Positions 1 through 64,000 of a stretch of DNA of 64,000 bases are shown in pieces. The translations under genes were made by a program, and so were the position numbers. Below the pieces are notes generated by a model, which saw only the letters and a program-made list of their open reading frames with translations, did no database searches and had not been told where the DNA came from. This DNA is from Symbiobacterium thermophilum IAM 14863. GTDB taxonomy: Bacteria; Bacillota; Sulfobacillia; Symbiobacteriales; Symbiobacteriaceae. The stretch spans positions 682,001 through 746,000 of the forward strand of contig NC_006177.1 in the NCBI RefSeq assembly GCF_000009905.1. The letters run 5' to 3'. How positions within the stretch are numbered: position 1 is the first letter of the stretch; each line of letters opens with the position of its first letter.

Positions 1-326
1 TCCAGGTGCTGCAGCACCACGGGGTCATCTGTGTGCGCGCGGATCTGTGCGATGTAAGCGGAGAAGTCATCGGCCGCGGTTTCGAACCCCTCCCGGTGCG
101 CAGCGGAGGGGTCGAGCACGTACCCCCGCGCCGACGCGCTCATGCGGTGAACCGCGGCGTTCAGGGCCGTGGCCGCCTGGTGCGCGGGCTGGTAGTCCAG
201 CACCACCTCGCCGTAGACCGCTTCCACCCGGTTGAGGGAAGCGAAGATGGCACCGGCTGCAACGCCGACGGTGATGGTGCCGATCAGGGAGAGGCCGATC
301 AGTTTGGTGATGAGTGGCATGCGCAT
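1..326 (-). CDS. Methyl-accepting chemotaxis protein-like receptor, N-terminal part (cut by window edge)
   Basis: The reading frame starts at ATG 326 and runs off the left edge, so only about 108 residues are visible. They begin MRMPLITKLIGLSLIGTITV, a short cytoplasmic stretch followed by one hydrophobic membrane segment (about residues 5-30). A helical, Ala-rich region with heptad character follows (DYQPAHQAATALNAAVHRMS), typical of the periplasmic four-helix or CHASE3-like sensor domain of chemoreceptors. HAMP and signalling domains would lie outside the window. A weak GGGGCG ribosome binding site lies about 10 nt upstream. The gene is divergent from the ABC exporter pair at 502. A sensor kinase with the same N-terminal architecture cannot be excluded. 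Confidence 0.6.
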   Translation of the reverse strand, partial: MRMPLITKLIGLSLIGTITVGVAAGAIFASLNRVEAVYGEVVLDYQPAHQAATALNAAVHRMSASARGYVLDPSAAHREGFETAADDFSAYIAQIRAHTDDPVVLQHL

Positions 327-389
327 CCGCTTCGCCCCGTCTTTCTGATGATATTTTCATATTTTAATCGTAGGTCCAGGGGGCATCGG

Positions 390-426
390 TGTCAACCACA
401 GATGCTAAGCAGGATTGACAGTTGAC
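390..426. promoter_or_regulatory. Inverted-repeat candidate operator between divergent genes
   Basis: GTCAAC (391-396) and GTTGAC (421-426) form an inverted repeat in the AT-richer gap between the receptor and the exporter genes, and TTGACA sits at 415-420. No clear -10 is spaced correctly, so this is only a candidate regulatory site. Confidence 0.2.
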
Positions 427-501
427 TAGGTGAAGGAACCTCGTCACCGAGGGCGAATTTGCTATAGATAAACGTTCAACCGTATTGAGGGAGTTGGGTG
501 C

Positions 502-2295
502 ATGCGGGTGTTCGCGCGCCTCAGGCGCTTTTTTGTCCCGTACATCGGATGGGGGCTGGGATCGGTCCTGGCCATGGCGTGCCTGACCGCGGTGGGCCTG
601 GTGCGGCCGTGGCTGCTGGAGCAGCTGATCGACCGGGTCATCCGGGAGCAGCGGTTTGCCGAACTGCCGTACTGGACGGCGGCGGTGCTGGCCGTCGCCC
701 TGGTCCGGGCGGTGTTCAACTTCCTGCGACAGTATCTGGGCCACTCCTTCGGGCAGAACGCCACCCTGGACCTGCGCAACGCCCTCTACGACAAGCTTCA
801 GTACCTGCACTTCAAGTACTACGACAACGCGTACACCGGCGACCTCATGTCCCGCGTCACCGCCGACGTGGAGGCCTTCCGGATGTTCCTCTCCTTCGGG
901 TGGGTCCACCTGATGGACATCCTCTTCATGACCCTCTTCTCGCTGGTGGTCATGCTCTCGATGTCCGTCCGGCTGACGCTGGTGACCCTCCTGGCGATGC
1001 CCTTTCTGCTGGCGGTGGTGCTGCGGTTCGAGCGGCGGGTGCATCCGGCCTTCCGCCGGGTGCGCGAGGCCCTGGCCGGCCTCTCCACCGCCGCCCAGGA
1101 GAACCTGAACGGGATGCGCACGGTAAAGTCCTTTGCCCGGGAGGACTTCGAGGTCCGGAAGTTTGCCGCCCACAACCAGGAGTACCTGGAAGCCAACCTG
1201 GCGACGACGGGGCTCTGGGCGCGGTACTTCCCTGTCATGGAACTGCTCTCCAACCTGGCGCTGACGCTGATGCTCGCCTATGGCGGCCTGCTGGTGCTGC
1301 GCGGCGAGCTGTCGCTGGGCGAGCTGGTCGCCTTCAACAGCCTGATCTGGTACTGGATCTGGCCAATGCGGGAGGTCGGATATCGCATCAACGAGCTCAC
1401 CCAGGCCATCGCCTCGGGCGAGCGGCTGCTGGAGGTGCTGGAGCACCCGGTGGCGGTGCAGAGTCCGCCGGAGCCGGTGCGGCTGCCCGAGATGAAGGGC
1501 CACGTCCGCTTCGAGGGGGTCTGGTTCCAGTACGACTCGCCCCGCCCTGGCACGGGCGAGATCAGCCCGCATCCGGCGCTCGCGGACATCCACCTGGACG
1601 CCCCGCCCGGAAGTGTCATCGGGCTGATCGGCGCCACCGGCTCGGGCAAGTCGACCCTGGTGGCGCTCATTCCCCGGTTTTACGACGTGACCCGGGGCCG
1701 GGTGACCATCGACGGCATCGACGTGCGCGACCTCGACCTGGACGACCTGCGCCGGCAGATCGGGATCGTGCAGCAGGAGACCTTCCTCTGGTCGGCATCG
1801 ATCCGGGAGAACATCGCCTACGGCCGGCGCACGGCCACCATGGAGGAGATCATCGCCGCGGCCAAGCTCGCCCGTGCGCATGACTTCATCATGGAGACCC
1901 CGGCCGGCTACGACACCATCATCGGTGAACGGGGGCTGGGCCTCTCCGGCGGGCAGCGGCAGCGCATCGCCATCGCCCGGGCGATCCTCAACAACCCCCG
2001 CATCCTGATCCTCGACGACGCCACCGCCTCGGTGGACATGGAGACGGAGCACGAGATCCAGGTGGCCCTGCAGAACGCCATGCGGGGGCGGACCACGTTC
2101 ATCATCGCGCACCGGCTCTCCTCGGTGAAGCACGCGGACGAGATTCTGGTGCTGGACCAGGGCCGCATCGTGGAGCGGGGCACCCACGAGGAGCTGCTGG
2201 CCCGGGGCGGCGTGTACCGAGCCATCTACGACATCCAGTTCCGGGACTTCGAGGAGCAACGGGCCGCGGAGGCCGGGAAGGGGGGGAGCCGCTGA
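502..2295 (+). CDS. ABC transporter, fused permease/ATPase (exporter half 1)
   Basis: A 597-residue type IV ABC exporter half-transporter. The N-terminal transmembrane domain (about residues 1-310) precedes a nucleotide-binding domain with Walker A GATGSGKS, Q-loop IVQQETFLWS, signature LSGGQRQR, Walker B ILILDDATASVD and H-loop IAHRLSS. The residue after Walker B is Asp, not the catalytic Glu. In heterodimeric exporters of the BmrCD/TM287-288 type, this marks the subunit forming the degenerate ATP site. The start is ATG 502 with a GGGAG site upstream. The stop overlaps the next start by one base, so the two subunits are translationally coupled. The substrate cannot be told from sequence (drug or lipid likely). 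Confidence 0.93.
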   Translation: MRVFARLRRFFVPYIGWGLGSVLAMACLTAVGLVRPWLLEQLIDRVIREQRFAELPYWTAAVLAVALVRAVFNFLRQYLGHSFGQNATLDLRNALYDKLQYLHFKYYDNAYTGDLMSRVTADVEAFRMFLSFGWVHLMDILFMTLFSLVVMLSMSVRLTLVTLLAMPFLLAVVLRFERRVHPAFRRVREALAGLSTAAQENLNGMRTVKSFAREDFEVRKFAAHNQEYLEANLATTGLWARYFPVMELLSNLALTLMLAYGGLLVLRGELSLGELVAFNSLIWYWIWPMREVGYRINELTQAIASGERLLEVLEHPVAVQSPPEPVRLPEMKGHVRFEGVWFQYDSPRPGTGEISPHPALADIHLDAPPGSVIGLIGATGSGKSTLVALIPRFYDVTRGRVTIDGIDVRDLDLDDLRRQIGIVQQETFLWSASIRENIAYGRRTATMEEIIAAAKLARAHDFIMETPAGYDTIIGERGLGLSGGQRQRIAIARAILNNPRILILDDATASVDMETEHEIQVALQNAMRGRTTFIIAHRLSSVKHADEILVLDQGRIVERGTHEELLARGGVYRAIYDIQFRDFEEQRAAEAGKGGSR

Positions 2296-4187
2296 TGGGC
2301 ATGGGGCAGTACCGGACGGCACGGGAGCTGCGCAGGGGGGCGGCCCCCCGGAGCGAGAACGCGGACCGCTTCTACTACCGGGAGGAGCAGGTCTTCGAGA
2401 AGCCCTTCGACTGGAACCAGCTGAAGCGGCTGGGCGCCTTCCTGGTCCCCTACCTCCGTTACGTGATCCTCGCGGGTATCGCCATGCTGGGCGTGACGGT
2501 CACCCGCCTTGCCGTGCCGTGGCTGATGGCGCAGGCGATCGACACCGCCCTGGAGTCCGAGGTCCGGTTCACCCGCTGGACGCAGTGGCTGGAGCCGTAT
2601 GCCCGCACCGATCGGCTCTTCATCCTGGCAGGCGCGATGCTCGCGGTGTACCTCGTCAACTGGCTGGCGAACTACGCGCAGATCCGGCTGACGAGCTGGG
2701 TGGGGCAGCGGGCCCTGTACGACCTGCGGACGAAGATCTTCGCCCACGTGCAGTCGCTGTCCATGCGCTTCTTCGACACCCGGCCCGCCGGGTCGATCCT
2801 GGTGCGGGTGACCAACGACGTCAACTCGCTGCAGGACCTGTTCACCAACGGCATCATCAGCGCCCTGCAGGACGTGCTGACCCTGGTCGGCATCATCCTC
2901 ATCATGATGTCGATGCACCTGAAGCTCTCCGTGGTCATCTTCGCCTTCCTGCCCCTGATGATGGTCACCACCGTGCGGCTGCGGACCCGGGTGCGCCACG
3001 GCTGGCAGCGGGTGCGGATCCAGCGCTCCCGGCTCACGGCCCACCTGGCGGAGGCGATCCAGGGCGTGCGGGTCACCCAGGCGTTCAGCCAGCAGGAGCC
3101 CAACAAGGACTTCTTCGCGGACATGAACGTCGAGGTGCGCAAGACCTGGATGGACACCATCCGGCTCAACGCCTGGTTCAACCCGATCGTGGAGATCATG
3201 GGGGCCCTGGGCACCGCGGTGGTCTACTGGTACGGCACCCGGATCCTGCAGGGCGGCGGCATCACCGTGGGCGTGCTGGTCGCCTTCGTGACGTACGTCG
3301 GCCAGTTCTGGGAGCCGATCCTGCGGCTGACCCAGCTGTACGGCAACGTCCTGGTGGCCATGGCCTCCAGCGAGCGCATCTTCGAGTACCTGGACACGAA
3401 GCCCACCGTGCCCGAGAAGCCGGATGCGCAGCCGCTGCCCCCGATCCGGGGCGAGGTGGAGCTGGACAACGTGACCTTCGCGTACGAGGAAGGGCGCACC
3501 GCCCTGCGCGGGGTCTCCCTGAAGGTGAACCCGGGCGAGACGGTGGCCCTGGTCGGCCATACGGGCGCGGGCAAGACGTCGATCATCAACCTGCTGTCCC
3601 GGTTCTACGATGTGAACGAGGGCGCGGTGCGGATCGACGGCGTGGACGTCCGGGACGTGACCCTGGAGTCGCTGCGCCGGCAGATCGCCGTGGTGCTGCA
3701 GGATACCTTCATCTTCAGCGGGACGATCATGGACAACATCCGCTACGGACGGCTGGACGCCACCGACGAGGAGGTCATCGAAGCGGCGGAGGCGGTGCGG
3801 GCCCACGACTTCATCATGCGGCTGCCCCACGGGTACCAGACCGAGGTGCGGGAGCGGGGTTCCCGGCTCTCCATGGGCGAGCGGCAGCTGATCTCGTTTG
3901 CCCGCGCCCTGCTTGCGGATCCCCGGATCCTGGTGCTGGACGAGGCCACGGCCTCCATCGACACCCAGACCGAGCTGCTGATCCAGGAGGCCCTGGCGCG
4001 GCTGTTGCAGGGGCGGACCTCCTTCGTCATCGCCCACCGGCTGGCGACCATCCGCAACGCCGACAAGATCGTGGTACTGGACCACGGGCAGATCGTCGAG
4101 ATGGGCACCCACGAGTCGCTCATGGCCCGGCGCGGCGCGTACTACAACCTGATTCAGGCGCAGTTCAAGTTCATCGAGGCGAGTTGA
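2295..4187 (+). CDS. ABC transporter, fused permease/ATPase (exporter half 2)
   Basis: A 630-residue exporter half-transporter partnering the preceding gene through a TGATG stop/start overlap. It has a roughly 60-residue N-terminal extension before the membrane domain, then the ATPase with Walker A GHTGAGKT, Q-loop VVLQDTFIFS, Walker B ILVLDEATASID (catalytic Glu present) and H-loop IAHRLAT. The signature reads LSMGERQ, not LSGGQ. One subunit lacks the catalytic Glu and the other has a divergent signature, so the dimer should have one canonical and one degenerate ATP site. The 3' end overlaps the convergent hydrolase gene by 17 bp. Confidence 0.93.
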   Translation: MGMGQYRTARELRRGAAPRSENADRFYYREEQVFEKPFDWNQLKRLGAFLVPYLRYVILAGIAMLGVTVTRLAVPWLMAQAIDTALESEVRFTRWTQWLEPYARTDRLFILAGAMLAVYLVNWLANYAQIRLTSWVGQRALYDLRTKIFAHVQSLSMRFFDTRPAGSILVRVTNDVNSLQDLFTNGIISALQDVLTLVGIILIMMSMHLKLSVVIFAFLPLMMVTTVRLRTRVRHGWQRVRIQRSRLTAHLAEAIQGVRVTQAFSQQEPNKDFFADMNVEVRKTWMDTIRLNAWFNPIVEIMGALGTAVVYWYGTRILQGGGITVGVLVAFVTYVGQFWEPILRLTQLYGNVLVAMASSERIFEYLDTKPTVPEKPDAQPLPPIRGEVELDNVTFAYEEGRTALRGVSLKVNPGETVALVGHTGAGKTSIINLLSRFYDVNEGAVRIDGVDVRDVTLESLRRQIAVVLQDTFIFSGTIMDNIRYGRLDATDEEVIEAAEAVRAHDFIMRLPHGYQTEVRERGSRLSMGERQLISFARALLADPRILVLDEATASIDTQTELLIQEALARLLQGRTSFVIAHRLATIRNADKIVVLDHGQIVEMGTHESLMARRGAYYNLIQAQFKFIEAS

Positions 4188-5091
4188 GGACGGCCAGCCG
4201 CCTGGGCAGGTCCGCGGCGAAGCCGGTCGGAAAGTCGTGCCCGAGGCCCGGGTGCACCTCCAGCTCGCAGGCGAGGCCAGCGTCCCTCATCGCGGATGCG
4301 AACTCCTGGACCTCCTTGAACATCCAGTCTCCGTCGCCGATGAGGATGTAGCCCCGGACGTCGCGCCGCGCCTCCGCAAGCAGCGGCCGGAAGGTCTCCA
4401 GCCGGATGGCGGGGGCGACGGCGAGGAAGCGCGTCGCCGGAAACGCCCCGGTCAGCACCCCGAACATCGCGACCGCCGCGCCCATCGAGAAGCCCGCCAT
4501 GACCGTGGGGTCGTGGGGGCCGAGGCTGTCCAGGTGCGCCCTGACCTCCGCCAGGGCCCGGTCGCGGTCCCTCCAGGAGTAGAGGCCCGGGCCCCACACC
4601 TGGGACGACTGGGCCAGGGCCACGCGCCAGCCGGCCGCGGTCGCGGCGGTCCAGCGGGCCCGCTCCTCTTCCTGCTCAAAGCCGCTCGACGCGCCGTGCA
4701 AGGCCACCAGCAGCCCCTGGGGTTCGCCTTCGGGCTCGTACGTGCGCAGCACGGGCCGGGCGACGGCCTGGGCGGCTTCCCAGCGCTCGCGGAACAGCTT
4801 CAGGAGCGGTTCGAACCGGGGATCCCCCCGCAGCGGCGCCAGGTCCGGGTCGTTCAGCATCCGCTCATGGTACCACAGCCCCTCCTCCGCGGCCGCCTGC
4901 AGCCAGCGGAGCCCGGCGTCCGCGCCGTCCGCCCGGCAGGCGAGGCACGCCCGCCAGAAGTAGAAGGTCGGGGCGTAGTCGGGGAAGCGGCCGGCCTCCC
5001 GGTCGATCAGCGCCAGCGCCTCCCGGTAGGCGCCCTGGTTGTACAGGCGAAACACTTCCCTCTGCAGGTCGGAAAAGTCCCGGATGGCCAT
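4171..5091 (-). CDS. Alpha/beta hydrolase with N-terminal TPR-like region
   Basis: A 306-residue protein starting at ATG 5091, preferred over GTG 5100 because AAGGGGTGAGG lies at the right distance for the ATG. Residues 1-100 are helical and TPR-like (LYNQGAYREALALIDREAGR). The rest is an alpha/beta-hydrolase fold: LLVALHGASSG oxyanion region, nucleophile elbow GFSMGAA (Ser), an acid candidate in ILIGDGDW, and the catalytic His in HPGLGHDFP. The closest families are predicted esterases/phospholipases and dienelactone hydrolases. The substrate is unknown. It sits alone, convergent with the exporter operon. Confidence 0.75.
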   Translation of the reverse strand: MAIRDFSDLQREVFRLYNQGAYREALALIDREAGRFPDYAPTFYFWRACLACRADGADAGLRWLQAAAEEGLWYHERMLNDPDLAPLRGDPRFEPLLKLFRERWEAAQAVARPVLRTYEPEGEPQGLLVALHGASSGFEQEEERARWTAATAAGWRVALAQSSQVWGPGLYSWRDRDRALAEVRAHLDSLGPHDPTVMAGFSMGAAVAMFGVLTGAFPATRFLAVAPAIRLETFRPLLAEARRDVRGYILIGDGDWMFKEVQEFASAMRDAGLACELEVHPGLGHDFPTGFAADLPRRLAVLNSPR

Positions 5092-5203
5092 GTGCCTCAC
5101 CCCTTCATGATCTTTTGCGGTATTGACGATGAACGCTGCCCCGGTGTTCCGGAGCCCGGCCGCGGACGGCCGGAGGCGCCTGCCGGGCGGTCAGACACAC
5201 GAC

Positions 5204-5240
5204 AGGGCGGTCGCGCGCTGTATGGCGTGACCGCCCTTTT
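5204..5240. terminator. Intrinsic terminator-like hairpin
   Basis: AGGGCGGTC (5204-5212) pairs with GACCGCCCT (5229-5237), followed on the + strand by TTT. It lies just downstream of the minus-strand serine hydrolase gene and could act in either direction. Confidence 0.6.
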
Positions 5241-5266
5241 CAAGAGGGCTCCGGCCATGGGCACCC

Positions 5267-6418
5267 TTACTTCAGCGCTGCCGCCACGGCGTTGTGGAAC
5301 AGGGGGCGCAGCCGGCGGATGTGGTCCGAGCGGCCGAAGTGCACCCGGTTGGTCAGGAGGGCGACCACGAGCCGCCTGTGCGGGTCCACCCAGAGGCTGG
5401 TGCCGGTGAAGCCGGTGTGGCCGAAGGAGCCGACGCTGAACAGGTCGCCGCAGCTCAGGAAGGCGGCGCCTTCGTGCACGACGATCCAGCCCAGACCCCG
5501 GTGTTCGTCCCCCGCGATGTGCGGCGTCTGATCCCGGGTGGCGGCGGCGACCGAGGCCGGCGAAAGGACGCCGCTGCCGCCGTCCAGCCACATCTGGCCG
5601 TACGCCGCCACCTCCGGTGCCGTGCCGAACAGGCCCGCGTGGCCGGACACGCCTCCCAAGGCGGTCGCCGTCTGGTCGTGCACCTCGCCGCACTGGTAGC
5701 GCCCCAGGTGCTCCCGGAACTCGGTGGCTGCGGCGCTGGCCGCCCGTTCGCCTTCCGGGAGGTAGCCCGTCTCCTCGAGGCCGAGCGGCCCGTGGACCTG
5801 CTCCCGCACGAACCGCTCCAGCGGCCGGGCGCTCAACCGGGCGACCAGCTCGCCCAGCAGGATGAAGCCCAGGTCACTGTAGATGATGCGGCTGCCCGGG
5901 GGCGCCTCCAGCGGGACCTGCGCGATCCGGGCGATGCGCTCCTCCTGGCTCGCCGCGGGCTCCCGGAGGGAAAGGCTCCCGGCCGGCAGGCCCGACGTGT
6001 GGGTGAGCAGGTGGCGGATGCGGATCTCCTGCCGGCCGTCCCCCTGGTACTCGGGGAAGAATAGGTGAAGGGGGTCGTCCAGTCGGATCTCGCCCATTTC
6101 CATCAGGCGCAGGACCGCGGGCAGGGTGGCCATCACCTTGGTCAGCGACGCCAGGTCAAACAGGGTCCCGGGGGTCATGGGCCGGCGCCGGGGATAGACC
6201 GCCGCCCATCCCAGCGCCCGGTGGGCCGCCACCGCACCGTCCCGCGCGATGACCACCACGGCCCCTGGCAGCCTTTCGGCCGCGATCTCCTGCTCCAGCA
6301 GGCGGATGGCCGCCTCCAGCCGGTCGGGGTCGAAGCCGGCCGCGGCGGGGCCCGCCGGATGCAGCCCCGGAGGCCAGCGGGTCTCGTACAGGCCGTCAGT
6401 CACGGGTACTGCGTTCAT
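5267..6418 (-). CDS. Class C beta-lactamase-family serine hydrolase (AmiE/EstB-like)
   Basis: A 383-residue protein from ATG 6418. The open frame continues far upstream only because GC-rich DNA lacks stops. Catalytic motifs of the class C beta-lactamase/DD-peptidase fold are present: SxxK as SLTK (ASLTKVMATLP), the YxN equivalent as YSD (IIYSDLGF) and the KTG equivalent as HTG (FGHTGFTG). There is no signal peptide, so it is probably cytoplasmic. It is divergent from a NamZ-like gene. In Bacillus subtilis the beta-lactamase-fold N-acetylmuramyl-L-alanine amidase AmiE (YbbE) clusters with NagZ and NamZ (YbbC). By context this protein may release peptides from muropeptides. An esterase role remains possible. 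Confidence 0.8.
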   Translation of the reverse strand: MNAVPVTDGLYETRWPPGLHPAGPAAAGFDPDRLEAAIRLLEQEIAAERLPGAVVVIARDGAVAAHRALGWAAVYPRRRPMTPGTLFDLASLTKVMATLPAVLRLMEMGEIRLDDPLHLFFPEYQGDGRQEIRIRHLLTHTSGLPAGSLSLREPAASQEERIARIAQVPLEAPPGSRIIYSDLGFILLGELVARLSARPLERFVREQVHGPLGLEETGYLPEGERAASAAATEFREHLGRYQCGEVHDQTATALGGVSGHAGLFGTAPEVAAYGQMWLDGGSGVLSPASVAAATRDQTPHIAGDEHRGLGWIVVHEGAAFLSCGDLFSVGSFGHTGFTGTSLWVDPHRRLVVALLTNRVHFGRSDHIRRLRPLFHNAVAAALK

Positions 6419-6454
6419 ATGGGCATCCAACTCCTCAACGCTGTGCGAAGGTGA

Positions 6455-7621
6455 GTGATCGGATTGGCAGATGTCAGGCTGGGCAACGAGGTGCTCCTGA
6501 GGTCCCGCCGTCAGCTGCTGAGCGGGGTCCGTGTCGGGATCGTCACCAACCACACGGGCGTAAACAGCCGGCTGGAGTCCATCATCGACCTGCTGGCGGC
6601 CGACCCCGGGGTCCGGGTGACGGCCCTGTTCTCGCCCGAGCACGGCATCCGGGGGGACGTGCCGGCGGGGGAGAAGGTGGACCGCGCGGTGGACCCGGCG
6701 ACGGGGCTGCCCGTCCACAGCCTGTACGGCGATACCCGCAAGCCTGCCCCCGAGATGCTGGCCGACGTGGACGTGCTGCTGTTCGACCTGCAGGATGCGG
6801 GCGTACGCTTCTTCACCTACACCTGGACCATGGCCCTGTGTATGCAAGCCGCCGCCGAACAGGGCAAGCGGCTGATCGTGCTGGACAGGCCCAACCCCAT
6901 CGGCGGCCTGCAGGTAGAGGGGGGGATCGTGCAGCCAGGGCTGGAGTCCTTCGTCGGCCTCTACCCGGTGGCCATCCGCCACGGGCTGACCCACGGCGAG
7001 ATTGCGACCTGGCTGAACCAGCGGTTCAAGATCGGCTGCGACCTGGTCGTCGTGCCCCTGGAGGGCTGGCGCCGTTCGATGTGGTGGGACGAGACCGGTC
7101 TGCCCTTCGTTCCGCCCAGCCCGGCCGCCAACGGCCTGGACATGCTCACGCTCTACCCCGGCCTGTGCTTTCTGGAAGGCACCAACCTCTCCGAGGGCCG
7201 GGGCACCGCCCTGCCCTTCCAGGTGTTCGGCGCCCCGTGGCTGGACGAGAGGCGCACGGTGGCGGAGCTGCGGGCGCTGGAGCTTCCCGGCGTGCTCTTC
7301 CGCCCCGCCTACTTCATCCCGACCGCGTCCAAACATCAGGGCCGGCTCTGCCGGGGTGTGCAGGTGCACATCGTGGACCGCCGGGTGGTGCGGCCGGTGG
7401 AGCTTGGTGCGCACGTGATCGCCGTGGTGCGGCGGCTCCACCCCAAGCACTTCGAATGGGTCATGTGGGGGAGTACCCGCTGGCTGGACCGGCTGAGCGG
7501 TTCCGACCGGCTCTACCGGGCGGCGGAGGGGGAACTGCCGCTTGGGCAGGTGCTTTCCGCGTGGGCGGAGGAGGCCCGCTCCTTCGCGGAGGAGGCGGCG
7601 GCGTACCGGCTCTACGACTAG
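6455..7621 (+). CDS. DUF1343 protein, NamZ-like exo-beta-N-acetylmuramidase
   Basis: About 388 residues of the DUF1343 family, whose characterised member is B. subtilis NamZ (YbbC), which removes N-acetylmuramic acid from non-reducing ends of glycan fragments. Recognisable stretches include RVGIVTNHTGVNS, FSPEHGIRGD, DTRKPAPEML, VLLFDLQDAGVRFFTY, LDRPNPIGG, NLSEGRGT and FIPTASKHQG. The frame opens at GTG 6455, but AAGGTGA (6448-6454) fits TTG 6464 better (about 9 nt spacing), so the true start may be 6464. No signal peptide is seen. It is head to head with the AmiE-like gene across 36 nt, suggesting a shared divergent promoter. Confidence 0.85.
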   Translation: MIGLADVRLGNEVLLRSRRQLLSGVRVGIVTNHTGVNSRLESIIDLLAADPGVRVTALFSPEHGIRGDVPAGEKVDRAVDPATGLPVHSLYGDTRKPAPEMLADVDVLLFDLQDAGVRFFTYTWTMALCMQAAAEQGKRLIVLDRPNPIGGLQVEGGIVQPGLESFVGLYPVAIRHGLTHGEIATWLNQRFKIGCDLVVVPLEGWRRSMWWDETGLPFVPPSPAANGLDMLTLYPGLCFLEGTNLSEGRGTALPFQVFGAPWLDERRTVAELRALELPGVLFRPAYFIPTASKHQGRLCRGVQVHIVDRRVVRPVELGAHVIAVVRRLHPKHFEWVMWGSTRWLDRLSGSDRLYRAAEGELPLGQVLSAWAEEARSFAEEAAAYRLYD

Positions 7622-7877
7622 TCGGGTCCCTCCCGCCGCTGCACGCCGCTGCGGCGGCAGACGCTACAGCCGGCGCAGCTCCGCCTGCCAGGCCCGGAAG
7701 GGCTTCATGCCGAGGACGCCGGCGTTGAGCAGCCAGGGGCCGCCGGCATCTGACGGGCATTGTGCCCAATTCGCCGCCCGGGGAACGGACACCTGGGCGC
7801 CCGATGGGAATGGCAGGGTTTGCGGGGCCCGGTGCGGAAATGAGAAGCAGAACGGCCGGAGGAGGTAGACCTGCCCC

Positions 7878-8360
7878 ATGTTCTTCGTCCGTCGCTTCTC
7901 CTATCTGCTGTCGAGCCTGCTCTTGCTGGTGGTCCTGGGGCTGCTGGCCTGGCGTCTGCACTGGCAGCTGGCGGGGTACGTCGTCATCCTGGGGCTGATC
8001 GGCGTTTTCGTCATCTACTGGGTGGCGGTGCGCCGAGGGGCGCGCACCCCCGCCGATCCCCGGAAGAAGCTGCGGAAGTCGCGCAGCGGGGATCGGCCCA
8101 CGGTACTCCACTTCTACAGCGACTTCTCCCTCAGCTGCCTGCTGAGCCGCCCGCTCGTGATGCCGGTGGAACGGCAGTACCGGGGCCGGTGTGAGTTCAT
8201 CTACGTGGACGTCGGCCATGCGGACGCCCAGGCGATGATGGACGAGCTGAAAGCGGAGATGGGCGACTGGCTCCTGTTCGACCGTTCCGGGAGGCTGGTG
8301 GGGCACCGCCGCCGTCTGACCGCCGCCGACATCGAGCGGGTCCTGGACGGCGCATTCTAA
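7878..8360 (+). CDS. Membrane-anchored thioredoxin-fold protein lacking CXXC
   Basis: 160 residues. Two hydrophobic segments (about residues 8-25 and 30-50, LLLLVVLGLLAW and VVILGLIGVFVIYWVAV) are followed by a basic linker and a thioredoxin-like domain: TVLHFYSDFSLSC, FIYVDVGHADAQAMM and the cis-Pro region replaced by DWLLFDRSGRLVGH. The usual WCxxC is replaced by DFSLSCLLSRP with a single Cys, so a dithiol-disulfide role is unlikely and a scaffold or sensing role is possible. AGGAGG lies about 8 nt before ATG 7878. A terminator follows immediately. The preceding 250 nt hold no gene I can support. Confidence 0.6.
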   Translation: MFFVRRFSYLLSSLLLLVVLGLLAWRLHWQLAGYVVILGLIGVFVIYWVAVRRGARTPADPRKKLRKSRSGDRPTVLHFYSDFSLSCLLSRPLVMPVERQYRGRCEFIYVDVGHADAQAMMDELKAEMGDWLLFDRSGRLVGHRRRLTAADIERVLDGAF

Positions 8361-8379
8361 CGGAGGACGACCGATCGGG

Positions 8380-8409
8380 CACGCCGTGGCTGACACGGCG
8401 TGTTTCTAT
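8380..8409 (+). terminator. Intrinsic terminator
   Basis: CACGCCGTG (8380-8388), loop GCTGA, CACGGCGTG (8394-8402), then TTTCTAT. It ends the transcript of the thioredoxin-fold gene and lies in the 5' region of the nitroreductase gene. A GTG inside this stem (8386) is in frame with the next gene but is not its start. Confidence 0.8.
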
Positions 8410-8427
8410 AGAAGGGAGCTGTGGGAG

Positions 8428-9081
8428 ATGGAGTTTCAGGAGCTGTACGATCTGGTCCGCACACGCCGCTCTATCCGGCGCTATCGGCCGGACGACGTGC
8501 CCGACGAGATGCTGCAGCGGGCGATCGAGCTGGCGACCTGGGCCCCGAGCGGGGGAAACTACCAGCCGTGGCGGTTCACGGTGGTGAAGAACCGGGAGCT
8601 GATCGGGCAGATCGCCGACGCGGTGGAGGCCCGCAGCCGGCTGATGGCGTCGTGGCCCGAGGCCGACCGGTACCGGGAGCAGGCGGACCGCTGGATCCGG
8701 ACCAGCGCCTTTTTCCGGGACGCGCCGGCCTGCATCGCCGTCCAGGTGGGCGGCTACCAGTCGGTGGCGGACAGGCTGCTGGCCGCCCGGGGCCCCCAGG
8801 ACCCGGCGGCCGCGGAGATGATGGAGTGGCGCCGGTTCGGGTCGTCCCGCATCCAGACCATCGGCGGGGCGATCATGCTGCTCCTTCTGGCCCTGCACCA
8901 GCAGGGGCTGGGGGCCTGCTGGATGGCCGGCCCCCTGCAGGCGAAGGCGGAGATCGAGAAGCTGCTGAACGTCCCCGAGGGGTGGGAGTTCGTGGCGCTG
9001 ATCCCGGTGGGCTTCCCCGCCGAGGAGCGGGAGGGGGCCCCCCGGCGGCCGCTGGACGAGGTGATGGAGTTCATCCGGTGA
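8428..9081 (+). CDS. Nitroreductase-family FMN oxidoreductase
   Basis: A 217-residue protein starting at ATG 8428 (AGGGAG at 8413-8418, 9 nt spacing). Family hallmarks are the N-terminal FMN-phosphate-binding RTRRSIRRYRPDDVP, APSGGNYQPWRFTVV, and the C-terminal GLGACWMAGPL and FVALIPVGFPAE. Members reduce nitroaromatics, quinones or flavins with NAD(P)H, or carry out dehalogenation or cofactor chemistry. The substrate cannot be assigned. It follows a terminator, so it probably has its own promoter. Confidence 0.88.
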   Translation: MEFQELYDLVRTRRSIRRYRPDDVPDEMLQRAIELATWAPSGGNYQPWRFTVVKNRELIGQIADAVEARSRLMASWPEADRYREQADRWIRTSAFFRDAPACIAVQVGGYQSVADRLLAARGPQDPAAAEMMEWRRFGSSRIQTIGGAIMLLLLALHQQGLGACWMAGPLQAKAEIEKLLNVPEGWEFVALIPVGFPAEEREGAPRRPLDEVMEFIR

Positions 9082-9163
9082 GGCTCCCGCGTCCCTCCCG
9101 TATCGTGCCGGGCCCGGGCGGGCATACTGTTCGCGCAGGCTGCACGGGGGGAGTGAGGGACAC

Positions 9164-9415
9164 GTGGGTACGCGGCAGAGACGGCCGGGAACCGGCACGC
9201 GGCGGCTGCGCCGCGGCCGGCCGTGGATGCGCGGCCGCGGGCGCAGGCGGACCGGCTGGCTGGCGGCGCTTGTGGGCCGGCTCCGCCGACGGTGGCGGTC
9301 CTTCTGGCACTGGGAGGTGCTGCACGCGCTCCGGGAGCGGTACCCGCAACTGTCCCGCACCCGCACGCTGAGCCCCGGGGAGCTGCGCCGGTTTCCGCAA
9401 CGTACGTGGCCGTAA
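9164..9415 (+). CDS. Small Arg-rich hypothetical protein
   Basis: 83 residues from GTG 9164 with GGGGGGAG about 10 nt upstream, ending just before a strong terminator. The N-terminal half is extremely basic (RRLRRGRPWMRGRGRRR). The C-terminal part WHWEVLHALRERYPQLSRTR looks like an amphipathic helix. I recognise no family. The ribosome binding site and terminator support a real gene; low-complexity Arg content in GC-rich DNA argues for caution. Confidence 0.45.
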   Translation: MGTRQRRPGTGTRRLRRGRPWMRGRGRRRTGWLAALVGRLRRRWRSFWHWEVLHALRERYPQLSRTRTLSPGELRRFPQRTWP

Positions 9416-9425
9416 CCAAGACCTC

Positions 9426-9468
9426 AGCCCCCCTGGCAGGCTTCCTGCCAGGGGGGCTTTCCCTTTTC
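9426..9468 (+). terminator. Strong intrinsic terminator
   Basis: A 15-bp perfect stem: AGCCCCCCTGGCAGG (9426-9440), loop CTT, complementary arm 9444-9458, then TTCCCTTTTC. It separates the small + strand gene from the convergent YdcF-like gene. Confidence 0.9.
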
Positions 9469-10031
9469 TACAGGTTTCCGTGCAGAGCGTAGGTGCGGAC
9501 CTTCTCCAGCTCCCGGTAGACGAGCTTCTGCCCGTCGTCCGTGTGCCACCAGTTGTCCCGGGTGATGTCGGTCCGCCGGTCGGGGCAGCACGTGATCTTG
9601 GTCTCCCGGGGGATATAGTTGGCGATGGTCCGCTTCACCCGGCGCATGTGATGCGGCGCGCTCACCAGGAGGACGTTCTTGATGTTCTTCCAGCCGATCG
9701 TTTCCTCTATACGCTTAACCGAGTACTGAACCTGTTCGATGGTGTTGAGGCCCTCGCATTCGATGTCAATCGCCTCTGCCGGCACGCTCAGCTCGACCAT
9801 GTGGTCCCGCAGCCGCTCGGCCTCGCACACGCCGATGCCGCGCTTGTCGCCGCCCGTGATGAAGACCTTGGGAGCCAGTCCGGCCTTGTACAGCTCTGCC
9901 GCGCGCTCGGCCCGCTCCAGCCGCTTGCCGCCGAAGACCAGGATCAGATCGCCGGGTGTGGGCTCATCCTCGACGAACAGGTACTCGGAGATCTCGCGGA
10001 GCGACATGCCTTCGTACAGCCTCAGACTCAT
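9468..10031 (-). CDS. YdcF-like (DUF218) protein
   Basis: A 187-residue protein from ATG 10031 with GGGAGGA 8 nt upstream. The DUF218 core is visible: LILVFGGKRLERAERAAELYKAG, KVFITGGDKR, EAERLRDHMVELSVPAEAI, the Asn-Thr region EGLNTIEQVQYS, and NVLLVSAPHHMRRVKRTIANYIP. DUF218 includes ElyC/SanA/YdcF, linked to envelope lipid-carrier metabolism or S-adenosylmethionine binding. This member lacks a membrane anchor and so resembles cytoplasmic YdcF. Exact function is unknown. Confidence 0.8.
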   Translation of the reverse strand: MSLRLYEGMSLREISEYLFVEDEPTPGDLILVFGGKRLERAERAAELYKAGLAPKVFITGGDKRGIGVCEAERLRDHMVELSVPAEAIDIECEGLNTIEQVQYSVKRIEETIGWKNIKNVLLVSAPHHMRRVKRTIANYIPRETKITCCPDRRTDITRDNWWHTDDGQKLVYRELEKVRTYALHGNL

Positions 10032-10539
10032 CTGGCATTCCTCCCTGGCGCATCGTCGTTCTGGCGCCTGCACTCCCCACGGGTCTCGACCTGCCGAAGC
10101 CGCCCGCCGGGCGCCGAACGGCGGGGGACAAAAATCGCCTTTGCTTCGCAACCAGTTCGCTCACGTCGGGCAGCCTGGCCACAGGCCCGGCTCCGCGCAG
10201 GCTCCTGATTCCGAAACAAAGGCGATTCCGTTCGCACGCTCTTCAAGGCGGGGCAGGCCGCTCTGCAGCCCGCCCAACCGGTCCCGCGGCCCGGCGGCCG
10301 CGCGCGAGGCAGGGAGGGGAATGGATGGAGGCTCAACCCACGTCCTGGTCGGAGTGCGGTCCAATGGCCCTCACCTCCTCGCCTGGTTATCAGCATATTC
10401 GCCGCCCGCCGGCTATTCCCCTGTCGCGCGGCCCGGCGTTCACGCGACTCTTTTGGGAGTAGTCCCGAAGGTCGGGTCGGGTCTAGGGGAGGCTACTGCC
10501 CGCGCAGTAGCCTCCCGTCTTCGCGCCTGAGGGGCCTGT
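10032..10539. other. 508-bp intergenic region with hairpins, no gene supported
   Basis: No frame here has a recognisable product. AATCGCCTTTG (10133-10143) and CAAAGGCGATT (10217-10227) form a long-range inverted repeat. GGGAGGCTACTGC (10487-10499) with its complement 10504-10516 forms a 13-bp perfect hairpin just downstream of the minus-strand cysteine desulfurase gene. That hairpin could end its transcript, but there is no T-run. Confidence 0.5.
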
Positions 10540-11682
10540 CTACCGCGCCGCAGGCCGGAGCCGCCGGGCCGCGGCGATCAGGGCGTCGGCGGCAGCGTCG
10601 ACCTCTTCCGCGGTGGTGTACCGGCCCAGGCTCAGCCGCACGGAGCCCAGGGCCTCCTCGGGCGCGAGCCCCATGGCCAGCAGCACGGCGCTCGGCTCGC
10701 TCACCCCGGCGTGGCAGGCGGAGCCCGTGGAGGCCGCCACCTCCGGTGCGGCGTCCAGCAGGTCGTTGCCCACCAGGCCCTCCACCAGCAGGTGCAGGGT
10801 GTTGGGGAGCCGGGGGGCCCCGAGCCCGGTGACGCGGATCGGCAGCGCCGCGGCCAGCCGCTGCTGCAGCCGGTCCCGCAACTCCGCGAGCCGCCGGCCT
10901 TCGCCGATGGCCAGCTTTGCCTCGGCGATCTCCGCTGCCCGCCCCAGGGCGACGAGGTAAGGCACGTTCTCCGTCCCGGCCCGCCTCCCCCCTTCGTAGT
11001 CTGCCCCATGAATCAGCGGATGTAACACGACGCCGCTGCGCACGTACAGCGCCCCGACCCCCTTCGGGGCGTACAGCTTGTGGCCGGCGACGGTGAGCAG
11101 GTCGCAGCCGATGGCCCGGACGTCCACGGGGATCTTGCCGCAGCTCTGGGCGGCGTCCACGTGGAAGAGGACGCCGGCCTCGCGGGCGATGCGGCCGACC
11201 TCTTCCACCGGCTGGATCACCCCGGTCTCGTTCTGCGCGTGCAGGAGGGTGATGAGGATCGTGTCCGGGCGGAGCGCCCGGCGCACGGCGTCGGGGTCGA
11301 TGCGCCCCTGTTCGTCGGCGGGCAGGACGGTCAGGGCGAAGCCGAAGTGCCGCTCCAGGTACCGGCAGGCCTCCAGCGTCGCCGGGTGCTCGATGGCCGA
11401 GGTGATGATGTGCCCCCGCCCCCGGGCGAAGGCGACGCCCTTCACCGCCAGGTTGATGGACTCGCTGGCGCACGATGTGAACACGATCTCTCCGGCCGAG
11501 GCGCCGATCAGGCCGGCCACCTGTTCCCGGGCGGTGGCGACGGCCGCGGCGGCTACCGCCCCCAACCGGTGTGTGGAGTGCGGATTGCCGTAGTGATCGG
11601 TCAGGTAGGGGAGCATCGCCTCGACCACGGCCGGATCCACCGGAGTCGTGGCGTTGTAGTCAAGGTAGATCGGGCGTTCCAT
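10540..11682 (-). CDS. Cysteine desulfurase (NifS/IscS family)
   Basis: A 380-residue PLP enzyme that converts cysteine to alanine and a persulfide used for Fe-S clusters or tRNA thiolation. It starts at ATG 11682 with AAGGAGG 8 nt upstream. Motifs are IYLDYNATTPVDP at the N-terminus, FTSCASESINLAVKG for cofactor phosphate binding, HVDAAQSCGKIPVD, PLP Lys in AGHKLYAPKGVG (about residue 200) and active-site Cys in ASTGSACHAG (about residue 325). The short Cys loop resembles the NifS/IscS class I group. No IscU- or MnmA-like gene is adjacent within the window, so its acceptor is unknown. Confidence 0.93.
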   Translation of the reverse strand: MERPIYLDYNATTPVDPAVVEAMLPYLTDHYGNPHSTHRLGAVAAAAVATAREQVAGLIGASAGEIVFTSCASESINLAVKGVAFARGRGHIITSAIEHPATLEACRYLERHFGFALTVLPADEQGRIDPDAVRRALRPDTILITLLHAQNETGVIQPVEEVGRIAREAGVLFHVDAAQSCGKIPVDVRAIGCDLLTVAGHKLYAPKGVGALYVRSGVVLHPLIHGADYEGGRRAGTENVPYLVALGRAAEIAEAKLAIGEGRRLAELRDRLQQRLAAALPIRVTGLGAPRLPNTLHLLVEGLVGNDLLDAAPEVAASTGSACHAGVSEPSAVLLAMGLAPEEALGSVRLSLGRYTTAEEVDAAADALIAAARRLRPAAR

Positions 11683-11851
11683 TACACGTACCTCCTTGAT
11701 CCGTGGTAGCCGGGGTGTAGCCCTGGCGTGGGCCTGCGACCGCCGCTGTAGGGCACCTACATTTCACAATGCAGGTCTGAGCATGCGTGAATTTGTTACT
11801 TTGACTCATACCAAGTGCCTGGCGGGATTGCTAGACTCGAGATGCGGGTAA

Positions 11852-11869
11852 TTGTGACGCGCATCACAG
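11852..11869. promoter_or_regulatory. Rex-type redox operator upstream of cydAB
   Basis: TTGTGACGCGCATCACAG matches the Rex consensus TTGTGA-N6-TCACAA at all but the last base and lies 52 nt before the cydA start. Rex is the NADH/NAD-sensing repressor that controls cytochrome bd genes in Firmicutes and Actinobacteria. The core TGTGA-N6-TCACA would also suit a CRP/FNR-family protein. Confidence 0.65.
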
Positions 11870-11920
11870 ACACGGGCGAACCAAGTCAAGCGGCAGGATG
11901 CCGGGAAAGGATGAGGACAG

Positions 11921-13258
11921 TTGGACGTCACGATGCTGAGCCGGATCCAGTTTGCCTTGACGGTCGGTTTTCACTTCGTTTTCGTGCCTCTATCCATCGG
12001 CCTGATCATCTTCACCTGCATCATGGAGACCCTGTACGTCCGCACGGGCGATCCCAAGTACAAGACCCTCACGAAGTTCTGGGGTCGGCTGTTCACCATC
12101 AACTTCCTTTTGGGCGTGGTCACCGGGGTCGCCATGGAGTTCCAGTTCGGCACCAACTGGTCCCGGTACTCGGAGTTCATGGGCGACATCTTTGGTTCCC
12201 CGCTGGCCGTGGAGGCCCTCATGGCGTTCTTCCTCGAGTCGACCATGCTGGGCGTCTGGATCTTCGGCTGGAACAAGCTGTCGAAGAAGATGCACCTCCT
12301 GGCCGGCTGGCTGATCGCGCTGGGCACCCACCTCTCCGCGGTGTGGATCATCGTCGCCAACGGCTTCATGCAGAACCCGGTGGGCTACGTGCTGCGCAAC
12401 AACCGGGCTGAGCTGGTCAACTTCTGGGATGTCCTGTTCAACCCGTACGCCTGGTACACCTATGTCCATACCCTGTTCGCCTGCTACGCCGTCGGCGCCT
12501 TCTTCGTCCTGGCCGTGTCGGCCTACCATCTGCTGCGCAAGCGGAACGTGGAACTGATGCAGATCTGCGTCAAGTACGGCACGGTCTTCGCCATCATCGC
12601 CACCCTGGGCAACGCCGTCACCGGCCACTACAACGGCAGGAACGTCGCCCTGCGGCAGCCGGTGAAGCTGGCCGCCATGGAGGCCCAGTGGGAGACCGAG
12701 CGGGGCGCCGGCTTCTCGCTGATCGTCGTGCCGGATGAGAAGAACGAGCGCAACGCGGTCCAGGCGATCACCATCCCCGGCCTGACCAGCTGGCTGTCCT
12801 ATGGCAGCACGGACGCCGAGGTTCTGGGCCTGAAGGACGTGCCCGAGGAGCTGCGGCCGCCGGTGGCGCTCACGTTCTGGTCCTTCCGGCTGATGGTGGG
12901 CCTCGGCATCCTGATGCTGGCCCTCGCCATCGCCGCCTGGTGGCACCACCGCAAGGGCACCCTCCCCGATCGCCCGCTCTTGCTGAGGTTCCTGCTGTGG
13001 TCGATTCCGCTGCCCTACATCGCGACCAACCTGGGCTGGATGACCGCCGAGGTGGGCCGCCAGCCGTGGACCGTCTACGGCCTGATCACCACCGCCGACT
13101 CGGTCTCGCCCGTCGCGCCGGCTGACGTGGCCATCAGCCTCGGCCTCGTGGTGGTGTTCTATGCCATTCTCGTGGGCCTGGACGCTTACCTCCTGGTCCG
13201 CTACGCCAAGGCCGGCCCCGAGGCCTACGACGAGCGGCAGGTTGCCGTGGCCGACTAA
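11921..13258 (+). CDS. cydA: Cytochrome bd ubiquinol/menaquinol oxidase subunit I
   Basis: 445 residues. The likely start is TTG 11921 (GGATGAGG shortly upstream); ATG 11933 is an alternative. The sequence aligns with CydA throughout: SRIQFALTVGFHFVFVPLSIGL with the N-terminal heme-ligand His, the TM helices, GHYNGRNVALRQPVKLAAMEAQWET before the quinol-binding Q-loop, and the conserved GRQPW (VGRQPWTVYG) near the C-terminus. The Q-loop is the short form, as in Bacillus. With CydB it forms the high-affinity terminal oxidase that reduces O2 at the membrane. It is separated from cydB by 30 nt and preceded by a Rex-like site. Confidence 0.96.
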   Translation: MDVTMLSRIQFALTVGFHFVFVPLSIGLIIFTCIMETLYVRTGDPKYKTLTKFWGRLFTINFLLGVVTGVAMEFQFGTNWSRYSEFMGDIFGSPLAVEALMAFFLESTMLGVWIFGWNKLSKKMHLLAGWLIALGTHLSAVWIIVANGFMQNPVGYVLRNNRAELVNFWDVLFNPYAWYTYVHTLFACYAVGAFFVLAVSAYHLLRKRNVELMQICVKYGTVFAIIATLGNAVTGHYNGRNVALRQPVKLAAMEAQWETERGAGFSLIVVPDEKNERNAVQAITIPGLTSWLSYGSTDAEVLGLKDVPEELRPPVALTFWSFRLMVGLGILMLALAIAAWWHHRKGTLPDRPLLLRFLLWSIPLPYIATNLGWMTAEVGRQPWTVYGLITTADSVSPVAPADVAISLGLVVVFYAILVGLDAYLLVRYAKAGPEAYDERQVAVAD

Positions 13259-13288
13259 CCCGCCTGTGCGCAAAGGAGGTATCGACGG

Positions 13289-14317
13289 ATGTCCCACGAG
13301 CTCTTGCAGGTGATCTGGTTCGCCCTATGGGGGCTGCTCTGGGCGATCTACTTCGGCCTTGACGGCTTCGACCTCGGCTCCGGAATGCTGGCCGGCATCT
13401 TCCGGGAGGACGAGGAGCAGCACCACCTGATCGGCTCGCTGGCCCCGATCTGGGACGGCAACGAGGTCTGGGTGATCACGGCCGGCGGCGTCACCTTCGC
13501 CGCATTCCCCAAGCTGTATGCGACCATGTTCAGCTCGCTGTACCTGCCCCTGTTCATCATCCTGTTCGGCCTGATGTTCCGGGCGGTGGCGATCGAGTTC
13601 TACCACCACATGGACTACGACGCGGGCTGGCAGAAGATCTGGGGCTGGGTCCTCTCCGTCGCCAGCTTCCTGGTGGCCTTCCTGTTCGGCGTGGCCTTCG
13701 GCAACATCTTCCAGGGCATGCTGCTGGACGCCCAGGGCTACCACGGCACCGTCCTCAGCCTGCTGAACCCGTATGGCCTGCTGACCGGCGTGCTGTTCGT
13801 CGTCGCCTTCCTGATGAACGGCGCCTCCTGGCTGGCGCACAAGGCCCCTGACGACGGGTTCCGGGCAAAGGCGGACACCTTTGCCAAGCGCATGTGGCCC
13901 GCGGTCCTGGTGGTGGCCGCCGCCTGGCTGGTCTACACCCCGTTCGCCACCCGGCTGATGGAGAACTACCTGAAGGTGCCGGCGCTGTTCGTGGTCCCGG
14001 CCCTGGCGGTGGTCCTGCTGGTGCTCACCCGGGTGTACCTGGAGAAGGGCCGGCACGCCCTCGCACTGCTGATGGGCTCGCTCACGGTGGGCATCACCGT
14101 CGTCGCCGCCGTCATCGGCCTCTTCCCCAACATGTTCCCGTCCCGGATCGACCCGGCCTACAGCCTGACGGCGTTTAACTCCTCCAGCAGCCACTACACC
14201 CTGCAGTTCATGTTCTGGGTGGTCGTGGTCTTCCTGCCGTTCGTCCTGCTCTACCAGATCTGGGCCTACCGGCTGTTTGGCCGGCAGGGCACCGGCAGCG
14301 AAGCAGGCCATTACTGA
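13289..14317 (+). CDS. cydB: Cytochrome bd oxidase subunit II
   Basis: 342 residues from ATG 13289 with AAAGGAGG upstream. CydB hallmarks include IWFALWGLLWAIYFGLDGFDLGSGML, IGSLAPIWDGNEVWVITAGGVTFAAFP, and multiple membrane helices. The C-terminus contains FNSSSSHYTLQFMFWVVVVFLPFVLLYQIW. It pairs with CydA. No cydCD transporter genes are adjacent. The operon ends at a hairpin shared with the convergent regulator gene. Confidence 0.96.
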   Translation: MSHELLQVIWFALWGLLWAIYFGLDGFDLGSGMLAGIFREDEEQHHLIGSLAPIWDGNEVWVITAGGVTFAAFPKLYATMFSSLYLPLFIILFGLMFRAVAIEFYHHMDYDAGWQKIWGWVLSVASFLVAFLFGVAFGNIFQGMLLDAQGYHGTVLSLLNPYGLLTGVLFVVAFLMNGASWLAHKAPDDGFRAKADTFAKRMWPAVLVVAAAWLVYTPFATRLMENYLKVPALFVVPALAVVLLVLTRVYLEKGRHALALLMGSLTVGITVVAAVIGLFPNMFPSRIDPAYSLTAFNSSSSHYTLQFMFWVVVVFLPFVLLYQIWAYRLFGRQGTGSEAGHY

Positions 14318-14341
14318 TCCCCCGTCCACCAACCAACCAAC

Positions 14342-14374
14342 GGCGCAGGGCTCCCTCAGCGGGAGCCCTGCGCC
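14342..14374. terminator. Bidirectional terminator hairpin
   Basis: GGCGCAGGGCTCCC (14342-14355), loop TCAGC, perfect complement 14361-14374. It terminates cydAB, and its loop contains the stop codon of the convergent regulator gene. On the minus strand it is followed by a T/G-rich TTGGTTGGTTGG. Confidence 0.75.
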
Positions 14375-15768
14375 GTCTGCGCGTCCAGGCCGAGCCGGCG
14401 CATGCGGTTGTAGAGCGTCCCCCGGGAGATGCCGAGGAGGCGCGCCGCCGCACTGCGGTTGTAGCGGGTCGCTGCCAGTGCCGCCACGATCGCCTCCCGC
14501 TCGTCCTGCGGCGCGGCGCCGGGCGCGCAGGGCGGAGCTGCCGGCCCGGCCGCGGCGGCCCCCCGCCGGGCGGGACCCAGGATGGCCGGGATGAGCTCCG
14601 GGCCGACGGCGCCGTCGGGGGACAGGATGACCATGCGCTCCACGGCGCTGCGCAGCTCCCGGACGTTGCCGGGCCAGGTGTGCTCCATCATCGCCTGGAT
14701 CACCGCGGGGTGCACCTCCGCCGGCGGCCGCCCGTAGCGCATGCTGAACTCGTGGAGGAACCGCTGCATGAGCTCCGCGATGTCCTCACGACGCTCCCGG
14801 AGCGGCGGGATGTCCAGGGTGAACACGTTGAGGCGCCAGTACAGATCATCCCGGTAGCGCCCCTGGCGTACCAGTTCTTCCAGATCCCGGTTGGTGGCCA
14901 CCACCACCCGGACGTCCACGGTGATGGGGGTGGAGCCGCCGACCCGGTAGAACTTCCGGTCCTCCAGGAAGCGGAGCAGCTTTACCTGGGACTCCAGCGG
15001 CAGGTCTCCGACCTCGTCCAGGAAGAGGGTGCCCCCGTGGGCCAGTTCCAGCTTGCCCCGCTGCCCCTTGGGGTTGGCGCCGGTGAACGCGCCGGGGGCG
15101 TAGCCGAAGAGCTCGCTCTCGAACAGCGTGGCCGGGATGGCGCCGCAGTTGAGGACCACGAAGGGGCCGTCGCGCCGCCGCGAGGCCTGATGGATGGCCC
15201 GGGCGAACAGCTCCTTGCCGGCGCCGGTCTCCCCCCGGATCAGCACCGTGGCGTCGGTGGCGGCGACCAGCGAAGCCAGGCGGATCGCCCGGCGGATCGC
15301 GGGATGGCGCCCGCGCACCGCCTGGAAGGGGTCCGCGGACGGCGGGGCCGGCGCAGGGGACGGGCTCAGCCGCTCCTGCAGGGCGTCCACCTGCCCCCGG
15401 GCCTGCAACAGTTCGTTGGAGAGCTCCACCAGGTCGGTGACGTCCCGCTCCACGGCGATGGCGCCGACGACCTGCCCGTCCCGTATCACCGGCGCCGCCG
15501 AGACCAGGACGTAGATGCCGGGGCGCGGCTGGTGGTAGGTCCACTCCACCCGCTGGCCGCTCTCCAGCACCCGGCGGACCATCAGCGAGGACGGGGTGAA
15601 GAAGCCCGTGATCGCCCGGCCGAGGATGTCCGGGGCCGCGATGCCGTAAAGCCGCTCGGCGCCCTCGTTCCAGGCCGCCACCCGGCCCTCGGCGTCGACG
15701 ATGGTCACGGCGAGGTCCACCAGGTCCAGGAGCGGCCCCAAGCTGGCCTGCAGAACGCCGTTCTCCAT
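14356..15768 (-). CDS. Sigma-54-dependent activator with PAS sensor (proline catabolism regulator)
   Basis: 470 residues from ATG 15768 (GGAGGTG upstream). The order is an N-terminal PAS domain (about residues 12-120, [26 protein letters not shown]), an AAA+ domain with Walker A GETGAGKE, the sigma-54 contact loop GAFTGA, Walker [14 protein letters not shown] and [13 protein letters not shown], then a Fis-type helix-turn-helix ([20 protein letters not shown]). It is a RocR-like enhancer-binding protein. It is divergent from proline dehydrogenase and P5C dehydrogenase genes with a consensus -24/-12 promoter between, so it very likely activates them in response to proline, arginine or a derivative. 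Confidence 0.93.
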
Positions 15769-15814
15769 GCTTCCACCTCCGGGTCGCCCGCACCGGTGGT
15801 GTCACGTACACATC

Positions 15815-15861
15815 TGTTCAATCAATATACACCCAATGGACACTGTTTGAACAGAGTGTCC
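15815..15861. promoter_or_regulatory. Candidate upstream activating sequences for the sigma-54 activator
   Basis: Two palindromic elements overlap: TGTTCAA (15815-15821) with TTGAACA (15847-15853), and GGACACT (15838-15844) with AGTGTCC (15855-15861). They lie 75-120 nt upstream of the -24 element at 15936, the usual distance for an enhancer-binding protein. Confidence 0.55.
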
Positions 15862-15935
15862 CGCCCGATTGTACACCCGGCGCGCGCCGGGGTCGGTGCC
15901 GGGCGCTTTGCAGAGCGGCGCAGGCCAGCCCCGGG

Positions 15936-15952
15936 TTGGCACGGTCGTTGCT
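15936..15952 (+). promoter_or_regulatory. Sigma-54 (-24/-12) promoter of the proline catabolic genes
   Basis: TTGGCACGGTCGTTGCT matches the sigma-54 consensus TGGCAC-N5-TTGCW exactly. Transcription should start near 15963, which rules out start codons proposed upstream of that point for the proline dehydrogenase gene. Confidence 0.88.
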
Positions 15953-16013
15953 ACACTGTGGGTTACCCGTTGTCGCAACGTGTGGAGGATCTTGTGGAGG
16001 GGGGCAGACGGAC

Positions 16014-16931
16014 GTGTCGTCGCTTGCGCGCAAGGCGATCCTTTCCCTGGCGGGCAACCGGTTCGTGACCCGGGTCATGACCCGGCACGGGCTGAAGATC
16101 GGCGCCGGCCGGTTCGTGGCGGGCGTGACCCTGCAGGACGCGGTGGCGGTGACCCGGAGGCTGAACGACGAGGGGCTGGCGGTGACGCTGGACCTGCTGG
16201 GCGAGGGCGTGACCGACCGCGACGGCGCCCGGGCGATGGCCGAGGGGTGCGCCGGCATCCTGGAGGCCATCGGACGGGAGAAGCTGGATGCGAACCTCTC
16301 GGTGAAGCTGACCCAGCTGGGCCTCGCGGTCGATCCCGAGGCGGCGATGGAGAACATGGTCTACCTGCAGGACATCGCCCGGCAGGCGGGGATCTTCATC
16401 CGCATCGACATGGAGTCCAGCGACGTGACCGACGTGACCCTGGACATCGTGCGGCGGCTCTACGCCCGCGAGCGCAACGTGGGCACTGTGATCCAGGCGT
16501 ACCTGTACCGCAGCCCCAAGGACCTGGAGGAGCTGGCCAGGCTGGGGATGAACGTGCGGCTGGTGAAGGGCGCCTACCTGGAGCCCCCGAGCGTGGCGTA
16601 CCCGAAGAAGGCCGACGTGGACGCCGCCTTCCGGCGGCTCATCGCCCAGCACCTGTCCGCCGGCTGCTACACCGCGGTGGCGACCCACGACGACGCCATC
16701 ATCGCCTTCACCGAGTCCTTCGTGAAGGAGAAGGGGATCCCCCGCGATCAGTTCGAGTTCCAGATGCTCTACGGCATCCGGCCGGAGCGGCAGCGGGAGC
16801 TGGCCCGCGCGGGCTACCGCACACGGGTGTACGTGCCCTTCGGCTCCGACTGGTACCCGTACTTCGTCCGCCGCCTGGCGGAGCGGCCGGCGAACGTCTG
16901 GTTCGTCCTGGCCAACCTGATGAAGCCCTAG
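16014..16931 (+). CDS. Proline dehydrogenase
   Basis: A 305-residue single-domain FAD enzyme that oxidises proline to pyrroline-5-carboxylate and passes electrons to quinone. GTG 16014 is chosen because the frame upstream overlaps the sigma-54 promoter and GGAGGGGGG sits about 10 nt before it. The TIM-barrel PRODH motifs are present: LDLLGEGVTD, NLSVKLTQLGLAVD, IRIDMESSDVTD, VIQAYLYRS, VRLVKGAYLEP, FQMLYGIR and YVPFGSDWYPYFVRRLAERP. Length matches Bacillus PutB. Twelve nt separate it from the dehydrogenase gene that consumes its product. Confidence 0.94.
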   Translation: MSSLARKAILSLAGNRFVTRVMTRHGLKIGAGRFVAGVTLQDAVAVTRRLNDEGLAVTLDLLGEGVTDRDGARAMAEGCAGILEAIGREKLDANLSVKLTQLGLAVDPEAAMENMVYLQDIARQAGIFIRIDMESSDVTDVTLDIVRRLYARERNVGTVIQAYLYRSPKDLEELARLGMNVRLVKGAYLEPPSVAYPKKADVDAAFRRLIAQHLSAGCYTAVATHDDAIIAFTESFVKEKGIPRDQFEFQMLYGIRPERQRELARAGYRTRVYVPFGSDWYPYFVRRLAERPANVWFVLANLMKP

Positions 16932-16943
16932 GAGGTGCGGTCC

Positions 16944-18488
16944 TTGATTCCTCCCTATCGCCCTGAGCCCCTGAGCGACTTCCGCAACCCGGCGGTCACG
17001 GCCGCCTTCGAGCAGGCCCTGGCCGCGGTGAAGACGCAGTTGGGGAAGCGCTATCCCATGATCATCGCCGGCCGGCGCGTGGAGTCCGGCGAGAGCATCG
17101 TGTCCGTCAACCCGTCGCAGCCCGACCAGGTGGTGGGCTACGCAGCCCGGGGCGGCGTCGCCGAGGCCGAGGCGGCCGTGCAGGCGGCCCTGGCGGCCTT
17201 CCCGGCCTGGGCCGATACGCCCGCCGATGTCCGGGCCCGGATCCTGTTCAAGGCCGCGGCGATCATGCGCCGCCGCCGGCACGAGCTGTCGGCCTGGATG
17301 TGCCACGAGGTGGGCAAGAACTGGGCCGAGGCCGATGCCGATACCGCCGAGGCCATCGACTTCCTGGAGTACTACGGCCGGCAGATGCTGAAGCTGGCCG
17401 CGCCGCAGCCGCTCACTCCCTATCCCGGTGAGGAGAACCACCTCTACTACCGGCCGCTGGGGGTGGGGGTGGTCCACAGCCCGTTCAACTTCCCGCTGGC
17501 GATCCTGACCGGGATGACCGCGGCGGCCATCGTCACGGGCAACACCGTGGTGGTGAAGCCCTCCACCGAGGCGCCGGTGATCGCGGCCAAGCTCTTTGAG
17601 ATCCTGGAGGAGGCCGGGCTGCCGGCGGGCGTGGCCAACCTGCTGTACGCCGACCCGGTGGAGATGGGCGATTACCTCACGACCCACAAGGAGGTCCGCT
17701 TCATCAACTTCACCGGCTCGCGCCAGGTCGGCTGCCACATCTACGAGCTGGCCGCGAAGGTGCAGCCCGGGCAGGTCTTCCTCCGGCGGGTGATCGCGGA
17801 GATGGGCGGCAAGGACGCCATCATCGTCGACGGCACCGCTGACCTGGACGAGGCGGCCGCCGGCATCGTGACCTCCGCCTTCGGCTTCAGCGGCCAGAAG
17901 TGCTCGGCCTGCTCCCGGGCGGTGGTGACCGCCGACGTGTACGACCAGGTGCTGGAGAAGGTGGTGGCCAGGACCCGGGCGCTGAAGGTGGGGCCGGCCA
18001 CTGAGAAGGACACCGACGTCGGCCCCGTGGCGGCGGAACGGTTCCAGAAGAAGATCCTGGAGTATATCGAGATCGGCAAGGCCGAGGGCCGCTTGGTGCT
18101 GGGCGGAAACGCCCTGCCCGGGGGCTATTACGTGGAGCCGACCATCTTCGCGGACGTGGCCCCGACCGCCCGCATCGCCCAGGAGGAGATCTTCGGGCCG
18201 GTGCTGGCGTTCATCAAGGCGAGGGACTTCGACGACGCCCTGCGCATCGCCAACAACACCCCGTACGGGCTGACCGGGTCCGTGTACTCCCGGAGCCGGG
18301 AGAACCTGGAGCAGGCCCGCCGCCGGTTCCGGGTCGGGAACCTCTACTTCAACCGCAAGTCCACCGGCGCGATCGTCGGCGTCCACCCCTTCGGCGGGTT
18401 CAACATGAGCGGCACCGATTCCAAGGCCGGCGGCCCCGACTACCTGCTGCTCTTCACCCAGGCGCAGGCGGTGTCGGAGAAGCTGTAG
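16944..18488 (+). CDS. L-glutamate gamma-semialdehyde (P5C) dehydrogenase
   Basis: 514 residues from TTG 16944, which has AGGAGG 8 nt upstream; GTG 16935 falls inside that ribosome binding site. It is an aldehyde-dehydrogenase superfamily member of the RocA/PutC group: GVVHSPFNFPLAILTGMTAA, NTVVVKPSTEAPV, INFTGSRQVG, catalytic Glu in IAEMGGKDAIIVD, catalytic Cys in GFSGQKCSACSRAVV and EEIFGPVLAFIKA. It oxidises P5C/glutamate semialdehyde to glutamate with NAD+, completing proline degradation begun by the preceding gene in the same sigma-54 operon. Confidence 0.95.
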   Translation: MIPPYRPEPLSDFRNPAVTAAFEQALAAVKTQLGKRYPMIIAGRRVESGESIVSVNPSQPDQVVGYAARGGVAEAEAAVQAALAAFPAWADTPADVRARILFKAAAIMRRRRHELSAWMCHEVGKNWAEADADTAEAIDFLEYYGRQMLKLAAPQPLTPYPGEENHLYYRPLGVGVVHSPFNFPLAILTGMTAAAIVTGNTVVVKPSTEAPVIAAKLFEILEEAGLPAGVANLLYADPVEMGDYLTTHKEVRFINFTGSRQVGCHIYELAAKVQPGQVFLRRVIAEMGGKDAIIVDGTADLDEAAAGIVTSAFGFSGQKCSACSRAVVTADVYDQVLEKVVARTRALKVGPATEKDTDVGPVAAERFQKKILEYIEIGKAEGRLVLGGNALPGGYYVEPTIFADVAPTARIAQEEIFGPVLAFIKARDFDDALRIANNTPYGLTGSVYSRSRENLEQARRRFRVGNLYFNRKSTGAIVGVHPFGGFNMSGTDSKAGGPDYLLLFTQAQAVSEKL

Positions 18489-18508
18489 GGATCTGTGGAC
18501 GCGGAAAG

Positions 18509-18535
18509 GGGCTCCCACATGCGGGAGCCCTTCAT
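18509..18535 (+). terminator. Intrinsic terminator of the proline operon
   Basis: GGGCTCCC (18509-18516), loop ACATGC, GGGAGCCC (18523-18530), then TTCAT. Confidence 0.75.
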
Positions 18536-18576
18536 GCTTCGACGACTTGGCCCGCGGCCGTGCCGCCGGGTAAGTG

Positions 18577-18922
18577 CAGGGGCAGCCCCTCCGTGATTTC
18601 ACCGCTTTCCGGGGAGTTCGGGGCAGAAAATGCACTTGGCATCCAGGGCAGCATGCACATTATGCCCGCAACTGGTCCGTCATCGCGTCGACTGAGGGTG
18701 CGGCAGGGGCGCCCCTCCGTCATTCCACCAGTTTCCCGTGAAGTTCGGGGCAGAAAGTGCACCCTGACTCCCGGGCGGTGTGCACATTCTGCCCGCAACT
18801 GGGCCGTCATCGCATCGACTGCGGGTGTGGCAGGGGCGCCCCTCCGTCATTCCACCAGTTTCCCTTGAAGTTCGGGGCAGAAAGTGCACCCTGACTCCCG
18901 GTCAGCGTGCACATTCTGCCCG
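18577..18922. repeat. 127-bp tandem repeat, nearly three copies, each with a hairpin
   Basis: Units begin at 18577, 18704 and 18831 (period 127). The second and third are almost identical; the first is more diverged and the third ends near 18922. Each contains an AGGGGC-type palindrome and an inverted pair, best seen in copies 2 and 3: GGGCAGAAAGTGCAC (18748-18762, 18875-18889) facing GTGCACATTCTGCCC (18780-18794, 18907-18921). Frames across it give only repeat peptides and I see no gene. It lies between two terminators. Confidence 0.88.
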
Positions 18923-18941
18923 GAACCAACTGAACACGCGC

Positions 18942-18971
18942 GAACCGGCTCCCGCGCAGGGGAGCCGGTTC
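18942..18971 (-). terminator. Terminator of the ABC-2 transporter operon
   Basis: GAACCGGCTCCC (18942-18953), loop GCGCAG, perfect complement 18960-18971. It lies 20 nt past the permease stop on the minus strand. Confidence 0.7.
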
Positions 18972-18991
18972 TTGCTCGTACGGGCGGACCG

Positions 18992-20101
18992 TCAGGCCGC
19001 CGTCACCACGGTTCGGCGCAGCCGCCAGGCCGCCAACCCGAGGCCGATCGTGGCCGTGAGGGCCAGCACCCCCAGGTCAGGGAGCACGGCGGCAAGCGGC
19101 TGGCCCTTCATCGTTACCTGCTGGAGCGCGTGGGTCATGTAGTAGCTGGGCATGAAGCGCATCACGGTCTGGACGATCTCCGGCGCGTGGTCCAGGGGCA
19201 TCATCGCGTTGCCCAGGAAGGTGAGCCCCATGGAGGCGATGATCGCGATGGGCATGGCTGTCTCGCCGCTTCGGGCGAAGGCTGCGATGGCCAGGCCGAT
19301 GCCGATGCCGGCCGTGCTGCTGAGCAGCAGAATGGCCACGGTGCCGGGCAGGTTGTTGGGCAACTGGATCTTGAAGAAGGCGATTCCGACGCACCAGATC
19401 ACGGAGAGCTGCAGGATGGCGAGGAGGTGGTTGCCCAGCACGGTGCCCACCAGCCAGGCGCCCATGGTCAGCGGCGTGCTGAACATATGGCGCAGGGTTC
19501 CCGCCCGCTGCTGGTAGGAGACGGCGGTGCCGATGGCCAGCACCCCGGCGTTCAGGGTCATGTAGACCAGGAGGCCCGGCATCATAAAGTCGAAGAGTCC
19601 CAGCTGCTCGGTGGAATCCAGCCGCTGGTCGCGCACGGCGATGGATGGCTCCTTCTGGAAGGTCTCCAGGCCCTGGATCAGGTACTGCAACCCGCCCTGC
19701 GCGGCGGCGGATGCGGTAGAGGTCGGGTCCCAGTGGACGATGACCTCCGCGGGGCCGGAGCCGACGGCCACCTGCTCGCTCAGCCCCGCCGGCAGGACCA
19801 GCACGGCCCGGACCTTCCCGGCGTCCAGCCGCCTGATCAGCTCCGCCTCCTCGCCGGCTTCCACCTCGAAGTAGCCCGACTCTTGCAGGCCTGTCCGGAT
19901 GAGCTGGGCCACGGGGCCGCCGTCCCGGTCCACCAGGCCCACCGTCACGGCGGTGACGGTGTCGGAACCGGCGTTGGTGGCCCCGAAGAAGAGCAGCATC
20001 AGGACGGGCATGATGAGGTTGAAGAAGAACGCGCTCTTGTTGCGCATCTGCTGCCGGACGTTCAGCATCAGCACCTGCCAGAGCTGGTTGGCCATCCGCA
20101 T
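18992..20101 (-). CDS. ABC-2 type transporter permease
   Basis: 369 residues from ATG 20101, overlapping the stop of the ATPase gene. There is one N-terminal membrane helix (KSAFFFNLIMPVLMLLFFGAT), a large extracytoplasmic domain (about residues 45-170) and five C-terminal helices including FLGNAMMPLDHAPEIVQTVMRFMPSYYM-type ABC2_membrane_3 features. With the adjacent ATPase it should form an exporter of the drug/bacteriocin/lipid class. The two-component genes just upstream on the same strand may regulate it. Confidence 0.87.
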   Translation of the reverse strand: MRMANQLWQVLMLNVRQQMRNKSAFFFNLIMPVLMLLFFGATNAGSDTVTAVTVGLVDRDGGPVAQLIRTGLQESGYFEVEAGEEAELIRRLDAGKVRAVLVLPAGLSEQVAVGSGPAEVIVHWDPTSTASAAAQGGLQYLIQGLETFQKEPSIAVRDQRLDSTEQLGLFDFMMPGLLVYMTLNAGVLAIGTAVSYQQRAGTLRHMFSTPLTMGAWLVGTVLGNHLLAILQLSVIWCVGIAFFKIQLPNNLPGTVAILLLSSTAGIGIGLAIAAFARSGETAMPIAIIASMGLTFLGNAMMPLDHAPEIVQTVMRFMPSYYMTHALQQVTMKGQPLAAVLPDLGVLALTATIGLGLAAWRLRRTVVTAA

Positions 20102-21072
20102 CAGTCACGCAGCCTCCTTCCCGTGAGGGCCATGAACACGTCATCCATCGTCGCGGAGCGGGTTCGCAGGTCGGAGAGCGGCAGGCTGCGCTCCTGGGCG
20201 TAGCGGGCCAGGGCCATCAGGGTGGCCGGAGGGTTGGCGGTGTGCAGCAGCACCCGCCCGTCCTCCGAGCGCACGCCGGTCACCGCGGACAGCCGGGCCA
20301 GTTCGGCCAGGTCCACCCGGGCGCCGCCCGGGTCCAGCTCCACGGCGGCCTCGGGCCCGTATGCCCTGGTGAGCTCCCGGGGCGTCCCCTCGGCCAGGAT
20401 GCGCCCGTGGTCCATCACCGCCACCCGGTCGCAGAGCCGCTCGGCCTCCTCCATGTAGTGGGTGGTCAGGAGGATGGCGCGCCCTTCCTCTTTCAGGTCG
20501 AGGATCACGTCCCAGAGGGCGTGGCGCGCCTGCGGGTCCAGGCCCGTGGTCGGCTCGTCCAGGAAGAGCACCTTCGGCCGTCCGATGAGGGCCACGGCCA
20601 GGGCCAGCCGCTGCCGCTGGCCCCCGGAGAGGTGCGAGAACCGGGTGCGGGCCTTCTCCTCCAGGCTGAACTGCCGCAGCAGGTCCCCCACGGGCATCGG
20701 GTCCTCATAGAAGCTGGCGTAGAGCGTGAGGATTTCCAGCACGGTGGCGTACTCCGGCAAACGGGCCGCCTGCAGCGCAATCCCGATGCGGGGCCTGAGC
20801 GCGCGGCCCTGCCGGTGCACGTCGAGGCCGCAGATGAAGCTCTGTCCGGCGTCGGGGCGGCGCAGCCCCTCCATCATCTCGACGGCGGTGGTCTTGCCGG
20901 CGCCGTTGGGCCCCAGCAGGCCGACGATCTCGCCGGAGCGGACCTGCAGGCTGAACCCGTCGACGGCCAGCTTGTCGCCGTAGCGCTTCACCAGCCCCCT
21001 GGCCTCGATCAGCACGGCGGGTGCGGCTGCTCTGGCACTCCGCACCTCCGCTTCGGTCAACGATGCTGCCAT
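20101..21072 (-). CDS. ABC-2 transporter ATP-binding protein
   Basis: 323 residues from ATG 21072 (GGGGGAGGAG upstream). The DrrA/CcmA-type ATPase has Walker A GPNGAGKT, Q-loop GIALQAARLPEYATV, signature LSGGQRQR, Walker B VLFLDEPTTGLDPQ, H-loop TTHYMEEAE, and a C-terminal domain typical of the family. Stop and start of the two genes overlap (ATGA), so expression is coupled. A hairpin separates it from the upstream response regulator gene. Confidence 0.92.
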   Translation of the reverse strand: MAASLTEAEVRSARAAAPAVLIEARGLVKRYGDKLAVDGFSLQVRSGEIVGLLGPNGAGKTTAVEMMEGLRRPDAGQSFICGLDVHRQGRALRPRIGIALQAARLPEYATVLEILTLYASFYEDPMPVGDLLRQFSLEEKARTRFSHLSGGQRQRLALAVALIGRPKVLFLDEPTTGLDPQARHALWDVILDLKEEGRAILLTTHYMEEAERLCDRVAVMDHGRILAEGTPRELTRAYGPEAAVELDPGGARVDLAELARLSAVTGVRSEDGRVLLHTANPPATLMALARYAQERSLPLSDLRTRSATMDDVFMALTGRRLRD

Positions 21073-21166
21073 GCGCTCCTCCCCCTTCCGTACCGAAATC
21101 ATACCGAAGCCGTGGACTTCTTCACCATCGCCGGGGTGGGCGTTTTGCATGGCTCCAGTCAGGCGA

Positions 21167-21200
21167 AGGGCCGCATCACCCGTTTGGGCGATGCGGCCTT
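21167..21200 (-). terminator. Hairpin after the response regulator gene
   Basis: GGCCGCATC (21169-21177) pairs with GATGCGGCC (21190-21198). It starts 3 nt after the minus-strand stop codon at 21203. The T-run is poor, so termination may be partial. Confidence 0.55.
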
Positions 21201-21202
21201 CC

Positions 21203-21847
21203 CTAAAGTCGGAGCCAGCCCCGCGCCAGCGCCTTCGTGACCGCCTCCGTGCGGTCGCGGGCTCCGAGTTTCTGAAACAGGTTGGAGATGTGCGTCTTCA
21301 CCGTGTTCTCGCTGATGAAGAGCGCCGCGGCGATCTCCTTGTTGGCGGCGCCCGAGGCGATAAGCCGCAGGATTTCGGTCTCCCGTTCGGTCAGCCCCTC
21401 CGCGCCTTCCTGCCGGGCGGGCCCCCCCTGGCTGATCACCTGCACCAGCTTGGCGGCGATCTCCGGCGACAGCAGGGACTGACCCCGTGCCACGGTCTCG
21501 ATCCCCTCCAGGAGCTGCTGCGGCGGGGCGTCCTTCAGCAGATAGCCCTTCGCCCCGGCCTGGATGCCGCCCCATATGAGCTCGTCGTCGTCGTAGGTGG
21601 TGAGCACCAGCACCTCGACGTCCGGGAACCTGGCCCGGATCTGCCGGGTGGCTTCCACGCCGTTCATCACCGGCATCTGCATGTCCATCAGCACCACGTC
21701 GGGCTTCGTGGCCTCCACCACGTCCAGGGCCTCCTGCCCGTTGCCGGCCTCGCCCACCACCTCGAGGCCCGGCGCCTGGCGGAGCAGGGCGACCAAACCG
21801 GCCCGCACGACGCGGTGGTCGTCGACCACCACCACTCTGACGGCCAT
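21203..21847 (-). CDS. NarL/FixJ-family response regulator
   Basis: 214 residues. The receiver domain has acidic residues in VVVVDDHRVVR, phospho-acceptor Asp in VVLMDMQMPVMNG, Thr in VLVLTTYDDD and Lys in GYLLKDAPP. The C-terminal LuxR-type HTH reads LTERETEILRLIASGAANKEIAAALFISENTVKTH in pieces. It is transcribed with the histidine kinase gene, one nt apart. The ABC-2 transporter operon downstream on the same strand is a plausible target, as for LiaRS- or YvfTU-like systems; this is inference. Confidence 0.93.
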   Translation of the reverse strand: MAVRVVVVDDHRVVRAGLVALLRQAPGLEVVGEAGNGQEALDVVEATKPDVVLMDMQMPVMNGVEATRQIRARFPDVEVLVLTTYDDDELIWGGIQAGAKGYLLKDAPPQQLLEGIETVARGQSLLSPEIAAKLVQVISQGGPARQEGAEGLTERETEILRLIASGAANKEIAAALFISENTVKTHISNLFQKLGARDRTEAVTKALARGWLRL

Positions 21848-21848
21848 C

Positions 21849-23351
21849 TCACCTCTCCTTTCGCAAGGGAACTCGGGCCACGATGCGGCAGCCGCCGCCC
21901 GGGCGGGCGTCTACCTCCAGGCCGCCGCCCACCTGGCGCGCCCGGTCGGCCATCATCCCCAGGCCGTAGCCCCCGCCGGCCGCGGGCTTCGGCGGGCTGG
22001 CCGGGTCGAAGCCGACGCCGTCGTCGGCCACGGTCAGCACGGCCATGCCATCGCGGATGGTCAGGCCGACGTCGAGCCGGGTGGCGCGGGCGTACTTCAC
22101 GGCGTTGTGAATCGCCTCCTGCGCGATGCGCAGCAGGGCGACCTCCACCGGCGGCTCCAGCGCCGCGGCGTCGCCGTCCATGTGGAACCGCCCGATCAGG
22201 CCGAACTGCCCTTCCAGGGCCGCCACCTCGGCCGCGAGGGCCTCCGCCAGCCCCCGGTCCTCCAGCGGGTGGGGCCTGAGCTTCCAGACTGACCGCCGCG
22301 CTTCCTGGAGCGACTCCTGGGCCAGGGCGGCCGCCACCTCCCGGTGGAAGCGGGCGGTCTCGGGGTCGGCCGCGGCCTCCATCGCCCGGAGCTGCATGAG
22401 GATGCCCATGAACCCCTGCGCCAGGGTGTCGTGGATCTCCCGGGCCATGCGGTTCCGCTCCTCGGTCACCGCCAGGCGCCGCAGCCGCCGCTCCGCCTCC
22501 AGCAGGCGCGCGTTCTCCAGGGCGACCGCCACCTGGCCGGCGATGGTCTGGACGGTGAAGCGGTCCTCCTCGTCGAAGGGCCGCGGGTCGAAGCTCTGGA
22601 CCACCATCAGGCCCAGGGTCCGGTCGGCCACCCGGATGGGGATGGCCAGCTCGGCCCGGGGCGCCGTGTCCGGCAGCAGGGGAGTGGGCGGCCCGCTTTC
22701 CGGATGTTCGCCCTCCGCCCGTTCCCCTCCCGGTTCGCCGGCTGCCAGGGCCCGGGCCAGCGGGGAGGGGGTGGGCCCGGTCAGGGGAAACGCCCGCCCC
22801 AGCGGGACCTCCTCCCGGCCGCGGGCCGCGCAGGCGGCGAGCACCAGGTAGTCCCCGTGCTGCAGCAGCACGGCGGCCACGTCGTAGCCGAAGGTGCCTC
22901 GCATGACGCGGGTCACGAAGTGGAGCAGCACGTCCGGGTCCAGCACGGCCGCCACCTGCTGTCCCACCTGGCCCACGGCCCGGAGCTGGTCGGCCTTCCG
23001 GGCGAGCGCGGCGGTGCGCACGGCGACCTGTTCCTCCAGGTTCCGCGTGACCGCTTCCAGCTGCTCGGCCAGGTCGGTCATCGTGCGGGCCAGCATGAAC
23101 CAGTCCGTTCCCGGCGGCAGCACCGCCCGGGCGCGGAGGTCGCCTTCCCGCAGCCGGCGGGCCAGCGCCATGACCTCGCTTACCGGTCGGGTGAACTGCC
23201 GGGACAGGAGGTAGAGGAGGAGGGCCAGCGGGGGCGCCGCCCAGAACAGCCACCGGGGCGCCAGGCCCAGGGCGGGCAGCAGGACGATGGGGGTCAGGCC
23301 GATCGCCAGCAGCAGCGCGAAGAGCCGATGTTGCGGCGCCAGGCGATGCAT
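21849..23351 (-). CDS. Membrane sensor histidine kinase (HisKA_3, GAF)
   Basis: About 500 residues from ATG 23351 (GGGGTGA 8 nt upstream; GTG 23363 possible). Two closely spaced membrane helices with almost no external loop (LFALLLAIGLTPIVLLPALG and LFWAAPPLALLLYLL) precede a HAMP-like segment, a coiled coil, a GAF domain (about residues 160-300), a HisKA_3 dimerisation domain with phospho-acceptor His in RNRMAREIHDTLAQGF, and HATPase_c (VKYARATRLDV, VADDGVGFDP, GYGLGMMADRARQVGG). The lack of a sensing loop suggests intramembrane or cytoplasmic sensing. It pairs with the adjacent NarL-type regulator. Confidence 0.9.
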   Translation of the reverse strand: MHRLAPQHRLFALLLAIGLTPIVLLPALGLAPRWLFWAAPPLALLLYLLSRQFTRPVSEVMALARRLREGDLRARAVLPPGTDWFMLARTMTDLAEQLEAVTRNLEEQVAVRTAALARKADQLRAVGQVGQQVAAVLDPDVLLHFVTRVMRGTFGYDVAAVLLQHGDYLVLAACAARGREEVPLGRAFPLTGPTPSPLARALAAGEPGGERAEGEHPESGPPTPLLPDTAPRAELAIPIRVADRTLGLMVVQSFDPRPFDEEDRFTVQTIAGQVAVALENARLLEAERRLRRLAVTEERNRMAREIHDTLAQGFMGILMQLRAMEAAADPETARFHREVAAALAQESLQEARRSVWKLRPHPLEDRGLAEALAAEVAALEGQFGLIGRFHMDGDAAALEPPVEVALLRIAQEAIHNAVKYARATRLDVGLTIRDGMAVLTVADDGVGFDPASPPKPAAGGGYGLGMMADRARQVGGGLEVDARPGGGCRIVARVPLRKER

Positions 23352-23450
23352 TCCGTCAATCACCCCAAGGGGAGGTTTCTCACAACCTGGAAATGATCCC
23401 TGCTGGATCTTGACACGTTTTGGGGCTTCTGGTTAGCTGGGGGTGAGATT

Positions 23451-23474
23451 CGTTATGTTCGATTGTGCATAACG
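23451..23474. promoter_or_regulatory. Palindromic operator candidate before the metal-complex importer
   Basis: CGTTATG (23451-23457) and CATAACG (23468-23474) form a 7-bp inverted repeat with a 10-nt spacer, 20 nt before the binding-protein start. It is AT-rich against a GC-rich background. TTGACA at 23410-23415 may be a -35 element. The regulator is unknown. Confidence 0.4.
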
Positions 23475-23494
23475 GAGATAGGAGGAGACGGAAA

Positions 23495-24643
23495 ATGTTC
23501 TCGCGTGTTCGCAAGGCCCGCATCGCGGCGCCGCTCCTGGTGCTGGTGATGGTCCTGGTTCCGCTGCTCAGCGCCTGCGGCGGGGCGCAGTCCGCCGGCC
23601 CGTCCGGCCAGACGCCCCAGCCCGCCGCTCCGTCCGCGGAGCCGCAGCAGCAGGAGGAGACGTCCGCCGCGCCCGAGCCGGCGCAGGAGCCCGCGCAGCC
23701 CACCCCCCGCACCTTCGTCGACCAGGCGGGGCGCACGGTGACGCTGCCGGCCGAGGTGAACCGGGTCGTCACCACGTGGCGTCCGGGCACCTTGCTGGTG
23801 ATCTCGGCCGGCGGTCGGGACAAGATCGTCGGCGTGGACAGTTCTTCGCAGAAGTCCGAGTTTCTGACCGCCGTCTTCCCCGGCATCCTCGACCTGCCCG
23901 GGGTGGGCAACAAGAAGGGGCTTAACGTCGAGCAGATCGTGGCCGTGAAGCCCGACGTGGTCTTCATCTGGTCCGGGTCCGACACCGAGCCGGTCATCCA
24001 GCAGCTGGAGACCCAGGGCATCCCGGCGTTCGTCCTGATCCCGGAGAGCCTCGACCAGATGAAGGAGGCCGTGAGCCTGATCGGTGAGATCCTGGGGACC
24101 CGGGAGCAGGCGCAGAAGATGATCCAGTACTACGACGACACCCTGGCGATGCTGAAGGAGAAGGTCGGCGCGATCCCCGAGGCGGAGAAGCTCCGGGTGT
24201 ACATGGTGGGCTCCAGCGGCGTCTTCTCCACGGTGCCCGGGACCATGTACCAGCACTTCATCATCGAGTCCGCAGGCGGCATCAACGTGGGCGCCGAACT
24301 GGAGGGCGGCTTCTCCGAGGTGTCGGCCGAGCAGGTGGTCGCCTGGAACCCCGACGTCATCGTCGCCGTGCAGTACTGCGACTGCACCGTGGAGGACATC
24401 CTGAGCAACCCGCAGCTGCAGACCGTGAAGGCGGTCCGGGACGGCCGGGTGTACATGTTCCCCTCCAGCATGGATCCGTGGGATTACCCGGAGCCCCGCT
24501 CGATCCTGGGCATGCTGTGGCTGGCCACCAAGCTGTATCCCGAGCGGATGGCGGACGTGAACCTGCTGGAGGAGGTCGACACGTTCCACGAGACCTTCTT
24601 CGGCAAGAGCTTCACCGAGCTCGGTGGTACGCTGGATGACTAG
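23495..24643 (+). CDS. FecB/BtuF-type substrate-binding lipoprotein
   Basis: 382 residues from ATG 23495 with GGAGGAG 9 nt upstream. A lipoprotein signal (VLVPLLSAC, lipobox Cys near residue 28) is followed by a Pro/Gln/Glu-rich linker and a class III binding protein: RTFVDQAGRTVTLPAEVNRVV, GVDSSSQKSEF, VEQIVAVKPDVVFIW and EVSAEQVVAWNPDVIV. The unusual YCDCTVEDI and WDYPEPRSILGMLWLA stretches suggest a metal complex or metallophore ligand. It is followed by permease, ATPase and two DUF364 genes in one operon. Confidence 0.9.
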   Translation: MFSRVRKARIAAPLLVLVMVLVPLLSACGGAQSAGPSGQTPQPAAPSAEPQQQEETSAAPEPAQEPAQPTPRTFVDQAGRTVTLPAEVNRVVTTWRPGTLLVISAGGRDKIVGVDSSSQKSEFLTAVFPGILDLPGVGNKKGLNVEQIVAVKPDVVFIWSGSDTEPVIQQLETQGIPAFVLIPESLDQMKEAVSLIGEILGTREQAQKMIQYYDDTLAMLKEKVGAIPEAEKLRVYMVGSSGVFSTVPGTMYQHFIIESAGGINVGAELEGGFSEVSAEQVVAWNPDVIVAVQYCDCTVEDILSNPQLQTVKAVRDGRVYMFPSSMDPWDYPEPRSILGMLWLATKLYPERMADVNLLEEVDTFHETFFGKSFTELGGTLDD

Positions 24644-25667
24644 CCGGAATCCACGGCCCGCCCCCAGGTGGCGGGCCCTCCTCCTGTCCGGGCTGTTCAC
24701 CGGCCTGGTGATCCTGCTCTCGTTCGGCATGGGCCGCTACCCGATCCCCCCGGGCGAGGTGGTTCGGATCCTGGGGCAGATCGTCACCGGCCGTTTTGAC
24801 CCGGCGACGGCGACGGAGGCGGCGCGGGTGCTCTTCTACATCCGCCTTCCGCGCATCCTCCTGGCGGCGCTCACGGGGGTCGCCCTGTCCGGGGCGGGCA
24901 CCCTGTTTCAGGGCATGTTCCGCAACCCGCTGGTCTCGCCCGATGTGCTGGGGGTCTCGTCCGGCGCGGCCCTGGGCGCGGCCATCGGCATCCTCCTGCC
25001 CGCGGGCGGCTCGATCCAGCTCTGGGCCTTCGCCTGCGGCGTCGCGGCGGTGGCCCTGACCTACGGCATCGCCCAGGCCAGCCGGGGCCAGTCGGTGGTG
25101 ATGCTGGTGCTGGCCGGCATGGTGGTCTCGGCGTTCTTCAGCGCGGCGCTCTCGTTCCTGAAGTACGTGGCTGACCCCTACGAGCAGCTGCCCACGATCG
25201 TCTTCTGGCTGATGGGCGGCTTCTACCGCGCCTCCTGGCCCGCCGTGGGCAGCCTGCTGCTCACGGTGCTTCCCGGCGCGGTCCTGCTGCTGCTCACCTC
25301 GTGGAAACTGAACATCCTCTCGCTGGGCGACGAGGAGGCGCTCTCCCTGGGTGTGAACGTCCGGGTGCTGCGCCCGCTGCTCATCGCCGCCGCCACCCTG
25401 ATGGTGGCCGGCGCGGTGAGCGTCACGGGCACGATCTCCTGGGTCGGCCTGGTGGTGCCGCACATCGCCCGCATGCTGGCCGGGGCGGATCACGACCGGT
25501 CGATGCCGGTGGCCATGCTCTTCGGCGCGGGCTTCATGCTGCTGATGGACGACCTGGCCCGGTCGCTCACCACCGCGGAGATTCCGGTGGGCATCCTCAC
25601 CTCGGCCGTGGGGGCGCCGTTTTTCGGCTACCTGCTGATCTCCGGCAGAAGGGAGGCGTGGCGGTAG
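24636..25667 (+). CDS. FecCD-family ABC importer permease
   Basis: About 343 residues. ATG 24636 overlaps the end of the binding-protein gene by 8 nt; GTG 24624 is also possible. FecCD/BtuC hallmarks are RLPRILLAALTGVALSGAGTLFQGMFRNPLVSPDVLGVSSGA, seen in separate pieces, and the coupling region AVSVTGTISWVGLVVPHIARML. Ten membrane helices are expected. It forms the channel for the adjacent ATPase and lipoprotein. Confidence 0.93.
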   Translation: MTSRNPRPAPRWRALLLSGLFTGLVILLSFGMGRYPIPPGEVVRILGQIVTGRFDPATATEAARVLFYIRLPRILLAALTGVALSGAGTLFQGMFRNPLVSPDVLGVSSGAALGAAIGILLPAGGSIQLWAFACGVAAVALTYGIAQASRGQSVVMLVLAGMVVSAFFSAALSFLKYVADPYEQLPTIVFWLMGGFYRASWPAVGSLLLTVLPGAVLLLLTSWKLNILSLGDEEALSLGVNVRVLRPLLIAAATLMVAGAVSVTGTISWVGLVVPHIARMLAGADHDRSMPVAMLFGAGFMLLMDDLARSLTTAEIPVGILTSAVGAPFFGYLLISGRREAWR

Positions 25668-25670
25668 GCG

Positions 25671-26444
25671 ATGGCGATCACAGCAGAATCGGTCCGCTTC
25701 GGCTACCGGGGGGGCGAGGTCATCCGCGGCGTCAGCTTCACCGTGCCCGAGGGGGCCATCACCTGCCTGCTGGGCCGCAACGGGTCCGGCAAGACCACGC
25801 TGATCCGGCTGGTGAACGGGATCCTGAGGCCGCACGACGGCTCCATCCGGATCGACGGCATGGACGTACTGCGCAGCCCCCGGGCGGCCGTGGCCAGGCG
25901 GGTCGCGTTCGTGCCGCAGGAACACCAAGGGGTCTTTCCCTACGGCGTCGAAGAGCTGGTGGTGATGGGGCGCAACCCCCATCTGGGCCCGGTGGCCCGG
26001 CCGGGCAGGTCCGACCGCGCGGCGGCCCGAGCCGCCATGGAGGCGGTGGGCATCGCCCACCTGGCGGACCGGGACTACATGCAGATCAGCGGCGGCGAGC
26101 GGCAGCTGGTGCTCATCGCCCGGGCCCTCACGCAGGAGACCCCGTACCTGCTGATGGACGAGCCCACGTCCCACCTGGACTTCACCAACCAGCACGCCAT
26201 CCTGTCGATCGTGCGGCGCATCGCCCGGGAGCGGGGCGTGGGGGTGCTGGTGGCCATGCACGACCCGAATCTGGCGCTGGCGTTCGCCGACCGGGTCATC
26301 CTGCTGCGGGAGGGGCGGGTGTTCCAGGCAGGGCCCGCGGCGGAGGTGATGACGCCCGAGAACCTGCAGACCCTGTACCAGATGCCCATCGACGTGGTGC
26401 GCCTGCCCGACGGCCGGCGCCTCATCGTGACGGAGGCGAGGTAG
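25671..26444 (+). CDS. FecE/BtuD-type ABC importer ATPase
   Basis: 257 residues, starting 3 nt after the permease stop. Walker A GRNGSGKTT, Q-loop VAFVPQEHQGVFPYGVEELV, a divergent signature ISGGERQLV, Walker B YLLMDEPTSHLDF and H-loop VAMHDPNLAL are typical of siderophore/cobalamin ATPases. It powers import with the preceding permease. Confidence 0.93.
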   Translation: MAITAESVRFGYRGGEVIRGVSFTVPEGAITCLLGRNGSGKTTLIRLVNGILRPHDGSIRIDGMDVLRSPRAAVARRVAFVPQEHQGVFPYGVEELVVMGRNPHLGPVARPGRSDRAAARAAMEAVGIAHLADRDYMQISGGERQLVLIARALTQETPYLLMDEPTSHLDFTNQHAILSIVRRIARERGVGVLVAMHDPNLALAFADRVILLREGRVFQAGPAAEVMTPENLQTLYQMPIDVVRLPDGRRLIVTEAR

Positions 26445-26450
26445 GACGAG

Positions 26451-27245
26451 ATGCTGCTGGAACGGGTGCTGGAAGCGGCTGCGCCGGCCCTCAGGGGCCA
26501 CCGGATCCGGGCGGCGCGCGCCGGGGCCAGGATCGTCGGGGTGGTCCTGGACGACGGCCGGTTCGGCGCGGGCTATCACCTGCCGGGCGAGCGGGCCCGG
26601 GGGCTGCTGGACGATGCGGCGCCGGCGGGGCTGCGGACCTGCGCGGACCCTGGGGCAGGGCTGGAGGCGGTCCCGGGTCAGCCGGCCCTGGAGGTCGCCC
26701 GGCGCTGCCTCCTGGGGGAGAGCGCCTTCCGCCGGGCGCTGGGCGTGGCCATCTGTAACGCCGCGGCCGACCCCGACCCGGCCCGGTGCCTGGTGGATCC
26801 CGATGCCGCGGCCGCGGTTCCTGCCCGGCCCACCGACACCGTCGGGTTCGTCGGCTACGTGGGCTCGGTGGTGCGGCGGGTGCAGGCGGAGGCGGCGCGG
26901 ACGATCATCTTCGACCGGTCGCAGGAGGACGGGGAGGATGTGTACCCCGAGTCCCTGCAGCCCGAGCTCCTGCCCCGGTGCGACCTGGTGTTTATCACCG
27001 GCTCGGCGCTGATCAACCGCACCCTGGAGCGGCTGCTCACGTACTGCACACGGGCGCGGGAAGTGGTGCTGATCGGCCCCAGCACGCCGCTCTACCCCGA
27101 GGCGTTCCTGGGCTCCGGGGTGACGGTGCTGGCGGGCTTCCGCTGGCAGGTGGCAGACCCCGATGCGGCCCTGGAGCAGGTCGCCGCCGGGGCGCACTTC
27201 AAGCACCTGAAGGGCCGCACGAGCGTGACGCTGCGGGTGGAGTAG
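26451..27245 (+). CDS. DUF364 (putative heavy-metal chelation) protein 1
   Basis: 264 residues. The family signature is clear in the C-terminal half: DTVGFVGYVGSVVRRVQ, IIFDRSQEDGEDVYPESLQPELLPRCDLVFITGSALINRTLERLL in pieces, and VVLIGPSTPLYPEAF. The N-terminal half matches the companion DUF4213 region (GARIVGVVLDDGRFGAGYHLPG). DUF364 proteins have a Rossmann-like C-terminal fold and a proposed metal-chelation role, and often sit beside FecCD-type importers. It is the first of two tandem paralogs here, 6 nt after the ATPase. It may process or sense the imported metal complex. The reaction is unknown. Confidence 0.85.
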   Translation: MLLERVLEAAAPALRGHRIRAARAGARIVGVVLDDGRFGAGYHLPGERARGLLDDAAPAGLRTCADPGAGLEAVPGQPALEVARRCLLGESAFRRALGVAICNAAADPDPARCLVDPDAAAAVPARPTDTVGFVGYVGSVVRRVQAEAARTIIFDRSQEDGEDVYPESLQPELLPRCDLVFITGSALINRTLERLLTYCTRAREVVLIGPSTPLYPEAFLGSGVTVLAGFRWQVADPDAALEQVAAGAHFKHLKGRTSVTLRVE

Positions 27246-27257
27246 GAGGGAACTGGG

Positions 27258-28016
27258 ATGACGCTGCTGGAACGTCTGTACGAGGCCGCGGCGCCGCGCC
27301 TCTGCGGCAAGCGGGTGCAGGATGTGCGGATCGGGAGCCATCTGGTCGGCGTGCTGCTGGACAGCGGGGAGTTCGGGGCGGCGTATGCCCTGCCCGGGGA
27401 GCGGCAGACGCCGGAGCCGGTTTTCCCGGATCCGGCGCGGTACGTCGGCATGCCGGCCGTGGAGCTGGCGGCGGGGCTGAAGCAGGAGGACCTGGTGGCG
27501 CGGGCCCTGGGCATGGCGGCGGCCAACGCGGTGGCCCGGCCGGAGCCGGGCCACTGCCTGGAGGACCCCGATGCCCTGACCACCGTGCCCGTGCGACCCG
27601 CCGACACCGTCGGGCTCATCGGGTTCATCCGCTCCATCCACCGGCGGATCGAGGGCCGGGTGAACCGGATCATCGTCTTCGACCGGTCGCTGGACGGCGA
27701 GCCGGGCATCAGCCCGGAGGAGCAGCAGCCCGAGCTGCTGCCGCTGTGCGACGTGGTTTTCGTCACCGGGTCCGCGGTGACCAACGGCACGCTGGAGGCG
27801 GTCCTGCCCTGGTGCCGGAGGGCCCGGGACATCGTGGTCATCGGTCCGAGCACCCCGCTCTACCCCGAGGCCTTCGCCGGCACGGGGGTGACGGTGATCG
27901 CCGGCGCCACCTGGCCGCCGGAACACCACCAGGCGGCGCTCGCGGGGATCGGCGAGGGAAAGGCGTTCCACGACATGCACGGCCTGACCCGCCGCTGGGC
28001 GCTGCGGGTGGGGTGA
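27258..28016 (+). CDS. DUF364 (putative heavy-metal chelation) protein 2
   Basis: 252 residues and paralogous to the preceding gene along its whole length: MTLLERLYEAAAPRLCGKRV vs MLLERVLEAAAPALRGHRI, DTVGLIGFIRSIHRRIEG, IIVFDRSLDG, CDVVFVTGSAVTNGTLEAVL and IVVIGPSTPLYPEAF. AGGAGGGA is upstream. A tandem duplication with retained divergence suggests hetero-oligomer formation or two related ligands. It is the last gene of the importer operon; the next 200 nt hold no gene. Confidence 0.85.
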   Translation: MTLLERLYEAAAPRLCGKRVQDVRIGSHLVGVLLDSGEFGAAYALPGERQTPEPVFPDPARYVGMPAVELAAGLKQEDLVARALGMAAANAVARPEPGHCLEDPDALTTVPVRPADTVGLIGFIRSIHRRIEGRVNRIIVFDRSLDGEPGISPEEQQPELLPLCDVVFVTGSAVTNGTLEAVLPWCRRARDIVVIGPSTPLYPEAFAGTGVTVIAGATWPPEHHQAALAGIGEGKAFHDMHGLTRRWALRVG

Positions 28017-28219
28017 GGGCCACGCCGCGGACGCCTATTTCACCGCGGTGATCGGCCCGTCCAGCTCCGGCGGCGCCTCCAGCGCCACCGCTTGCATGCC
28101 TGGACGAGGGTGCCCGGCGGCTCCCTCTGTGCGGATGTTCCCCGGACAGAGGGCGGCCGCCTGCCGGAGGGGCCGGGAATCTTCGGTTCGACACGAACTC
28201 GGTCCGGCGAGCGGCAAGA

Positions 28220-28248
28220 GGGACCAGGGTGCAGCACACCCTGGTCCC
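28220..28248. terminator. Terminator hairpin between convergent operons
   Basis: GGGACCAGGGTG (28220-28231), loop CAGCA, perfect complement 28237-28248. It lies 17 nt past the stop of the minus-strand SWIM gene and serves that transcript; it may also stop the importer operon. Confidence 0.7.
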
Positions 28249-28264
28249 TGGCGCGTTGTTTCAA

Positions 28265-30373
28265 CTACTCCAGGCTCAGCGCCGGCCCCAGCCAGCGGAA
28301 GCCCTCCATCTCCCAGGCTTGGAACTCCGGCGTGCGCAGCGCAGGCAGGGTGGCGAGCCGGTGCCGGAACGGCTCCGCCGCCTCGCAGGCCCGGATGAAC
28401 GGTTCGTACGCGCCGGCCATCGCCGGTTCGGCGCGAACCAGGTACCGGAAGCCGAGCTGCAGGGCCCGGAGCGCCTCCTCGGCCGCGAGGTTCAGCTGCC
28501 GCGCGATCACGGGCGCGCGGTTGAGGAGGAAGTGGAGGAAGGCGCCGTAGGGCGGCGGCCGGTCGGGGTCCAGCGGGTTGCCGGGCCAGCGCTCCGCCCA
28601 CGCCTCCGCAAAGACCGAGGCGGCGCGCCGCTCTGGAAGCGGCAGCCCGGCCAGGTAGTCACCGAGGCCCGCCGTGATGCGGTGCCCCTCGCGCCAGCCG
28701 GGGACCTGGCCCCCGGGGATCAGCGACGACCGGCCCCAGTACGAGGAGACCAGCCGCCGGTCCCAGCCCCAGCGGACGGGCTCGCCCACGGCGGGCATGG
28801 GCAGGAGCCAGACCGGGTCGGGAACGCGGCCCGGGCGGTAGAACCCCTCGGCCAGGAGCAGCTGGACTGCGGTCGGTTCCGCGATGCCTTCGTACGGGTT
28901 CCCCGCGATCCACATCGCGAGGAGCCGGGCGGCAGCCTGGTCGATGGGCAGCGGCTCCAGCAGGTCCCGCTCCGCCCGGCGGCGCAGCGTCACGCGCAGG
29001 CGCAGCGGCTCGGGCTCCACCACGGCGAAGGTCAGCTCGTCGCCGACCTCGGGCTTCAACCAGGCGACGAAGGGGTCGGGGTCGGACGGGTTCTCCCTCA
29101 CCCACTGCTGCAGCGCCACCGCGCGCCCGTTCATCTCCGCCGTGACCGGCGGCCATGCCCCCAGCAGCGTGAGGGCCAGGAACCACTCCCCCTCGGTGCT
29201 GAGCCGGCCGGCCTGCCACTCGGGCCACGTCACCACGTGGCGGAACGCGGCGCCCGCCACGATCTGGTCGCGGCGGCCCACGTAGCGGTCGGCCAGGACC
29301 ACGTAGCCTGCGGGCAGCCGCTCGGCCGCGCCCCGCACCGCCTGGACGGCGGCTTCGGGGGGCAGGGCGGCGGCCGTGGGGCATGCGCGCGTCAGCTCGT
29401 CCATCGACACGCAGGTCCCGCGCTCGTCCACCAGCGCCGCGATCTCACCGGCGACCCGGCTGCGCGGGGGGACGCGCGTGCCGGGCAGCGGCTCGTCCCG
29501 GTACGCGGGGGAGCGCTCGCCCCGGGCCAGCCGGGCGGCGCCCGCGCTGACGGTCTGGTAGAAGCGGGTCAGCACCTGCTCGGCGGTTTCCTCCACCGGC
29601 TGGTGCACCCGGAACGTGCGGCCCCAGCGGGTCACCTCGGCGATCGCGTACCGGCGGGTGCGGTTGAGCTCCGGCGCCAGGGGCAGGGGACCCAGCACCC
29701 GCAGGAGGGCGTCGGGCACCGCTGCCTCCTCCGGCCGCACGGGGATGCCGGCCGGGTCGGTGTCCGTCGCCAGGAAGCGCCGGGGATCGAGCATGGGGCC
29801 CACGGGAGCCGCCCCGGCGCCGGCCCCCGACCGGCGCGCCGGACCGCCGCCGCCGGGCTCCGCCCGGTTGGCCAGCTGCGCCCGCACCCCGGCCAGCAGC
29901 TCCTCCCGCTCCCGCCCCAGCACCTGCAGCCAGAGGAAGGGGTTGGCGCCGAAGGCCGCGGCCGCCCGCACGACCAGCACCCGCACATGCCGGCAGGTGA
30001 TGGGCTGACCGCACGTGCACCGGGGCATCCGGCCGCGCCCGGATGGGAAGAGGCTCAGGCCGGCCTGGTTGCAGACCTGTTCCAGTTCGGGGCCCACGGT
30101 GCCGCTCAGCAGCCTGCGGGCCGCCTCGGCGTCCCCCGCGATGGCCGACTCCACGCGCCGCCAGTCCCGCGCCCCGAAGGGCTGAAACCGCAGCGTGGCG
30201 ACGGCGATGGCCCCCGACGAGCCCACGCTCACCTCGGCGGCGATCTCGCCCCGCGCAAAGGTCAGCCGGGCGTCGCCCCGCCCGGCGCTCTTCCGCTGGC
30301 CCGGGGTCATCGGCAGCAGGAGCCGCTCCTCCTCGACGTAGGCCAGCCAGCGCTCGCTCAGCCACTCCGCCAT
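28265..30373 (-). CDS. SWIM zinc-finger protein
   Basis: 702 residues from ATG 30373 with GGAGGTG 8 nt upstream. A SWIM-type zinc-binding motif CxC...CxH is seen at about residue 118 (PRCTCGQPITCRHVRVLVV). The rest is a long helical, Pro/Arg-rich region without a recognised catalytic motif. In Firmicutes and Actinobacteria such SWIM proteins are regularly encoded beside an SNF2 helicase, as here (3 nt apart, downstream gene). A nucleic-acid-binding partner role for the helicase is inferred; pathway unknown. Confidence 0.82.
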   Translation of the reverse strand: MAEWLSERWLAYVEEERLLLPMTPGQRKSAGRGDARLTFARGEIAAEVSVGSSGAIAVATLRFQPFGARDWRRVESAIAGDAEAARRLLSGTVGPELEQVCNQAGLSLFPSGRGRMPRCTCGQPITCRHVRVLVVRAAAAFGANPFLWLQVLGREREELLAGVRAQLANRAEPGGGGPARRSGAGAGAAPVGPMLDPRRFLATDTDPAGIPVRPEEAAVPDALLRVLGPLPLAPELNRTRRYAIAEVTRWGRTFRVHQPVEETAEQVLTRFYQTVSAGAARLARGERSPAYRDEPLPGTRVPPRSRVAGEIAALVDERGTCVSMDELTRACPTAAALPPEAAVQAVRGAAERLPAGYVVLADRYVGRRDQIVAGAAFRHVVTWPEWQAGRLSTEGEWFLALTLLGAWPPVTAEMNGRAVALQQWVRENPSDPDPFVAWLKPEVGDELTFAVVEPEPLRLRVTLRRRAERDLLEPLPIDQAAARLLAMWIAGNPYEGIAEPTAVQLLLAEGFYRPGRVPDPVWLLPMPAVGEPVRWGWDRRLVSSYWGRSSLIPGGQVPGWREGHRITAGLGDYLAGLPLPERRAASVFAEAWAERWPGNPLDPDRPPPYGAFLHFLLNRAPVIARQLNLAAEEALRALQLGFRYLVRAEPAMAGAYEPFIRACEAAEPFRHRLATLPALRTPEFQAWEMEGFRWLGPALSLE

Positions 30374-30376
30374 CGC

Positions 30377-33346
30377 CTACACCTCCCGGTCCAGGGCGAT
30401 CAGGGCCCGCAGCTCCTCGGTGGAGAGCTGGCCGAGCCACGACTCGCCGCTGATGATCACCTGGCCCGCCAGGGCACGCTTCTCGGCCAGCAGCCGGTCG
30501 ATGCGCTCCTCCAGCGTGCCGGCGGTGATCAGCCGGTGCACCAGCACCCTGCGCGTCTGGCCGATGCGGTAGGCCCGGTCTGTGGCCTGATCCTCCACCG
30601 CCGGATTCCACCACCGGTCCACGTGAAAGACGTGGGTCGCGGCGGTGAGGTTGAGGCCAAGGCCGCCGGCTTTCAGCGAGAGGATGAAGAGGGGCGCCTC
30701 GCCGGCCTGGAACCGGGCGACGAGCCGGTCCCGCTCGGGCTGGGGCGTGCCGCCGTGCAGGAAGAGCACCTCGCAGCCCAGCGTCTCCGCCAGGTAGGCC
30801 TGCAGCCGCCCGCCGAAGCGGGCGAACTGGGTGAAGAGCAGGGCCTGCTCGCCCGCCGCCAGCACCTCCTGCAGCAGTTGCACCAGCCGGTCGATCTTGC
30901 CGCTCCGCCCCACCAGGGGGCCGTCGCCGGTGGCGGCTGCGGGATGGTTGCACACCTGCTTCAGCCGCGTGAGGCCTGCCAGGACCGCCGCCTGCCGCTG
31001 GATGCCGTCGGCCTGCGCGGCCCGCTCCAGCGTCTCCTGCACGATGGCCTCGTACAGCGCCGCCTGTTCCACCGAGAGGGTCACCAGCTCGGTGTTCTCC
31101 AGCTTGTCGGGCAGGTCCGGCGCGATGGCGGGGTCGTTCTTCTGCCGGCGCAGGATGAAGGGACCCACCTGCCGGCGGAGCCGGGCCGCAGCCTCCTCGT
31201 CCTGGTACCGCTGGATCGGCACGGCGTAGCGCCGCTCGAACTCCTCGCGGCTGCCCAGCAGCCCCGGGTTGAGGAACTGGAAGAGCGACCACAGGTCGCC
31301 CAGGTGGTTTTCGACGGGCGTACCGGTGAGGGCGATGCGGTAGCCGCCGGAAAGGCTTCGCAGCGCCCGGGCGTGCTGTGTGTCGGGGTTTTTCAGGTTC
31401 TGCGCCTCGTCGGCGACGATCCCGTTCCAGGTCACCTGGCCCAGCAGCGCGGCATCCCGGGCCAGCAGGGAGTACGTGGTCAGCACCACGTCGTGGGCCC
31501 CGGCCTGCCGGGCGAAGTCCGGCTCGCCCAGCCTCCCGGGGCCATGGTGCACCAGGACCCGCAGGCCCGGGGCGAAGCGGGCCAGCTCCCGGCACCAGTT
31601 GCCCAGGACCGAGACGGGGCAGACCAGCAGGGTCGGGCCCGCGGCCCACCCGGCCTCCCGCTCGTGCAGGAGAAGGGCGATGAGCTGCACGGTCTTGCCC
31701 AGCCCCATGTCGTCGGCGAGGCACGCGCCCAGGCCCCAGCGGCGCAGGAACGCCAGCCAGGCGAGGCCCCGCTGCTGGTACGGCCGCAGGGTGCCGGCGA
31801 AGCCCCCGGGGGTCGGCACCGGCTCCATCCGGGCTGGCTCCTGCAGCCGCTCCAGCAGCTCGGCGATCCAGCCGGTCGCGGTGGCCTCGTCCGCCTCGGG
31901 TGCCAGGCGCAGCGCCGTGCCCAGCTCCATCTGCCCGCCGTGCTGCTCGATCCGGCGGAGGACCGCAGCCAGGGTGCGTTCGTCCACCCGCACCCACCGG
32001 CCCTGCATCTGTACCAGGGGCCGCTTCTGCCGCGCCAGGTGGCGCAGCTCGTCCAGCGTGAGCGGGGTGCCGCCCAGGGCCACGTCCCAGCGCACGTTCA
32101 CGATCTGGTGCAGCCCGAACATGGAGGGGCTGCCCCCGGCGGGGCTGAGGCGCATTCCGACCCGGAGGGCGGCGGGCTTCGCAAGGGCGGCCGGCAGCAG
32201 CACGGGGTGGCCGGCCTGCTGGAGCAGCATGGCCCCTTCCTGGATCAGGGCCAGCACGTCGTCCGCCGGAATGCGCATGCGGCTGGGCGCGGGGTCCCGG
32301 AGCAGCGGCGCCAGTGGCGGGAAGAGGCGGGCCATGGCCGGCAGGTCGGCCAGCAGCCGCTGCTCGGCGCCCTGGTACCGCTGCCCGCCGATCTCCACCT
32401 CGGCGCCCAGGCTGGCCCAGACCGCATCGGCGGTGACGGGCAGCGCACCCTCGTCCGGCGCATGGAGCGTGAGCTCCAGCTCCCACTCGCCGTCGGTCTC
32501 GGGGCCGGGCAGGTGGAGGCGGACCCCCGTCCGCAGACTGGCGTGGCTCAGCACGCCGGTGGCGGGGGCGCTCCAGCGGTCCAGGGCGGCGTACAGCTCC
32601 TGCGCGCCGGGCAGGCCCGGCGGCAGGTCCCGGGCCTCCGCCCCGGTCAGCGCCGCCAGCCAGTGGCGCAGGGCGGTATCCTGTAGCGACTGGGCCTCGG
32701 GCAGGGGCTCTTCCTCCAGGAGGAGCCGGATCACGCCGGCGGCCGCCGTACGCATGAACTGGTGGACCAGGCCGTCGGCGACCGGCAGGGGGTAGGTGTT
32801 GGGGGTTCGGTCGGGGGGCACAAGGGCGCGGCAGGCCTCCGGCAATCCAGCGGCCAGCCGGGTCAGGCGGCGGACGTCGTCGGCGTCGGTCAGGTGGAGC
32901 GCCCAGCCCGCGCTCAGCACCCCGGCCTCGGCCTGCAGCACCGGCAGCATCAGGCCCCGCCCCAGGAACTCCAGAAGCAGCTTGGATGCGACGCACCAGA
33001 GCTGCAGGCTGTGCCCCGGCCGGAGGGGCGTGCCGCGGAAGTGGTCGGGCAGATCCAACAGCCACTGCACGGCGTTGGGCACGGACAGGGCGATCCCCGG
33101 GACCCGGGCCGGGCTGACGCCGTCCGGTCCGGGCTGCCACTGGACCAGGGACAGGGTGTTCAGGTAGGGCAATCCTCTCAGGGCGGGGTAGAGCGCTTCC
33201 GGCTCGGTTGCGCATGGGTGGCGCGGAACCCCGCGGCGGCGCCGGCCGGGAGGAGCGGCATCCCGGGCGGCCACGCCGTCCAGGCCCCACAGGAAGAAGA
33301 AGCCGGACGCGCCGGAGGGGACGAAACTGCCGTGAACCGTGATCAT
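30377..33346 (-). CDS. SNF2-family DEAD/DEAH helicase
   Basis: About 989 residues. ATG 33346 is chosen (GCGAGG 7 nt upstream); the open frame extends to 33556 in low-complexity sequence. The N-terminal 480 residues match the SNF2 helicase-associated region of bacterial Swi2/Snf2 proteins. Helicase motifs are I LADDMGLGKTVQLIALLL, II IVADEAQNLKNP (DEAQ), III ALTGTPVENHLGDLWSLF, IV/V ALLFTQFARFG and LKAGGLGLNLTAATHVFHVD, VI DQATDRAYRIGQTRRV. It translocates on double-stranded DNA and remodels bound proteins. It forms an operon with the SWIM gene. Confidence 0.93.
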   Translation of the reverse strand: MITVHGSFVPSGASGFFFLWGLDGVAARDAAPPGRRRRGVPRHPCATEPEALYPALRGLPYLNTLSLVQWQPGPDGVSPARVPGIALSVPNAVQWLLDLPDHFRGTPLRPGHSLQLWCVASKLLLEFLGRGLMLPVLQAEAGVLSAGWALHLTDADDVRRLTRLAAGLPEACRALVPPDRTPNTYPLPVADGLVHQFMRTAAAGVIRLLLEEEPLPEAQSLQDTALRHWLAALTGAEARDLPPGLPGAQELYAALDRWSAPATGVLSHASLRTGVRLHLPGPETDGEWELELTLHAPDEGALPVTADAVWASLGAEVEIGGQRYQGAEQRLLADLPAMARLFPPLAPLLRDPAPSRMRIPADDVLALIQEGAMLLQQAGHPVLLPAALAKPAALRVGMRLSPAGGSPSMFGLHQIVNVRWDVALGGTPLTLDELRHLARQKRPLVQMQGRWVRVDERTLAAVLRRIEQHGGQMELGTALRLAPEADEATATGWIAELLERLQEPARMEPVPTPGGFAGTLRPYQQRGLAWLAFLRRWGLGACLADDMGLGKTVQLIALLLHEREAGWAAGPTLLVCPVSVLGNWCRELARFAPGLRVLVHHGPGRLGEPDFARQAGAHDVVLTTYSLLARDAALLGQVTWNGIVADEAQNLKNPDTQHARALRSLSGGYRIALTGTPVENHLGDLWSLFQFLNPGLLGSREEFERRYAVPIQRYQDEEAAARLRRQVGPFILRRQKNDPAIAPDLPDKLENTELVTLSVEQAALYEAIVQETLERAAQADGIQRQAAVLAGLTRLKQVCNHPAAATGDGPLVGRSGKIDRLVQLLQEVLAAGEQALLFTQFARFGGRLQAYLAETLGCEVLFLHGGTPQPERDRLVARFQAGEAPLFILSLKAGGLGLNLTAATHVFHVDRWWNPAVEDQATDRAYRIGQTRRVLVHRLITAGTLEERIDRLLAEKRALAGQVIISGESWLGQLSTEELRALIALDREV

Positions 33347-33567
33347 CCGCATGCCTCGCATTCGTAGCGTGGTAGGCATACATTCGTCCGGCGCCGGGGC
33401 GCCTCCTGCCCGGGGGCGCCTCCCGCCGGGGGCGCTGGCTGCCGGAGGGGTACCCCGCCGCCGGGCCGCATCGCCGCGGGGGGCGTCTGGCCGCGGCGGC
33501 TGCGCCCTTTCGCCGGGCGCCTTGTGGTAAAATGAGGGAGAGCAACCTTGCGGCAAGGAGGTGCCCC

Positions 33568-34428
33568 ATGACGCTGCGCGATCCTTTGCAGCCCATCCCC
33601 ACGCTCAGCCTGCCGTCGGGCGAGCGGGTGCCGGTCCTCGGCCAGGGGACGTGGACGATGGGCGAGAGCCGCCGGTCCCGGCGAGAGGAGGCCGAGGCCC
33701 TGCGCCTGGGCCTCGACCTGGGCATGACGCTCATTGACACCGCCGAGATGTACGCCGACGGCGGCGCGGAGGAGGTGGTGGCGGAGGCCATCGCCGGCCG
33801 ACGGGACGAGGTCTTCCTGGTGAGCAAGGTGCTGCCCGGCAACGCCTCCCGGCGCGGCACCATCGAGGCCTGCGAGCGGTCGCTGCGCCGGCTCCGCACG
33901 GACCGGATCGACCTGTACCTGCTCCACTGGCGGGGGAGGCATCCCCTGGCCGAGACGCTGGAGGCGTTTGCGGAGCTGGTCCGGGCAGGCAAGATCCGGT
34001 ACTGGGGCGTCAGCAACTTCGACACCGACGACATGGAGGAACTGACGGGGCTCCCGGGCGGCGCCGCCGTGGCGACCAATCAGGTGCTCTACAACCTGTC
34101 CCGGCGGGGCATCGAGTACGACCTGCTGCCCTGGTGCCGGGAGCGGCGCATCCCCATCATGGCGTACTCGCCGATCGAGCAGGGGCGGATCCTGGAGAAC
34201 ACGGTCCTGCGGCGGGTGGCGGCGCGCCACGGCGCCACGCCGGCCCAGGTGGCCCTGGCGTGGCTGCTGCGGCAGAAGGACGTCATGGTGATCCCCAAGG
34301 CAGGCCGGCCGGAGCACGTGCGGGAGAACCGGGCGGCGCTCGACCTGGAGCTCACCGCGGAAGACCTGGCGGAGCTGGACCGCGCGTTCCCTTCGCCCAC
34401 CCGGAAGGTGCCCCTGGAGATGCTGTGA
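33568..34428 (+). CDS. Aldo/keto reductase
   Basis: 286 residues from ATG 33568 with AAGGAGG 7 nt upstream. The AKR TIM-barrel is clear: [25 protein letters not shown] with catalytic Asp and Tyr, [14 protein letters not shown] with catalytic Lys, [14 protein letters not shown] with the His, and RYWGVSNFD, plus the NADPH-binding [16 protein letters not shown]. It reduces carbonyls with NADPH. TAAAAT near 33527 may be its -10. It resembles the YvgN/DkgA-like and general-stress AKRs; the substrate is unknown. Confidence 0.92.
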
Positions 34429-34833
34429 GCGCCAGCGGGTGATGGCCCCGGGGAATGGGTGCGCCCCCGGGAAACGGAACCCCGCAGCCCGTGAGCGGCG
34501 CGGGGATCATCATATTGCCGGATATGGTGTTTTATGGTAAGGTGGGCAAGAGGGCGGGGCGCCTCGCTGAAAGGAGGTGGCGTCTAGCTGTACGCCATCT
34601 CCGCTATTCTGTAGCGGAGAGCGCTCTCCGCCATGGAACTAGGCAGCAGGTCCACAGCCCCGCCCCCGGCCCCCTGCAGCTCGGGCTGCGGGGGCCGTCC
34701 CTTTCCTGGATTCTACCCCGCTGCGACGCAGGCCAAACGAGGGACGAATGCAGGTTCGGTGGGGGCGTGCGACGAATCCATTTCGGTGGGGGAGAGGGGA
34801 GGATCACAGCCCCACGAGCGAGGTGACGGAGAG
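34429..34833 (+). promoter_or_regulatory. 405-bp dnaE leader with competing hairpins and terminator-like stem
   Basis: No gene is supported here. An AAGGAGG (34571-34577) is buried in a stem with CGCCATCTCC (34593-34602). The last four bases of that arm also start a second stem CTCCGCTA/TAGCGGAG (34599-34606/34612-34619), which overlaps the palindrome GGAGAGCGCTCTCC (34616-34629). Downstream, GGCCCCC-GCAGC (34668-34680) pairs with GCTGC-GGGGGCC (34685-34696), followed by GTCCCTTTCC. Two imperfect 22-bp direct repeats end in TTCGGTGGGGG (near 34755 and 34782). The arrangement looks like an attenuator, but could be the AKR terminator plus spacer DNA. Confidence 0.4.
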
Positions 34834-37800
34834 ATGGGCCGCCCGGAGTTTGTGCACCTGCACCTGCACACCGAGTACTCGCTGCTGGACGGGGCCAACC
34901 GCATCGAGCCCCTGGCCCGGCGCGCCGCCGAGCTGGGCATGCGGGCGATGGCCATGACCGACCACGGGGTGCTCTTCGGAGTGCTTCCATTCTACAAGGC
35001 GATGCGCAACCACGGGGTGAAGCCGATCATCGGCTGCGAGCTCTACGTCGCCCCCGGCTCCCGCCACGTGAAGAGCGGCGGCGAAAAGCCGTACCACCTC
35101 ACCGTCCTGGCCGAGAACTACACTGGTTATAAGAACCTGGTGAAGCTGGTCTCCGCCGGCTATACCGAGGGATTCTACTACAAGCCACGGGTCGACCTGG
35201 AGCTGCTGAACACCTACCGGGAGGGGCTGATCGTCCTTTCGGGGTGCCTCGCGGGCGAGGTGGCCCAGAAGTTCCTGGCGGGCCAGCCCGAGGAGGCGAG
35301 AAGGGCTATCGGCCGCTACCGGGAGATCTTCGGGCCCGACCACTACTTCCTGGAGCTGCAGGACCTGGGCCTGCCCGAGCAGCAGGGGCTGAACCGCTTC
35401 CTGCTGGAGCAGGGGCTGCCGGTGGTGGCTACCAACGACGCACACTACCTGCGCCCGCAGGACGCCCGGACCCAGGATGTGCTCATCTGCATCGGCACCA
35501 ACAAGACCATCGACGACCCGAACCGCATGCGCATGGGTACCAGCGAGCTGTACGTGAAGTCCGCCGAGGAGATGTACTGGCGGTTCGGGCACGTCCCCGG
35601 GGCGCTGGAGAACAGCCTGGCGATTGCTGAGCGGTGCAACGTGGAGCTGCCGCTGGGCCAGATCCACCTGCCCCACTACGCCCTGCCCCCCGGTTACGAC
35701 GCGCCCGGCTACCTGCGCAAGCTCTGCTACGAGCGCATCGGCCCCCGCTATGGCGGCCGGCCGCCCGAGGGCGCGATGGAGCGGCTGGAGCACGAGCTGA
35801 ACGTGATCATCAGCATGGGCTTCGCCGGCTACTTCCTGATCGTCTGGGACTTCGTCGAGTTCGCCCGCTCGCGCGGCATCCCCGTGGGGCCCGGGCGGGG
35901 GTCTGGCGCGTCCTCGCTGGTGGCGTACGTGCTGGGCATCACCGACGTCGACCCCTTGCGGTACGGCCTGCTGTTCGAGCGGTTCCTGAACCCGGAGCGG
36001 GTGGACATGCCCGACTTCGACATCGACTTTTGCTACGAGCGGCGAGGCGAGGTCATCGAATACGTCCACAACAAGTACGGGGCGGAGTGCGTCGCCCAGG
36101 TGATCACCTTCAACACCATGGCGGCCCGGGCGGCGGTGCGGGACGTGGGCCGGGCCCTCGGCATGAGCTACGGCGAGGTGGACCGGGTTGCCAAGCTCCT
36201 GCCCTGGGGCCAGTCGCTGGACGCCGCCCTGGAGAAGACCGAGGAGCTCCGCACCCTGTATGAGGAGCGGGAGGAGATCCGGACGCTCATCGACACCGCC
36301 CGGGCCGTGGAGGGGATGCCCCGCAACCCTTCGGTCCACGCCGCCGGGGTGGTGATCACGGCCGATCCGCTGGTGGAGCACGTACCGCTCTACAAGATGG
36401 GCGACGACTCCATCGTCACCCAGTTCGACATGGACCAGCTGAAGGAGATCGGCCTCCTGAAGATGGACTTCCTGGGCCTGCGGACGCTCACGGTGATCGA
36501 CCACGCCGTGAAGTTCGTGCGCCAGTACCAGCCCGACTTCGACATCGAGCGGATCCCGATGGACGATCCCGAGACCTACGCGATGATCGCCCGGGGCGAG
36601 ACGCTGGGGCTCTTCCAGATCGAGGCGGGCTGGGTGGCCGATGTGCTGCGGCAGATGAAACCCACCCGGTTTGAGGACATCATCGCCACCATCTCGCTCT
36701 GCCGGCCGGGGCCGATGGAGCACATCCCGGACTACATCGCCGGCAAGCAGAACCCGGCGGGGGTCAAGTACCTGCACCCGGACCTGGAGCCGATCCTGAG
36801 CGAGACCTACGGCGTGATGGTCTACCAGGAGCAGATCATCCAGATCGCCCACCTGCTGGCGGGCCTCTCCCTCGGCCAGGCCGACCTCTTGCGCCGGGCC
36901 ATCGCCAAGAAGAAGCGGGAGGACATGGAGAAGTACGGCCGCCTGTTCATGGAGGCCCTGGAGCAGCGGGGCTACAGCCACGAGGTGGCGACGGCGCTGT
37001 ACGACCAGATGATCCGCTTCGCCAACTACGGCTTCAACAAGTGCCACGCGACGCCATACGCCAAGGTCGCCTACCAGACCGCCTACCTGAAGCGGCACCA
37101 TCCGGTGGCCTTCATGGCCGCCCTGATGAACTCGGTGATGGGCCAGGAGGCGAAGCTGGCGCTCTACATCGAAGAGTGCCGGCGGCTGGGGATTCAGGTG
37201 CTGCCGCCGGACGTGAACACCTCCTTCGCCCGGTTCGTGCCCGACGGCAGGACGATCCGGTTCGGCCTCGGGGCGGTGAAGAACATCGGCTGGAACGCCG
37301 TCGACGCCATCGTCGCCGCCCGGGAGGAGGGGGGCCCCTTCACCAGCCTCCGGGACCTGTGCGAGCGGGTGGACCTGCGGCCGCTCAACCGGCGGGCGCT
37401 GGAGTCGCTGATCATGGCCGGGGCCTTCGACCGGGTGGCGCCCCCCGGCGGCCGGCCGGCCCGCCGATCGCAGATGCTGGAGGCGCTGGACAAGATCCTG
37501 GATGACGCCCAGAAGCTGCAGCGGCACCGGCAGGCGGGGCAGATCTCCCTCTTCGACCTGGGGGTGGCAGGGCCGGGCACGGCCGGCGAGGAGCCGCTGC
37601 CGGACATTCCCGAGTTCCCGCCCCAGCGGCTGCTGGCGATGGAGAAGGAGGTCCTGGGGTTCTACGTGTCGGGCCATCCCCTCCGGCAGTACCAGGCGGC
37701 GCTCGCGGCCCACGGCTGCCTGCCGGTGGCGGCCTTGCCGGAGCAGCGGGACGGCGCCCGGGTGGCGGTGGGCGGCATGGTGGCCGGGCTGAAGCAGGTG

Positions 37801-38517
37801 ACCACCCGGTCCGGCGCCAACATGGCCTTCCTGACGCTGGAGGACCAGACCGGCCAGGTGGAGGTGGTGGTCTTCCCGCGGGTGCTCCAGGCCTGCGCCC
37901 GGGTGCTGCGGGAGGAGCAGCCGCTGCTGGTCCGGGGCCGCCTGCAGGTGCAGGAGGACGAGGTGAAGCTGCTGGCGGACGAGGTGAGCCTGCTCCGGGA
38001 CGACGAAAAGCCCCGGCGGCCGGAGCCGCCGGAGCGGATAGAGGTTGGCGCGGCGCAGCCCCGCGGGCTGGAGCCTGGCCCGGGGCGAATGTCCGGCGAT
38101 ATGGGCAGTGACCCGCACGCCACCGTGCGGGGACCTGGCGCGGCACCGGAGCCCGCGGCTGCACGGGGGAAGCAGGCCGCACCTGCTTCTGCCCGGCAGC
38201 CGGGCCCGCCACCGGCGTCGGAGCCGGCGCCGGGGCCAGCCCGGGCGACCGCTGCCGAGGCCGCGCGGGAGACCCCGTTGGGTCCGCAACCGCAGTTCGT
38301 GTACCTGCGGGTGCCGGCGCGGGATGAGAACTCGCCCATGATGCGCCGGGTGGAGCAGGTCCTCCGGGCCCATCCGGGGCCGACCCGGGTGCGGATCAAG
38401 ATGGAGCCGGAGGGCAAGTGGATCGAGGTGCACGAGCACCTGCGGGTGACGGTGACGCCGTCGCTGGTGAATGCGCTGGCGCGCATCGTGGGGGAGCAGT
38501 CGGTGGTGGTGAGGTGA
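34834..38517 (+). CDS. dnaE: DNA polymerase III alpha subunit (DnaE)
   Basis: 1227 residues from ATG 34834 (GGTGACGGAG upstream). An N-terminal PHP domain (FVHLHLHTEYSLLDG, AMTDHGVLFG) leads into the C-family polymerase: GPGRGSGASSLVAYVLGITDVDP, catalytic Asp residues in MPDFDIDFCYERR, MDFLGLRTLTVI, KPTRFEDIIA and ANYGFNKCHATPYAKVAYQTAYLK. A tandem HhH and an OB fold (VGGMVAGLKQVTTRSGANMAFLTLED) follow. Residues about 1060-1150 form an unusual Pro/Ala-rich linker before a C-terminal domain (FVYLRVPARDENSPMMRR). It is the replicative or lesion-bypass polymerase subunit. Firmicutes usually also have PolC; that is not seen here. Confidence 0.95.
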   Translation: MGRPEFVHLHLHTEYSLLDGANRIEPLARRAAELGMRAMAMTDHGVLFGVLPFYKAMRNHGVKPIIGCELYVAPGSRHVKSGGEKPYHLTVLAENYTGYKNLVKLVSAGYTEGFYYKPRVDLELLNTYREGLIVLSGCLAGEVAQKFLAGQPEEARRAIGRYREIFGPDHYFLELQDLGLPEQQGLNRFLLEQGLPVVATNDAHYLRPQDARTQDVLICIGTNKTIDDPNRMRMGTSELYVKSAEEMYWRFGHVPGALENSLAIAERCNVELPLGQIHLPHYALPPGYDAPGYLRKLCYERIGPRYGGRPPEGAMERLEHELNVIISMGFAGYFLIVWDFVEFARSRGIPVGPGRGSGASSLVAYVLGITDVDPLRYGLLFERFLNPERVDMPDFDIDFCYERRGEVIEYVHNKYGAECVAQVITFNTMAARAAVRDVGRALGMSYGEVDRVAKLLPWGQSLDAALEKTEELRTLYEEREEIRTLIDTARAVEGMPRNPSVHAAGVVITADPLVEHVPLYKMGDDSIVTQFDMDQLKEIGLLKMDFLGLRTLTVIDHAVKFVRQYQPDFDIERIPMDDPETYAMIARGETLGLFQIEAGWVADVLRQMKPTRFEDIIATISLCRPGPMEHIPDYIAGKQNPAGVKYLHPDLEPILSETYGVMVYQEQIIQIAHLLAGLSLGQADLLRRAIAKKKREDMEKYGRLFMEALEQRGYSHEVATALYDQMIRFANYGFNKCHATPYAKVAYQTAYLKRHHPVAFMAALMNSVMGQEAKLALYIEECRRLGIQVLPPDVNTSFARFVPDGRTIRFGLGAVKNIGWNAVDAIVAAREEGGPFTSLRDLCERVDLRPLNRRALESLIMAGAFDRVAPPGGRPARRSQMLEALDKILDDAQKLQRHRQAGQISLFDLGVAGPGTAGEEPLPDIPEFPPQRLLAMEKEVLGFYVSGHPLRQYQAALAAHGCLPVAALPEQRDGARVAVGGMVAGLKQVTTRSGANMAFLTLEDQTGQVEVVVFPRVLQACARVLREEQPLLVRGRLQVQEDEVKLLADEVSLLRDDEKPRRPEPPERIEVGAAQPRGLEPGPGRMSGDMGSDPHATVRGPGAAPEPAAARGKQAAPASARQPGPPPASEPAPGPARATAAEAARETPLGPQPQFVYLRVPARDENSPMMRRVEQVLRAHPGPTRVRIKMEPEGKWIEVHEHLRVTVTPSLVNALARIVGEQSVVVR

Positions 38518-39693
38518 GGAGGGTTCCAGGTGCAGAGGATCTGCTGAACAAGGCGTTTCCCGTCGTGGACGAGGAGGCGATGGCGGCCGTGGCGCAAGCC
38601 ATCGGCGACGCGCAGATCGTCCTGTTGGGCGAGCAGAACCACGGAGATGGCGACGCCTTCGCTGCCAAGGTCCGGCTGGTCGAGTACATGCACCGGCATC
38701 ACGGCTTCGACGTGCTCCTCTGTGAGGCGTGCTTCTTCTCCCTGACCCGGACCTGGGAGAGGTGACCGGATCGGCGGATGTGGATGCGCGGGTGAGGCCC
38801 GACGTCTACCGTTCTGGTGCAGGGCCCGGCAGATGGAGCCTTTATGGAATCTGATCCGAACGCTGTTTGCCACCCACCGGCCTCGGCGTGTCGGCGGGAT
38901 CGATCCGCGCCACGTAGGACGGTATGCAAAGGCGGACCTTCTGGCTGAGCTGGAGGGATACGTCCGGCGGCTCGACGGGGCGCTCCTGGAGACGGAGCGG
39001 TACCCGCGGTTCCGGGGTCTTCTCCAGGAGATGCTCGACCAGGAGTCTGAGCAGAAGGTGAGCGCCCTGGACCGGCAGTTGTTCTTCGACTTCCTGTGGG
39101 ACCTGATCCGGCTGGCCGAGGCCGATGAGAGCCCGGACGCCTCCTTCTGGCGACAGGCGCTGTGGAACCTGGACGGCGCGGCGCGCCACGCCTGGGCGTT
39201 GGAGGTGCGGGACCGGACGATGACGCGCAACGTGCTGTGGTCTGCCCGGGAGCGTTACCTGGGGGCGAGGGTCATCGTCCGGACCCACAACTACCATGCG
39301 GTGAAGGATCCGGAGGCGATCGCGCGAGCGGCCCCGGAATACGGGCGGCAGGTCCAGCGGTAGCGGGACCGGCCCCTGGGCGCGGCCTTGGCCGGTGGTG
39401 GGGCGGGGTGTGTACGCCATCGCAACGGTGCCTATGGGGGTGAGTGTTCGCCGAACGCCTGGCGGGGTGATTTCACGGCGGAACGGCTTGCCCCCGCCCG
39501 CCCTGGGAGTCTGGAGGACGTGCTTCGCCGGCAGGGGTGGCGGGAGGCCCTCGTGGACCTGAGGGCGGCCGCTGGGGATGAACCTTTCGTGATGAGTGGT
39601 CTGGAGCACGGGCAGGAGCATCGCACAGACTGGCGGCGGGTCTTTGATGGCGTGTGGTTCGTCGAGCGGATGGAGCCGGTAGAGGTTGGATAG
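38514..39693 (+). pseudogene. Erythromycin-esterase-like gene, multiply frameshifted
   Basis: Three pieces of one family lie in order. Piece 1 (38514-38765) includes IVLLGEQNHGDGDAFAAKVR, the EreA/EreB N-terminal HGxxE-like region. Piece 2, in another frame (about 38764-39363), includes MEPLWNLIRTLF, NVLWSARERYLGARVIVRTHNYHAV, ending at an in-frame TAG 39361. Piece 3 (39388-39693) ends SLEDVLRRQGWREALVDLR and DWRRVFDGVWFVERMEPVEV, matching the family C-terminus. At least one frameshift near 38750-38765, one stop, and another indel near 39420 (VYAIATV vs AYGGE frames) break it. Active members hydrolyse macrolide lactones or unknown esters. The GTG overlaps the dnaE stop, but no strong ribosome binding site is seen. 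Confidence 0.8.
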
Positions 39694-39897
39694 GGCATCG
39701 TCGCCGGTGAGGAAGTGGCCGCCGGCGTTGGCGGAAGGAGAGTTGGACTTGGTTGCGGTATCGATGAAAATGGGAGCAGGGTGAGTTGCCGTCGACGGGG
39801 CATTTCGGTTGATCTGGCGGTTGTTTCGAGTTTGCTGAATCGATACTAGAACCCCGTTTTCTCGAAAGGAGCCTTGTCTCGTGCGGGTTTCGTTAGT
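39694..39897 (+). promoter_or_regulatory. CRISPR leader
   Basis: About 200 nt, AT-richer than its surroundings, before the first repeat. The repeat orientation (I-E form, ending GAACCG) and the degenerate repeats at the other end both place the leader here. A core around 39832-39854, TGAATCGATACTAGAACCCC, recurs after cas6e at 56514-56532. GATACT (39842-39847) could serve as a -10. Confidence 0.7.
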
Positions 39898-41646
39898 GTC
39901 GTCCCCACGCGCGTGGGGGTGAACCGACGTCTTCTGACGACACTGAGTCACTCCGTAGCGTCGTCCCCACGCGCGTGGGGGTGAACCGTATGAAGTTAGA
40001 GGCTCACCTGCGGCCGAAGCCGTCGTCCCCACGCGCGTGGGGGTGAACCGGAGCACCCCCAGCAGCGCGTTCCACCCCCCGAAGTCGTCCCCACGCGCGT
40101 GGGGGTGAACCGCGAGAAGTAGTCCCATCCACTCCGCCGCATCTGTCGTCCCCACGCGCGTGGGGGTGAACCGTATGAAGTTAGAGGCTCACCTGCGGCC
40201 GAAGCCGTCGTCCCCACGCGCGTGGGGGTGAACCGGAGCACCCCCAGCAGCGCGTTCCACCCCCCGAAGTCGTCCCCACGCGCGTGGGGGTGAACCGCGA
40301 GAAGTAGTCCCATCCACTCCGCCGCATCTGTCGTCCCCACGCGCGTGGGGGTGAACCGGAGGAAGCTTCAGTCTTGGAAACAGGAGTTGCGTCGTCCCCA
40401 CGCGCGTGGGGGTGAACCGTTGCGGGTACAAACGATGGTTCCGCCGTCGAAGTCGTCCCCACGCGCGTGGGGGTGAACCGATTCATCCTATGTCCCAGAC
40501 TTATAACGAAGAAGTCGTCCCCACGCGCGTGGGGGTGAACCGGAGTTCAAGATCGTCTCTGCCAACACTGATGTGTCGTCCCCACGCGCGTGGGGGTGAA
40601 CCAGCTTGTTCTGCGGTTCATGTAGCGGTTGACACGTCGTCCCCACGCGCGTGGGGGTGAACCGTCCCGACCGGCCGCAACCGCCGGAGCGTCTGGACGT
40701 CGTCCCCACGCGCGTGGGGGTGAACCGCGATGCACGAACCGCGGATGCGGGTGCTCTCCCGTCGTCCCCACGCGCGTGGGGGTGAACCGAAGTGGCCTGG
40801 GACAATATTAGGCGGGCCGCAGTCGTCCCCACGCGCGTGGGGGTGAACCGAGGCGGGCCACCTCCAGGATGGCCTCCACCGGGTCGTCCCCACGCGCGTG
40901 GGGGTGAACCGTAAAGCCGCTTCGGGCGGGCAGGGGGGACATGCGTCGTCCCCACGCGCGTGGGGGTGAACCGATGTACGGACTGCATGGACGCAAACGG
41001 ACTGCGTCGTCCCCACGCGCGTGGGGGTGAACCGACCCAATTCGCTACATTTCCCATTTTGCAGTAGTCGTCCCCACGCGCGTGGGGGTGAACCGTAGTC
41101 AATGGGCATAGTGCAAACGTCAGTAGTGGTCGTCCCCACGCGCGTGGGGGTGAACCGTGGCCTGCCTTGGAATCGGGGAGGAGAGAGATGTCGTCCCCAC
41201 GCGCGTGGGGGTGAACCGGGCGGATAAAGGGGGGGTTAGTCGCCCAGCGCGTCGTCCCCACGCGCGTGGGGGTGAACCGTCCTCGCCCGCGGTCGTCAAC
41301 TCCTCGGCCCAGTCGTCCCCACGCGCGTGGGGGTGAACCGCAGCGGATGAGCAGGCGAAGCCAGCGGGGGACGTCGTCCCCACGCGCGTGGGGGTGAACC
41401 GGCGCGGCTTGAGGGCGAGGAAAAGGCCGGTAAAGTCGTCCCCACGCGCGTGGGGGTGAACCGAACGGCGAGTTGGCGCTAGCTGCGGTTGCGTAGTCGT
41501 CCCCACGCGCGTGGGGGTGAACCGCGTGTCGCGAATGCGAAGGCGCGGCTTGAGGGGTCGTCCCCACGCGCGTGGGGGTGAACCGTTATCGTTGCGGCGT
41601 CTAGCTCCTCCAGCACCGTCGTCCCCACGCGCGTGGGGGTGAACCG
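39898..41646 (+). CRISPR. Type I-E CRISPR array, leader-proximal segment (29 repeats)
   Basis: 29-nt repeats begin GTCGTCCC, contain the perfect palindrome CCCCACGCGCGTGGGG (Cas6e stem) and end TGAACCG. They alternate with 32-33-nt spacers at a 61-62-nt period. I count 29 repeats from 39898 to the one at 41618-41646. Three consecutive repeat-spacer units (from 39960) are exactly duplicated (from 40145). The next spacer (from 41647) is split by an insertion sequence and resumes at 43411. The repeat at about 40575 ends AACCA instead of AACCG. Frames across the array are artefacts of the repeat. Confidence 0.98.
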
Positions 41647-41669
41647 AAGCCAATTTGCGGCGCCCCTAG

Positions 41670-43406
41670 CTCAAGTTTCACGCGAACAACTCGACATTCG
41701 TGGTGTTAAAAGGGCGTATGGGTAGGGAGTGGCCCGGTTCAGGGTAATCTCAGCTCCAGCCAGGGGAGTACCCCGGCTGAACACCAACCGCAGCGTGTCG
41801 CCGAGGCACCGAATGGTTGCTCGGCACCGGGCCGCTACTCGTACCAAGAGTCGACTCCCCGCCTCGGCCAGTTTGGGCGAGTTCGTGCTCAGAAACCGCC
41901 AAGCCCAGCGCACCAGGTTGAAGGCGAACAAGACCAGCTGCGTGAAGGCGGCGTTGGCCTCATACTTCCGCATCCGAGGAGTACCAAAGTGGAACGTTCC
42001 CTTCCACTCCTGGAACCCGGCTTCGATGGTCTGCCGTCCATGGTAGAGCTTGACGACCTCTGTCGTGGTGAGCTCCTCAGGCTGGAGCGTAGTCAGGATG
42101 ACGCTGCGGACCTCCCGGCCATCGGCGTCCCAGCGGCGCATGGCGACCAGTCGCACCGGATACGGTGCGAGCAAAGTGGGGCCAGGTACGGTAACGGCTT
42201 CGGAGGCAAACCGGTTCTTCTCGACTTCAACCCAGTTCTCTGCCGGTACAGCGTCGAAGAGGTGCTTGTAGGCGACGTTGCTCCCGGAGTAGGACTTGAT
42301 GGTGAACTCATACCCCAGTTCCAGCAGGCGCTGGATCACTTCCGGCGTGCCAAAGGCGCTGTCAGCTCGCAGCAGAATACGGAGGGGAGCCGGGTTCGTC
42401 CGATTCTCCTGCCGGTACTGCCGGAGTCGCTGGTTCACTTCACGGAGGTGCTGAACCTCCTCCTGGAACTCACGCTGCAGCTTCTGCTTCCGGCGGGCGC
42501 TGCCCTTGCCTGATACCGTCTGCAGTTGCTGATACAGCTGCCTGACCCGAGCCTTCTGCTGAGCCAGGCATGCCTCGACCCATTCGACTCGCCGCAGGGG
42601 ACGACCAATCCGGGCTTCGATCCTGGGAATCAGTTCGAGCAGGCAGGCGCCGGAACGGCTGTTGGCCTTGCCGGACTTGAGAAGGCCGTCGATGGCAAAG
42701 CGCTGCTGCTTCCCGCTGAGGAAGGCGGCTGCGATCTGATAGCCTCGGGCCAACTTCCCCTGGATGTAGCCGAAGTCGGTACCGGTGTACTGCCTGGTCT
42801 CGCCCCGAACCTTCTGGCCGGTGAGGTCAATGTCGACGATGACCATTCCGGAGCGGTCTGGACCTGCTACGGCAGCCACCTCCTGCTGAAGCAGCGGGGC
42901 CTGGATCTCAGCGAGTGCGTCGGAAAGCTGCTGAACGTTCTCCTCCGTCAGCTTGCTGAAGGTCGCACAGACGGTGGAAAAGTGAGCAAAGCGTTCCTGC
43001 CCCCAGGCTTGAGCTACGGCAGGATCGGCAACCAGCGGCTCAGGGTCGAAGTTGAGATCCTTCATGTAGCGACAGTTGCCGAGAATGGCAACCAACGCCT
43101 CGACCACCTTGTCAACCGGCGTGTGGGCGTAGGTCTTCTGCTTGATGCGCAGGTGCCGATTCAGGATCTCAACCAGGTTGAGCCTTTGAGCTACCCAGCC
43201 AAGAGCGACGAGAAAACCATGTCGGGTGGTGGACTTGATGGCTTGCGCAGCGATGTTGGGTGTCGTACCATGAGACTGCATCAGTCGAACCTCCACATGG
43301 TGGATTGGGAGCGGCCACACTCCCACCATGTATCATTGGTTCTGACTGATGCTTTTTCAATGGGTTTCCATTGCACGAAGTCCGGGTTATTCACGCGAAA
43401 CTTGAG
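41670..43406 (-). mobile_element. IS4-superfamily insertion sequence inside a CRISPR spacer
   Basis: A 1,737-bp element. The ends are inverted repeats: CTCAAGTTTCACGCGAA at the left, and CTCAAGTTTCGCGTGAA read inward from the right. The target sequence CTAG is duplicated (41666-41669 and 43407-43410). Removing the element and one CTAG restores a 33-nt spacer, so insertion was clean. One transposase gene fills it, with its stop codon inside the left inverted repeat. Confidence 0.92.
41671..43281 (-). CDS. IS4-superfamily DDE transposase
   Basis: 536 residues from ATG 43281 with GGAGGT 8 nt upstream. The DDE residues are placed in VIVDIDLTGQKV (D), ILLRADSAFGTPE (D) and YHGRQTIEAGFQEWK (E). 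The last fits the IS4 signature Y-x2-R-x3-E-x6-K exactly. The length and motifs are closest to IS1380/IS1634-type members. The gene is intact, so the element may be active. It is transcribed opposite to the CRISPR array. Confidence 0.92.
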   Translation of the reverse strand: MQSHGTTPNIAAQAIKSTTRHGFLVALGWVAQRLNLVEILNRHLRIKQKTYAHTPVDKVVEALVAILGNCRYMKDLNFDPEPLVADPAVAQAWGQERFAHFSTVCATFSKLTEENVQQLSDALAEIQAPLLQQEVAAVAGPDRSGMVIVDIDLTGQKVRGETRQYTGTDFGYIQGKLARGYQIAAAFLSGKQQRFAIDGLLKSGKANSRSGACLLELIPRIEARIGRPLRRVEWVEACLAQQKARVRQLYQQLQTVSGKGSARRKQKLQREFQEEVQHLREVNQRLRQYRQENRTNPAPLRILLRADSAFGTPEVIQRLLELGYEFTIKSYSGSNVAYKHLFDAVPAENWVEVEKNRFASEAVTVPGPTLLAPYPVRLVAMRRWDADGREVRSVILTTLQPEELTTTEVVKLYHGRQTIEAGFQEWKGTFHFGTPRMRKYEANAAFTQLVLFAFNLVRWAWRFLSTNSPKLAEAGSRLLVRVAARCRATIRCLGDTLRLVFSRGTPLAGAEITLNRATPYPYALLTPRMSSCSRET

Positions 43407-43420
43407 CTAGCGCTTCGTCC

Positions 43421-46400
43421 GTCGTCCCCACGCGCGTGGGGGTGAACCGCTGTTCAAGCGTCGTAGTCGCAAACCGAAGGTGTCGTCCCCACGCGCGTGG
43501 GGGTGAACCGTCCAGGGCCCACCACCAGAGCAGGTGCAGGTGGGTCGTCCCCACGCGCGTGGGGGTGAACCGACGGCCGTTCGCAGGGCGGAGTCCGGTG
43601 CCATGTCGTCCCCACGCGCGTGGGGGTGAACCGTCGCCCCTGCAGCTCATCTACCTGCCCCGGGGGTCGTCCCCACGCGCGTGGGGGTGAACCGGAGGGG
43701 TGATCATGAACGAGGATGAACTGCGTGTCGTCCCCACGCGCGTGGGGGTGAACCGCGTTGCTTGCGTCGTCATACCGCTCAACAGTAGCGTCGTCCCCAC
43801 GCGCGTGGGGGTGAACCGTGAGGCTGCGTAGATGGTGCGTGCGGTGCGGAAGTCGTCCCCACGCGCGTGGGGGTGAACCGGCACCAGCGGAGGAGCCTCA
43901 CCGCCCCTCACCGTCGTCCCCACGCGCGTGGGGGTGAACCGAGGGGTTCACCGCCCTGGATGTGCTCCGGTCCGTCGTCCCCACGCGCGTGGGGGTGAAC
44001 CGGACGGTGGTCAGCCAACGATGACGGAGTGGGAGTCGTCCCCACGCGCGTGGGGGTGAACCGTGCTGAACGCTCGTCGGTTCTGCAACAACCTTCGTCG
44101 TCCCCACGCGCGTGGGGGTGAACCAGGGTATGGCACCGAACACCCACAAACGGGGTTCGTCGTCCCCACGCGCGTGGGGGTGAACCGCTGGACGGTATGC
44201 CCTGTCTTTGGCTCGTGAACGTCGTCCCCACGCGCGTGGGGGTGAACCGCGGTCAACAAGGGCAAGGCCTGGGTCCACCCGTCGTCCCCACGCGCGTGGG
44301 GGTGAACCGGTGGCGTCATCGAAGTTGATCACGTCCGCAGCGTGGTCCCCACGCGCGTGGGGGTGAACCGGAGTGCGAGAGACCATGACGCGACTTCTTT
44401 GCGTCGTCCCCACGCGCGTGGGGGTGAACCGCGCCAGGAACATGCCCCGGAGCGTCAGCCGGTGTCGTCCCCACGCGCGTGGGGGTGAACCGGTGTACTG
44501 CATCTACGTGGACGGCAATCTTCGGTCGTCCCCACGCGCGTGGGGGTGAACCGCACATCATCGGCCTCCTGGGCCACCCTGGACAGCGTCGTCCCCACGC
44601 GCGTGGGGGTGAACCGAACTCGCTCAGACAGTCGGTGCTGCACCAGTTGTCGTCCCCACGCGCGTGGGGGTGAACCGGACATTCTGGCACCGGGCGGTGT
44701 GGACCGGTCCGTCGTCCCCACGCGCGTGGGGGTGAACCGAAGCGCAAGGCGAGCCTTAAACGAGAGTTGTCGTCGTCCCCACGCGCGTGGGGGTGAACCG
44801 TCCGGCATCCCAGCCCGCCTGGAGTGGGTCGAGTCGTCCCCACGCGCGTGGGGGTGAACCGCTAGGGAGGTATCGCCATGAAGACGAAACGTCGTCGTCC
44901 CCACGCGCGTGGGGGTGAACCGTTCGAGAGGAGGGAGAGAATGGAGCGGCGCCAGTCGTCCCCACGCGCGTGGGGGTGAACCGTTGCGTAACGCCTACAA
45001 AGCTAGGGAGGTATCGTCGTCCCCACGCGCGTGGGGGTGAACCGCGATCCGTCAGACATGATCCAGTACCCCTGCGGTCGTCCCCACGCGCGTGGGGGTG
45101 AACCGCTCTTTCCGGTCAGGTCGTCCCCTACCTCGATGTCGTCCCCACGCGCGTGGGGGTGAACCGGCGTGATCCCCGGTCGCCACGGCGAACTCTGGGT
45201 CGTCCCCACGCGCGTGGGGGTGAACCGGAGGAGGGTTTCTCCGTGACCATCCTAGAGAAGTCGTCCCCACGCGCGTGGGGGTGAACCGTGCCTGCAGGTG
45301 CTGTTCAGCCTCCTGCTGGCGTCGTCCCCACGCGCGTGGGGGTGAACCGGCGAGACCATCTACCCATGGGAGGCCGGGCCCGTCGTCCCCACGCGCGTGG
45401 GGGTGAACCGTGCTCCAGGGCCTCGCCCATGGCCGACGCCGGCGTCGTCCCCACGCGCGTGGGGGTGAACCGAGCTGCTCAAAAGGAGGGAGAGTGCCAT
45501 GACGTCGTCCCCACGCGCGTGGGGGTGAACCACCAGCTGAGCCGCTTTAAGCATCGCTGTCGCCGTCGTCCCCACGCGCGTGGGGGTGAACCGTCCCTCA
45601 GCAGCTGACCTGCCAGGGCGTAAATGTCGTCCCCACGCGCGTGGGGGTGAACCGTCGCGGAGGCCGAACGCCGGCAGGCCGCCGGCGTCGTCCCCACGCG
45701 CGTGGGGGTGAACCGCACGTAGCAGGAGGCGAGATGAGAGCAGCCGTGGTCGTCCCCACGCGCGTGGGGGTGAACCGATCTCCAACCGTGAGGCGGCCGA
45801 ATGGATCAAGTCGTTCCCACGCGCGTGGGGGTGAACCGGCAACGTGCATCTGGCTACCAAGACCCTGGTCGTCGTCCCCACGCGCGTGGGGGTGAACCGC
45901 GGCGCCCGACCGGCGACATTCTCGTGCGACTGTCGTCCCCACGCGCGTGGGGGTGAACCGGAAACCTGCTGGTACATCACTTACACCTACCGGTCGTCCC
46001 CACGCGCGTGGGGGTGAACCGTCGTCCTGCCAGCCGCCCACCCACTTAATCCCGTCGTCCCCACGCGCGTGGGGGTGAACCGATGAAGCGTCGTCACATG
46101 AGAGTTCGTCCTGCGTCGTCCCCACGCGCGTGGGGGTGAACCGTCCGCCCGGGCCACCGTGAACGGCAACAGCCTCCGTCGTCCCCACGCGCGTGGGGGT
46201 GAACCGATGAGCAGGGTCCCGTCCAGCTCAGCCGCTACGTCGTCCCCACGCGCGTGGGGGTGAACCGTCGAGGAACAGAACCGGGCGGCCCAGAAGCTCG
46301 TCGTCCCCACGCGCGTGGGGGTGAACCGGTGACCAGCTACCTGTACCACCCACCCAAGCAGTCGTCCCCACGCGCGTGGGGGTGAACCGCGGGCCGCCAA

Positions 46401-46936
46401 GGAGGCGATCGAGGCCTCCCAGCGTCGTCCCCACGCGCGTGGGGGTGAACCGCGCCGCGAGCAGGCCATCATGACCCTCGCCGCGTCGTCCCCACGCGCG
46501 TGGGGGTGAACCGGCCCTGCCCAAGCACATCACGGCCGAGCGCCGTCGTCCCCACGCGCGTGGGGGTGAACCGATAAGGGTCTTCACCGGATGACACCTC
46601 CGGAACGTCGTCCCCACGCGCGTGGGGGTGAACCGCTGCCCCTCCCTGATGATCCGGCCGGGGGCCCGTCGTCCCCACGCGCGTGGGGGTGAACCGGAGG
46701 CGGCGCAGAATATCGCTTACGGCGCTGTCGTCCCCACGCGCGTGGGGGTGAACCGGGCCCGAGCGGCCTTGTCCACGCCCTGCAGGCGTCGTCCCCACGC
46801 GCGTGGGGGTGAACCGGACGCTGCCAGCATCCAGCAGTTGGGCTGCCAGTCGTCCCCACGCGCGTGGGGGTGAACCGTCGGGAATTACCGTGCTCTACAC
46901 GGCGCAGGAGTCGTCCCCACGCGCGTGGGGGCACGC
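43421..46936 (+). CRISPR. Type I-E CRISPR array, leader-distal segment (58 repeats)
   Basis: A continuation of the array after the IS, with the same 29-nt repeat and 61-62-nt period. I count 58 repeats from 43421 to the one at 46910, which loses the TGAACCG end and marks the distal end. Repeats near 44097 and 45504 end AACCA. A few carry single changes (GTGGTCC at about 44342, GTCGTTCC at about 45810). Spacers at 44862-44893 and 44984-45015 overlap by 13 nt of target. With the first segment this makes about 87 repeats, a very large array for one locus. Confidence 0.98.
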
Positions 46937-47370
46937 CCAAAGATCATCATGGGTTCGTCGACCTCATCTTGTCTCCCAGGCAGGTGGGGACATACCGTTC
47001 GGCGATTACTGGGTTAAGCCGGTGAGCCAGTCGTGCACACTGCCAAGGCTGGTCGAAGGGTCACGTAGTCCAGCTAGTTAGATTTCCCACCTTGGATCTT
47101 GGTCTAGATAGCGTACAGACGGGTCATTAGTGTACTTCCCCCGCCAGCCCCTGTGGACAGCGCTGTGTCTGCCACGGGGTTTACCGGGGGAAGCCTCGTT
47201 CGAGCCTTCCTGGTTGAGCTACAATACCCTGATCCGATGCCTTGACCCATGCGAGTTGGTTGGGAAGGCGCGTCCTGCCTTATTATCCGGTTGGTCCCGT
47301 CGCGCGACCTGGTGCTCGTGAACTCTGCGGTTCCGCTTCATAGTGCTGCCGGTGTGGAAGATCAGCTTGC
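46937..47370 (+). repeat. Array trailer with degenerate repeats; otherwise no gene
   Basis: Exactly 61 nt after the last repeat, 46971-46997 reads GTCTCCCAGGCAGGTGGGGA followed by CATACCG, an eroded repeat. Another may start at 47030 (GTCGTGCAC). Beyond that I see no gene or signal up to the cas promoter. Confidence 0.6.
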
Positions 47371-47443
47371 CGCCATACTCGCGCTAGGCAAACACCGAAA
47401 CACTTTCAGAACCGTTGACAACACACTCGCCTCATATTATTCT
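47371..47443 (+). promoter_or_regulatory. Probable cas operon promoter with guide-RNA target site
   Basis: TTGACA (47415-47420), 17 nt, TATTCT (47438-47443) is a good sigma-A-type promoter; transcription should start near 47450. Just upstream, the minus strand reads AAG (47405-47403) followed by TGTTTCGG (47402-47395). That is a I-E PAM plus a perfect match to the first 8 nt of the degenerate-array spacer at 47493. The full 32-nt pseudo-protospacer spans 47371-47402 and abuts the -35 region, so Cascade bound here should hinder RNA polymerase. Confidence 0.7.
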
Positions 47444-47462
47444 GACTAAGTGAGAAATACTA

Positions 47463-47554
47463 CCTTTCCCCATGCTCCGTGGGGCTGGCCCGTGTTTCGG
47501 CGTCTGTCGTCCGAGCGGAACAGGCAGGTCTCCACGCACGTGGAGGGTAGAACG
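47463..47554 (+). ncRNA. Degenerate mini-CRISPR (CreR-like guide RNA candidate) in the cas leader
   Basis: Two eroded repeats at 47463-47492 and 47525-47554 are 62 nt apart and flank a 32-nt spacer (47493-47524), the same geometry as the main array. Repeat 1 keeps CCCCA-N7-TGGGG and ends GGCCCG. Repeat 2 keeps CTCCACGCACGTGGAG, in which a C:G stem pair has become T:A on both arms, so pairing is preserved. The spacer starts TGTTTCGGCGTCTGTC and matches the promoter-upstream site in 13 of the first 16 positions, including positions 1-8, next to AAG. Mismatches fall at 9, 12 and 15; position 12 is one that Cascade flips out. Processing by Cas6e and autorepression of the operon are inferred. Confidence 0.75.
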
Positions 47555-47577
47555 AAACTTGAAAGGAGGCGAGCTCT

Positions 47578-47751
47578 TTGGCCGAGGAGGTCGTACTGGA
47601 GGTGGCACGGCGGATGTACGCCCAGGCCGAACTCCATTCAGATGGCACCAGGGTGTTCCGCGGGTCACCTCGATCCCTCATGGAGCAGCTTGGCTCCAGC
47701 AGTGGCCGTGGTCCGAATGCAGAGTGGTTGGTTCCACCGTCGGTGCCCTAA
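47578..47751 (+). CDS. Small ORF in the cas leader, 57 residues
   Basis: It starts at TTG 47578 with AAAGGAGG about 8 nt upstream and ends at TAA 47751, 79 nt before cas1. The product reads LAEEVVLEVARRMYAQAEL, then HSDGTRVFRGSPRSLMEQLG and ends in NAEWLVPPSVP. I recognise no family; the middle faintly resembles a helix-turn-helix. It could be a regulator remnant, a toxin-like small protein as in CreTA modules, or non-coding. The ribosome binding site is the main support. Confidence 0.4.
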   Translation: MAEEVVLEVARRMYAQAELHSDGTRVFRGSPRSLMEQLGSSSGRGPNAEWLVPPSVP

Positions 47752-47830
47752 GAAACTCCGTTCCCTGGCGTGGCACTAAGTGGACGTCTGAGCTTGCCGT
47801 CTGCCACTTCGCACCTGTGGGGGGAACGCC

Positions 47831-48754
47831 GTGCGAAACCTGCGCATCCTGCCGAAGGTCAGGGACAGCTGGTCGTACTTGTACGTCGAACATGCCCGGA
47901 TCGACCAGGAGGACAAAGGCATCTGCATTCACGACGCCAAGGGCCGGGTACACGTGCCCTGCGCCTCCCTTAGTCTCCTCATGCTTGGCCCGGGCACCAG
48001 CGTGACCCACGCGGCCGTCATGGCCATGGTGGAGGCCGGCTGTCTGGTGGCGTGGTGCGGGGAGCAGGGGGTGCGGTTCTACGCCCAGGGGATGGGGGAG
48101 ACTCGGAGCGCGGTCAACCTCATGCAGCAGGCCAGGTTCTGGGCCGACCCGCAGCGCCGGATGCAGGTGGTACGGCGGATGTATGAGATGCGGTTCGGTG
48201 AGCCCCTGGATCCCTCGCTCAGCCTCCGTCAGATCCGGGGAAAGGAAGGGGCGCGCGTCCGGACGGCGTACGCCAGGGCCAGCGAGACCTACGGCGTGCC
48301 TTGGTCCGGACGCAACTACGACCGGAACGACTGGGACCGTTCGGATCCGGTGAACCGGGCGCTCTCGGCCGCTAACGCCTGCCTCTACGGGGTGTGTCAT
48401 GCGGCGATTGTGGCTGCAGGGTACTCCCCTGCCCTTGGCTTCATCCACACGGGCAAGATGCTGAGCTTTGTTTATGACGTGGCGGATCTGTACAAGACGG
48501 AAATTACGATTCCCGCCGCATTCATGGAGGTGGCCAAGGGCGTCCAGCGGCTGGAGAGCCGGGTGCGCCACCGCTGTCGCGACCTGTTTGCGGAAAGGCG
48601 GCTGCTGGAGCGAATCGTCACCGATCTGGCCCGCTTGTTCGATCTGGACCCTAATCCGGAACCGGAAGTGGATCTGGAGGTCGCACTGCCCGGCGACCTG
48701 TGGGATCCCGAGGGACCTGTGGCCGGTGGTCGAAACTTCGGGGGGCGGTCGTGA
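47831..48754 (+). CDS. cas1: CRISPR-associated endonuclease Cas1 (type I-E)
   Basis: 307 residues from GTG 47831 with GGGGGGAA 6 nt upstream. It is the metal-dependent integrase that, with Cas2, inserts new spacers at the leader end of the array. Cas1e motifs are Glu in [39 protein letters not shown], His in [21 protein letters not shown] and the following Asp. It is the first gene of the operon here, whereas cas1-cas2 usually come last in I-E loci. Its stop overlaps the start of the cas2-cas3 gene (TGATG), so integrase and fused partner are co-translated. Confidence 0.96.
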
Positions 48755-51700
48755 TGGTAGTCCTGATTGTGGAGTCCGCCCCGCCCGGCCTGCGGGGGGA
48801 GCTGTCTAAATGGATGCTGGAACCCCGGGCGGGGGTCTTCGTCGGCAGCGTATCCGCGGCCGTTCGGGACCTGCTCTGGGAAAAGGCCTGCCAGGAAGTC
48901 GGCGACGGCGGTTGCATCATGATCTACCGAACCAACAACGAGCAGGGCTTCGCCGTTCGCACCTGGGGCGACACCACCCGGGAGGTGGAGGACTGGGAGG
49001 GGCTGTTTCTCGTCCGGCGGCCCGATCGCCCGTCCGACAATCCCCATATGTCGTTTACCCCCCCGCAGGATTGGAACGACTACCTCCATCCGGAGATCTG
49101 GGCCAAGACTGCCCGCGGCGTTGAACTCGCGGAAGGGGAGGGTCACTATCATCCCCTCTGTTGCCACATGATCGACACTGCCATGGTGGCCTGGCGCATG
49201 TGGCGGTATGTGCTTCCCCAGCGCCTGCGCGACCAGATCCGCCGCCAACTGGGGCTACAGACCGATGACGAGGCTGGCCGCTGGATCGCATTCTTCGCCG
49301 GACTGCACGATCTGGGCAAGGCCACGCCCGCCTTTGCCAAGCAGTGGCCGGAGGGATGGCGGCTGCTCACGGAACAGAAATACGGGGCAGCCTCCGGTTC
49401 GGAATCCAAGCCCCATTACGTCCTTACCACTTTCCTGTTGGAGTCGCTGCTGGAGGAGCTGGGGCTGCCCGGTGCCGTGGCGGTGCCGGTAGCCGCTGTG
49501 ATTGGCGCGCACCATGGCCTGTTCCCCACCGCCACTGATCTGCGACATGCAGAACGCTATGCGGGCAAGGCAAAGTGGCAGGAGGCGCAGGCCCACCTGG
49601 TCCGGCTGCTGGCCCACGTGTTGGGCGTCGATCGGCTGAACGTCCCGACGGGTGATCTGTGGCAGGCCAACAGCCTGTTGGTGATCCTGGCGGGCCTCAC
49701 CAGTGTCGCAGACTGGATCGCGTCCAACCACACCTACTTCCCCTTTGCCGGCGACCGGGTACGCCTTCCCTCCTACGCCCGGCAGGCCCGCTGGCGGGCC
49801 TGGATGGCCCTTCACCAGTTGGGTTGGTTCCATCGGCCGGTCGCAATGGCGCCGCGATCCTTTACCGAACTCTTCGACAAGGTGCCTAACCACCTGCAGA
49901 AACAGGTGTTGGCGATTGCAGATCGTCTCAGCGGCCCCAGCCTGGTCCTGCTGGAGTATCCGATGGGCGGCGGGAAGACCGAGGCGGCCCTGTATCTGGC
50001 CGATTCCCTCGCCGTTGCCGCGGGCCAGAAGGGGCTCTACTTTGCCCTGCCCACCATGGCCACCAGCAACCAGATGTTCGGCCGCGTCAACCGCTATCTG
50101 GTCAACCGCTTCCCCGGCAGCCGCATCAACGTGCAGCTCCTGCATGGCCATGCGTCCCTCAACGCCGAGTTTGAGCTGCTGCGCGCAGCCCACCTTCAGG
50201 AACTGGAACGAAGGAGGGCAGGGCGGGAACAGGAGCTGGCGGCGGTCGGCGAATCCACTGCCGCGACCGTGCTGGCGGCAGAGTGGTTCACCTACAAGAA
50301 GCGAGGCCTGCTCGCCCCTTATGGCATCGGTACCATCGACCAGGCCTTGCTGTCGGTGCTGCAGACGAAGCATTTCTTCGTCCGCCTGTTTGGACTGGCG
50401 GGTAAGGTCGTGATCCTGGACGAGGTACACGCCTATGACACCTACATGCAGACTTTGCTGACCCGGCTGCTCACCTGGCTGGCTGCCTGCGGTACCTCGG
50501 TGGTCCTGCTCTCCGCGACCTTGCCCGCGCACACCCGCAAGGCGCTGGTGGCGGCTTACGCAGCAGGCCGAGGGCTGCCTGCACCTGCCGAGCCGGAAGT
50601 CACGTACCCCCGTGTCACCTGGCTGACCGATATGGAATCGAATGCGGTTCACATCGAGGGAGCTGCAACTCGCACCATCACCCTGCGCCGTTACGCCCAG
50701 GATGACGAGGGCTGGATGCGGGCCTTGCAGGAAGCGCTGGTGGATGGGGGCTGCGCGGCGGTCATCGTCAACACCGTCAGCCGCGCCCAGGCCGTGTACC
50801 AGAAGCTGCAGGACTACTTCCCTCCAGAGGAGCTGTGTCTCTTCCATGCCCGCTATCCCTTCGATGATCGGATGGCCCGGGAACGGGAGGTTCTGACCCG
50901 GTTCGGGCCGGGCATCGCGGACCGGCCCCGGCGTGCGGTCCTGGTGGCCACGCAGGTAGTCGAACAGTCCCTGGATCTGGACTTCGACCTGCTGGTGACC
51001 GATCTGGCCCCGGTGGACCTGGTCTTCCAACGCAGCGGCCGGCTCTGGCGGCACCGCCGGGAGTGGCGTCCCCCAGGGTTCACCGAACCCACCCTGTGGT
51101 TGCTCATGCCGCCGCTGGACGAGCAGGGTGTTCCCCAGTTCGAGCGCGGCTCCCGCCTCATCTACGACCACCACACCATGCTGCGGAGCTGGCTGGTGTT
51201 GGCGCAGCAGGATCACCTCTGCATCCCCGATCAGCTGGAGCCCATGGTGGAAGCGGTCTACCGGCCCGCTGACCCTCCGGAGGAGCTGCCGGAGCCGCTG
51301 CGGGCGCTATGGCTCCAGACCCGGGCTGTACTGGAAGCGGAGCAAGCCCGAGACCAGCAGGAGGCGCGGCGGCGGTACATTCCCGACGTGCACCAGAACC
51401 TGCTGGAGATGGTCCTGACGGATCTGGAAGAGGAAGGCGAGAGCCACCCCGCGGTGCAGGCGCTTACCCGGCTCGGCGGGATTGCGGTGACCGCCGTCTG
51501 CCTGGTCGAGGCCGATGGCCGGTTGTGGGCGCCGGGTCCCGAGCCAAGGGAGATCCATCTCCAGAGACGCCCCGACAAGGAGGATGTCCGGGCCCTGCTT
51601 GGGCGTGCGATCGCCATCAGCTTCGATCCCGGGCTGGCCCGGCAGATCCTGGCTCTGGATCCGCCGGAGGTCTGGGAAGGTTCCGCCTACCTCCGCCGGT

Positions 51701-51858
51701 GCCGGCTCCTGACGTTCGACCCGGCGGGCAACTGCCTCACGGCCGGGTTGCCTTTGCGCCTGGACCCCGAACTGGGGCTCTTGAAGATCCCTGGCGGAGA
51801 GGAGGAGGAAGAGGAGTGCCGCGATTTTCCCTCTGGGAAGACCCGTGGATCCCGGTGA
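48754..51858 (+). CDS. Fused Cas2-Cas3 protein of a type I-E system
   Basis: A 1,034-residue single ORF. Residues 1-90 are a full Cas2e domain (VVLIVESAPPGLRGELSKWM, EPRAGVFVGSVSAAVRDLLWEK, MIYRTNNEQGFAVRTWG), joined by about 15 residues to a complete Cas3. The HD nuclease (about 105-330) has HMIDTA, GLHDLGKA (His185-Asp186) and IGAHHG. The SF2 helicase has Walker A MGGGKT (404-409), DEVH (556-559), SAT (587-589) and TQVVEQSLDLDFDLLVTDLAP. Cas3 degrades DNA bound by Cascade; Cas2 scaffolds spacer integration. No separate cas2 or cas3 exists in this locus. A Cas2-Cas3 fusion is standard in type I-F but unusual in I-E. The 3' end overlaps cas8e by 43 nt. Confidence 0.95.
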   Translation: MVVLIVESAPPGLRGELSKWMLEPRAGVFVGSVSAAVRDLLWEKACQEVGDGGCIMIYRTNNEQGFAVRTWGDTTREVEDWEGLFLVRRPDRPSDNPHMSFTPPQDWNDYLHPEIWAKTARGVELAEGEGHYHPLCCHMIDTAMVAWRMWRYVLPQRLRDQIRRQLGLQTDDEAGRWIAFFAGLHDLGKATPAFAKQWPEGWRLLTEQKYGAASGSESKPHYVLTTFLLESLLEELGLPGAVAVPVAAVIGAHHGLFPTATDLRHAERYAGKAKWQEAQAHLVRLLAHVLGVDRLNVPTGDLWQANSLLVILAGLTSVADWIASNHTYFPFAGDRVRLPSYARQARWRAWMALHQLGWFHRPVAMAPRSFTELFDKVPNHLQKQVLAIADRLSGPSLVLLEYPMGGGKTEAALYLADSLAVAAGQKGLYFALPTMATSNQMFGRVNRYLVNRFPGSRINVQLLHGHASLNAEFELLRAAHLQELERRRAGREQELAAVGESTAATVLAAEWFTYKKRGLLAPYGIGTIDQALLSVLQTKHFFVRLFGLAGKVVILDEVHAYDTYMQTLLTRLLTWLAACGTSVVLLSATLPAHTRKALVAAYAAGRGLPAPAEPEVTYPRVTWLTDMESNAVHIEGAATRTITLRRYAQDDEGWMRALQEALVDGGCAAVIVNTVSRAQAVYQKLQDYFPPEELCLFHARYPFDDRMAREREVLTRFGPGIADRPRRAVLVATQVVEQSLDLDFDLLVTDLAPVDLVFQRSGRLWRHRREWRPPGFTEPTLWLLMPPLDEQGVPQFERGSRLIYDHHTMLRSWLVLAQQDHLCIPDQLEPMVEAVYRPADPPEELPEPLRALWLQTRAVLEAEQARDQQEARRRYIPDVHQNLLEMVLTDLEEEGESHPAVQALTRLGGIAVTAVCLVEADGRLWAPGPEPREIHLQRRPDKEDVRALLGRAIAISFDPGLARQILALDPPEVWEGSAYLRRCRLLTFDPAGNCLTAGLPLRLDPELGLLKIPGGEEEEEECRDFPSGKTRGSR

Positions 51859-53426
51859 TTCGGCTCTCCGGCCACCCGGACCGCCTGAGCCTCCGACAGG
51901 CCCTGGCCGAGGCGCATGTGGTCCGGGAGGTCTGCGACCCATCACCCCTGGTGGTGGTCGCCATCCACCGTCTGCTGATGGCGCTCATCTACCGGGTCTA
52001 CCGGCCGGTGACCCGCGCCGACTGGGCCGCCCTCTGGAACGCGGGGCGCTTTGACCCGGGACCGCTGGACGGCTACGGCGCCTTCTGGATGGACCGCTTT
52101 GAACTGTTCCATCCTGAGCGCCCGTTCTACCAGGTTCCCTTCATCGACGGGGAAAAGGTGCACCCCATCAGCGCTCTGGTGTTGGAGGCCGCATCCGGCA
52201 ACAACCCTACCCTGTTCGACCACGGCCGGGTGGAGGGGGGCGTGGCCTTGCCGCCCGACCGTGCGGCCTGTCATCTGCTGGCCCATCAACTCTTTGCCCT
52301 GGGTGGTGGGGTGAGCAAGCCGTTCAACCGCATGGATGCGCCCCTCACCAAGGGGCTGGTGGTGGAGGCCCTGGACACCAACCTGTTTCGGACGCTGCTG
52401 CTCAACACGCTTCCCCTCGAGGACTGGGAACGGTTGATTCCCCCCACGGATGACGACGCGCCATTCTGGGAGGGGGACGATCCCCCGGAACCGGTGCGGG
52501 AGGGCACTCCGGTGAAGGGGCCGCTCCACTACCTGACGTGGCAGAGCCGCCAGCTTCACCTCTGCACCGACGAGGAGTCCGGTCTGGTGACCGGCTGCCA
52601 GATCCGGCAGCGCTACGCCCTGCCCAAAGACGGCGTCCGCCTGGATCCGGGCAAGGTCTACCAGCAGTCGCCGAAAGAGGGGTTTGTGCCATTTAAGCTC
52701 AACAAGGAGCGGGCGGTCTGGCAGTACACCCATGTCCTGCTGCAGACCAGCGGGCAGGACTACTCGAGGCCGTATCTCACGGACTGGCTGGCCACCATGC
52801 ACCGCTTCCGCAGCCGGTATGGGATTGCGTTTCCGTCCCGCGTGATCCTGGCGGTGACGGGGCTCACCACCGACCCGCAAAAGGCGGCCAAGGTCGAGCT
52901 GTGGCGCCGGGAGCGGCTGCCTCTGCCCATGACCATCTTGGACCAGCCCGAACTGATGGCCGAGGTGGAGGAGATGCTGGCGGAGGCCCGGCGGGTGGAA
53001 GGGCTGCTGAGCCGGACCGCGCAGGCGCTGGTCTGGGCGAGTGCGGAGCGCAAAGCCCTTGGGGATGCGGTCACGTACACCTGGACCGGCAAGCTTCCTC
53101 CGGGGAAGAAGCTGGATCAGGTGAAGGGGCTGGCCAGGAGCCTGGGCATGGTCGCCCGTTACTGGCCACAACTGGAAGAACCGTTCCGCCGGTCTATCGA
53201 GGATCTGGCCGTCAAGTCCGCCGGGGAGGTGCGCAGCGCGTGGCGGGAGGCGGTGATGATGGCTGCCCGGGACGCCTTCCGCTCTGGACGGGACGGACTG
53301 CTGCACACCGAAGCGTCGTTTGAGGTGTTGACCTGCGTGGGCAGCGCCTTCCACGGCAAGCTGTCCCGAATCTTCGCGGCAGCGGGAGAGGAGGAGACCG
53401 AGTCCGATGAAGGGGCCATCGAGTAG
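51816..53426 (+). CDS. casA: Cascade large subunit Cse1/CasA (Cas8e)
   Basis: 536 residues from GTG 51816 with GGAGGAGGAAGAGGA upstream, inside the end of the cas2-cas3 gene. The start FSLWEDPWIPVIRLSGHPDRLSLRQAL is typical of Cse1. PAM-recognition and Cas3-recruiting large-subunit features include the GVSKPFNRMDAPL region, YLTWQSRQLHL, and a C-terminal four-helix bundle (about residues 380-510). In I-E it reads the PAM and recruits Cas3. Here the fused Cas2 would be brought along. Confidence 0.94.
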   Translation: MPRFSLWEDPWIPVIRLSGHPDRLSLRQALAEAHVVREVCDPSPLVVVAIHRLLMALIYRVYRPVTRADWAALWNAGRFDPGPLDGYGAFWMDRFELFHPERPFYQVPFIDGEKVHPISALVLEAASGNNPTLFDHGRVEGGVALPPDRAACHLLAHQLFALGGGVSKPFNRMDAPLTKGLVVEALDTNLFRTLLLNTLPLEDWERLIPPTDDDAPFWEGDDPPEPVREGTPVKGPLHYLTWQSRQLHLCTDEESGLVTGCQIRQRYALPKDGVRLDPGKVYQQSPKEGFVPFKLNKERAVWQYTHVLLQTSGQDYSRPYLTDWLATMHRFRSRYGIAFPSRVILAVTGLTTDPQKAAKVELWRRERLPLPMTILDQPELMAEVEEMLAEARRVEGLLSRTAQALVWASAERKALGDAVTYTWTGKLPPGKKLDQVKGLARSLGMVARYWPQLEEPFRRSIEDLAVKSAGEVRSAWREAVMMAARDAFRSGRDGLLHTEASFEVLTCVGSAFHGKLSRIFAAAGEEETESDEGAIE

Positions 53427-53982
53427 GCAGGTTGAGTTTGCAGGGTGGTTGAGCGGACTCGACGACCGGGGGACGCTGGCCGCCCTCCGCCGGGGGCTGA
53501 TGCTGGAGGAAGAGCAGCTGTTTGAGCTCTTCGGGTATGTGCCTCCGCGTTTCCTGACCGGACTCCGGCCCGGGGAGGAGCGACTGTATCTCATGGTCGC
53601 TGCCCTCTACGCCTACCATCCGGTGAGCTTCGGCGAGGAGGAGCTGGCCGAGCGTAGGCGCAACCTGGGCGAGTCGCTGCGGCGGCTGGCTGAAGAAAAG
53701 GCCCGCCAGCGCGGCGGGCTGGACGAAGGGGAAGAACTGCTGCCCGAATCCCTGAAACGCCGCATGGAGGCGCTTCTGAGCGCACCGAGGGCGGATCTGT
53801 TCGGCCACCTGCGCCAGGTGATCAGCCTCTTGAAGAGTGAGGAGATTCCGGTGGACTGGGCGCAACTTCTCAGCGATCTGCAGCGGTGGGAAGCCCCGGA
53901 CCGCCGCGTCCAGTGGGCCTGGAGCCGATCCTTCTACGTTGGCTACCAGACAGAGGGAGGGGATGAGACCGATGTTCGTTGA
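53407..53982 (+). CDS. casB: Cascade small subunit Cse2/CasB (Cas11)
   Basis: 191 all-helical residues from ATG 53407, overlapping casA by 20 nt. Cse2 traits are TLAALRRGLMLEEEQLFELFGYVPP, LYLMVAALYAYHPV, ESLKRRMEALLSAPRADLFGHLRQVISLLKS in pieces, and the C-terminal VQWAWSRSFY. Two copies line the belly of Cascade and hold the target/non-target strands. Operon position between casA and cas7 confirms the call. Confidence 0.92.
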   Translation: MKGPSSRQVEFAGWLSGLDDRGTLAALRRGLMLEEEQLFELFGYVPPRFLTGLRPGEERLYLMVAALYAYHPVSFGEEELAERRRNLGESLRRLAEEKARQRGGLDEGEELLPESLKRRMEALLSAPRADLFGHLRQVISLLKSEEIPVDWAQLLSDLQRWEAPDRRVQWAWSRSFYVGYQTEGGDETDVR

Positions 53983-55111
53983 GATGCACCTGCTCCAGAA
54001 CTTTGCGCTGTCCAACCTGAACCGGGATGACACCGGGGCGCCGAAGAGCTGCGTCTTCGGCGGCACCCGCCGGGCGCGCATCTCCAGCCAGTGCCTCAAA
54101 CGCGCCGTCCGGACCTATGTGCGGGAGCAAGCCCTGGTTCCGTCTGAGCTGCTGTCCTACCGTACGAAGTGGTTGCAGCGGGAGCTGGCCAACCGGCTTG
54201 CGGCCGGAGGGGTGGAGGCGGAGCAGGCCGGCCAGGTGGCGGCTCGGGCGTTGGAGCTGTTGGAGTTCCGGCTGAAGAACGGTCGGACCGAGTATCTGTT
54301 GATGGTCGGGGAGCGGGAGATCGCCCGCATCGCGGATCTCTGCCGGGAGCACGCCGCGGCCCTCCAGGGCGGGGACGGCGGGCGGAAGAGCAAGAAGGAG
54401 GGGGACAACCTCGCAGGCCTTTTCCTGAAAGCCCTGGATGGGGGCGACGCGGTGGACATCGCCCTCTTTGGCCGGATGATCGCCACCCATCCGGAGAAGA
54501 ACGTGGATGCGGCTGTCCAGATGGCCCACGCCTTCTCGACCAACGCCATTGCCAACGAGTTCGACTTCTACTCGGCGGTGGACGACCTGCAGCAGCAGGA
54601 CGATGACGAAGGGGCCGGGGCCGGCATGCTGGGCACGGTTCTGTACAACAGCTCCTGCTATTACCGGTACGCCAATGTGGACCTCCGGCAGCTGCTCACC
54701 AATCTCGGCGGGGATCCTGACCGGGCGCTCACCGCGGTGCGGGCCTTCCTGCTGGGCATGGTGCATGCCGTCCCTACCGGCAAGCGGACCAATTCGGCGC
54801 CCCAGAATCCTCCGGCGCTCATCATGGCGGTGGTGCGGGAACACGGGTTGTGGTCGCTAGCCAACGCCTTTGTAGTGCCTGTCTCCGGTGCCAGAGGCAA
54901 CCTGATGGAGCTTTCGGCCAAGGAAATGCTGGCTCACTGGAATCAGTTGTCCGAACTCTACGGGCAGGAAGGTGTCCACTACGCCGGACTTGCCACGTAC
55001 CTTTCGAGCGACGCGATTGGTGCGTCAAACGCCGTCGGTATCGCCGTGGAGAAACGGCTGGCCGACCTCGTGGATCGGGTGCTGGCGGAAGTACAGCCGG
55101 CGCTGGCCTGA
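53972..55111 (+). CDS. cas7e: Cascade backbone subunit Cas7/CasC (Cse4)
   Basis: 379 residues. ATG 53972 has GAGGGAGGGG at a suitable distance; ATG 53963 is too close to it. Family motifs are MFVEMHLLQNFALSNLNRDDTGAPKSCVFGG in pieces, RRARISSQCLKRAVR, MATHPEKNVDAAVQMAHAFSTN and the thumb GMLGTVLYNSSCYYRYANVDL. Six copies wrap the crRNA spacer. It overlaps casB by 11 nt. Confidence 0.95.
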   Translation: MFVEMHLLQNFALSNLNRDDTGAPKSCVFGGTRRARISSQCLKRAVRTYVREQALVPSELLSYRTKWLQRELANRLAAGGVEAEQAGQVAARALELLEFRLKNGRTEYLLMVGEREIARIADLCREHAAALQGGDGGRKSKKEGDNLAGLFLKALDGGDAVDIALFGRMIATHPEKNVDAAVQMAHAFSTNAIANEFDFYSAVDDLQQQDDDEGAGAGMLGTVLYNSSCYYRYANVDLRQLLTNLGGDPDRALTAVRAFLLGMVHAVPTGKRTNSAPQNPPALIMAVVREHGLWSLANAFVVPVSGARGNLMELSAKEMLAHWNQLSELYGQEGVHYAGLATYLSSDAIGASNAVGIAVEKRLADLVDRVLAEVQPALA

Positions 55112-55121
55112 GGTGGTGGAT

Positions 55122-55820
55122 ATGTACACGCTGCTCCTGCGACTGGCAGGCCCCATGCAGTCGTGGGGAACCGCCAGCCGGTTTACCGAACGGGATACCG
55201 GGATGGAGCCGTCCAAGTCGGGCGTGATCGGCATTCTGTGCGCTGCCCTGGGCAAGCCGCGGGAGGAGCGGCCGGAAGATGGTGGACGTTGGCCCTCGCT
55301 GGCGGAACTGGCGAGACTGCGGATGGGCGTGCGCATCGACGCGCCGGGCCGAGTTGGCGTGGATTTCCAGACTGCCGGCGGTGGACGATTGGGCACCCGC
55401 CCTTACGGTGTCGCCAAGGCGGATGGGAGCAAGCCAGATTCGGTAATGAGCTGGCGCTACTATCTGGAAGATGCGGCCTTCCTCGTGGGCCTGGAAAGCG
55501 GGAATCGGGCGCTGCTGGAGCGATTGCACGTCGCCCTGCGGGAACCGGTGTGGCCCCTGTACCTGGGCCGGAAGTCCTACGTCCCCTCGTCGCCGATCTT
55601 CCTGCCGGACGGGCTGCGGGAAGGCGGTCTGGAGACGGTGCTGGCGCAGTACCCGCCCTTGGTGGTATCCGGACAGGAGCGGGTGCGGGTGGTGGTCGAC
55701 CAGGCAGAACCATCTGGCGAAGTGCGGATGGATGTGCCGCTCGACTTTGCCCGCCGGTTGTTCGGCATTCGCTATGTGTGCAGTTACTCGATTGACCTGC
55801 CTGACGAGGCCGGGACGTAG
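55122..55820 (+). CDS. cas5e: Cascade subunit Cas5/CasD
   Basis: 232 residues from ATG 55122 (GAGGTGG upstream). Motifs are the RAMP N-terminus YTLLLRLAGPMQSWGTASRF, DTGMEPSKSGVIGILCAALG, and YLGRKSYVPSSPIFLPDGL. It caps the 5' handle of the crRNA in Cascade. It follows cas7 by 10 nt. Confidence 0.95.
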   Translation: MYTLLLRLAGPMQSWGTASRFTERDTGMEPSKSGVIGILCAALGKPREERPEDGGRWPSLAELARLRMGVRIDAPGRVGVDFQTAGGGRLGTRPYGVAKADGSKPDSVMSWRYYLEDAAFLVGLESGNRALLERLHVALREPVWPLYLGRKSYVPSSPIFLPDGLREGGLETVLAQYPPLVVSGQERVRVVVDQAEPSGEVRMDVPLDFARRLFGIRYVCSYSIDLPDEAGT

Positions 55821-55832
55821 GAGGTGGAGCGA

Positions 55833-56507
55833 GTGTATCTTTCTCTCTTACGCCTGAACCCAGCTTCGGCGGCAGTACAGCGCGACCTCCGGGACGTGCA
55901 GGCGCTGCACCAGCGGGTGATGTCGGCCTTTCCCGATGTGCTGGATCCTGAGGTGGAGGCCCGGGCGTACTTCGGGGTTCTGTACCGGCTGGAGCTGAAC
56001 CGGTACAGCGGGCAGGTCCTCCTCTATGTGCAGTCGCGGGTGGAGCCCGACTGGGGGCGGCTCCCTGCCGGTTACTTGACCCCGGCTGATGGATTGCCCA
56101 ATCCTGCGGTCAAGCGGGTGGATGAGGCTTATGCCCGTATCCGGGAGGGGCGAGTGCTCCGATTCCGGTTGCGGGCGAACCCGACGCGCAAGATCGACAC
56201 GAAGTCGGGGCCGAATGGGGAGAAGCGTAACGGCCGGCGCGTGCCGCTGTCCGGGTTGGACGCGCAGCTCGGGTGGATGGAGAGGAAGGCCCGGGAGCAT
56301 GGCTTCGAACTCCTGGAGGCGACGGTGGCCGCCGCCGGGGCCAGTGAACGGGTGCGGAGCTACACCACCGGGCGTACCTTCCAGGGCGTGTTGTTCGAGG
56401 GCCGCCTGGTGGTACGGGATGCGGGGAGGTTCCGGGAGGCGCTGGAACGGGGAATCGGTCCGGGAAAGGCGTACGGCTACGGCCTGTTGTCGGTGGGGCC
56501 GGGTTAG
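55833..56507 (+). CDS. cas6e: crRNA endoribonuclease Cas6e/CasE
   Basis: 224 residues from GTG 55833 (GGAGGTGGAG 7 nt upstream; GTG 55824 lies inside that site). It cleaves repeats at the base of the CCCCAC/GTGGGG stem and stays bound to the 3' handle. The N-terminus MYLSLLRLNP and a His at residue 26 (DVQALHQRVMSAFP), equivalent to the catalytic His20 of the E. coli enzyme, are present. The Gly-rich C-terminus GIGPGKAYGYGLLSVGPG is typical. It is the last gene of the operon. Confidence 0.95.
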   Translation: MYLSLLRLNPASAAVQRDLRDVQALHQRVMSAFPDVLDPEVEARAYFGVLYRLELNRYSGQVLLYVQSRVEPDWGRLPAGYLTPADGLPNPAVKRVDEAYARIREGRVLRFRLRANPTRKIDTKSGPNGEKRNGRRVPLSGLDAQLGWMERKAREHGFELLEATVAAAGASERVRSYTTGRTFQGVLFEGRLVVRDAGRFREALERGIGPGKAYGYGLLSVGPG

Positions 56508-56510
56508 TGG

Positions 56511-56612
56511 TTGTTGAAACGATACTAAAACCCCCCTGCGCCTGGGTCGACCCAGGCGCAGTCGGGTTGAAGACAAAATCCGGGTAACCCCTCGCGGGTG
56601 CCCGGATTTTGT
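56511..56612 (+). promoter_or_regulatory. Leader-like motif and two terminator hairpins after cas6e
   Basis: Just past cas6e, GTTGTTGAAACGATACTAAA and ACCCC (56511-56532) match the core of the CRISPR leader at 39820-39854. A 26-bp perfect palindrome follows (arm CTGCGCCTGGGTC, 56536-56548), then a second long hairpin ACAAAATCCGGG (56573-56584) with CCCGGATTTTGT (56601-56612). The first hairpin probably ends the cas transcript; the second may belong to the IS end. No repeat follows. Confidence 0.55.
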
Positions 56613-56643
56613 TGTACAATGGCAACATAAGCAGTATCTGGCG

Positions 56644-57752
56644 GTGGTGAATGCGGTGCTTCGGGAACATGGACATGCTCAGCGCAAGTATGAGCTCGTG
56701 CTGATCGAAGACTTGGTGCCCCAAGATCATTTGCTCCGGAAGATCCAAGCGATACTTGATACTGACTTCATCCGGGAACGCACGGCCAGGTTCTACAGCG
56801 ACCGGGGGCGACCGGCCATCGATCCAGTAGTGCTGGTGAAGATGGAGCTCATCGCATACCTCTTCGGCATCCGATCGGATCGGCGATTGGTCGAGGAGAT
56901 CCGGGTCAACGTCGCCTACCGCTGGTTCTTGGGGTTGGGGCTTACCGATCCGGTCCCGCACTTCACCACGCCAGGTAAGAACTACAGCCGTCGGTGGAAG
57001 GACTCCGGCCTGTTTGAGGAACTGTTCGACCATGTCGTCAAGCAGGCCATTGATGCCGGATACATCGATGGTCGCATGATCTTCACCGATTCCAGCCACC
57101 TGAAGGCAAACGCCAACAAGCGTCGGATTGCCAAAGAAGGTACGAAAGGCGTTACCCTGGAGGACATCGCCAGAGCCCGGGAACGGCACCTGGCGGCTCG
57201 TCGGGCCGAACGGGAAGAGTGTGCGGCAAATGATGATACGGAGGATGGCTTACTGGCCGCAGTGAACGCTGACCGCGAGGCCCACGGGCTGAAGCCCTTG
57301 CCCGAACGCAAAGAAGACCCGCAGCCGGATCTGTCGGTTGACGAGATGACGGTCAGCCTGACGGACCCGGAAGCGGCGATGCTTCGCCGTGAGGGGAAGC
57401 CTGACGGGTTTCACTACCTGCAGCACCGCACCGTCGATGGTCGCCACGGCTTCATCCTCGACGTGCTCGTCACGTCGGCGGCGATGACCGACGCCCAGGT
57501 TTACCCCACGTGCCTTTCCCGTGTTGACCGGCACGGGCTGAAGGTCGAGAAGGTTGGAGTCGATGCCGGGTACAACACCTTGGAGGTTCTGCACCTGCTG
57601 TCCAAGCGAGGGATTCAGGCTGCGGTAGCGCATCGCCGTCACCCTTCGCCCAAGGAACTGATGGGCAAGTAGCGCTTCAAGTATGACGCTTCACGGGATG
57701 CCTACCGCTGCCCGGCCAAGCAGTGGCTGACGTACGTCACCACCAACCGTGA
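56644..57752 (+). pseudogene. IS1182/IS5-type transposase, stop-interrupted and truncated
   Basis: The frame from GTG 56644 reads as an IS1182-type transposase: KYELVLIEDLVPQDHLLRKI, FYSDRGRPAIDPVVLVKMEL, catalytic-region MIFTDSSHLKANANKRR, LDVLVTSAAMTDAQV and VGVDAGYNTLEVLHLL. An in-frame TAG at 57670-57672 is followed by continued homology in the same frame (RFKYDASRDAYRCPAKQWLT, YVTTNRDG) until about 57752. There it meets the end of a permease gene fragment on the other strand. The C-terminal part and right inverted repeat are missing, so the copy is dead. Confidence 0.85.
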
Positions 57753-58535
57753 CGGCCACCGAGTCCTCCGACCAGGTAGCCGAAGGCGGCGCTCATCCAG
57801 AAGCCCAGCACCGACGTGCCGAGGGCTGCGGCCAGCTGCGGCAGGGTGACATCCCACAACGCCCATGCGGCCAGCAGGGCGCACAGGGTCAGTGCCATGC
57901 CGAGGATCAGCCGTGCGGGCACCTGGGCAAGCACGAAGGTCAGCCGGGTGACGGGAGTGGTGCGCATGAGGCGGAGGATACCTTGCTGGCGCATGGCGAT
58001 GATGGGCATAGCCACGCCGAACAGGCCCAGGGAGGCCAGCGCGTAGACGAGGGCGCCCACCATGCCGTAGCGCAGGGGATCTGCGAAGAAGTCACCGCTG
58101 TCGCTGACGGAGAGGGCGCGGATTCCGGCCGCACGTGCAGCCTCTTCCAGGGCCACCTTGATCGCACGCACGCGGACGTCGCTGCCCACGGGCGTCTCGA
58201 TGACGACGCTGCCAGATGGTGGACGGCAGAAAGACCAGGGCTTCGAACTCGCTGCTTGCCTTGCGACGCATTCCTTCGCCCGCGTCGACCAGTTCAAATG
58301 TGACATTCTGGAGACCTTGAAGTTCCGCTGCCAGGGCGTGTACGGCCTGGGTGGCATCGGCCGGGAGAACGAGTGTGATGAGCCCGTCTTCCTCGTTCAT
58401 CAGGAACGCGATAAATGGGAACACGAGCATGAGAAGCAACGGGGGAACGAAGATGTAGATCATCATCTTGAAATCCCGAAGCAACTCACGCCAGTTGGCC
58501 AGTGCGAGTTGACAAAAGGCTTGCGTGTTGAACAT
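57753..58535 (-). pseudogene. ABC-2 permease, frameshifted and truncated by the IS junction
   Basis: The N-terminal part, from ATG 58535 (FKMMIYIFVPPLLLMLVFPFIAFL, then FELVDAGEGMRRKASSEFEA), breaks frame near 58210. It continues in another frame (SVVIETPVGSDVRVRAIKVA, YGMVGALVYALASLGLFGVA, RTTPVTRLTFVLAQVPARLI, AAALGTSVLGFWMSAAFGYL). The last membrane helix is cut at about 57755-57770 by the transposase remnant. No function can remain. Confidence 0.8.
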
Positions 58536-58990
58536 ATGGCCTCATTCCGCGCCTGTGCCCTCCGCACAAACAGGCGGAACAGGTCCTGCAGCGTGGTCGG
58601 ATCGGTGGGGGAGTTCCTCGCCGTCCGATACAGCGCGGGATCTATGCGGTGCCGGAGCGTCTCACCGCGATGGGCGGTGTGCGCCCGCATGACCTACCGG
58701 CCTGCGGATGGCGTCCCGCAAGCCGCTGCGCCTGCTCTCCCAGCCCGGCCTTTGACTGCGGATGGCCATACGGTTGGCCGCTTCGGTCGGCTGGGTGTGG
58801 GGATCGAGCGCGAAAAACCAACGGTCCACATTCCTCACGGTGCGGCTCAGGCCGACAGCCGTACCCACAGAGTCCAGGCCTGCCTGATCCCGTTCGATGT
58901 TCTCCGCCAGGGCGAATGCGACAGTATAACCACTCAAGAGTCATAATTCGGCTTTTCGGTCGCCCCTCCTTTCTCCCTGGCTTCCGGTGC
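58536..58990. other. 455-bp decayed region, no intact gene
   Basis: On the minus strand, TDPTTLQDLFRLF (about 58570-58610) resembles the C-terminus of an ABC ATPase placed, as expected, just upstream of the permease remnant. Reading frames are broken, and I cannot assign the rest. Confidence 0.35.
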
Positions 58991-58993
58991 TGA

Positions 58994-59077
58994 GGCATCC
59001 CCACGCGCGTGACGCTGAGCCGCGTAACGGAAGTCGTTGCCGTCTACGACACCTCCTCAAAGCGTGAGCGTGAACCC
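58994..59077 (+). CRISPR. Orphan CRISPR-like repeat remnant
   Basis: 58994-59022 contains TCCCCACGCGCGTG and ends CTGAGCCG, matching the array repeat at about 22 of 29 positions, in the same orientation. A weaker candidate, AGCGTGAGCGTGAACCC (59061-59077), is at a 55-nt rather than a 61-nt period. It is probably what is left of a second array on the far side of the cas genes. Confidence 0.55.
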
Positions 59078-59147
59078 AGGATGGGAGTGTGACCCGCACT
59101 CGCGCACGCACCGGTTGGGGCCAGACTCAATCGGCGCGGAAACAGGT

Positions 59148-59186
59148 CACCCCGGCGGAGAAGCCCTTGCCTTCCCCGCCGGGGTG
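59148..59186 (-). terminator. Hairpin downstream of the riboflavin kinase gene
   Basis: CACCCCGGCGG (59148-59158) pairs with CCGCCGGGGTG (59176-59186), about 80 nt past the minus-strand stop at 59267. The interval 59078-59266 has no gene. Confidence 0.5.
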
Positions 59187-59266
59187 TCTGCTGCACGGTT
59201 GCGTTCACGTTGGCCTTGCACGCTTTTCACGTGTGCCCAGGAATGCAGGGCGTTGTCCGTGACACG

Positions 59267-59749
59267 TCACTGTCGGGATGGGCGCGATGTTGCCCAATCG
59301 GAGCGTGCCCTGCTGGAGTCTGCAGCGATCCACTTCTGCGCAGGAGCGTTGTCCCCGATCGTGATGACGATCTCGTCCCCATCGCGCAGTTCCAGCGCCT
59401 CACGCAACCGCACCGGTGCCAGAAACTCCACCTGCGCGGGGTTGTACCCGTACACCATGGGTCGGAGCAAAACTACCGGATGCGACCGGACGCCCCTGGC
59501 AACATGGGCCGGAAGGACGAGCGAACAGCAGATGTCCTCCGCAGGAGGGACCAACACGGTGCCGGCCGTGAGCAGCAACCGGTCAAGTTCCTGCCGATCG
59601 CCCTCAGCTATCGCGTTCAGCGTCCCCGGCACCGGTTTGAAGCCAAAGAGCCGCTCGATGGCCGCCCGGAACCAGTCCAGCGTCGTCCACCGGGCAGCGA
59701 CGCCCAGGCCGGAGACCACCCGGCCCGTCCATCGGATTTGAGTACCCAT
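59267..59749 (-). CDS. CTP-dependent riboflavin kinase (DUF120/RibK family)
   Basis: 160 residues from ATG 59749 (GGGAGG 9 nt upstream). RibK-family motifs are WTGRVVSGLGVAARW at the N-terminus, LFGFKPVPGTLNAIAEG, MVYGYNPAQVEFLAPVRLRE and LELRDGDEIVITIGD. RibK phosphorylates riboflavin to FMN using CTP and is mainly archaeal; bacteria normally use RibF. The last 15 residues (RARSDWATSRPSRQ) look like read-through sequence. It is on the same strand as, and 214 nt after, a riboflavin-type ECF S component, supporting a flavin role. No RFN riboswitch was recognised. Confidence 0.82.
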   Translation of the reverse strand: MGTQIRWTGRVVSGLGVAARWTTLDWFRAAIERLFGFKPVPGTLNAIAEGDRQELDRLLLTAGTVLVPPAEDICCSLVLPAHVARGVRSHPVVLLRPMVYGYNPAQVEFLAPVRLREALELRDGDEIVITIGDNAPAQKWIAADSSRARSDWATSRPSRQ

Positions 59750-59963
59750 GTCGTTGCGCCTCCCTTGGCCGGATGCCGGCAGCCCTCCCAGGGTGAGCCC
59801 CAGGGCGCGGGCGGGTTGCACGCCCGGACCTGGTCACCGCATGCATGTCCACGCTCCTGCCCGGAATCAGACGCCGGGTGCCAGCCGACGGTGCGGACGC
59901 GTGTTCCGCGATCGGGGTTTCGCGTCGGGACCCGCGCCGACGCGGTTGGTTGGAGCTGGCTCT

Positions 59964-60527
59964 TTACTCCGCCCGGGAAGACCGTCCTGTCCAGACGCTT
60001 ACGCCTGTGTCCACCAGCAGCGCGGCCACACCGTTGAGCCCGCCCTTGATCAGGTTGAAAGGCACCACCACCGGCAGGATCATCGCCAGGGCCGTCTGCA
60101 GGTCGCCGAAGAACAGCGGCCCGAGGATCAGCGTCAGGGCGACCTCGGCGAGGGTGTAGACGACCACTCCGGCCACGACGCTGACGACCTTGCCTCTCCC
60201 GCGCGCGGCCACCCGCTGGTAGACCACGGCGGCCGTCAGCCCCAGCGCGGCGCTGCCGACGAACCGGCTGGTCATGCCGATGAGACCTCCGCTGCCGGTC
60301 AGCCCCATGACCACCGCCACCGCGGCCGAGATGCCCGTCACCCAGAGCGGCGAGAGCCGGAAGGCGGCGAGAAGCAGGGGCACATCGCTGGGTTCGTAGA
60401 TCAGGTACGGCGCCGCGGGAAGCAACGGGAAACGGATGACCAGCGCCAGGACCACCGCCAGGGCCGACAGAACCCCGGAGGTGGCAACCTGGCGCACGAC
60501 CTTTGCAGACTCGGGTACAGCCGACAT
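59964..60527 (-). CDS. ECF transporter S component, riboflavin type (RibU-like)
   Basis: 187 residues from ATG 60527, 8 nt after AAGGAGG; GTG 60533 is too close. Five to six hydrophobic helices (VLSALAVVLALVIRFPLLP, LWVTGISAAVAVVMG and VVSVVAGVVVYTLAEVALTL) and YLIYEPSDVPLLLAAFRL resemble the RibU DPSDxP region. Such proteins bind the vitamin and work with a shared EcfAAT module, which is not in this window. The downstream riboflavin kinase would trap the imported vitamin as FMN. Confidence 0.78.
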   Translation of the reverse strand: MSAVPESAKVVRQVATSGVLSALAVVLALVIRFPLLPAAPYLIYEPSDVPLLLAAFRLSPLWVTGISAAVAVVMGLTGSGGLIGMTSRFVGSAALGLTAAVVYQRVAARGRGKVVSVVAGVVVYTLAEVALTLILGPLFFGDLQTALAMILPVVVPFNLIKGGLNGVAALLVDTGVSVWTGRSSRAE

Positions 60528-61079
60528 GGGCACAGCCTCCTTCGTCTCCCTCAGAGCTTAACCGTACACGGTGGCCGACCGTTTGTACAGTCCGTTTCCC
60601 GGCAGACCGTGTCCATCGTCGGTCAACCGCCAAGGCGCGAGCGGGGAGGGTCTGGTGCAGTCCATGCCATCGGCCGTCAGGAGGTTGCCCGCGATCCGGA
60701 TGCCCATGGCGCTGATGGTGGTGAAGGAGTGGCGTGCGCCGAGTTCGTTCTGAACGGACTGCAGCCGGGCGAAGAGGTCGGCCGCCGTGGGCTCTGCGGG
60801 TGATCGTCATCATTCTTCTTCTCCGGCGTTGATTGGCGCGGATTTCCTGGTTACAATAATTCCACGACCGAGTCTTTTGTCTCATATGGTAGTCCATGAC
60901 TAGTTCTCTTCACTACTAACCTCATGGATTAAGCCCGATGTCCGATGTGCAGATCGGGTCGGCTAGATTTCGCCCACTTGGCCGAGAGGTCGGCGGACCC
61001 TGTTGTGCTACCTTGGAAGTTCAGGATGGCACCCTGTATCCTAGCTGTCCATATCCCTGTCAGGCGAGGGGGACATTCG
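60528..61079. other. Intergenic region with a possible gene fragment
   Basis: On the minus strand, 60558-60806 is open and reads AADLFARLQSVQNELGARHS, FTTISAMGIRIAGNLLTADG and GLYKRSATVYG, which looks protein-like. It has no start codon before an upstream TGA pair, so it is probably a remnant. I do not recognise it. The AT-rich part 60840-60940 is likely promoter DNA. No riboswitch was recognised on either strand. Confidence 0.3.
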
Positions 61080-62918
61080 GTGAAGATCAGAGACATCAGT
61101 GTTCGTGTCAAGTTGCAATTGGGCTTCCTGGCAATCCTCGTCCTGTTGATGGGTGTCGTGGTCACCGGCCAGATCGGCATGACCAACATGCGGACCCGCT
61201 ACGAGGACGTCAGCCGCGTCGAGCGGGTCCAGCTGCTGGGTCGAACCATGCAGGCCGAGTGGAGCGAGATGGTCCGGGCGGCGTCGATCTTCATGGCGAC
61301 GCGCAACGCCAATTACGCGGACGACTTCAACCGGGCCGCCGACAGCCTGGAGGCGGCGCTCAGGGAGTCGTGGGAACTGATCCAGTTGGAGACCAGCCAG
61401 GCAACGCTCTCCACCATTGAGGCGAACTTCAAGCGTTACCGGTCGGAGGTGGCCGATTTCTTCAGAGGATCGGATGTGGACCGGCTCGCTATGGAAGCGC
61501 TGCGCGAGGAGACGTCGCAGTTGCTGGCGCAGTTCGTGGATACCGGCGAGTCCCAGGCGGAGCTGGCCGCGGAAGAGGCGTCCCGCTCGGCCGCGCGGGC
61601 CCGCACCATCATGTGGATCGTGGCCGCCGTCGCGTCCGCCGCCGGAGTGACCATCGCCGCCTTCCTCGGCCGGCAGATTGCCACCCCGGTGACGGCCATC
61701 GCCCACATGGCCTCCCGTATGGCGGAGGGCGACCTGACCGTCGAGCCCCTGGAGGTGCGCAACCGGGATGAGCTGGGGGAGCTGGCCCGGGCGTTCAACC
61801 AGATGCTGGCCAACATGCGCGACGTGCTGCGGCGGGTCCGCACCGGCAGCGAGGCCCTGACGGATTCCGCGAAGGAGCTCTCCGCGGCGGCCGAGAGTGC
61901 GGCCCAGGCCTCGGGGGGCGTGGCCCAGGCGATCGCCCAGGTCGCGGCCGGCGCAACCGAGCAGGCCGGCGCCACCCAAGAGGTGGATGCGACCATGGAG
62001 CAGCTGAAGGAGGCGATCCAGCAGATCGCCGCCGGCGCGACCCGTTCGGCCGGGGAGACGAAGAGGGCCTCGACGCTGCTGCACGAGATGGCAGAGCGGC
62101 TGGACGCCATGGTGGCCGACGCCGCGGCGACCGCCGACCGGGCCAGCGGGGCGGTGGAGCAGGCGGCCGTCGGGGCGGAGGTCCTTCAGCGGGCCCTCTA
62201 CGAGATCCAGCAGATCGCCGAGGCGATGGGGGAGACCGCGGCGCGCATCCGGGAGCTGGAGCGTCACTCGGACCAGATCAGCGCGATCACCGAGGTCATC
62301 GCCACCATCGCGGATCAGACCAACCTGCTGGCCCTGAACGCGGCCATCGAGGCGGCCCGGGCCGGGGAGCACGGCCGCGGCTTCGCCGTGGTCGCAGACG
62401 AGGTGCGGAAGCTGGCGGAGCAGTCCGGGGCTTCATCCCGGGAGATTGCCGAGCTGGTGCGGCAGATCCAGATCTCCACCGCTGAGGCCGTCCGGGTGAC
62501 CGAACAGGGCACCGACCGGGCCCGGTCCGGCAACCAGCTGGCGATGGAGGCGGGCCGGGCCCTGGAGGACATCATGGATATCCTCCATCGGGCAGCCGAA
62601 TCGGTATCCACCATCGCCGATGCCGCCGAAAGGGTGAGGGGCGACTCCGCACAGGTGCTGCAGACCTTCACCGAGGTGGCGGCCCTGACGGAGGAGAACA
62701 CCGCCGCGGCGGAGGAGATGGCGGCGGGGGCCAACGAGGTGACGGGATCGGTGGCCAGGATCACCGAGGTCGCGCAGGCCAACGCCGCCGCGGCCCAGGA
62801 GGTCTCGGCTTCGGTGGAGGAGCTGACGGCCGCGTCCGAGCAGGTGGCGGCCACGGCCCAGAGCCTCCTGACCACGGTCAGGGAACTGCAGTCGGATGTG
62901 GAGCGGTTCAGACTGTAA
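61080..62918 (+). CDS. Methyl-accepting chemotaxis protein
   Basis: 612 residues from GTG 61080 (GGCGAGGGGG 8 nt upstream). A membrane helix ([21 protein letters not shown]), a four-helix-bundle sensor domain (about residues 35-180), a second helix ([20 protein letters not shown]), HAMP ([20 protein letters not shown]) and a long cytoplasmic coiled coil follow in order. The hairpin tip reads [20 protein letters not shown] and [20 protein letters not shown]. It signals to CheA/CheW. The ligand is unknown. The first gene in the window is probably a relative. Confidence 0.95.
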
Positions 62919-62934
62919 CAGGGGAAGCAGAGCG

Positions 62935-62985
62935 GGGGCTGTCCTCAGAGCAGATCATTCTGCGGGGGACAGCCCCTTCGGTCTC
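62935..62985 (+). terminator. Terminator of the chemoreceptor gene
   Basis: GGGGCTGTCC (62935-62944) pairs with GGACAGCCCC (62967-62976), followed by TTCGGTCTCCTTC. Confidence 0.75.
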
Positions 62986-63578
62986 CTTCGACCGGGTTTT
63001 CCGACGCCGTCGCCGGCGTGTGTGACGTCGCAACCGTCCGGACCGGGCCGTCCGGTGGGTCGGTGCCTGCGCCTCTGCGCACCGGTGCGCACAGGATCGC
63101 TTACCCCCTGGCGATCGCCGAGCTGATGCCTGCCCGTCCATGCAGGTGAGGCAACCCTTGGGCTCTGTGGCCCGAGAGGATACAACGCTGCACGGTCCAT
63201 CTCTGGCACTGGGAAAGCCCACAGAGATTCCGTATGACGTATTTGAGAATTCGGCCATATATGATAGAATTCAGCAAGCGGGACCTGCAGCGCAAGAATG
63301 CCCTTGGCTGATGGAAGACCTTCTCACCACGGGCCGGCCGGGTGTTGGAGCGGATCGCTGTGCTTGGCTTCCGTCTGGTTGCTCACTGGAGTCTGCCGCT
63401 GGCTCCTGCCGCCGCTTGGGGTCTGAACGCATGACCACCCGATGCGACCAGATGGTGAGTACAGGCGTCTCTCCCTTGCCCGAGCGTACTGGTAGCAGGA
63501 CGCAAGTTCTCTCGACCCGTGGCGCAGTCTCAGAGCTGACGGGGATATCTGGAAACTCAGAGACGGCGAGGTGTTCTG
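62986..63578. other. 593-bp region without a supported gene
   Basis: The open frames here have no ribosome binding sites or recognisable products. An AT-rich patch at 63240-63275 (TTGAGA, TATGAT) may hold the promoter of the ABC gene at 63579, but the spacing is not canonical. Confidence 0.3.
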
Positions 63579-64000
63579 ATGGTACCGGTGCTTGAAGCGC
63601 GGGCGCTTACGAAGGAGTACGCGCGCGGACGGTTGCCAGTGACCGTGCTCCGCGGCGTCGACGTGCAGGTGCACCCGTCCGAGTTCCTGGCGATCATGGG
63701 ACCCAGCGGATCCGGCAAGTCCACGCTGCTGCACATCCTCGGCGCGCTGGATCAGCCCACTGGGGGCGAGATTCGCTTCGAGGGGCAACTGGTCCCCGAG
63801 TGGGGCCGGGAGCCCGGGGCGACCGAGTTCCGCCGGCGCCGCCTCGGTTTCGTGTTCCAGTCCTTCAACCTCGTGCGCAGCCTGACGGCGCGGGAGAACG
63901 TGGGGCTGCCGCTGATTCTGCAAGGCGCGCCCGCCAGCGTCGTGGAGCGTGAGACGGAGGTATGGCTGAAGCGGGTCGGCCTCTGGGACCGGCGTGACCA
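63579..64000 (+). CDS. LolD/MacB-type ABC transporter ATPase, N-terminal part (cut by window edge)
   Basis: 140 residues are visible from ATG 63579 (GCGAGGTG upstream). LEARALTKEYARGRLPVTVL, Walker A GPSGSGKSTLLHILGALDQPT, read in two parts, and Q-loop LGFVFQSFNLVRSLTARENV are typical of the FtsE/LolD/MacB family that works with FtsX-like permeases. Signature and Walker B lie outside the window. A partner permease gene is expected just downstream. Confidence 0.9.
   Translation, partial: MVPVLEARALTKEYARGRLPVTVLRGVDVQVHPSEFLAIMGPSGSGKSTLLHILGALDQPTGGEIRFEGQLVPEWGREPGATEFRRRRLGFVFQSFNLVRSLTARENVGLPLILQGAPASVVERETEVWLKRVGLWDRRD

Follow-up and report, generated by a model that had tools for sequence, protein, structure and literature searches.

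The window analysed here, a 64,000-nt stretch of the genome of Symbiobacterium thermophilum IAM 14863 (contig NC_006177.1, positions 682,001 to 746,000), carries a type I-E CRISPR-Cas locus whose gene set is complete and whose genes, including that for Cas6e, are all open (Pfam). The operon lies on the plus strand and begins with cas1 (47831-48754; PF01867), followed by cas2 and cas3 in a single reading frame (48754-51858; PF09707, PF18019, and PF22590), cse1 or cas8e (open frame 51309-53426, true start near 51.8 kb; PF09481), cse2 or cas11 (53407-53982; PF09485), cas7e (open frame 53837-55111, true start near 53.97 kb; PF09344), cas5e (open frame 54972-55820, true start near 55.12 kb; PF09704), and cas6e (55824-56507; PF08798), which encodes the predicted processing enzyme. 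The locus was compared with cas loci of the same class, three of which bear a second handle below (G053 = L083, G132 = L078, G148 = L077). The Cas2-Cas3 fusion is also present in L079, and the cas2-cas3 frame is open to the end of the available sequence in L009, L011, and L012; the two proteins are not fused in L077, L078, L080, and L081. In G132 (L078:9861-10922) and G148 (L077:10301-11467) a WYL-domain regulator stands first in the cas operon, and none was seen at the head of the operon in the window.

The main I-E array (39898-46938, plus strand) holds 86 near-perfect repeats and 84 spacers and reads toward the cas genes. Within it, a 185-nt block of three units is present as two exact tandem copies (39960-40329), and a transposase-like ORF (41671-43329) interrupts the array, with intact repeats on both sides. 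The tail of the array is degenerate and is followed by more than 400 nt free of repeats before the cas promoter, a TTGACA-17-TATTCT element with a sigma-70-like consensus (47415-47443, plus strand). This is the only sigma-70-like match in 47040-47840, where 0.1 would be expected. Between the promoter and cas1 there is a 57-aa ORF (47578-47751), preceded by a strong AAAGGAGG site; Pfam gave no match for it, and none of the compared loci has a relative. Beyond the operon lies an orphan degenerate repeat (58994-59022). AAG plus the 8 nt that follow this repeat occur once in the genome, inside cas6e (56223-56233), which is probably a chance match.

A Degenerate Mini-CRISPR in the cas Leader

Two eroded repeats flanking a 32-nt spacer lie between the promoter and cas1, at the coordinates that the original prediction had given. 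Repeat R1 (47463-47492, CCTTTCCCCATGCTCCGTGGGGCTGGCCCG) supplies a 5' handle, the spacer TGTTTCGGCGTCTGTCGTCCGAGCGGAACAGG occupies 47493-47524, and repeat R2 (47525-47554, CAGGTCTCCACGCACGTGGAGGGTAGAACG) supplies a 3' stem-loop, all on the plus strand. Aligned to the array repeat GTCGTCCCCACGCGCGTGGGGGTGAACCG, R1 scores 10 and R2 scores 13. Outside the array, only one repeat-like site in the 64 kb window scores better than R2. R1 would not attract attention by itself, but apart from the array no other pair of repeat-like sites with CRISPR spacing exists in 38-60 kb of the window. This one-spacer unit is near the cas operon, about 480 nt beyond the degenerate end of the main array, and an Rfam search returned nothing near a gathering score.

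The two repeats are 61-62 nt apart and the stems of both are preserved, each being predicted to fold as the array-repeat hairpin. For R1 the predicted stem comprises 7 bp, one of them G-U, and contains one inserted base, while in R2 the stem is retained through a paired exchange of C:G to U:A, so that the compensatory change claimed earlier is borne out by the fold. The 5' handle of R1, CTGGCCCG, is identical to that of the array repeat, GTGAACCG, at 5/8 positions and differs at the other three; the repeat-type handle is better kept in G132 and G148.

Match of the Spacer to the cas Promoter

The first 8 nt of the spacer recur on the minus strand as AAG followed by TGTTTCGG (47405-47395), with the PAM at 47403-47405 and the identical seed at 47402-47395, within a predicted 32-bp protospacer (47371-47402, minus strand); AAG and seed lie 91 nt from the guide. 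The seed and its position directly after AAG agree with the original prediction, as does the identity at 13 of the first 16 positions (19/32 overall). The guide would pair with the promoter at positions 1-8, 10, 11, 13, 14, and 16, with mismatches at 9, 12, and 15. Position 12 is, as had been claimed, a flipped-out base, and to this we add that position 15 is an rU:dG wobble, which leaves the C:A at position 9 as the only predicted functional mismatch among the first 16. The predicted target does not cover the -35 box but is situated upstream of it, and the PAM is 9 nt from the box, which corrects the 10 nt given before. The cas leader had also been proposed as both source and target of the guide. 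The first half of this proposal stands, but the leader is the guide source only, since the protospacer is promoter DNA upstream of the transcript.

The match is beyond chance. In the genome searched (3,566,135 bases, a single contig), AAGTGTTTCGG occurs once, exactly at the promoter site. When some 180,000 random genomic 16-mers were compared with the 121-nt promoter region, a seed match with AAG was found for 20 of them and a 13/16 match with AAG for none (0/~180,000), and a comparable match (13/16 plus AAG) was likewise absent among the 84 main-array spacers tested on this region. A general scan for hairpin plus seed was too permissive and was replaced by repeat-based scans with controls. 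In one of these, AAG hits of 60 repeat-like pairs were counted at distant positions and within 150 nt: there were none at ~920,000 distant positions vs two within 150 nt, those of the window and of G053. The G132 pair was missed in this control through a one-base shift of its repeat boundary.

Relation to CreR and CreA Guides

The original description of CreR reportedly is that of Liu et al. in Cell Host Microbe in 2023, which is known to us through reviews. In three such accounts, CreR is a cas-regulating RNA made from modulatory mini-CRISPRs that autorepresses cas, and it is reported for types I-B, I-E, and V-A (PMC12737573, PMC13131331, PMC12948488). The original prediction had cited CreR-like guides of other type I systems; CreR autorepression has already been published for I-E itself, so that the interpretation is not new in kind, and the locus described here is probably another, candidate CreR. 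The likeness to CreR, as presented there, lies in a one-spacer degenerate CRISPR at a cas locus, the partial complementarity to the cas promoter, the lack of a toxin, and the system type, I-E being among those reported. R1 and R2 have the predicted Cas6-type hairpin, the spacer begins with a limited stretch of complementarity to the cas promoter that adjoins a PAM, with position 9 mismatched, and an intact effector and Cas6 are encoded in the same genome. In contrast to CreR as described there, the guide in the window is predicted from sequence, has the mismatch at position 9, and is located inside the 5' leader of the operon that it would target.

A second point of comparison is CreA, the guide of the two-repeat creTA module, which represses its own source promoter (Cheng et al., 2021; PMC8501985). 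The window shares with it a pair of divergent, degenerate repeats from which the 5' and 3' handles derive, a pairing pattern resembling 1-5 and 7-11 with 6 and 12 free, and the predicted repression of the guide's own source promoter (PMC8501985). However, CreA represses a toxin in archaea with type I-B systems, whereas the promoter here leads to I-E cas genes and no toxin was identified (PMC8501985). The H. hubeiense CreA (type I-B) is an experimentally tested precedent for such repression; only ten positions pair in it, and changing any of positions 1-5 or 7-11 abolished function (PMC8501985). The C:A mismatch at position 9 falls within these ten positions and is a point against guide function in the window, as are the three differing positions of the R1 handle and a target that does not cover the -35 box; the extra pairing at 13, 14, and 16 is a counterweight.

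Parallel Guides in Relatives

The comparison with relatives that had been proposed at the outset yielded parallels in three loci, which by their sequences are the strongest support for reading the interval as a guide. In G053, the gap between cas3 and cse1 holds a pair of degenerate repeats with a 61-nt spacing, whose spacer GGTTGCAGGATCGGTG pairs with AAG-GGTTGTAGGATAGGTA 49 nt upstream; through position 15 the only mismatches are 6 and 12, followed by one at 16, which makes this pairing the cleanest of all. In G132, the mini-CRISPR is between cas2 and cas3 and its spacer is short (~21 nt); the sequence of this spacer is GGTTGGTCTCTGAC, and its pairing partner AAG-GGTTGTTCTCTC is located 63 nt upstream on the opposite strand, with mismatches at 6 and 12 and all ten of positions 1-5 and 7-11 paired. 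With AAG, paired positions 1-5 and 7-11, and mismatched 6 and 12, both are textbook cases as predicted guides. The mini-CRISPR of G148 lies between cas6 and cas1, and its 12-nt run recurs 5.3 kb away in the gap between cas3 and cse1, where the target precedes a TTGACA box by 11 nt, vs 9 nt in the window. In the register set by the repeat, the PAM is AAA and 13 of the first 14 positions match, with the mismatch at position 2; in the +1 register the PAM is AAG and 12 positions match in a row, with the mismatch at position 1. The promoters targeted in these three loci lead directly into cas genes. The four sites, including that of the window, occupy different positions and are not all oriented alike, so that one rule seems to have been realized independently in each, more than a single locus inherited by all.

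The nearest relative with the same layout behaves differently. L011 (76% identity in Cas1; order array, leader, cas1) has a leader that aligns to both R1 and R2, but the repeats are decayed, the hairpins more degraded, and there is no seed match in the leader. It keeps CAAACACCnAAnnACTT (L011:1720-1750), with CTT, the complement of AAG, located upstream of TTGACA at the 9-nt distance also seen in the window. Of the further genomic matches to this AAG-site sequence that were readable, none was flanked by a repeat. A guide in L011 was accordingly rejected, as was the repeat-like sequence before cas1 in L079, which has no target. A search of the taxonomic order with the leader DNA found no homologue outside its own genome. 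Either L011 would thus have lost its guide, or CAAACACCnAAnnACTT may also have another role, for example as an upstream promoter element which may be masked by Cascade in the window. The original prediction had made the persistence of the match together with the mini-array a touchstone; G053, G132, and G148 agree with this, and L011 departs from it in its absent seed match, but its repeats are not intact.

L011 bears also on the question whether the guide of the window still works. It could once have regulated the operon and have eroded since, at position 9 and in the R1 handle, to the point of giving no measurable repression now. The mismatch and the 5/8 handle, set against the perfect 10/10 pairing in G053 and G132, point in this direction, as does the further decay of the same leader in L011. 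However, the compensatory change has kept the R2 stem, the I-E seed (1-5 and 7-8), PAM, and spacing are intact, the match is unique in the genome, and pairing continues at 13, 14, and 16, which makes loss of function unlikely. Considerably less likely still is that guide and target have nothing to do with each other, the direct repeat TGTTTCGG-TGTTTG being an activator site or UP element and the leader copy with its hairpins array debris. The conservation of CAAACACCnAAnnACTT in L011 in the absence of a guide and the degenerate repeats in which the main array ends ~480 nt upstream would suit such an explanation, but the leader copy begins precisely where R1 ends, the promoter copy follows AAG immediately, G053 and G132 obey the same rule at unrelated promoter sequences, and the chance rate is very low; moreover, a site can be conserved and serve as a Cascade target at once. 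Array debris as the origin of the mini-CRISPR was rejected, the pair being ~480 nt past the array tail and the start of its spacer coinciding with the exact start of the match. That the guide is instead a CreA-like antitoxin, silencing a small toxic RNA or the 57-aa ORF and not tuning cas, recalls the haloarchaeal CreTA antitoxin that represses its own source promoter (PMC8501985) and the strong site before that ORF between R2 and cas1, but is highly improbable given an ORF with neither Pfam match nor relative in the compared loci, a non-exhaustive search for small ORFs that identified no rare-codon mini-ORF, and targeted promoters in G053, G132, and G148 that lead straight into cas genes.

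A Model for cas Autorepression

We favor the reading that the interval encodes a CreR-type guide for cas autorepression, to which we assign a probability of roughly 0.8. That the locus limits its own expression with a guide from its own 5' leader, as had been proposed, is supported as the best reading by the parallels in the relatives, the repression itself being predicted. In this model, the cas promoter would transcribe R1, spacer, and R2 as the 5' leader of the cas1-cas2/3-cse1-cse2-cas7-cas5-cas6 operon, and Cas6e, to judge from the conserved stems, would cut below both hairpins. The product would be a crRNA-like RNA of ~61 nt that starts with CUGGCCCG and ends in the R2 stem. Cascade loaded with this guide would recognize AAG, form the pairs described above, and, seated 9 nt upstream of the -35 box, may block RNA polymerase or an upstream element, with a pairing presumably too short for cleavage by Cas3. 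By analogy with CreR, the level of the operon would be set by free Cascade and would rise when other crRNAs or inhibitors occupy Cascade, and through this loop the levels of Cas6e and Cascade may be sensed.

A wider generalization is tentative, and we consider it possible but doubtful as a whole. Under it, guides for cas autorepression would have evolved several times in this class, at varied places in the operon: ahead of cas1, in the gaps cas2-cas3 and cas3-cse1, and, acting in trans, behind cas6. In one subgroup the PAM would be held at a distance of 9-11 nt from TTGACA, on its upstream side, letting Cascade cover a conserved upstream promoter element; and since the operon carries in its 5' leader the guide directed against itself, the repressor would be produced along with every round of cas transcription.

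The candidate guide would extend RNA-guided self-control of CRISPR systems to a thermophilic lineage of the Firmicutes. With predicted guide and target available from four loci, the rules of such guides (whether positions 6 and 12 are free, which PAM is used, and how far from the -35 box it lies) can be tested on a set of natural cases. Eroded mini-arrays beside cas genes, moreover, are not to be written off as debris.

Follow-up and report, generated by a model that had tools for sequence, protein, structure and literature searches.

The window analysed here is a 64,000-nt stretch of the Symbiobacterium thermophilum IAM 14863 genome (positions 682001–746000 of 3,566,135 bp). It contains a type I-E CRISPR–Cas locus in the order leader, array, cas1e, fused cas2–cas3, cse1, cse2, cas7, cas5 and cas6e, with the array and all cas genes on the + strand. 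NCBIfam type I-E models matched above cut-off for cas1e, cas2e, cse1, cse2, cas7, cas5e and cas6e, and cas3 exceeded the cut-offs of its core and HD models; in the fused protein, the Cas3 HD domain spans residues 134–347 and the helicase core residues 416–790. This is the S. thermophilum 'Ecoli subtype' locus described previously with 86 repeats, a number also counted here, and with flanking transposons; the accessible part of that account mentions neither a second leader nor a lost array (PMC2612747). The features are as follows.

39832–39855, + strand: matching element within the intact leader, with GATACT starting 56 bp upstream of repeat 1
39856–39897, + strand: junction-proximal part of the intact leader, ending TGCGGGTTTCGTTAGT; missing after cas6e
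39898–46938, + strand: type I-E CRISPR array, 86 repeats at ≤3 mismatches and, at 46910, a degenerate final one
47831–48754, + strand: cas1e (TIGR03638, 412.8 bits, above cut-off)
48700–51858, + strand: cas2–cas3, a single fused open frame (residues 19–104 match TIGR01873 and PF09707)
55824–56507, + strand: cas6e, last gene of the operon (TIGR01907, 83.3 bits, above cut-off)
56511–56534, + strand: probable relic of a type I-E CRISPR leader (its upstream half), core CGATACTAAAACCCC; 21 of 24 positions as in the array leader
56536–56561, no strand assigned: perfect 26-bp palindrome with a predicted fold
56562–57771, + strand: IS1182-family element without its right end, with an in-frame TAG at about 57670
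57772–58357, − strand: ABC-2 permease fragment, its C-terminal end cut by the IS junction (PF12698, profile positions 161–264 of 347)

Several observations concern the array itself. An insertion sequence splits it at about 41647–43420 (transposase frame 41671–43329; best match to the IS1380 family, below the curated cut-off at 123.7 versus 180 bits). Near the leader end, a 185-bp block of three repeat–spacer units is tandemly duplicated without a mismatch (39960–40329). Between the array and cas1 (46910–47830) there are hairpins resembling degenerate repeats, for example at 46969 and 47525, with 17 of 29 matches, barely above the coding background.

The sequence TTGYTGAAWCGATACTARAACCCC has two copies in the 3.57-Mb genome, both on the + strand and identical at 21 of 24 positions: TTGCTGAATCGATACTAGAACCCC at 39832–39855, in the array leader, and TTGTTGAAACGATACTAAAACCCC at 56511–56534, separated by 3 nt from the cas6e stop codon (56505–56507). 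The initial annotation had noted a string common to the array leader and the DNA after cas6e in the same orientation. This is borne out, over a block limited to 24 bp and ending at 56534; the first GTTG that it had cited, at 39820, does not line up with its counterpart at 56510. The motif was absent from 100 shuffles of the window. The annotation had named a motif common in intergenic regions genome-wide as what would refute its reading; this one is not common, with no third copy in the 3,566,135 bp at ≤3 mismatches.

After cas6e, only the upstream half of the leader is kept; its junction-proximal 42 bp are missing, as is every repeat. The junction-proximal part has a single copy in the genome at ≤2 mismatches. 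As the annotation had stated, no repeat follows the motif: none was found at 56535–58800, all 86 canonical repeats (≤3 mismatches) are confined to the one array from 39898, and no remnant of a repeat or spacer survives behind the motif. The segment matches the array leader of the same genome in sequence, and its position is homologous to that of array leaders in relatives, but, unlike a type I-E leader, it has no first repeat downstream on its strand. Because no repeat follows, we class 56511–56534 as a relic rather than a leader.

We compared the region downstream of cas6e in ten other loci with a Cas6e relative; within the family (five genomes, own included), no matching cas6e was found besides that of S. 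thermophilum itself. An array lies directly 3′ of cas6e in four of the ten: L007 (MAG ZCTH02-B6), G056, G006 and G076. Those of L007 and G056 are real type I-E arrays, and their Cas6e proteins share 73% and 66% identity, respectively, with that of the window. A tree of nine Cas6e rows places the window, L007 and G056 together in a clade with support 95/99; G076 and G083, being distant or partial, were omitted from it. In L007, the cas6e stop codon is followed by a short gap, CGATACTAAAA, more leader, the junction-proximal block TGCGGGTTTCGTTAGT and the repeats, and the last 16 nt of this leader are identical to those of the window's array. The distance from the cas6e stop to the start of GATAC is 9 nt in L007, 11 nt in G056 and 13 nt in the window. 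Because the motif thus occupies the position of a leader in both L007 and G056, an array has most likely been lost here. The comparison with relatives proposed in the initial annotation therefore supports its suggestion of a lost second array: an array after cas6e would be the parsimonious ancestral state of the window–L007–G056 clade, lost in the window. Against this reading stand the lack of any repeat or spacer remnant behind the motif, the relatives in which cas1 directly follows cas6e (G089, G071, G009 and G083; four of the ten), a two-repeat mini-array followed by cas1 in G092, the contig end after cas6e in G005, and the leader of G076, which lacks the element (4 of 6 positions).

Two of these loci show further peculiarities. 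The mini-array of G092 (L046, reverse strand, oriented 9215–9320) is separate from the main array and holds one spacer, for which no convincing target was found on its contig; it may be either a remnant or a regulator resembling a crRNA. L007 shows a change within its post-cas6e array (L007:10704–11242): the seven leader-proximal repeats have the 3′ part GTGGGACATGTGG instead of GTGGGGGTGGACCG, which the two oldest repeats retain, and the unit in which the change appears measures 52 bp, the others 60–61. This looks like a repeat mutation that was copied on through later spacer acquisition.

Immediately behind the relic lie the palindrome and the IS1182-family element, whose transposase matches NF033551 (301 versus a cut-off of 270 bits). 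Four other near-identical copies of the element are present in the genome; these are longer and free of stops, and have G at position 57671 where the window copy has A. Similarity ends at about 57771. The description of a dead IS1182-like element in the initial annotation is apt for this copy, which is truncated and nonsense-mutated, but not for the longer stop-free copies elsewhere. A palindrome, perfect or nearly so, immediately precedes each of the five copies, as if the element targeted terminator hairpins. Because each of the other copies stands behind a different palindrome, the one at 56536–56561 probably belongs to the host as a hairpin, presumably a terminator stem, which the IS used as its target. 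The possibility that it is a degenerate repeat or another part of an array was rejected: different palindromes lie on the same side of all the other IS copies, and its neighbourhood matches the repeat at just 16 of 29 positions, like many coding stretches. The annotation had further proposed that the array was replaced by hairpins and the IS; both are present, but we read them as later and separate events, with an IS1182-family copy arriving next to a palindrome and then losing its right side. The strong fold behind the relic (z −6.5) is due to the palindrome together with a hairpin of the IS itself, which is found in all five copies. On the right side, the permease lacks its C-terminal part where the similarity between the IS copies ends, pointing to a deletion there too. 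Apart from one short, weak match in the same genome, the right flank has no other copy in the five family genomes (own included).

Together, we read the motif as the remaining upstream half of a leader that once belonged to a second type I-E array. In this reading, to which we assign a probability of roughly 0.8, the array was removed by deletion, and an IS insertion and another deletion followed. The first deletion would have taken all the repeats together with about 42 bp of leader, its junction-proximal half, and would at the same time have brought the palindromic hairpin next to the leader stump. Next, the IS1182-family element would have landed 3′ of the hairpin before losing its right end, together with the end of the ABC permease gene, in the second deletion. 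Array loss, between 56534 and the palindrome, would thus have been distinct from the IS insertion and probably have preceded it. The homology and the absence of the array are established, and the order of the deletions is our inference.

The kept portion of the leader includes an element at a nearly constant distance from the first repeat. GATAC(T/C) starts at −57 in L007, −56 in G056, −57 in G006 and −56 in the window's intact leader. We aligned nine leaders at the first repeat, omitting arrays with other repeat types and the first array of L007, whose leader is off the contig. GANACT stands at −56 or −57 in five of the nine and has one mismatch in two (G041 and G056), whereas the remaining two (G092 and G076) agree at only 4 of 6 positions. 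A full match at two given offsets has a chance of about 0.0016 per leader, but the leaders are related and the pattern was picked with the sequences already in view; we treat the figure as an indication and not as a test. Across the phylum (398 genomes, G006 not among them), GATACT at the right distance before TCGTCCCCAC was found only in the window. We suggest that the element, 56–57 bp upstream of the first repeat in the intact leaders of the clade, may serve as a docking site for the Cas1–Cas2 integrase and may help it to locate the leader–repeat junction.

Could the match have arisen in another way? Simple-sequence runs such as AACCCC contribute to the alignment, as would suit a chance similarity, but when 3,772 background segments of 60 bp, taken from both strands of the window, were compared with the 120-bp leader, no 24-mer matched at more than 18 positions, against 21 here, and the genome yields just two matches at ≤3 mismatches. 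These counts, together with the homologous position, refute chance, to which we give next to no weight. A viral origin was likewise discarded. Viral contigs contain the 14-base core in 83 stretches, yet at the 80 loci examined it is neither extended by TTGYTGAA nor followed by a type I-E-like repeat; one contig (L130) holds three copies of the core that, by eye, look like a coding repeat. We read the viral matches as chance. A fragment copied from the array leader by a small duplication or gene conversion, in a lineage that never had an array at this site, has more in its favour: the 8 bp (TTGYTGAA) upstream of CGATACT are common to both window copies and absent from the post-cas6e leader of L007. 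Because the 24-bp block is extended in the manner of the window's own leader and not that of L007, we retain a copied fragment as a candidate, although an unlikely one. The segment lies exactly where both sister loci carry an array with its leader, and its core CGATACTAAAA agrees with L007 at 11 of 11 positions but with the window's own leader at 10 of 11.

A motif that works where it stands, as a promoter, operator, integrase docking site or decoy at the 3′ end of the cas operon, would account for a core left intact after array loss and could draw on the strong fold behind the segment. That fold, however, is explained by the palindrome and the hairpin of the IS. Moreover, no sigma-70-type promoter was found near the motif after cas6e or in the leader, and in seven leaders the element matches a −10 box at only 2–4 of 6 positions, with poor −35 boxes. 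We therefore set the promoter aside, keeping it as a minor rival, and because the distance to the repeat is fixed and the −10 and −35 matches are poor, we prefer a ruler for the integrase. Function in place is, overall, improbable. There is a very slim chance that, in this host with no IHF-alpha above the model cut-off, the GANACT element at about −57 is a stand-alone docking site for a Cas1–Cas2/Cas3 fusion complex and that the orphan stump still binds this complex, acting as a decoy or as the seed of a new array.

The lost-array reading can be set beside known systems. The type I-E CRISPR leader of E. coli contains an upstream element that anchors the integrase. As in that leader, according to the accessible part of its description (PMC7465815), a conserved block lies upstream of repeat 1 at a fixed distance from the junction; the relic differs in consisting of the upstream block alone, without junction or repeat, and in a genome in which no IHF-alpha exceeded the model cut-off (one HU-like match fell below it in this search for IHF-alpha). 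In Synechococcus OS-B′, one lone Type III (Ecoli subtype) repeat in the syntenic position is described as a solitary remnant in the part of the source available (PMC2612747). Both cases are syntenic traces left by a type I-E locus that was lost, but there a repeat survives, whereas here what survives is leader sequence, alongside a cas operon and another array that are still in place. Although subscription papers are incompletely covered, our literature search found no account of a leader relic after cas6e. In kind, the stump is an ordinary relic of a known type.

The same clade shares a second feature. Fusions of Cas2 and Cas3 are typical of type I-F systems. Here, Cas2e and Cas3 form a single open frame in three related type I-E loci: the window, L007 (2845–5931) and G056 (L045, 11556–14606). 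Among 16 other loci scored, the genes are fused in two (L007 and G056), separate in ten and, in four, one or both matches are missing; where both genes are readable, no locus beyond these three has the fusion. No type I-E Cas2–Cas3 fusion was found in titles or the beginnings of abstracts, with subscription papers incompletely covered.

These observations indicate that a leader segment can persist after the array behind it has disappeared. Such segments offer a way to find lost arrays, and they show which portion of a leader can be recognised on its own. The relatives also reveal a leader element at a fixed spacing (56–57 bp) in type I-E systems of a lineage in which the one genome searched has no IHF-alpha above cut-off. 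The more general leads are this element and the Cas2–Cas3 fusion in the same type I-E clade, and the fusion may interest specialists more than the relic.
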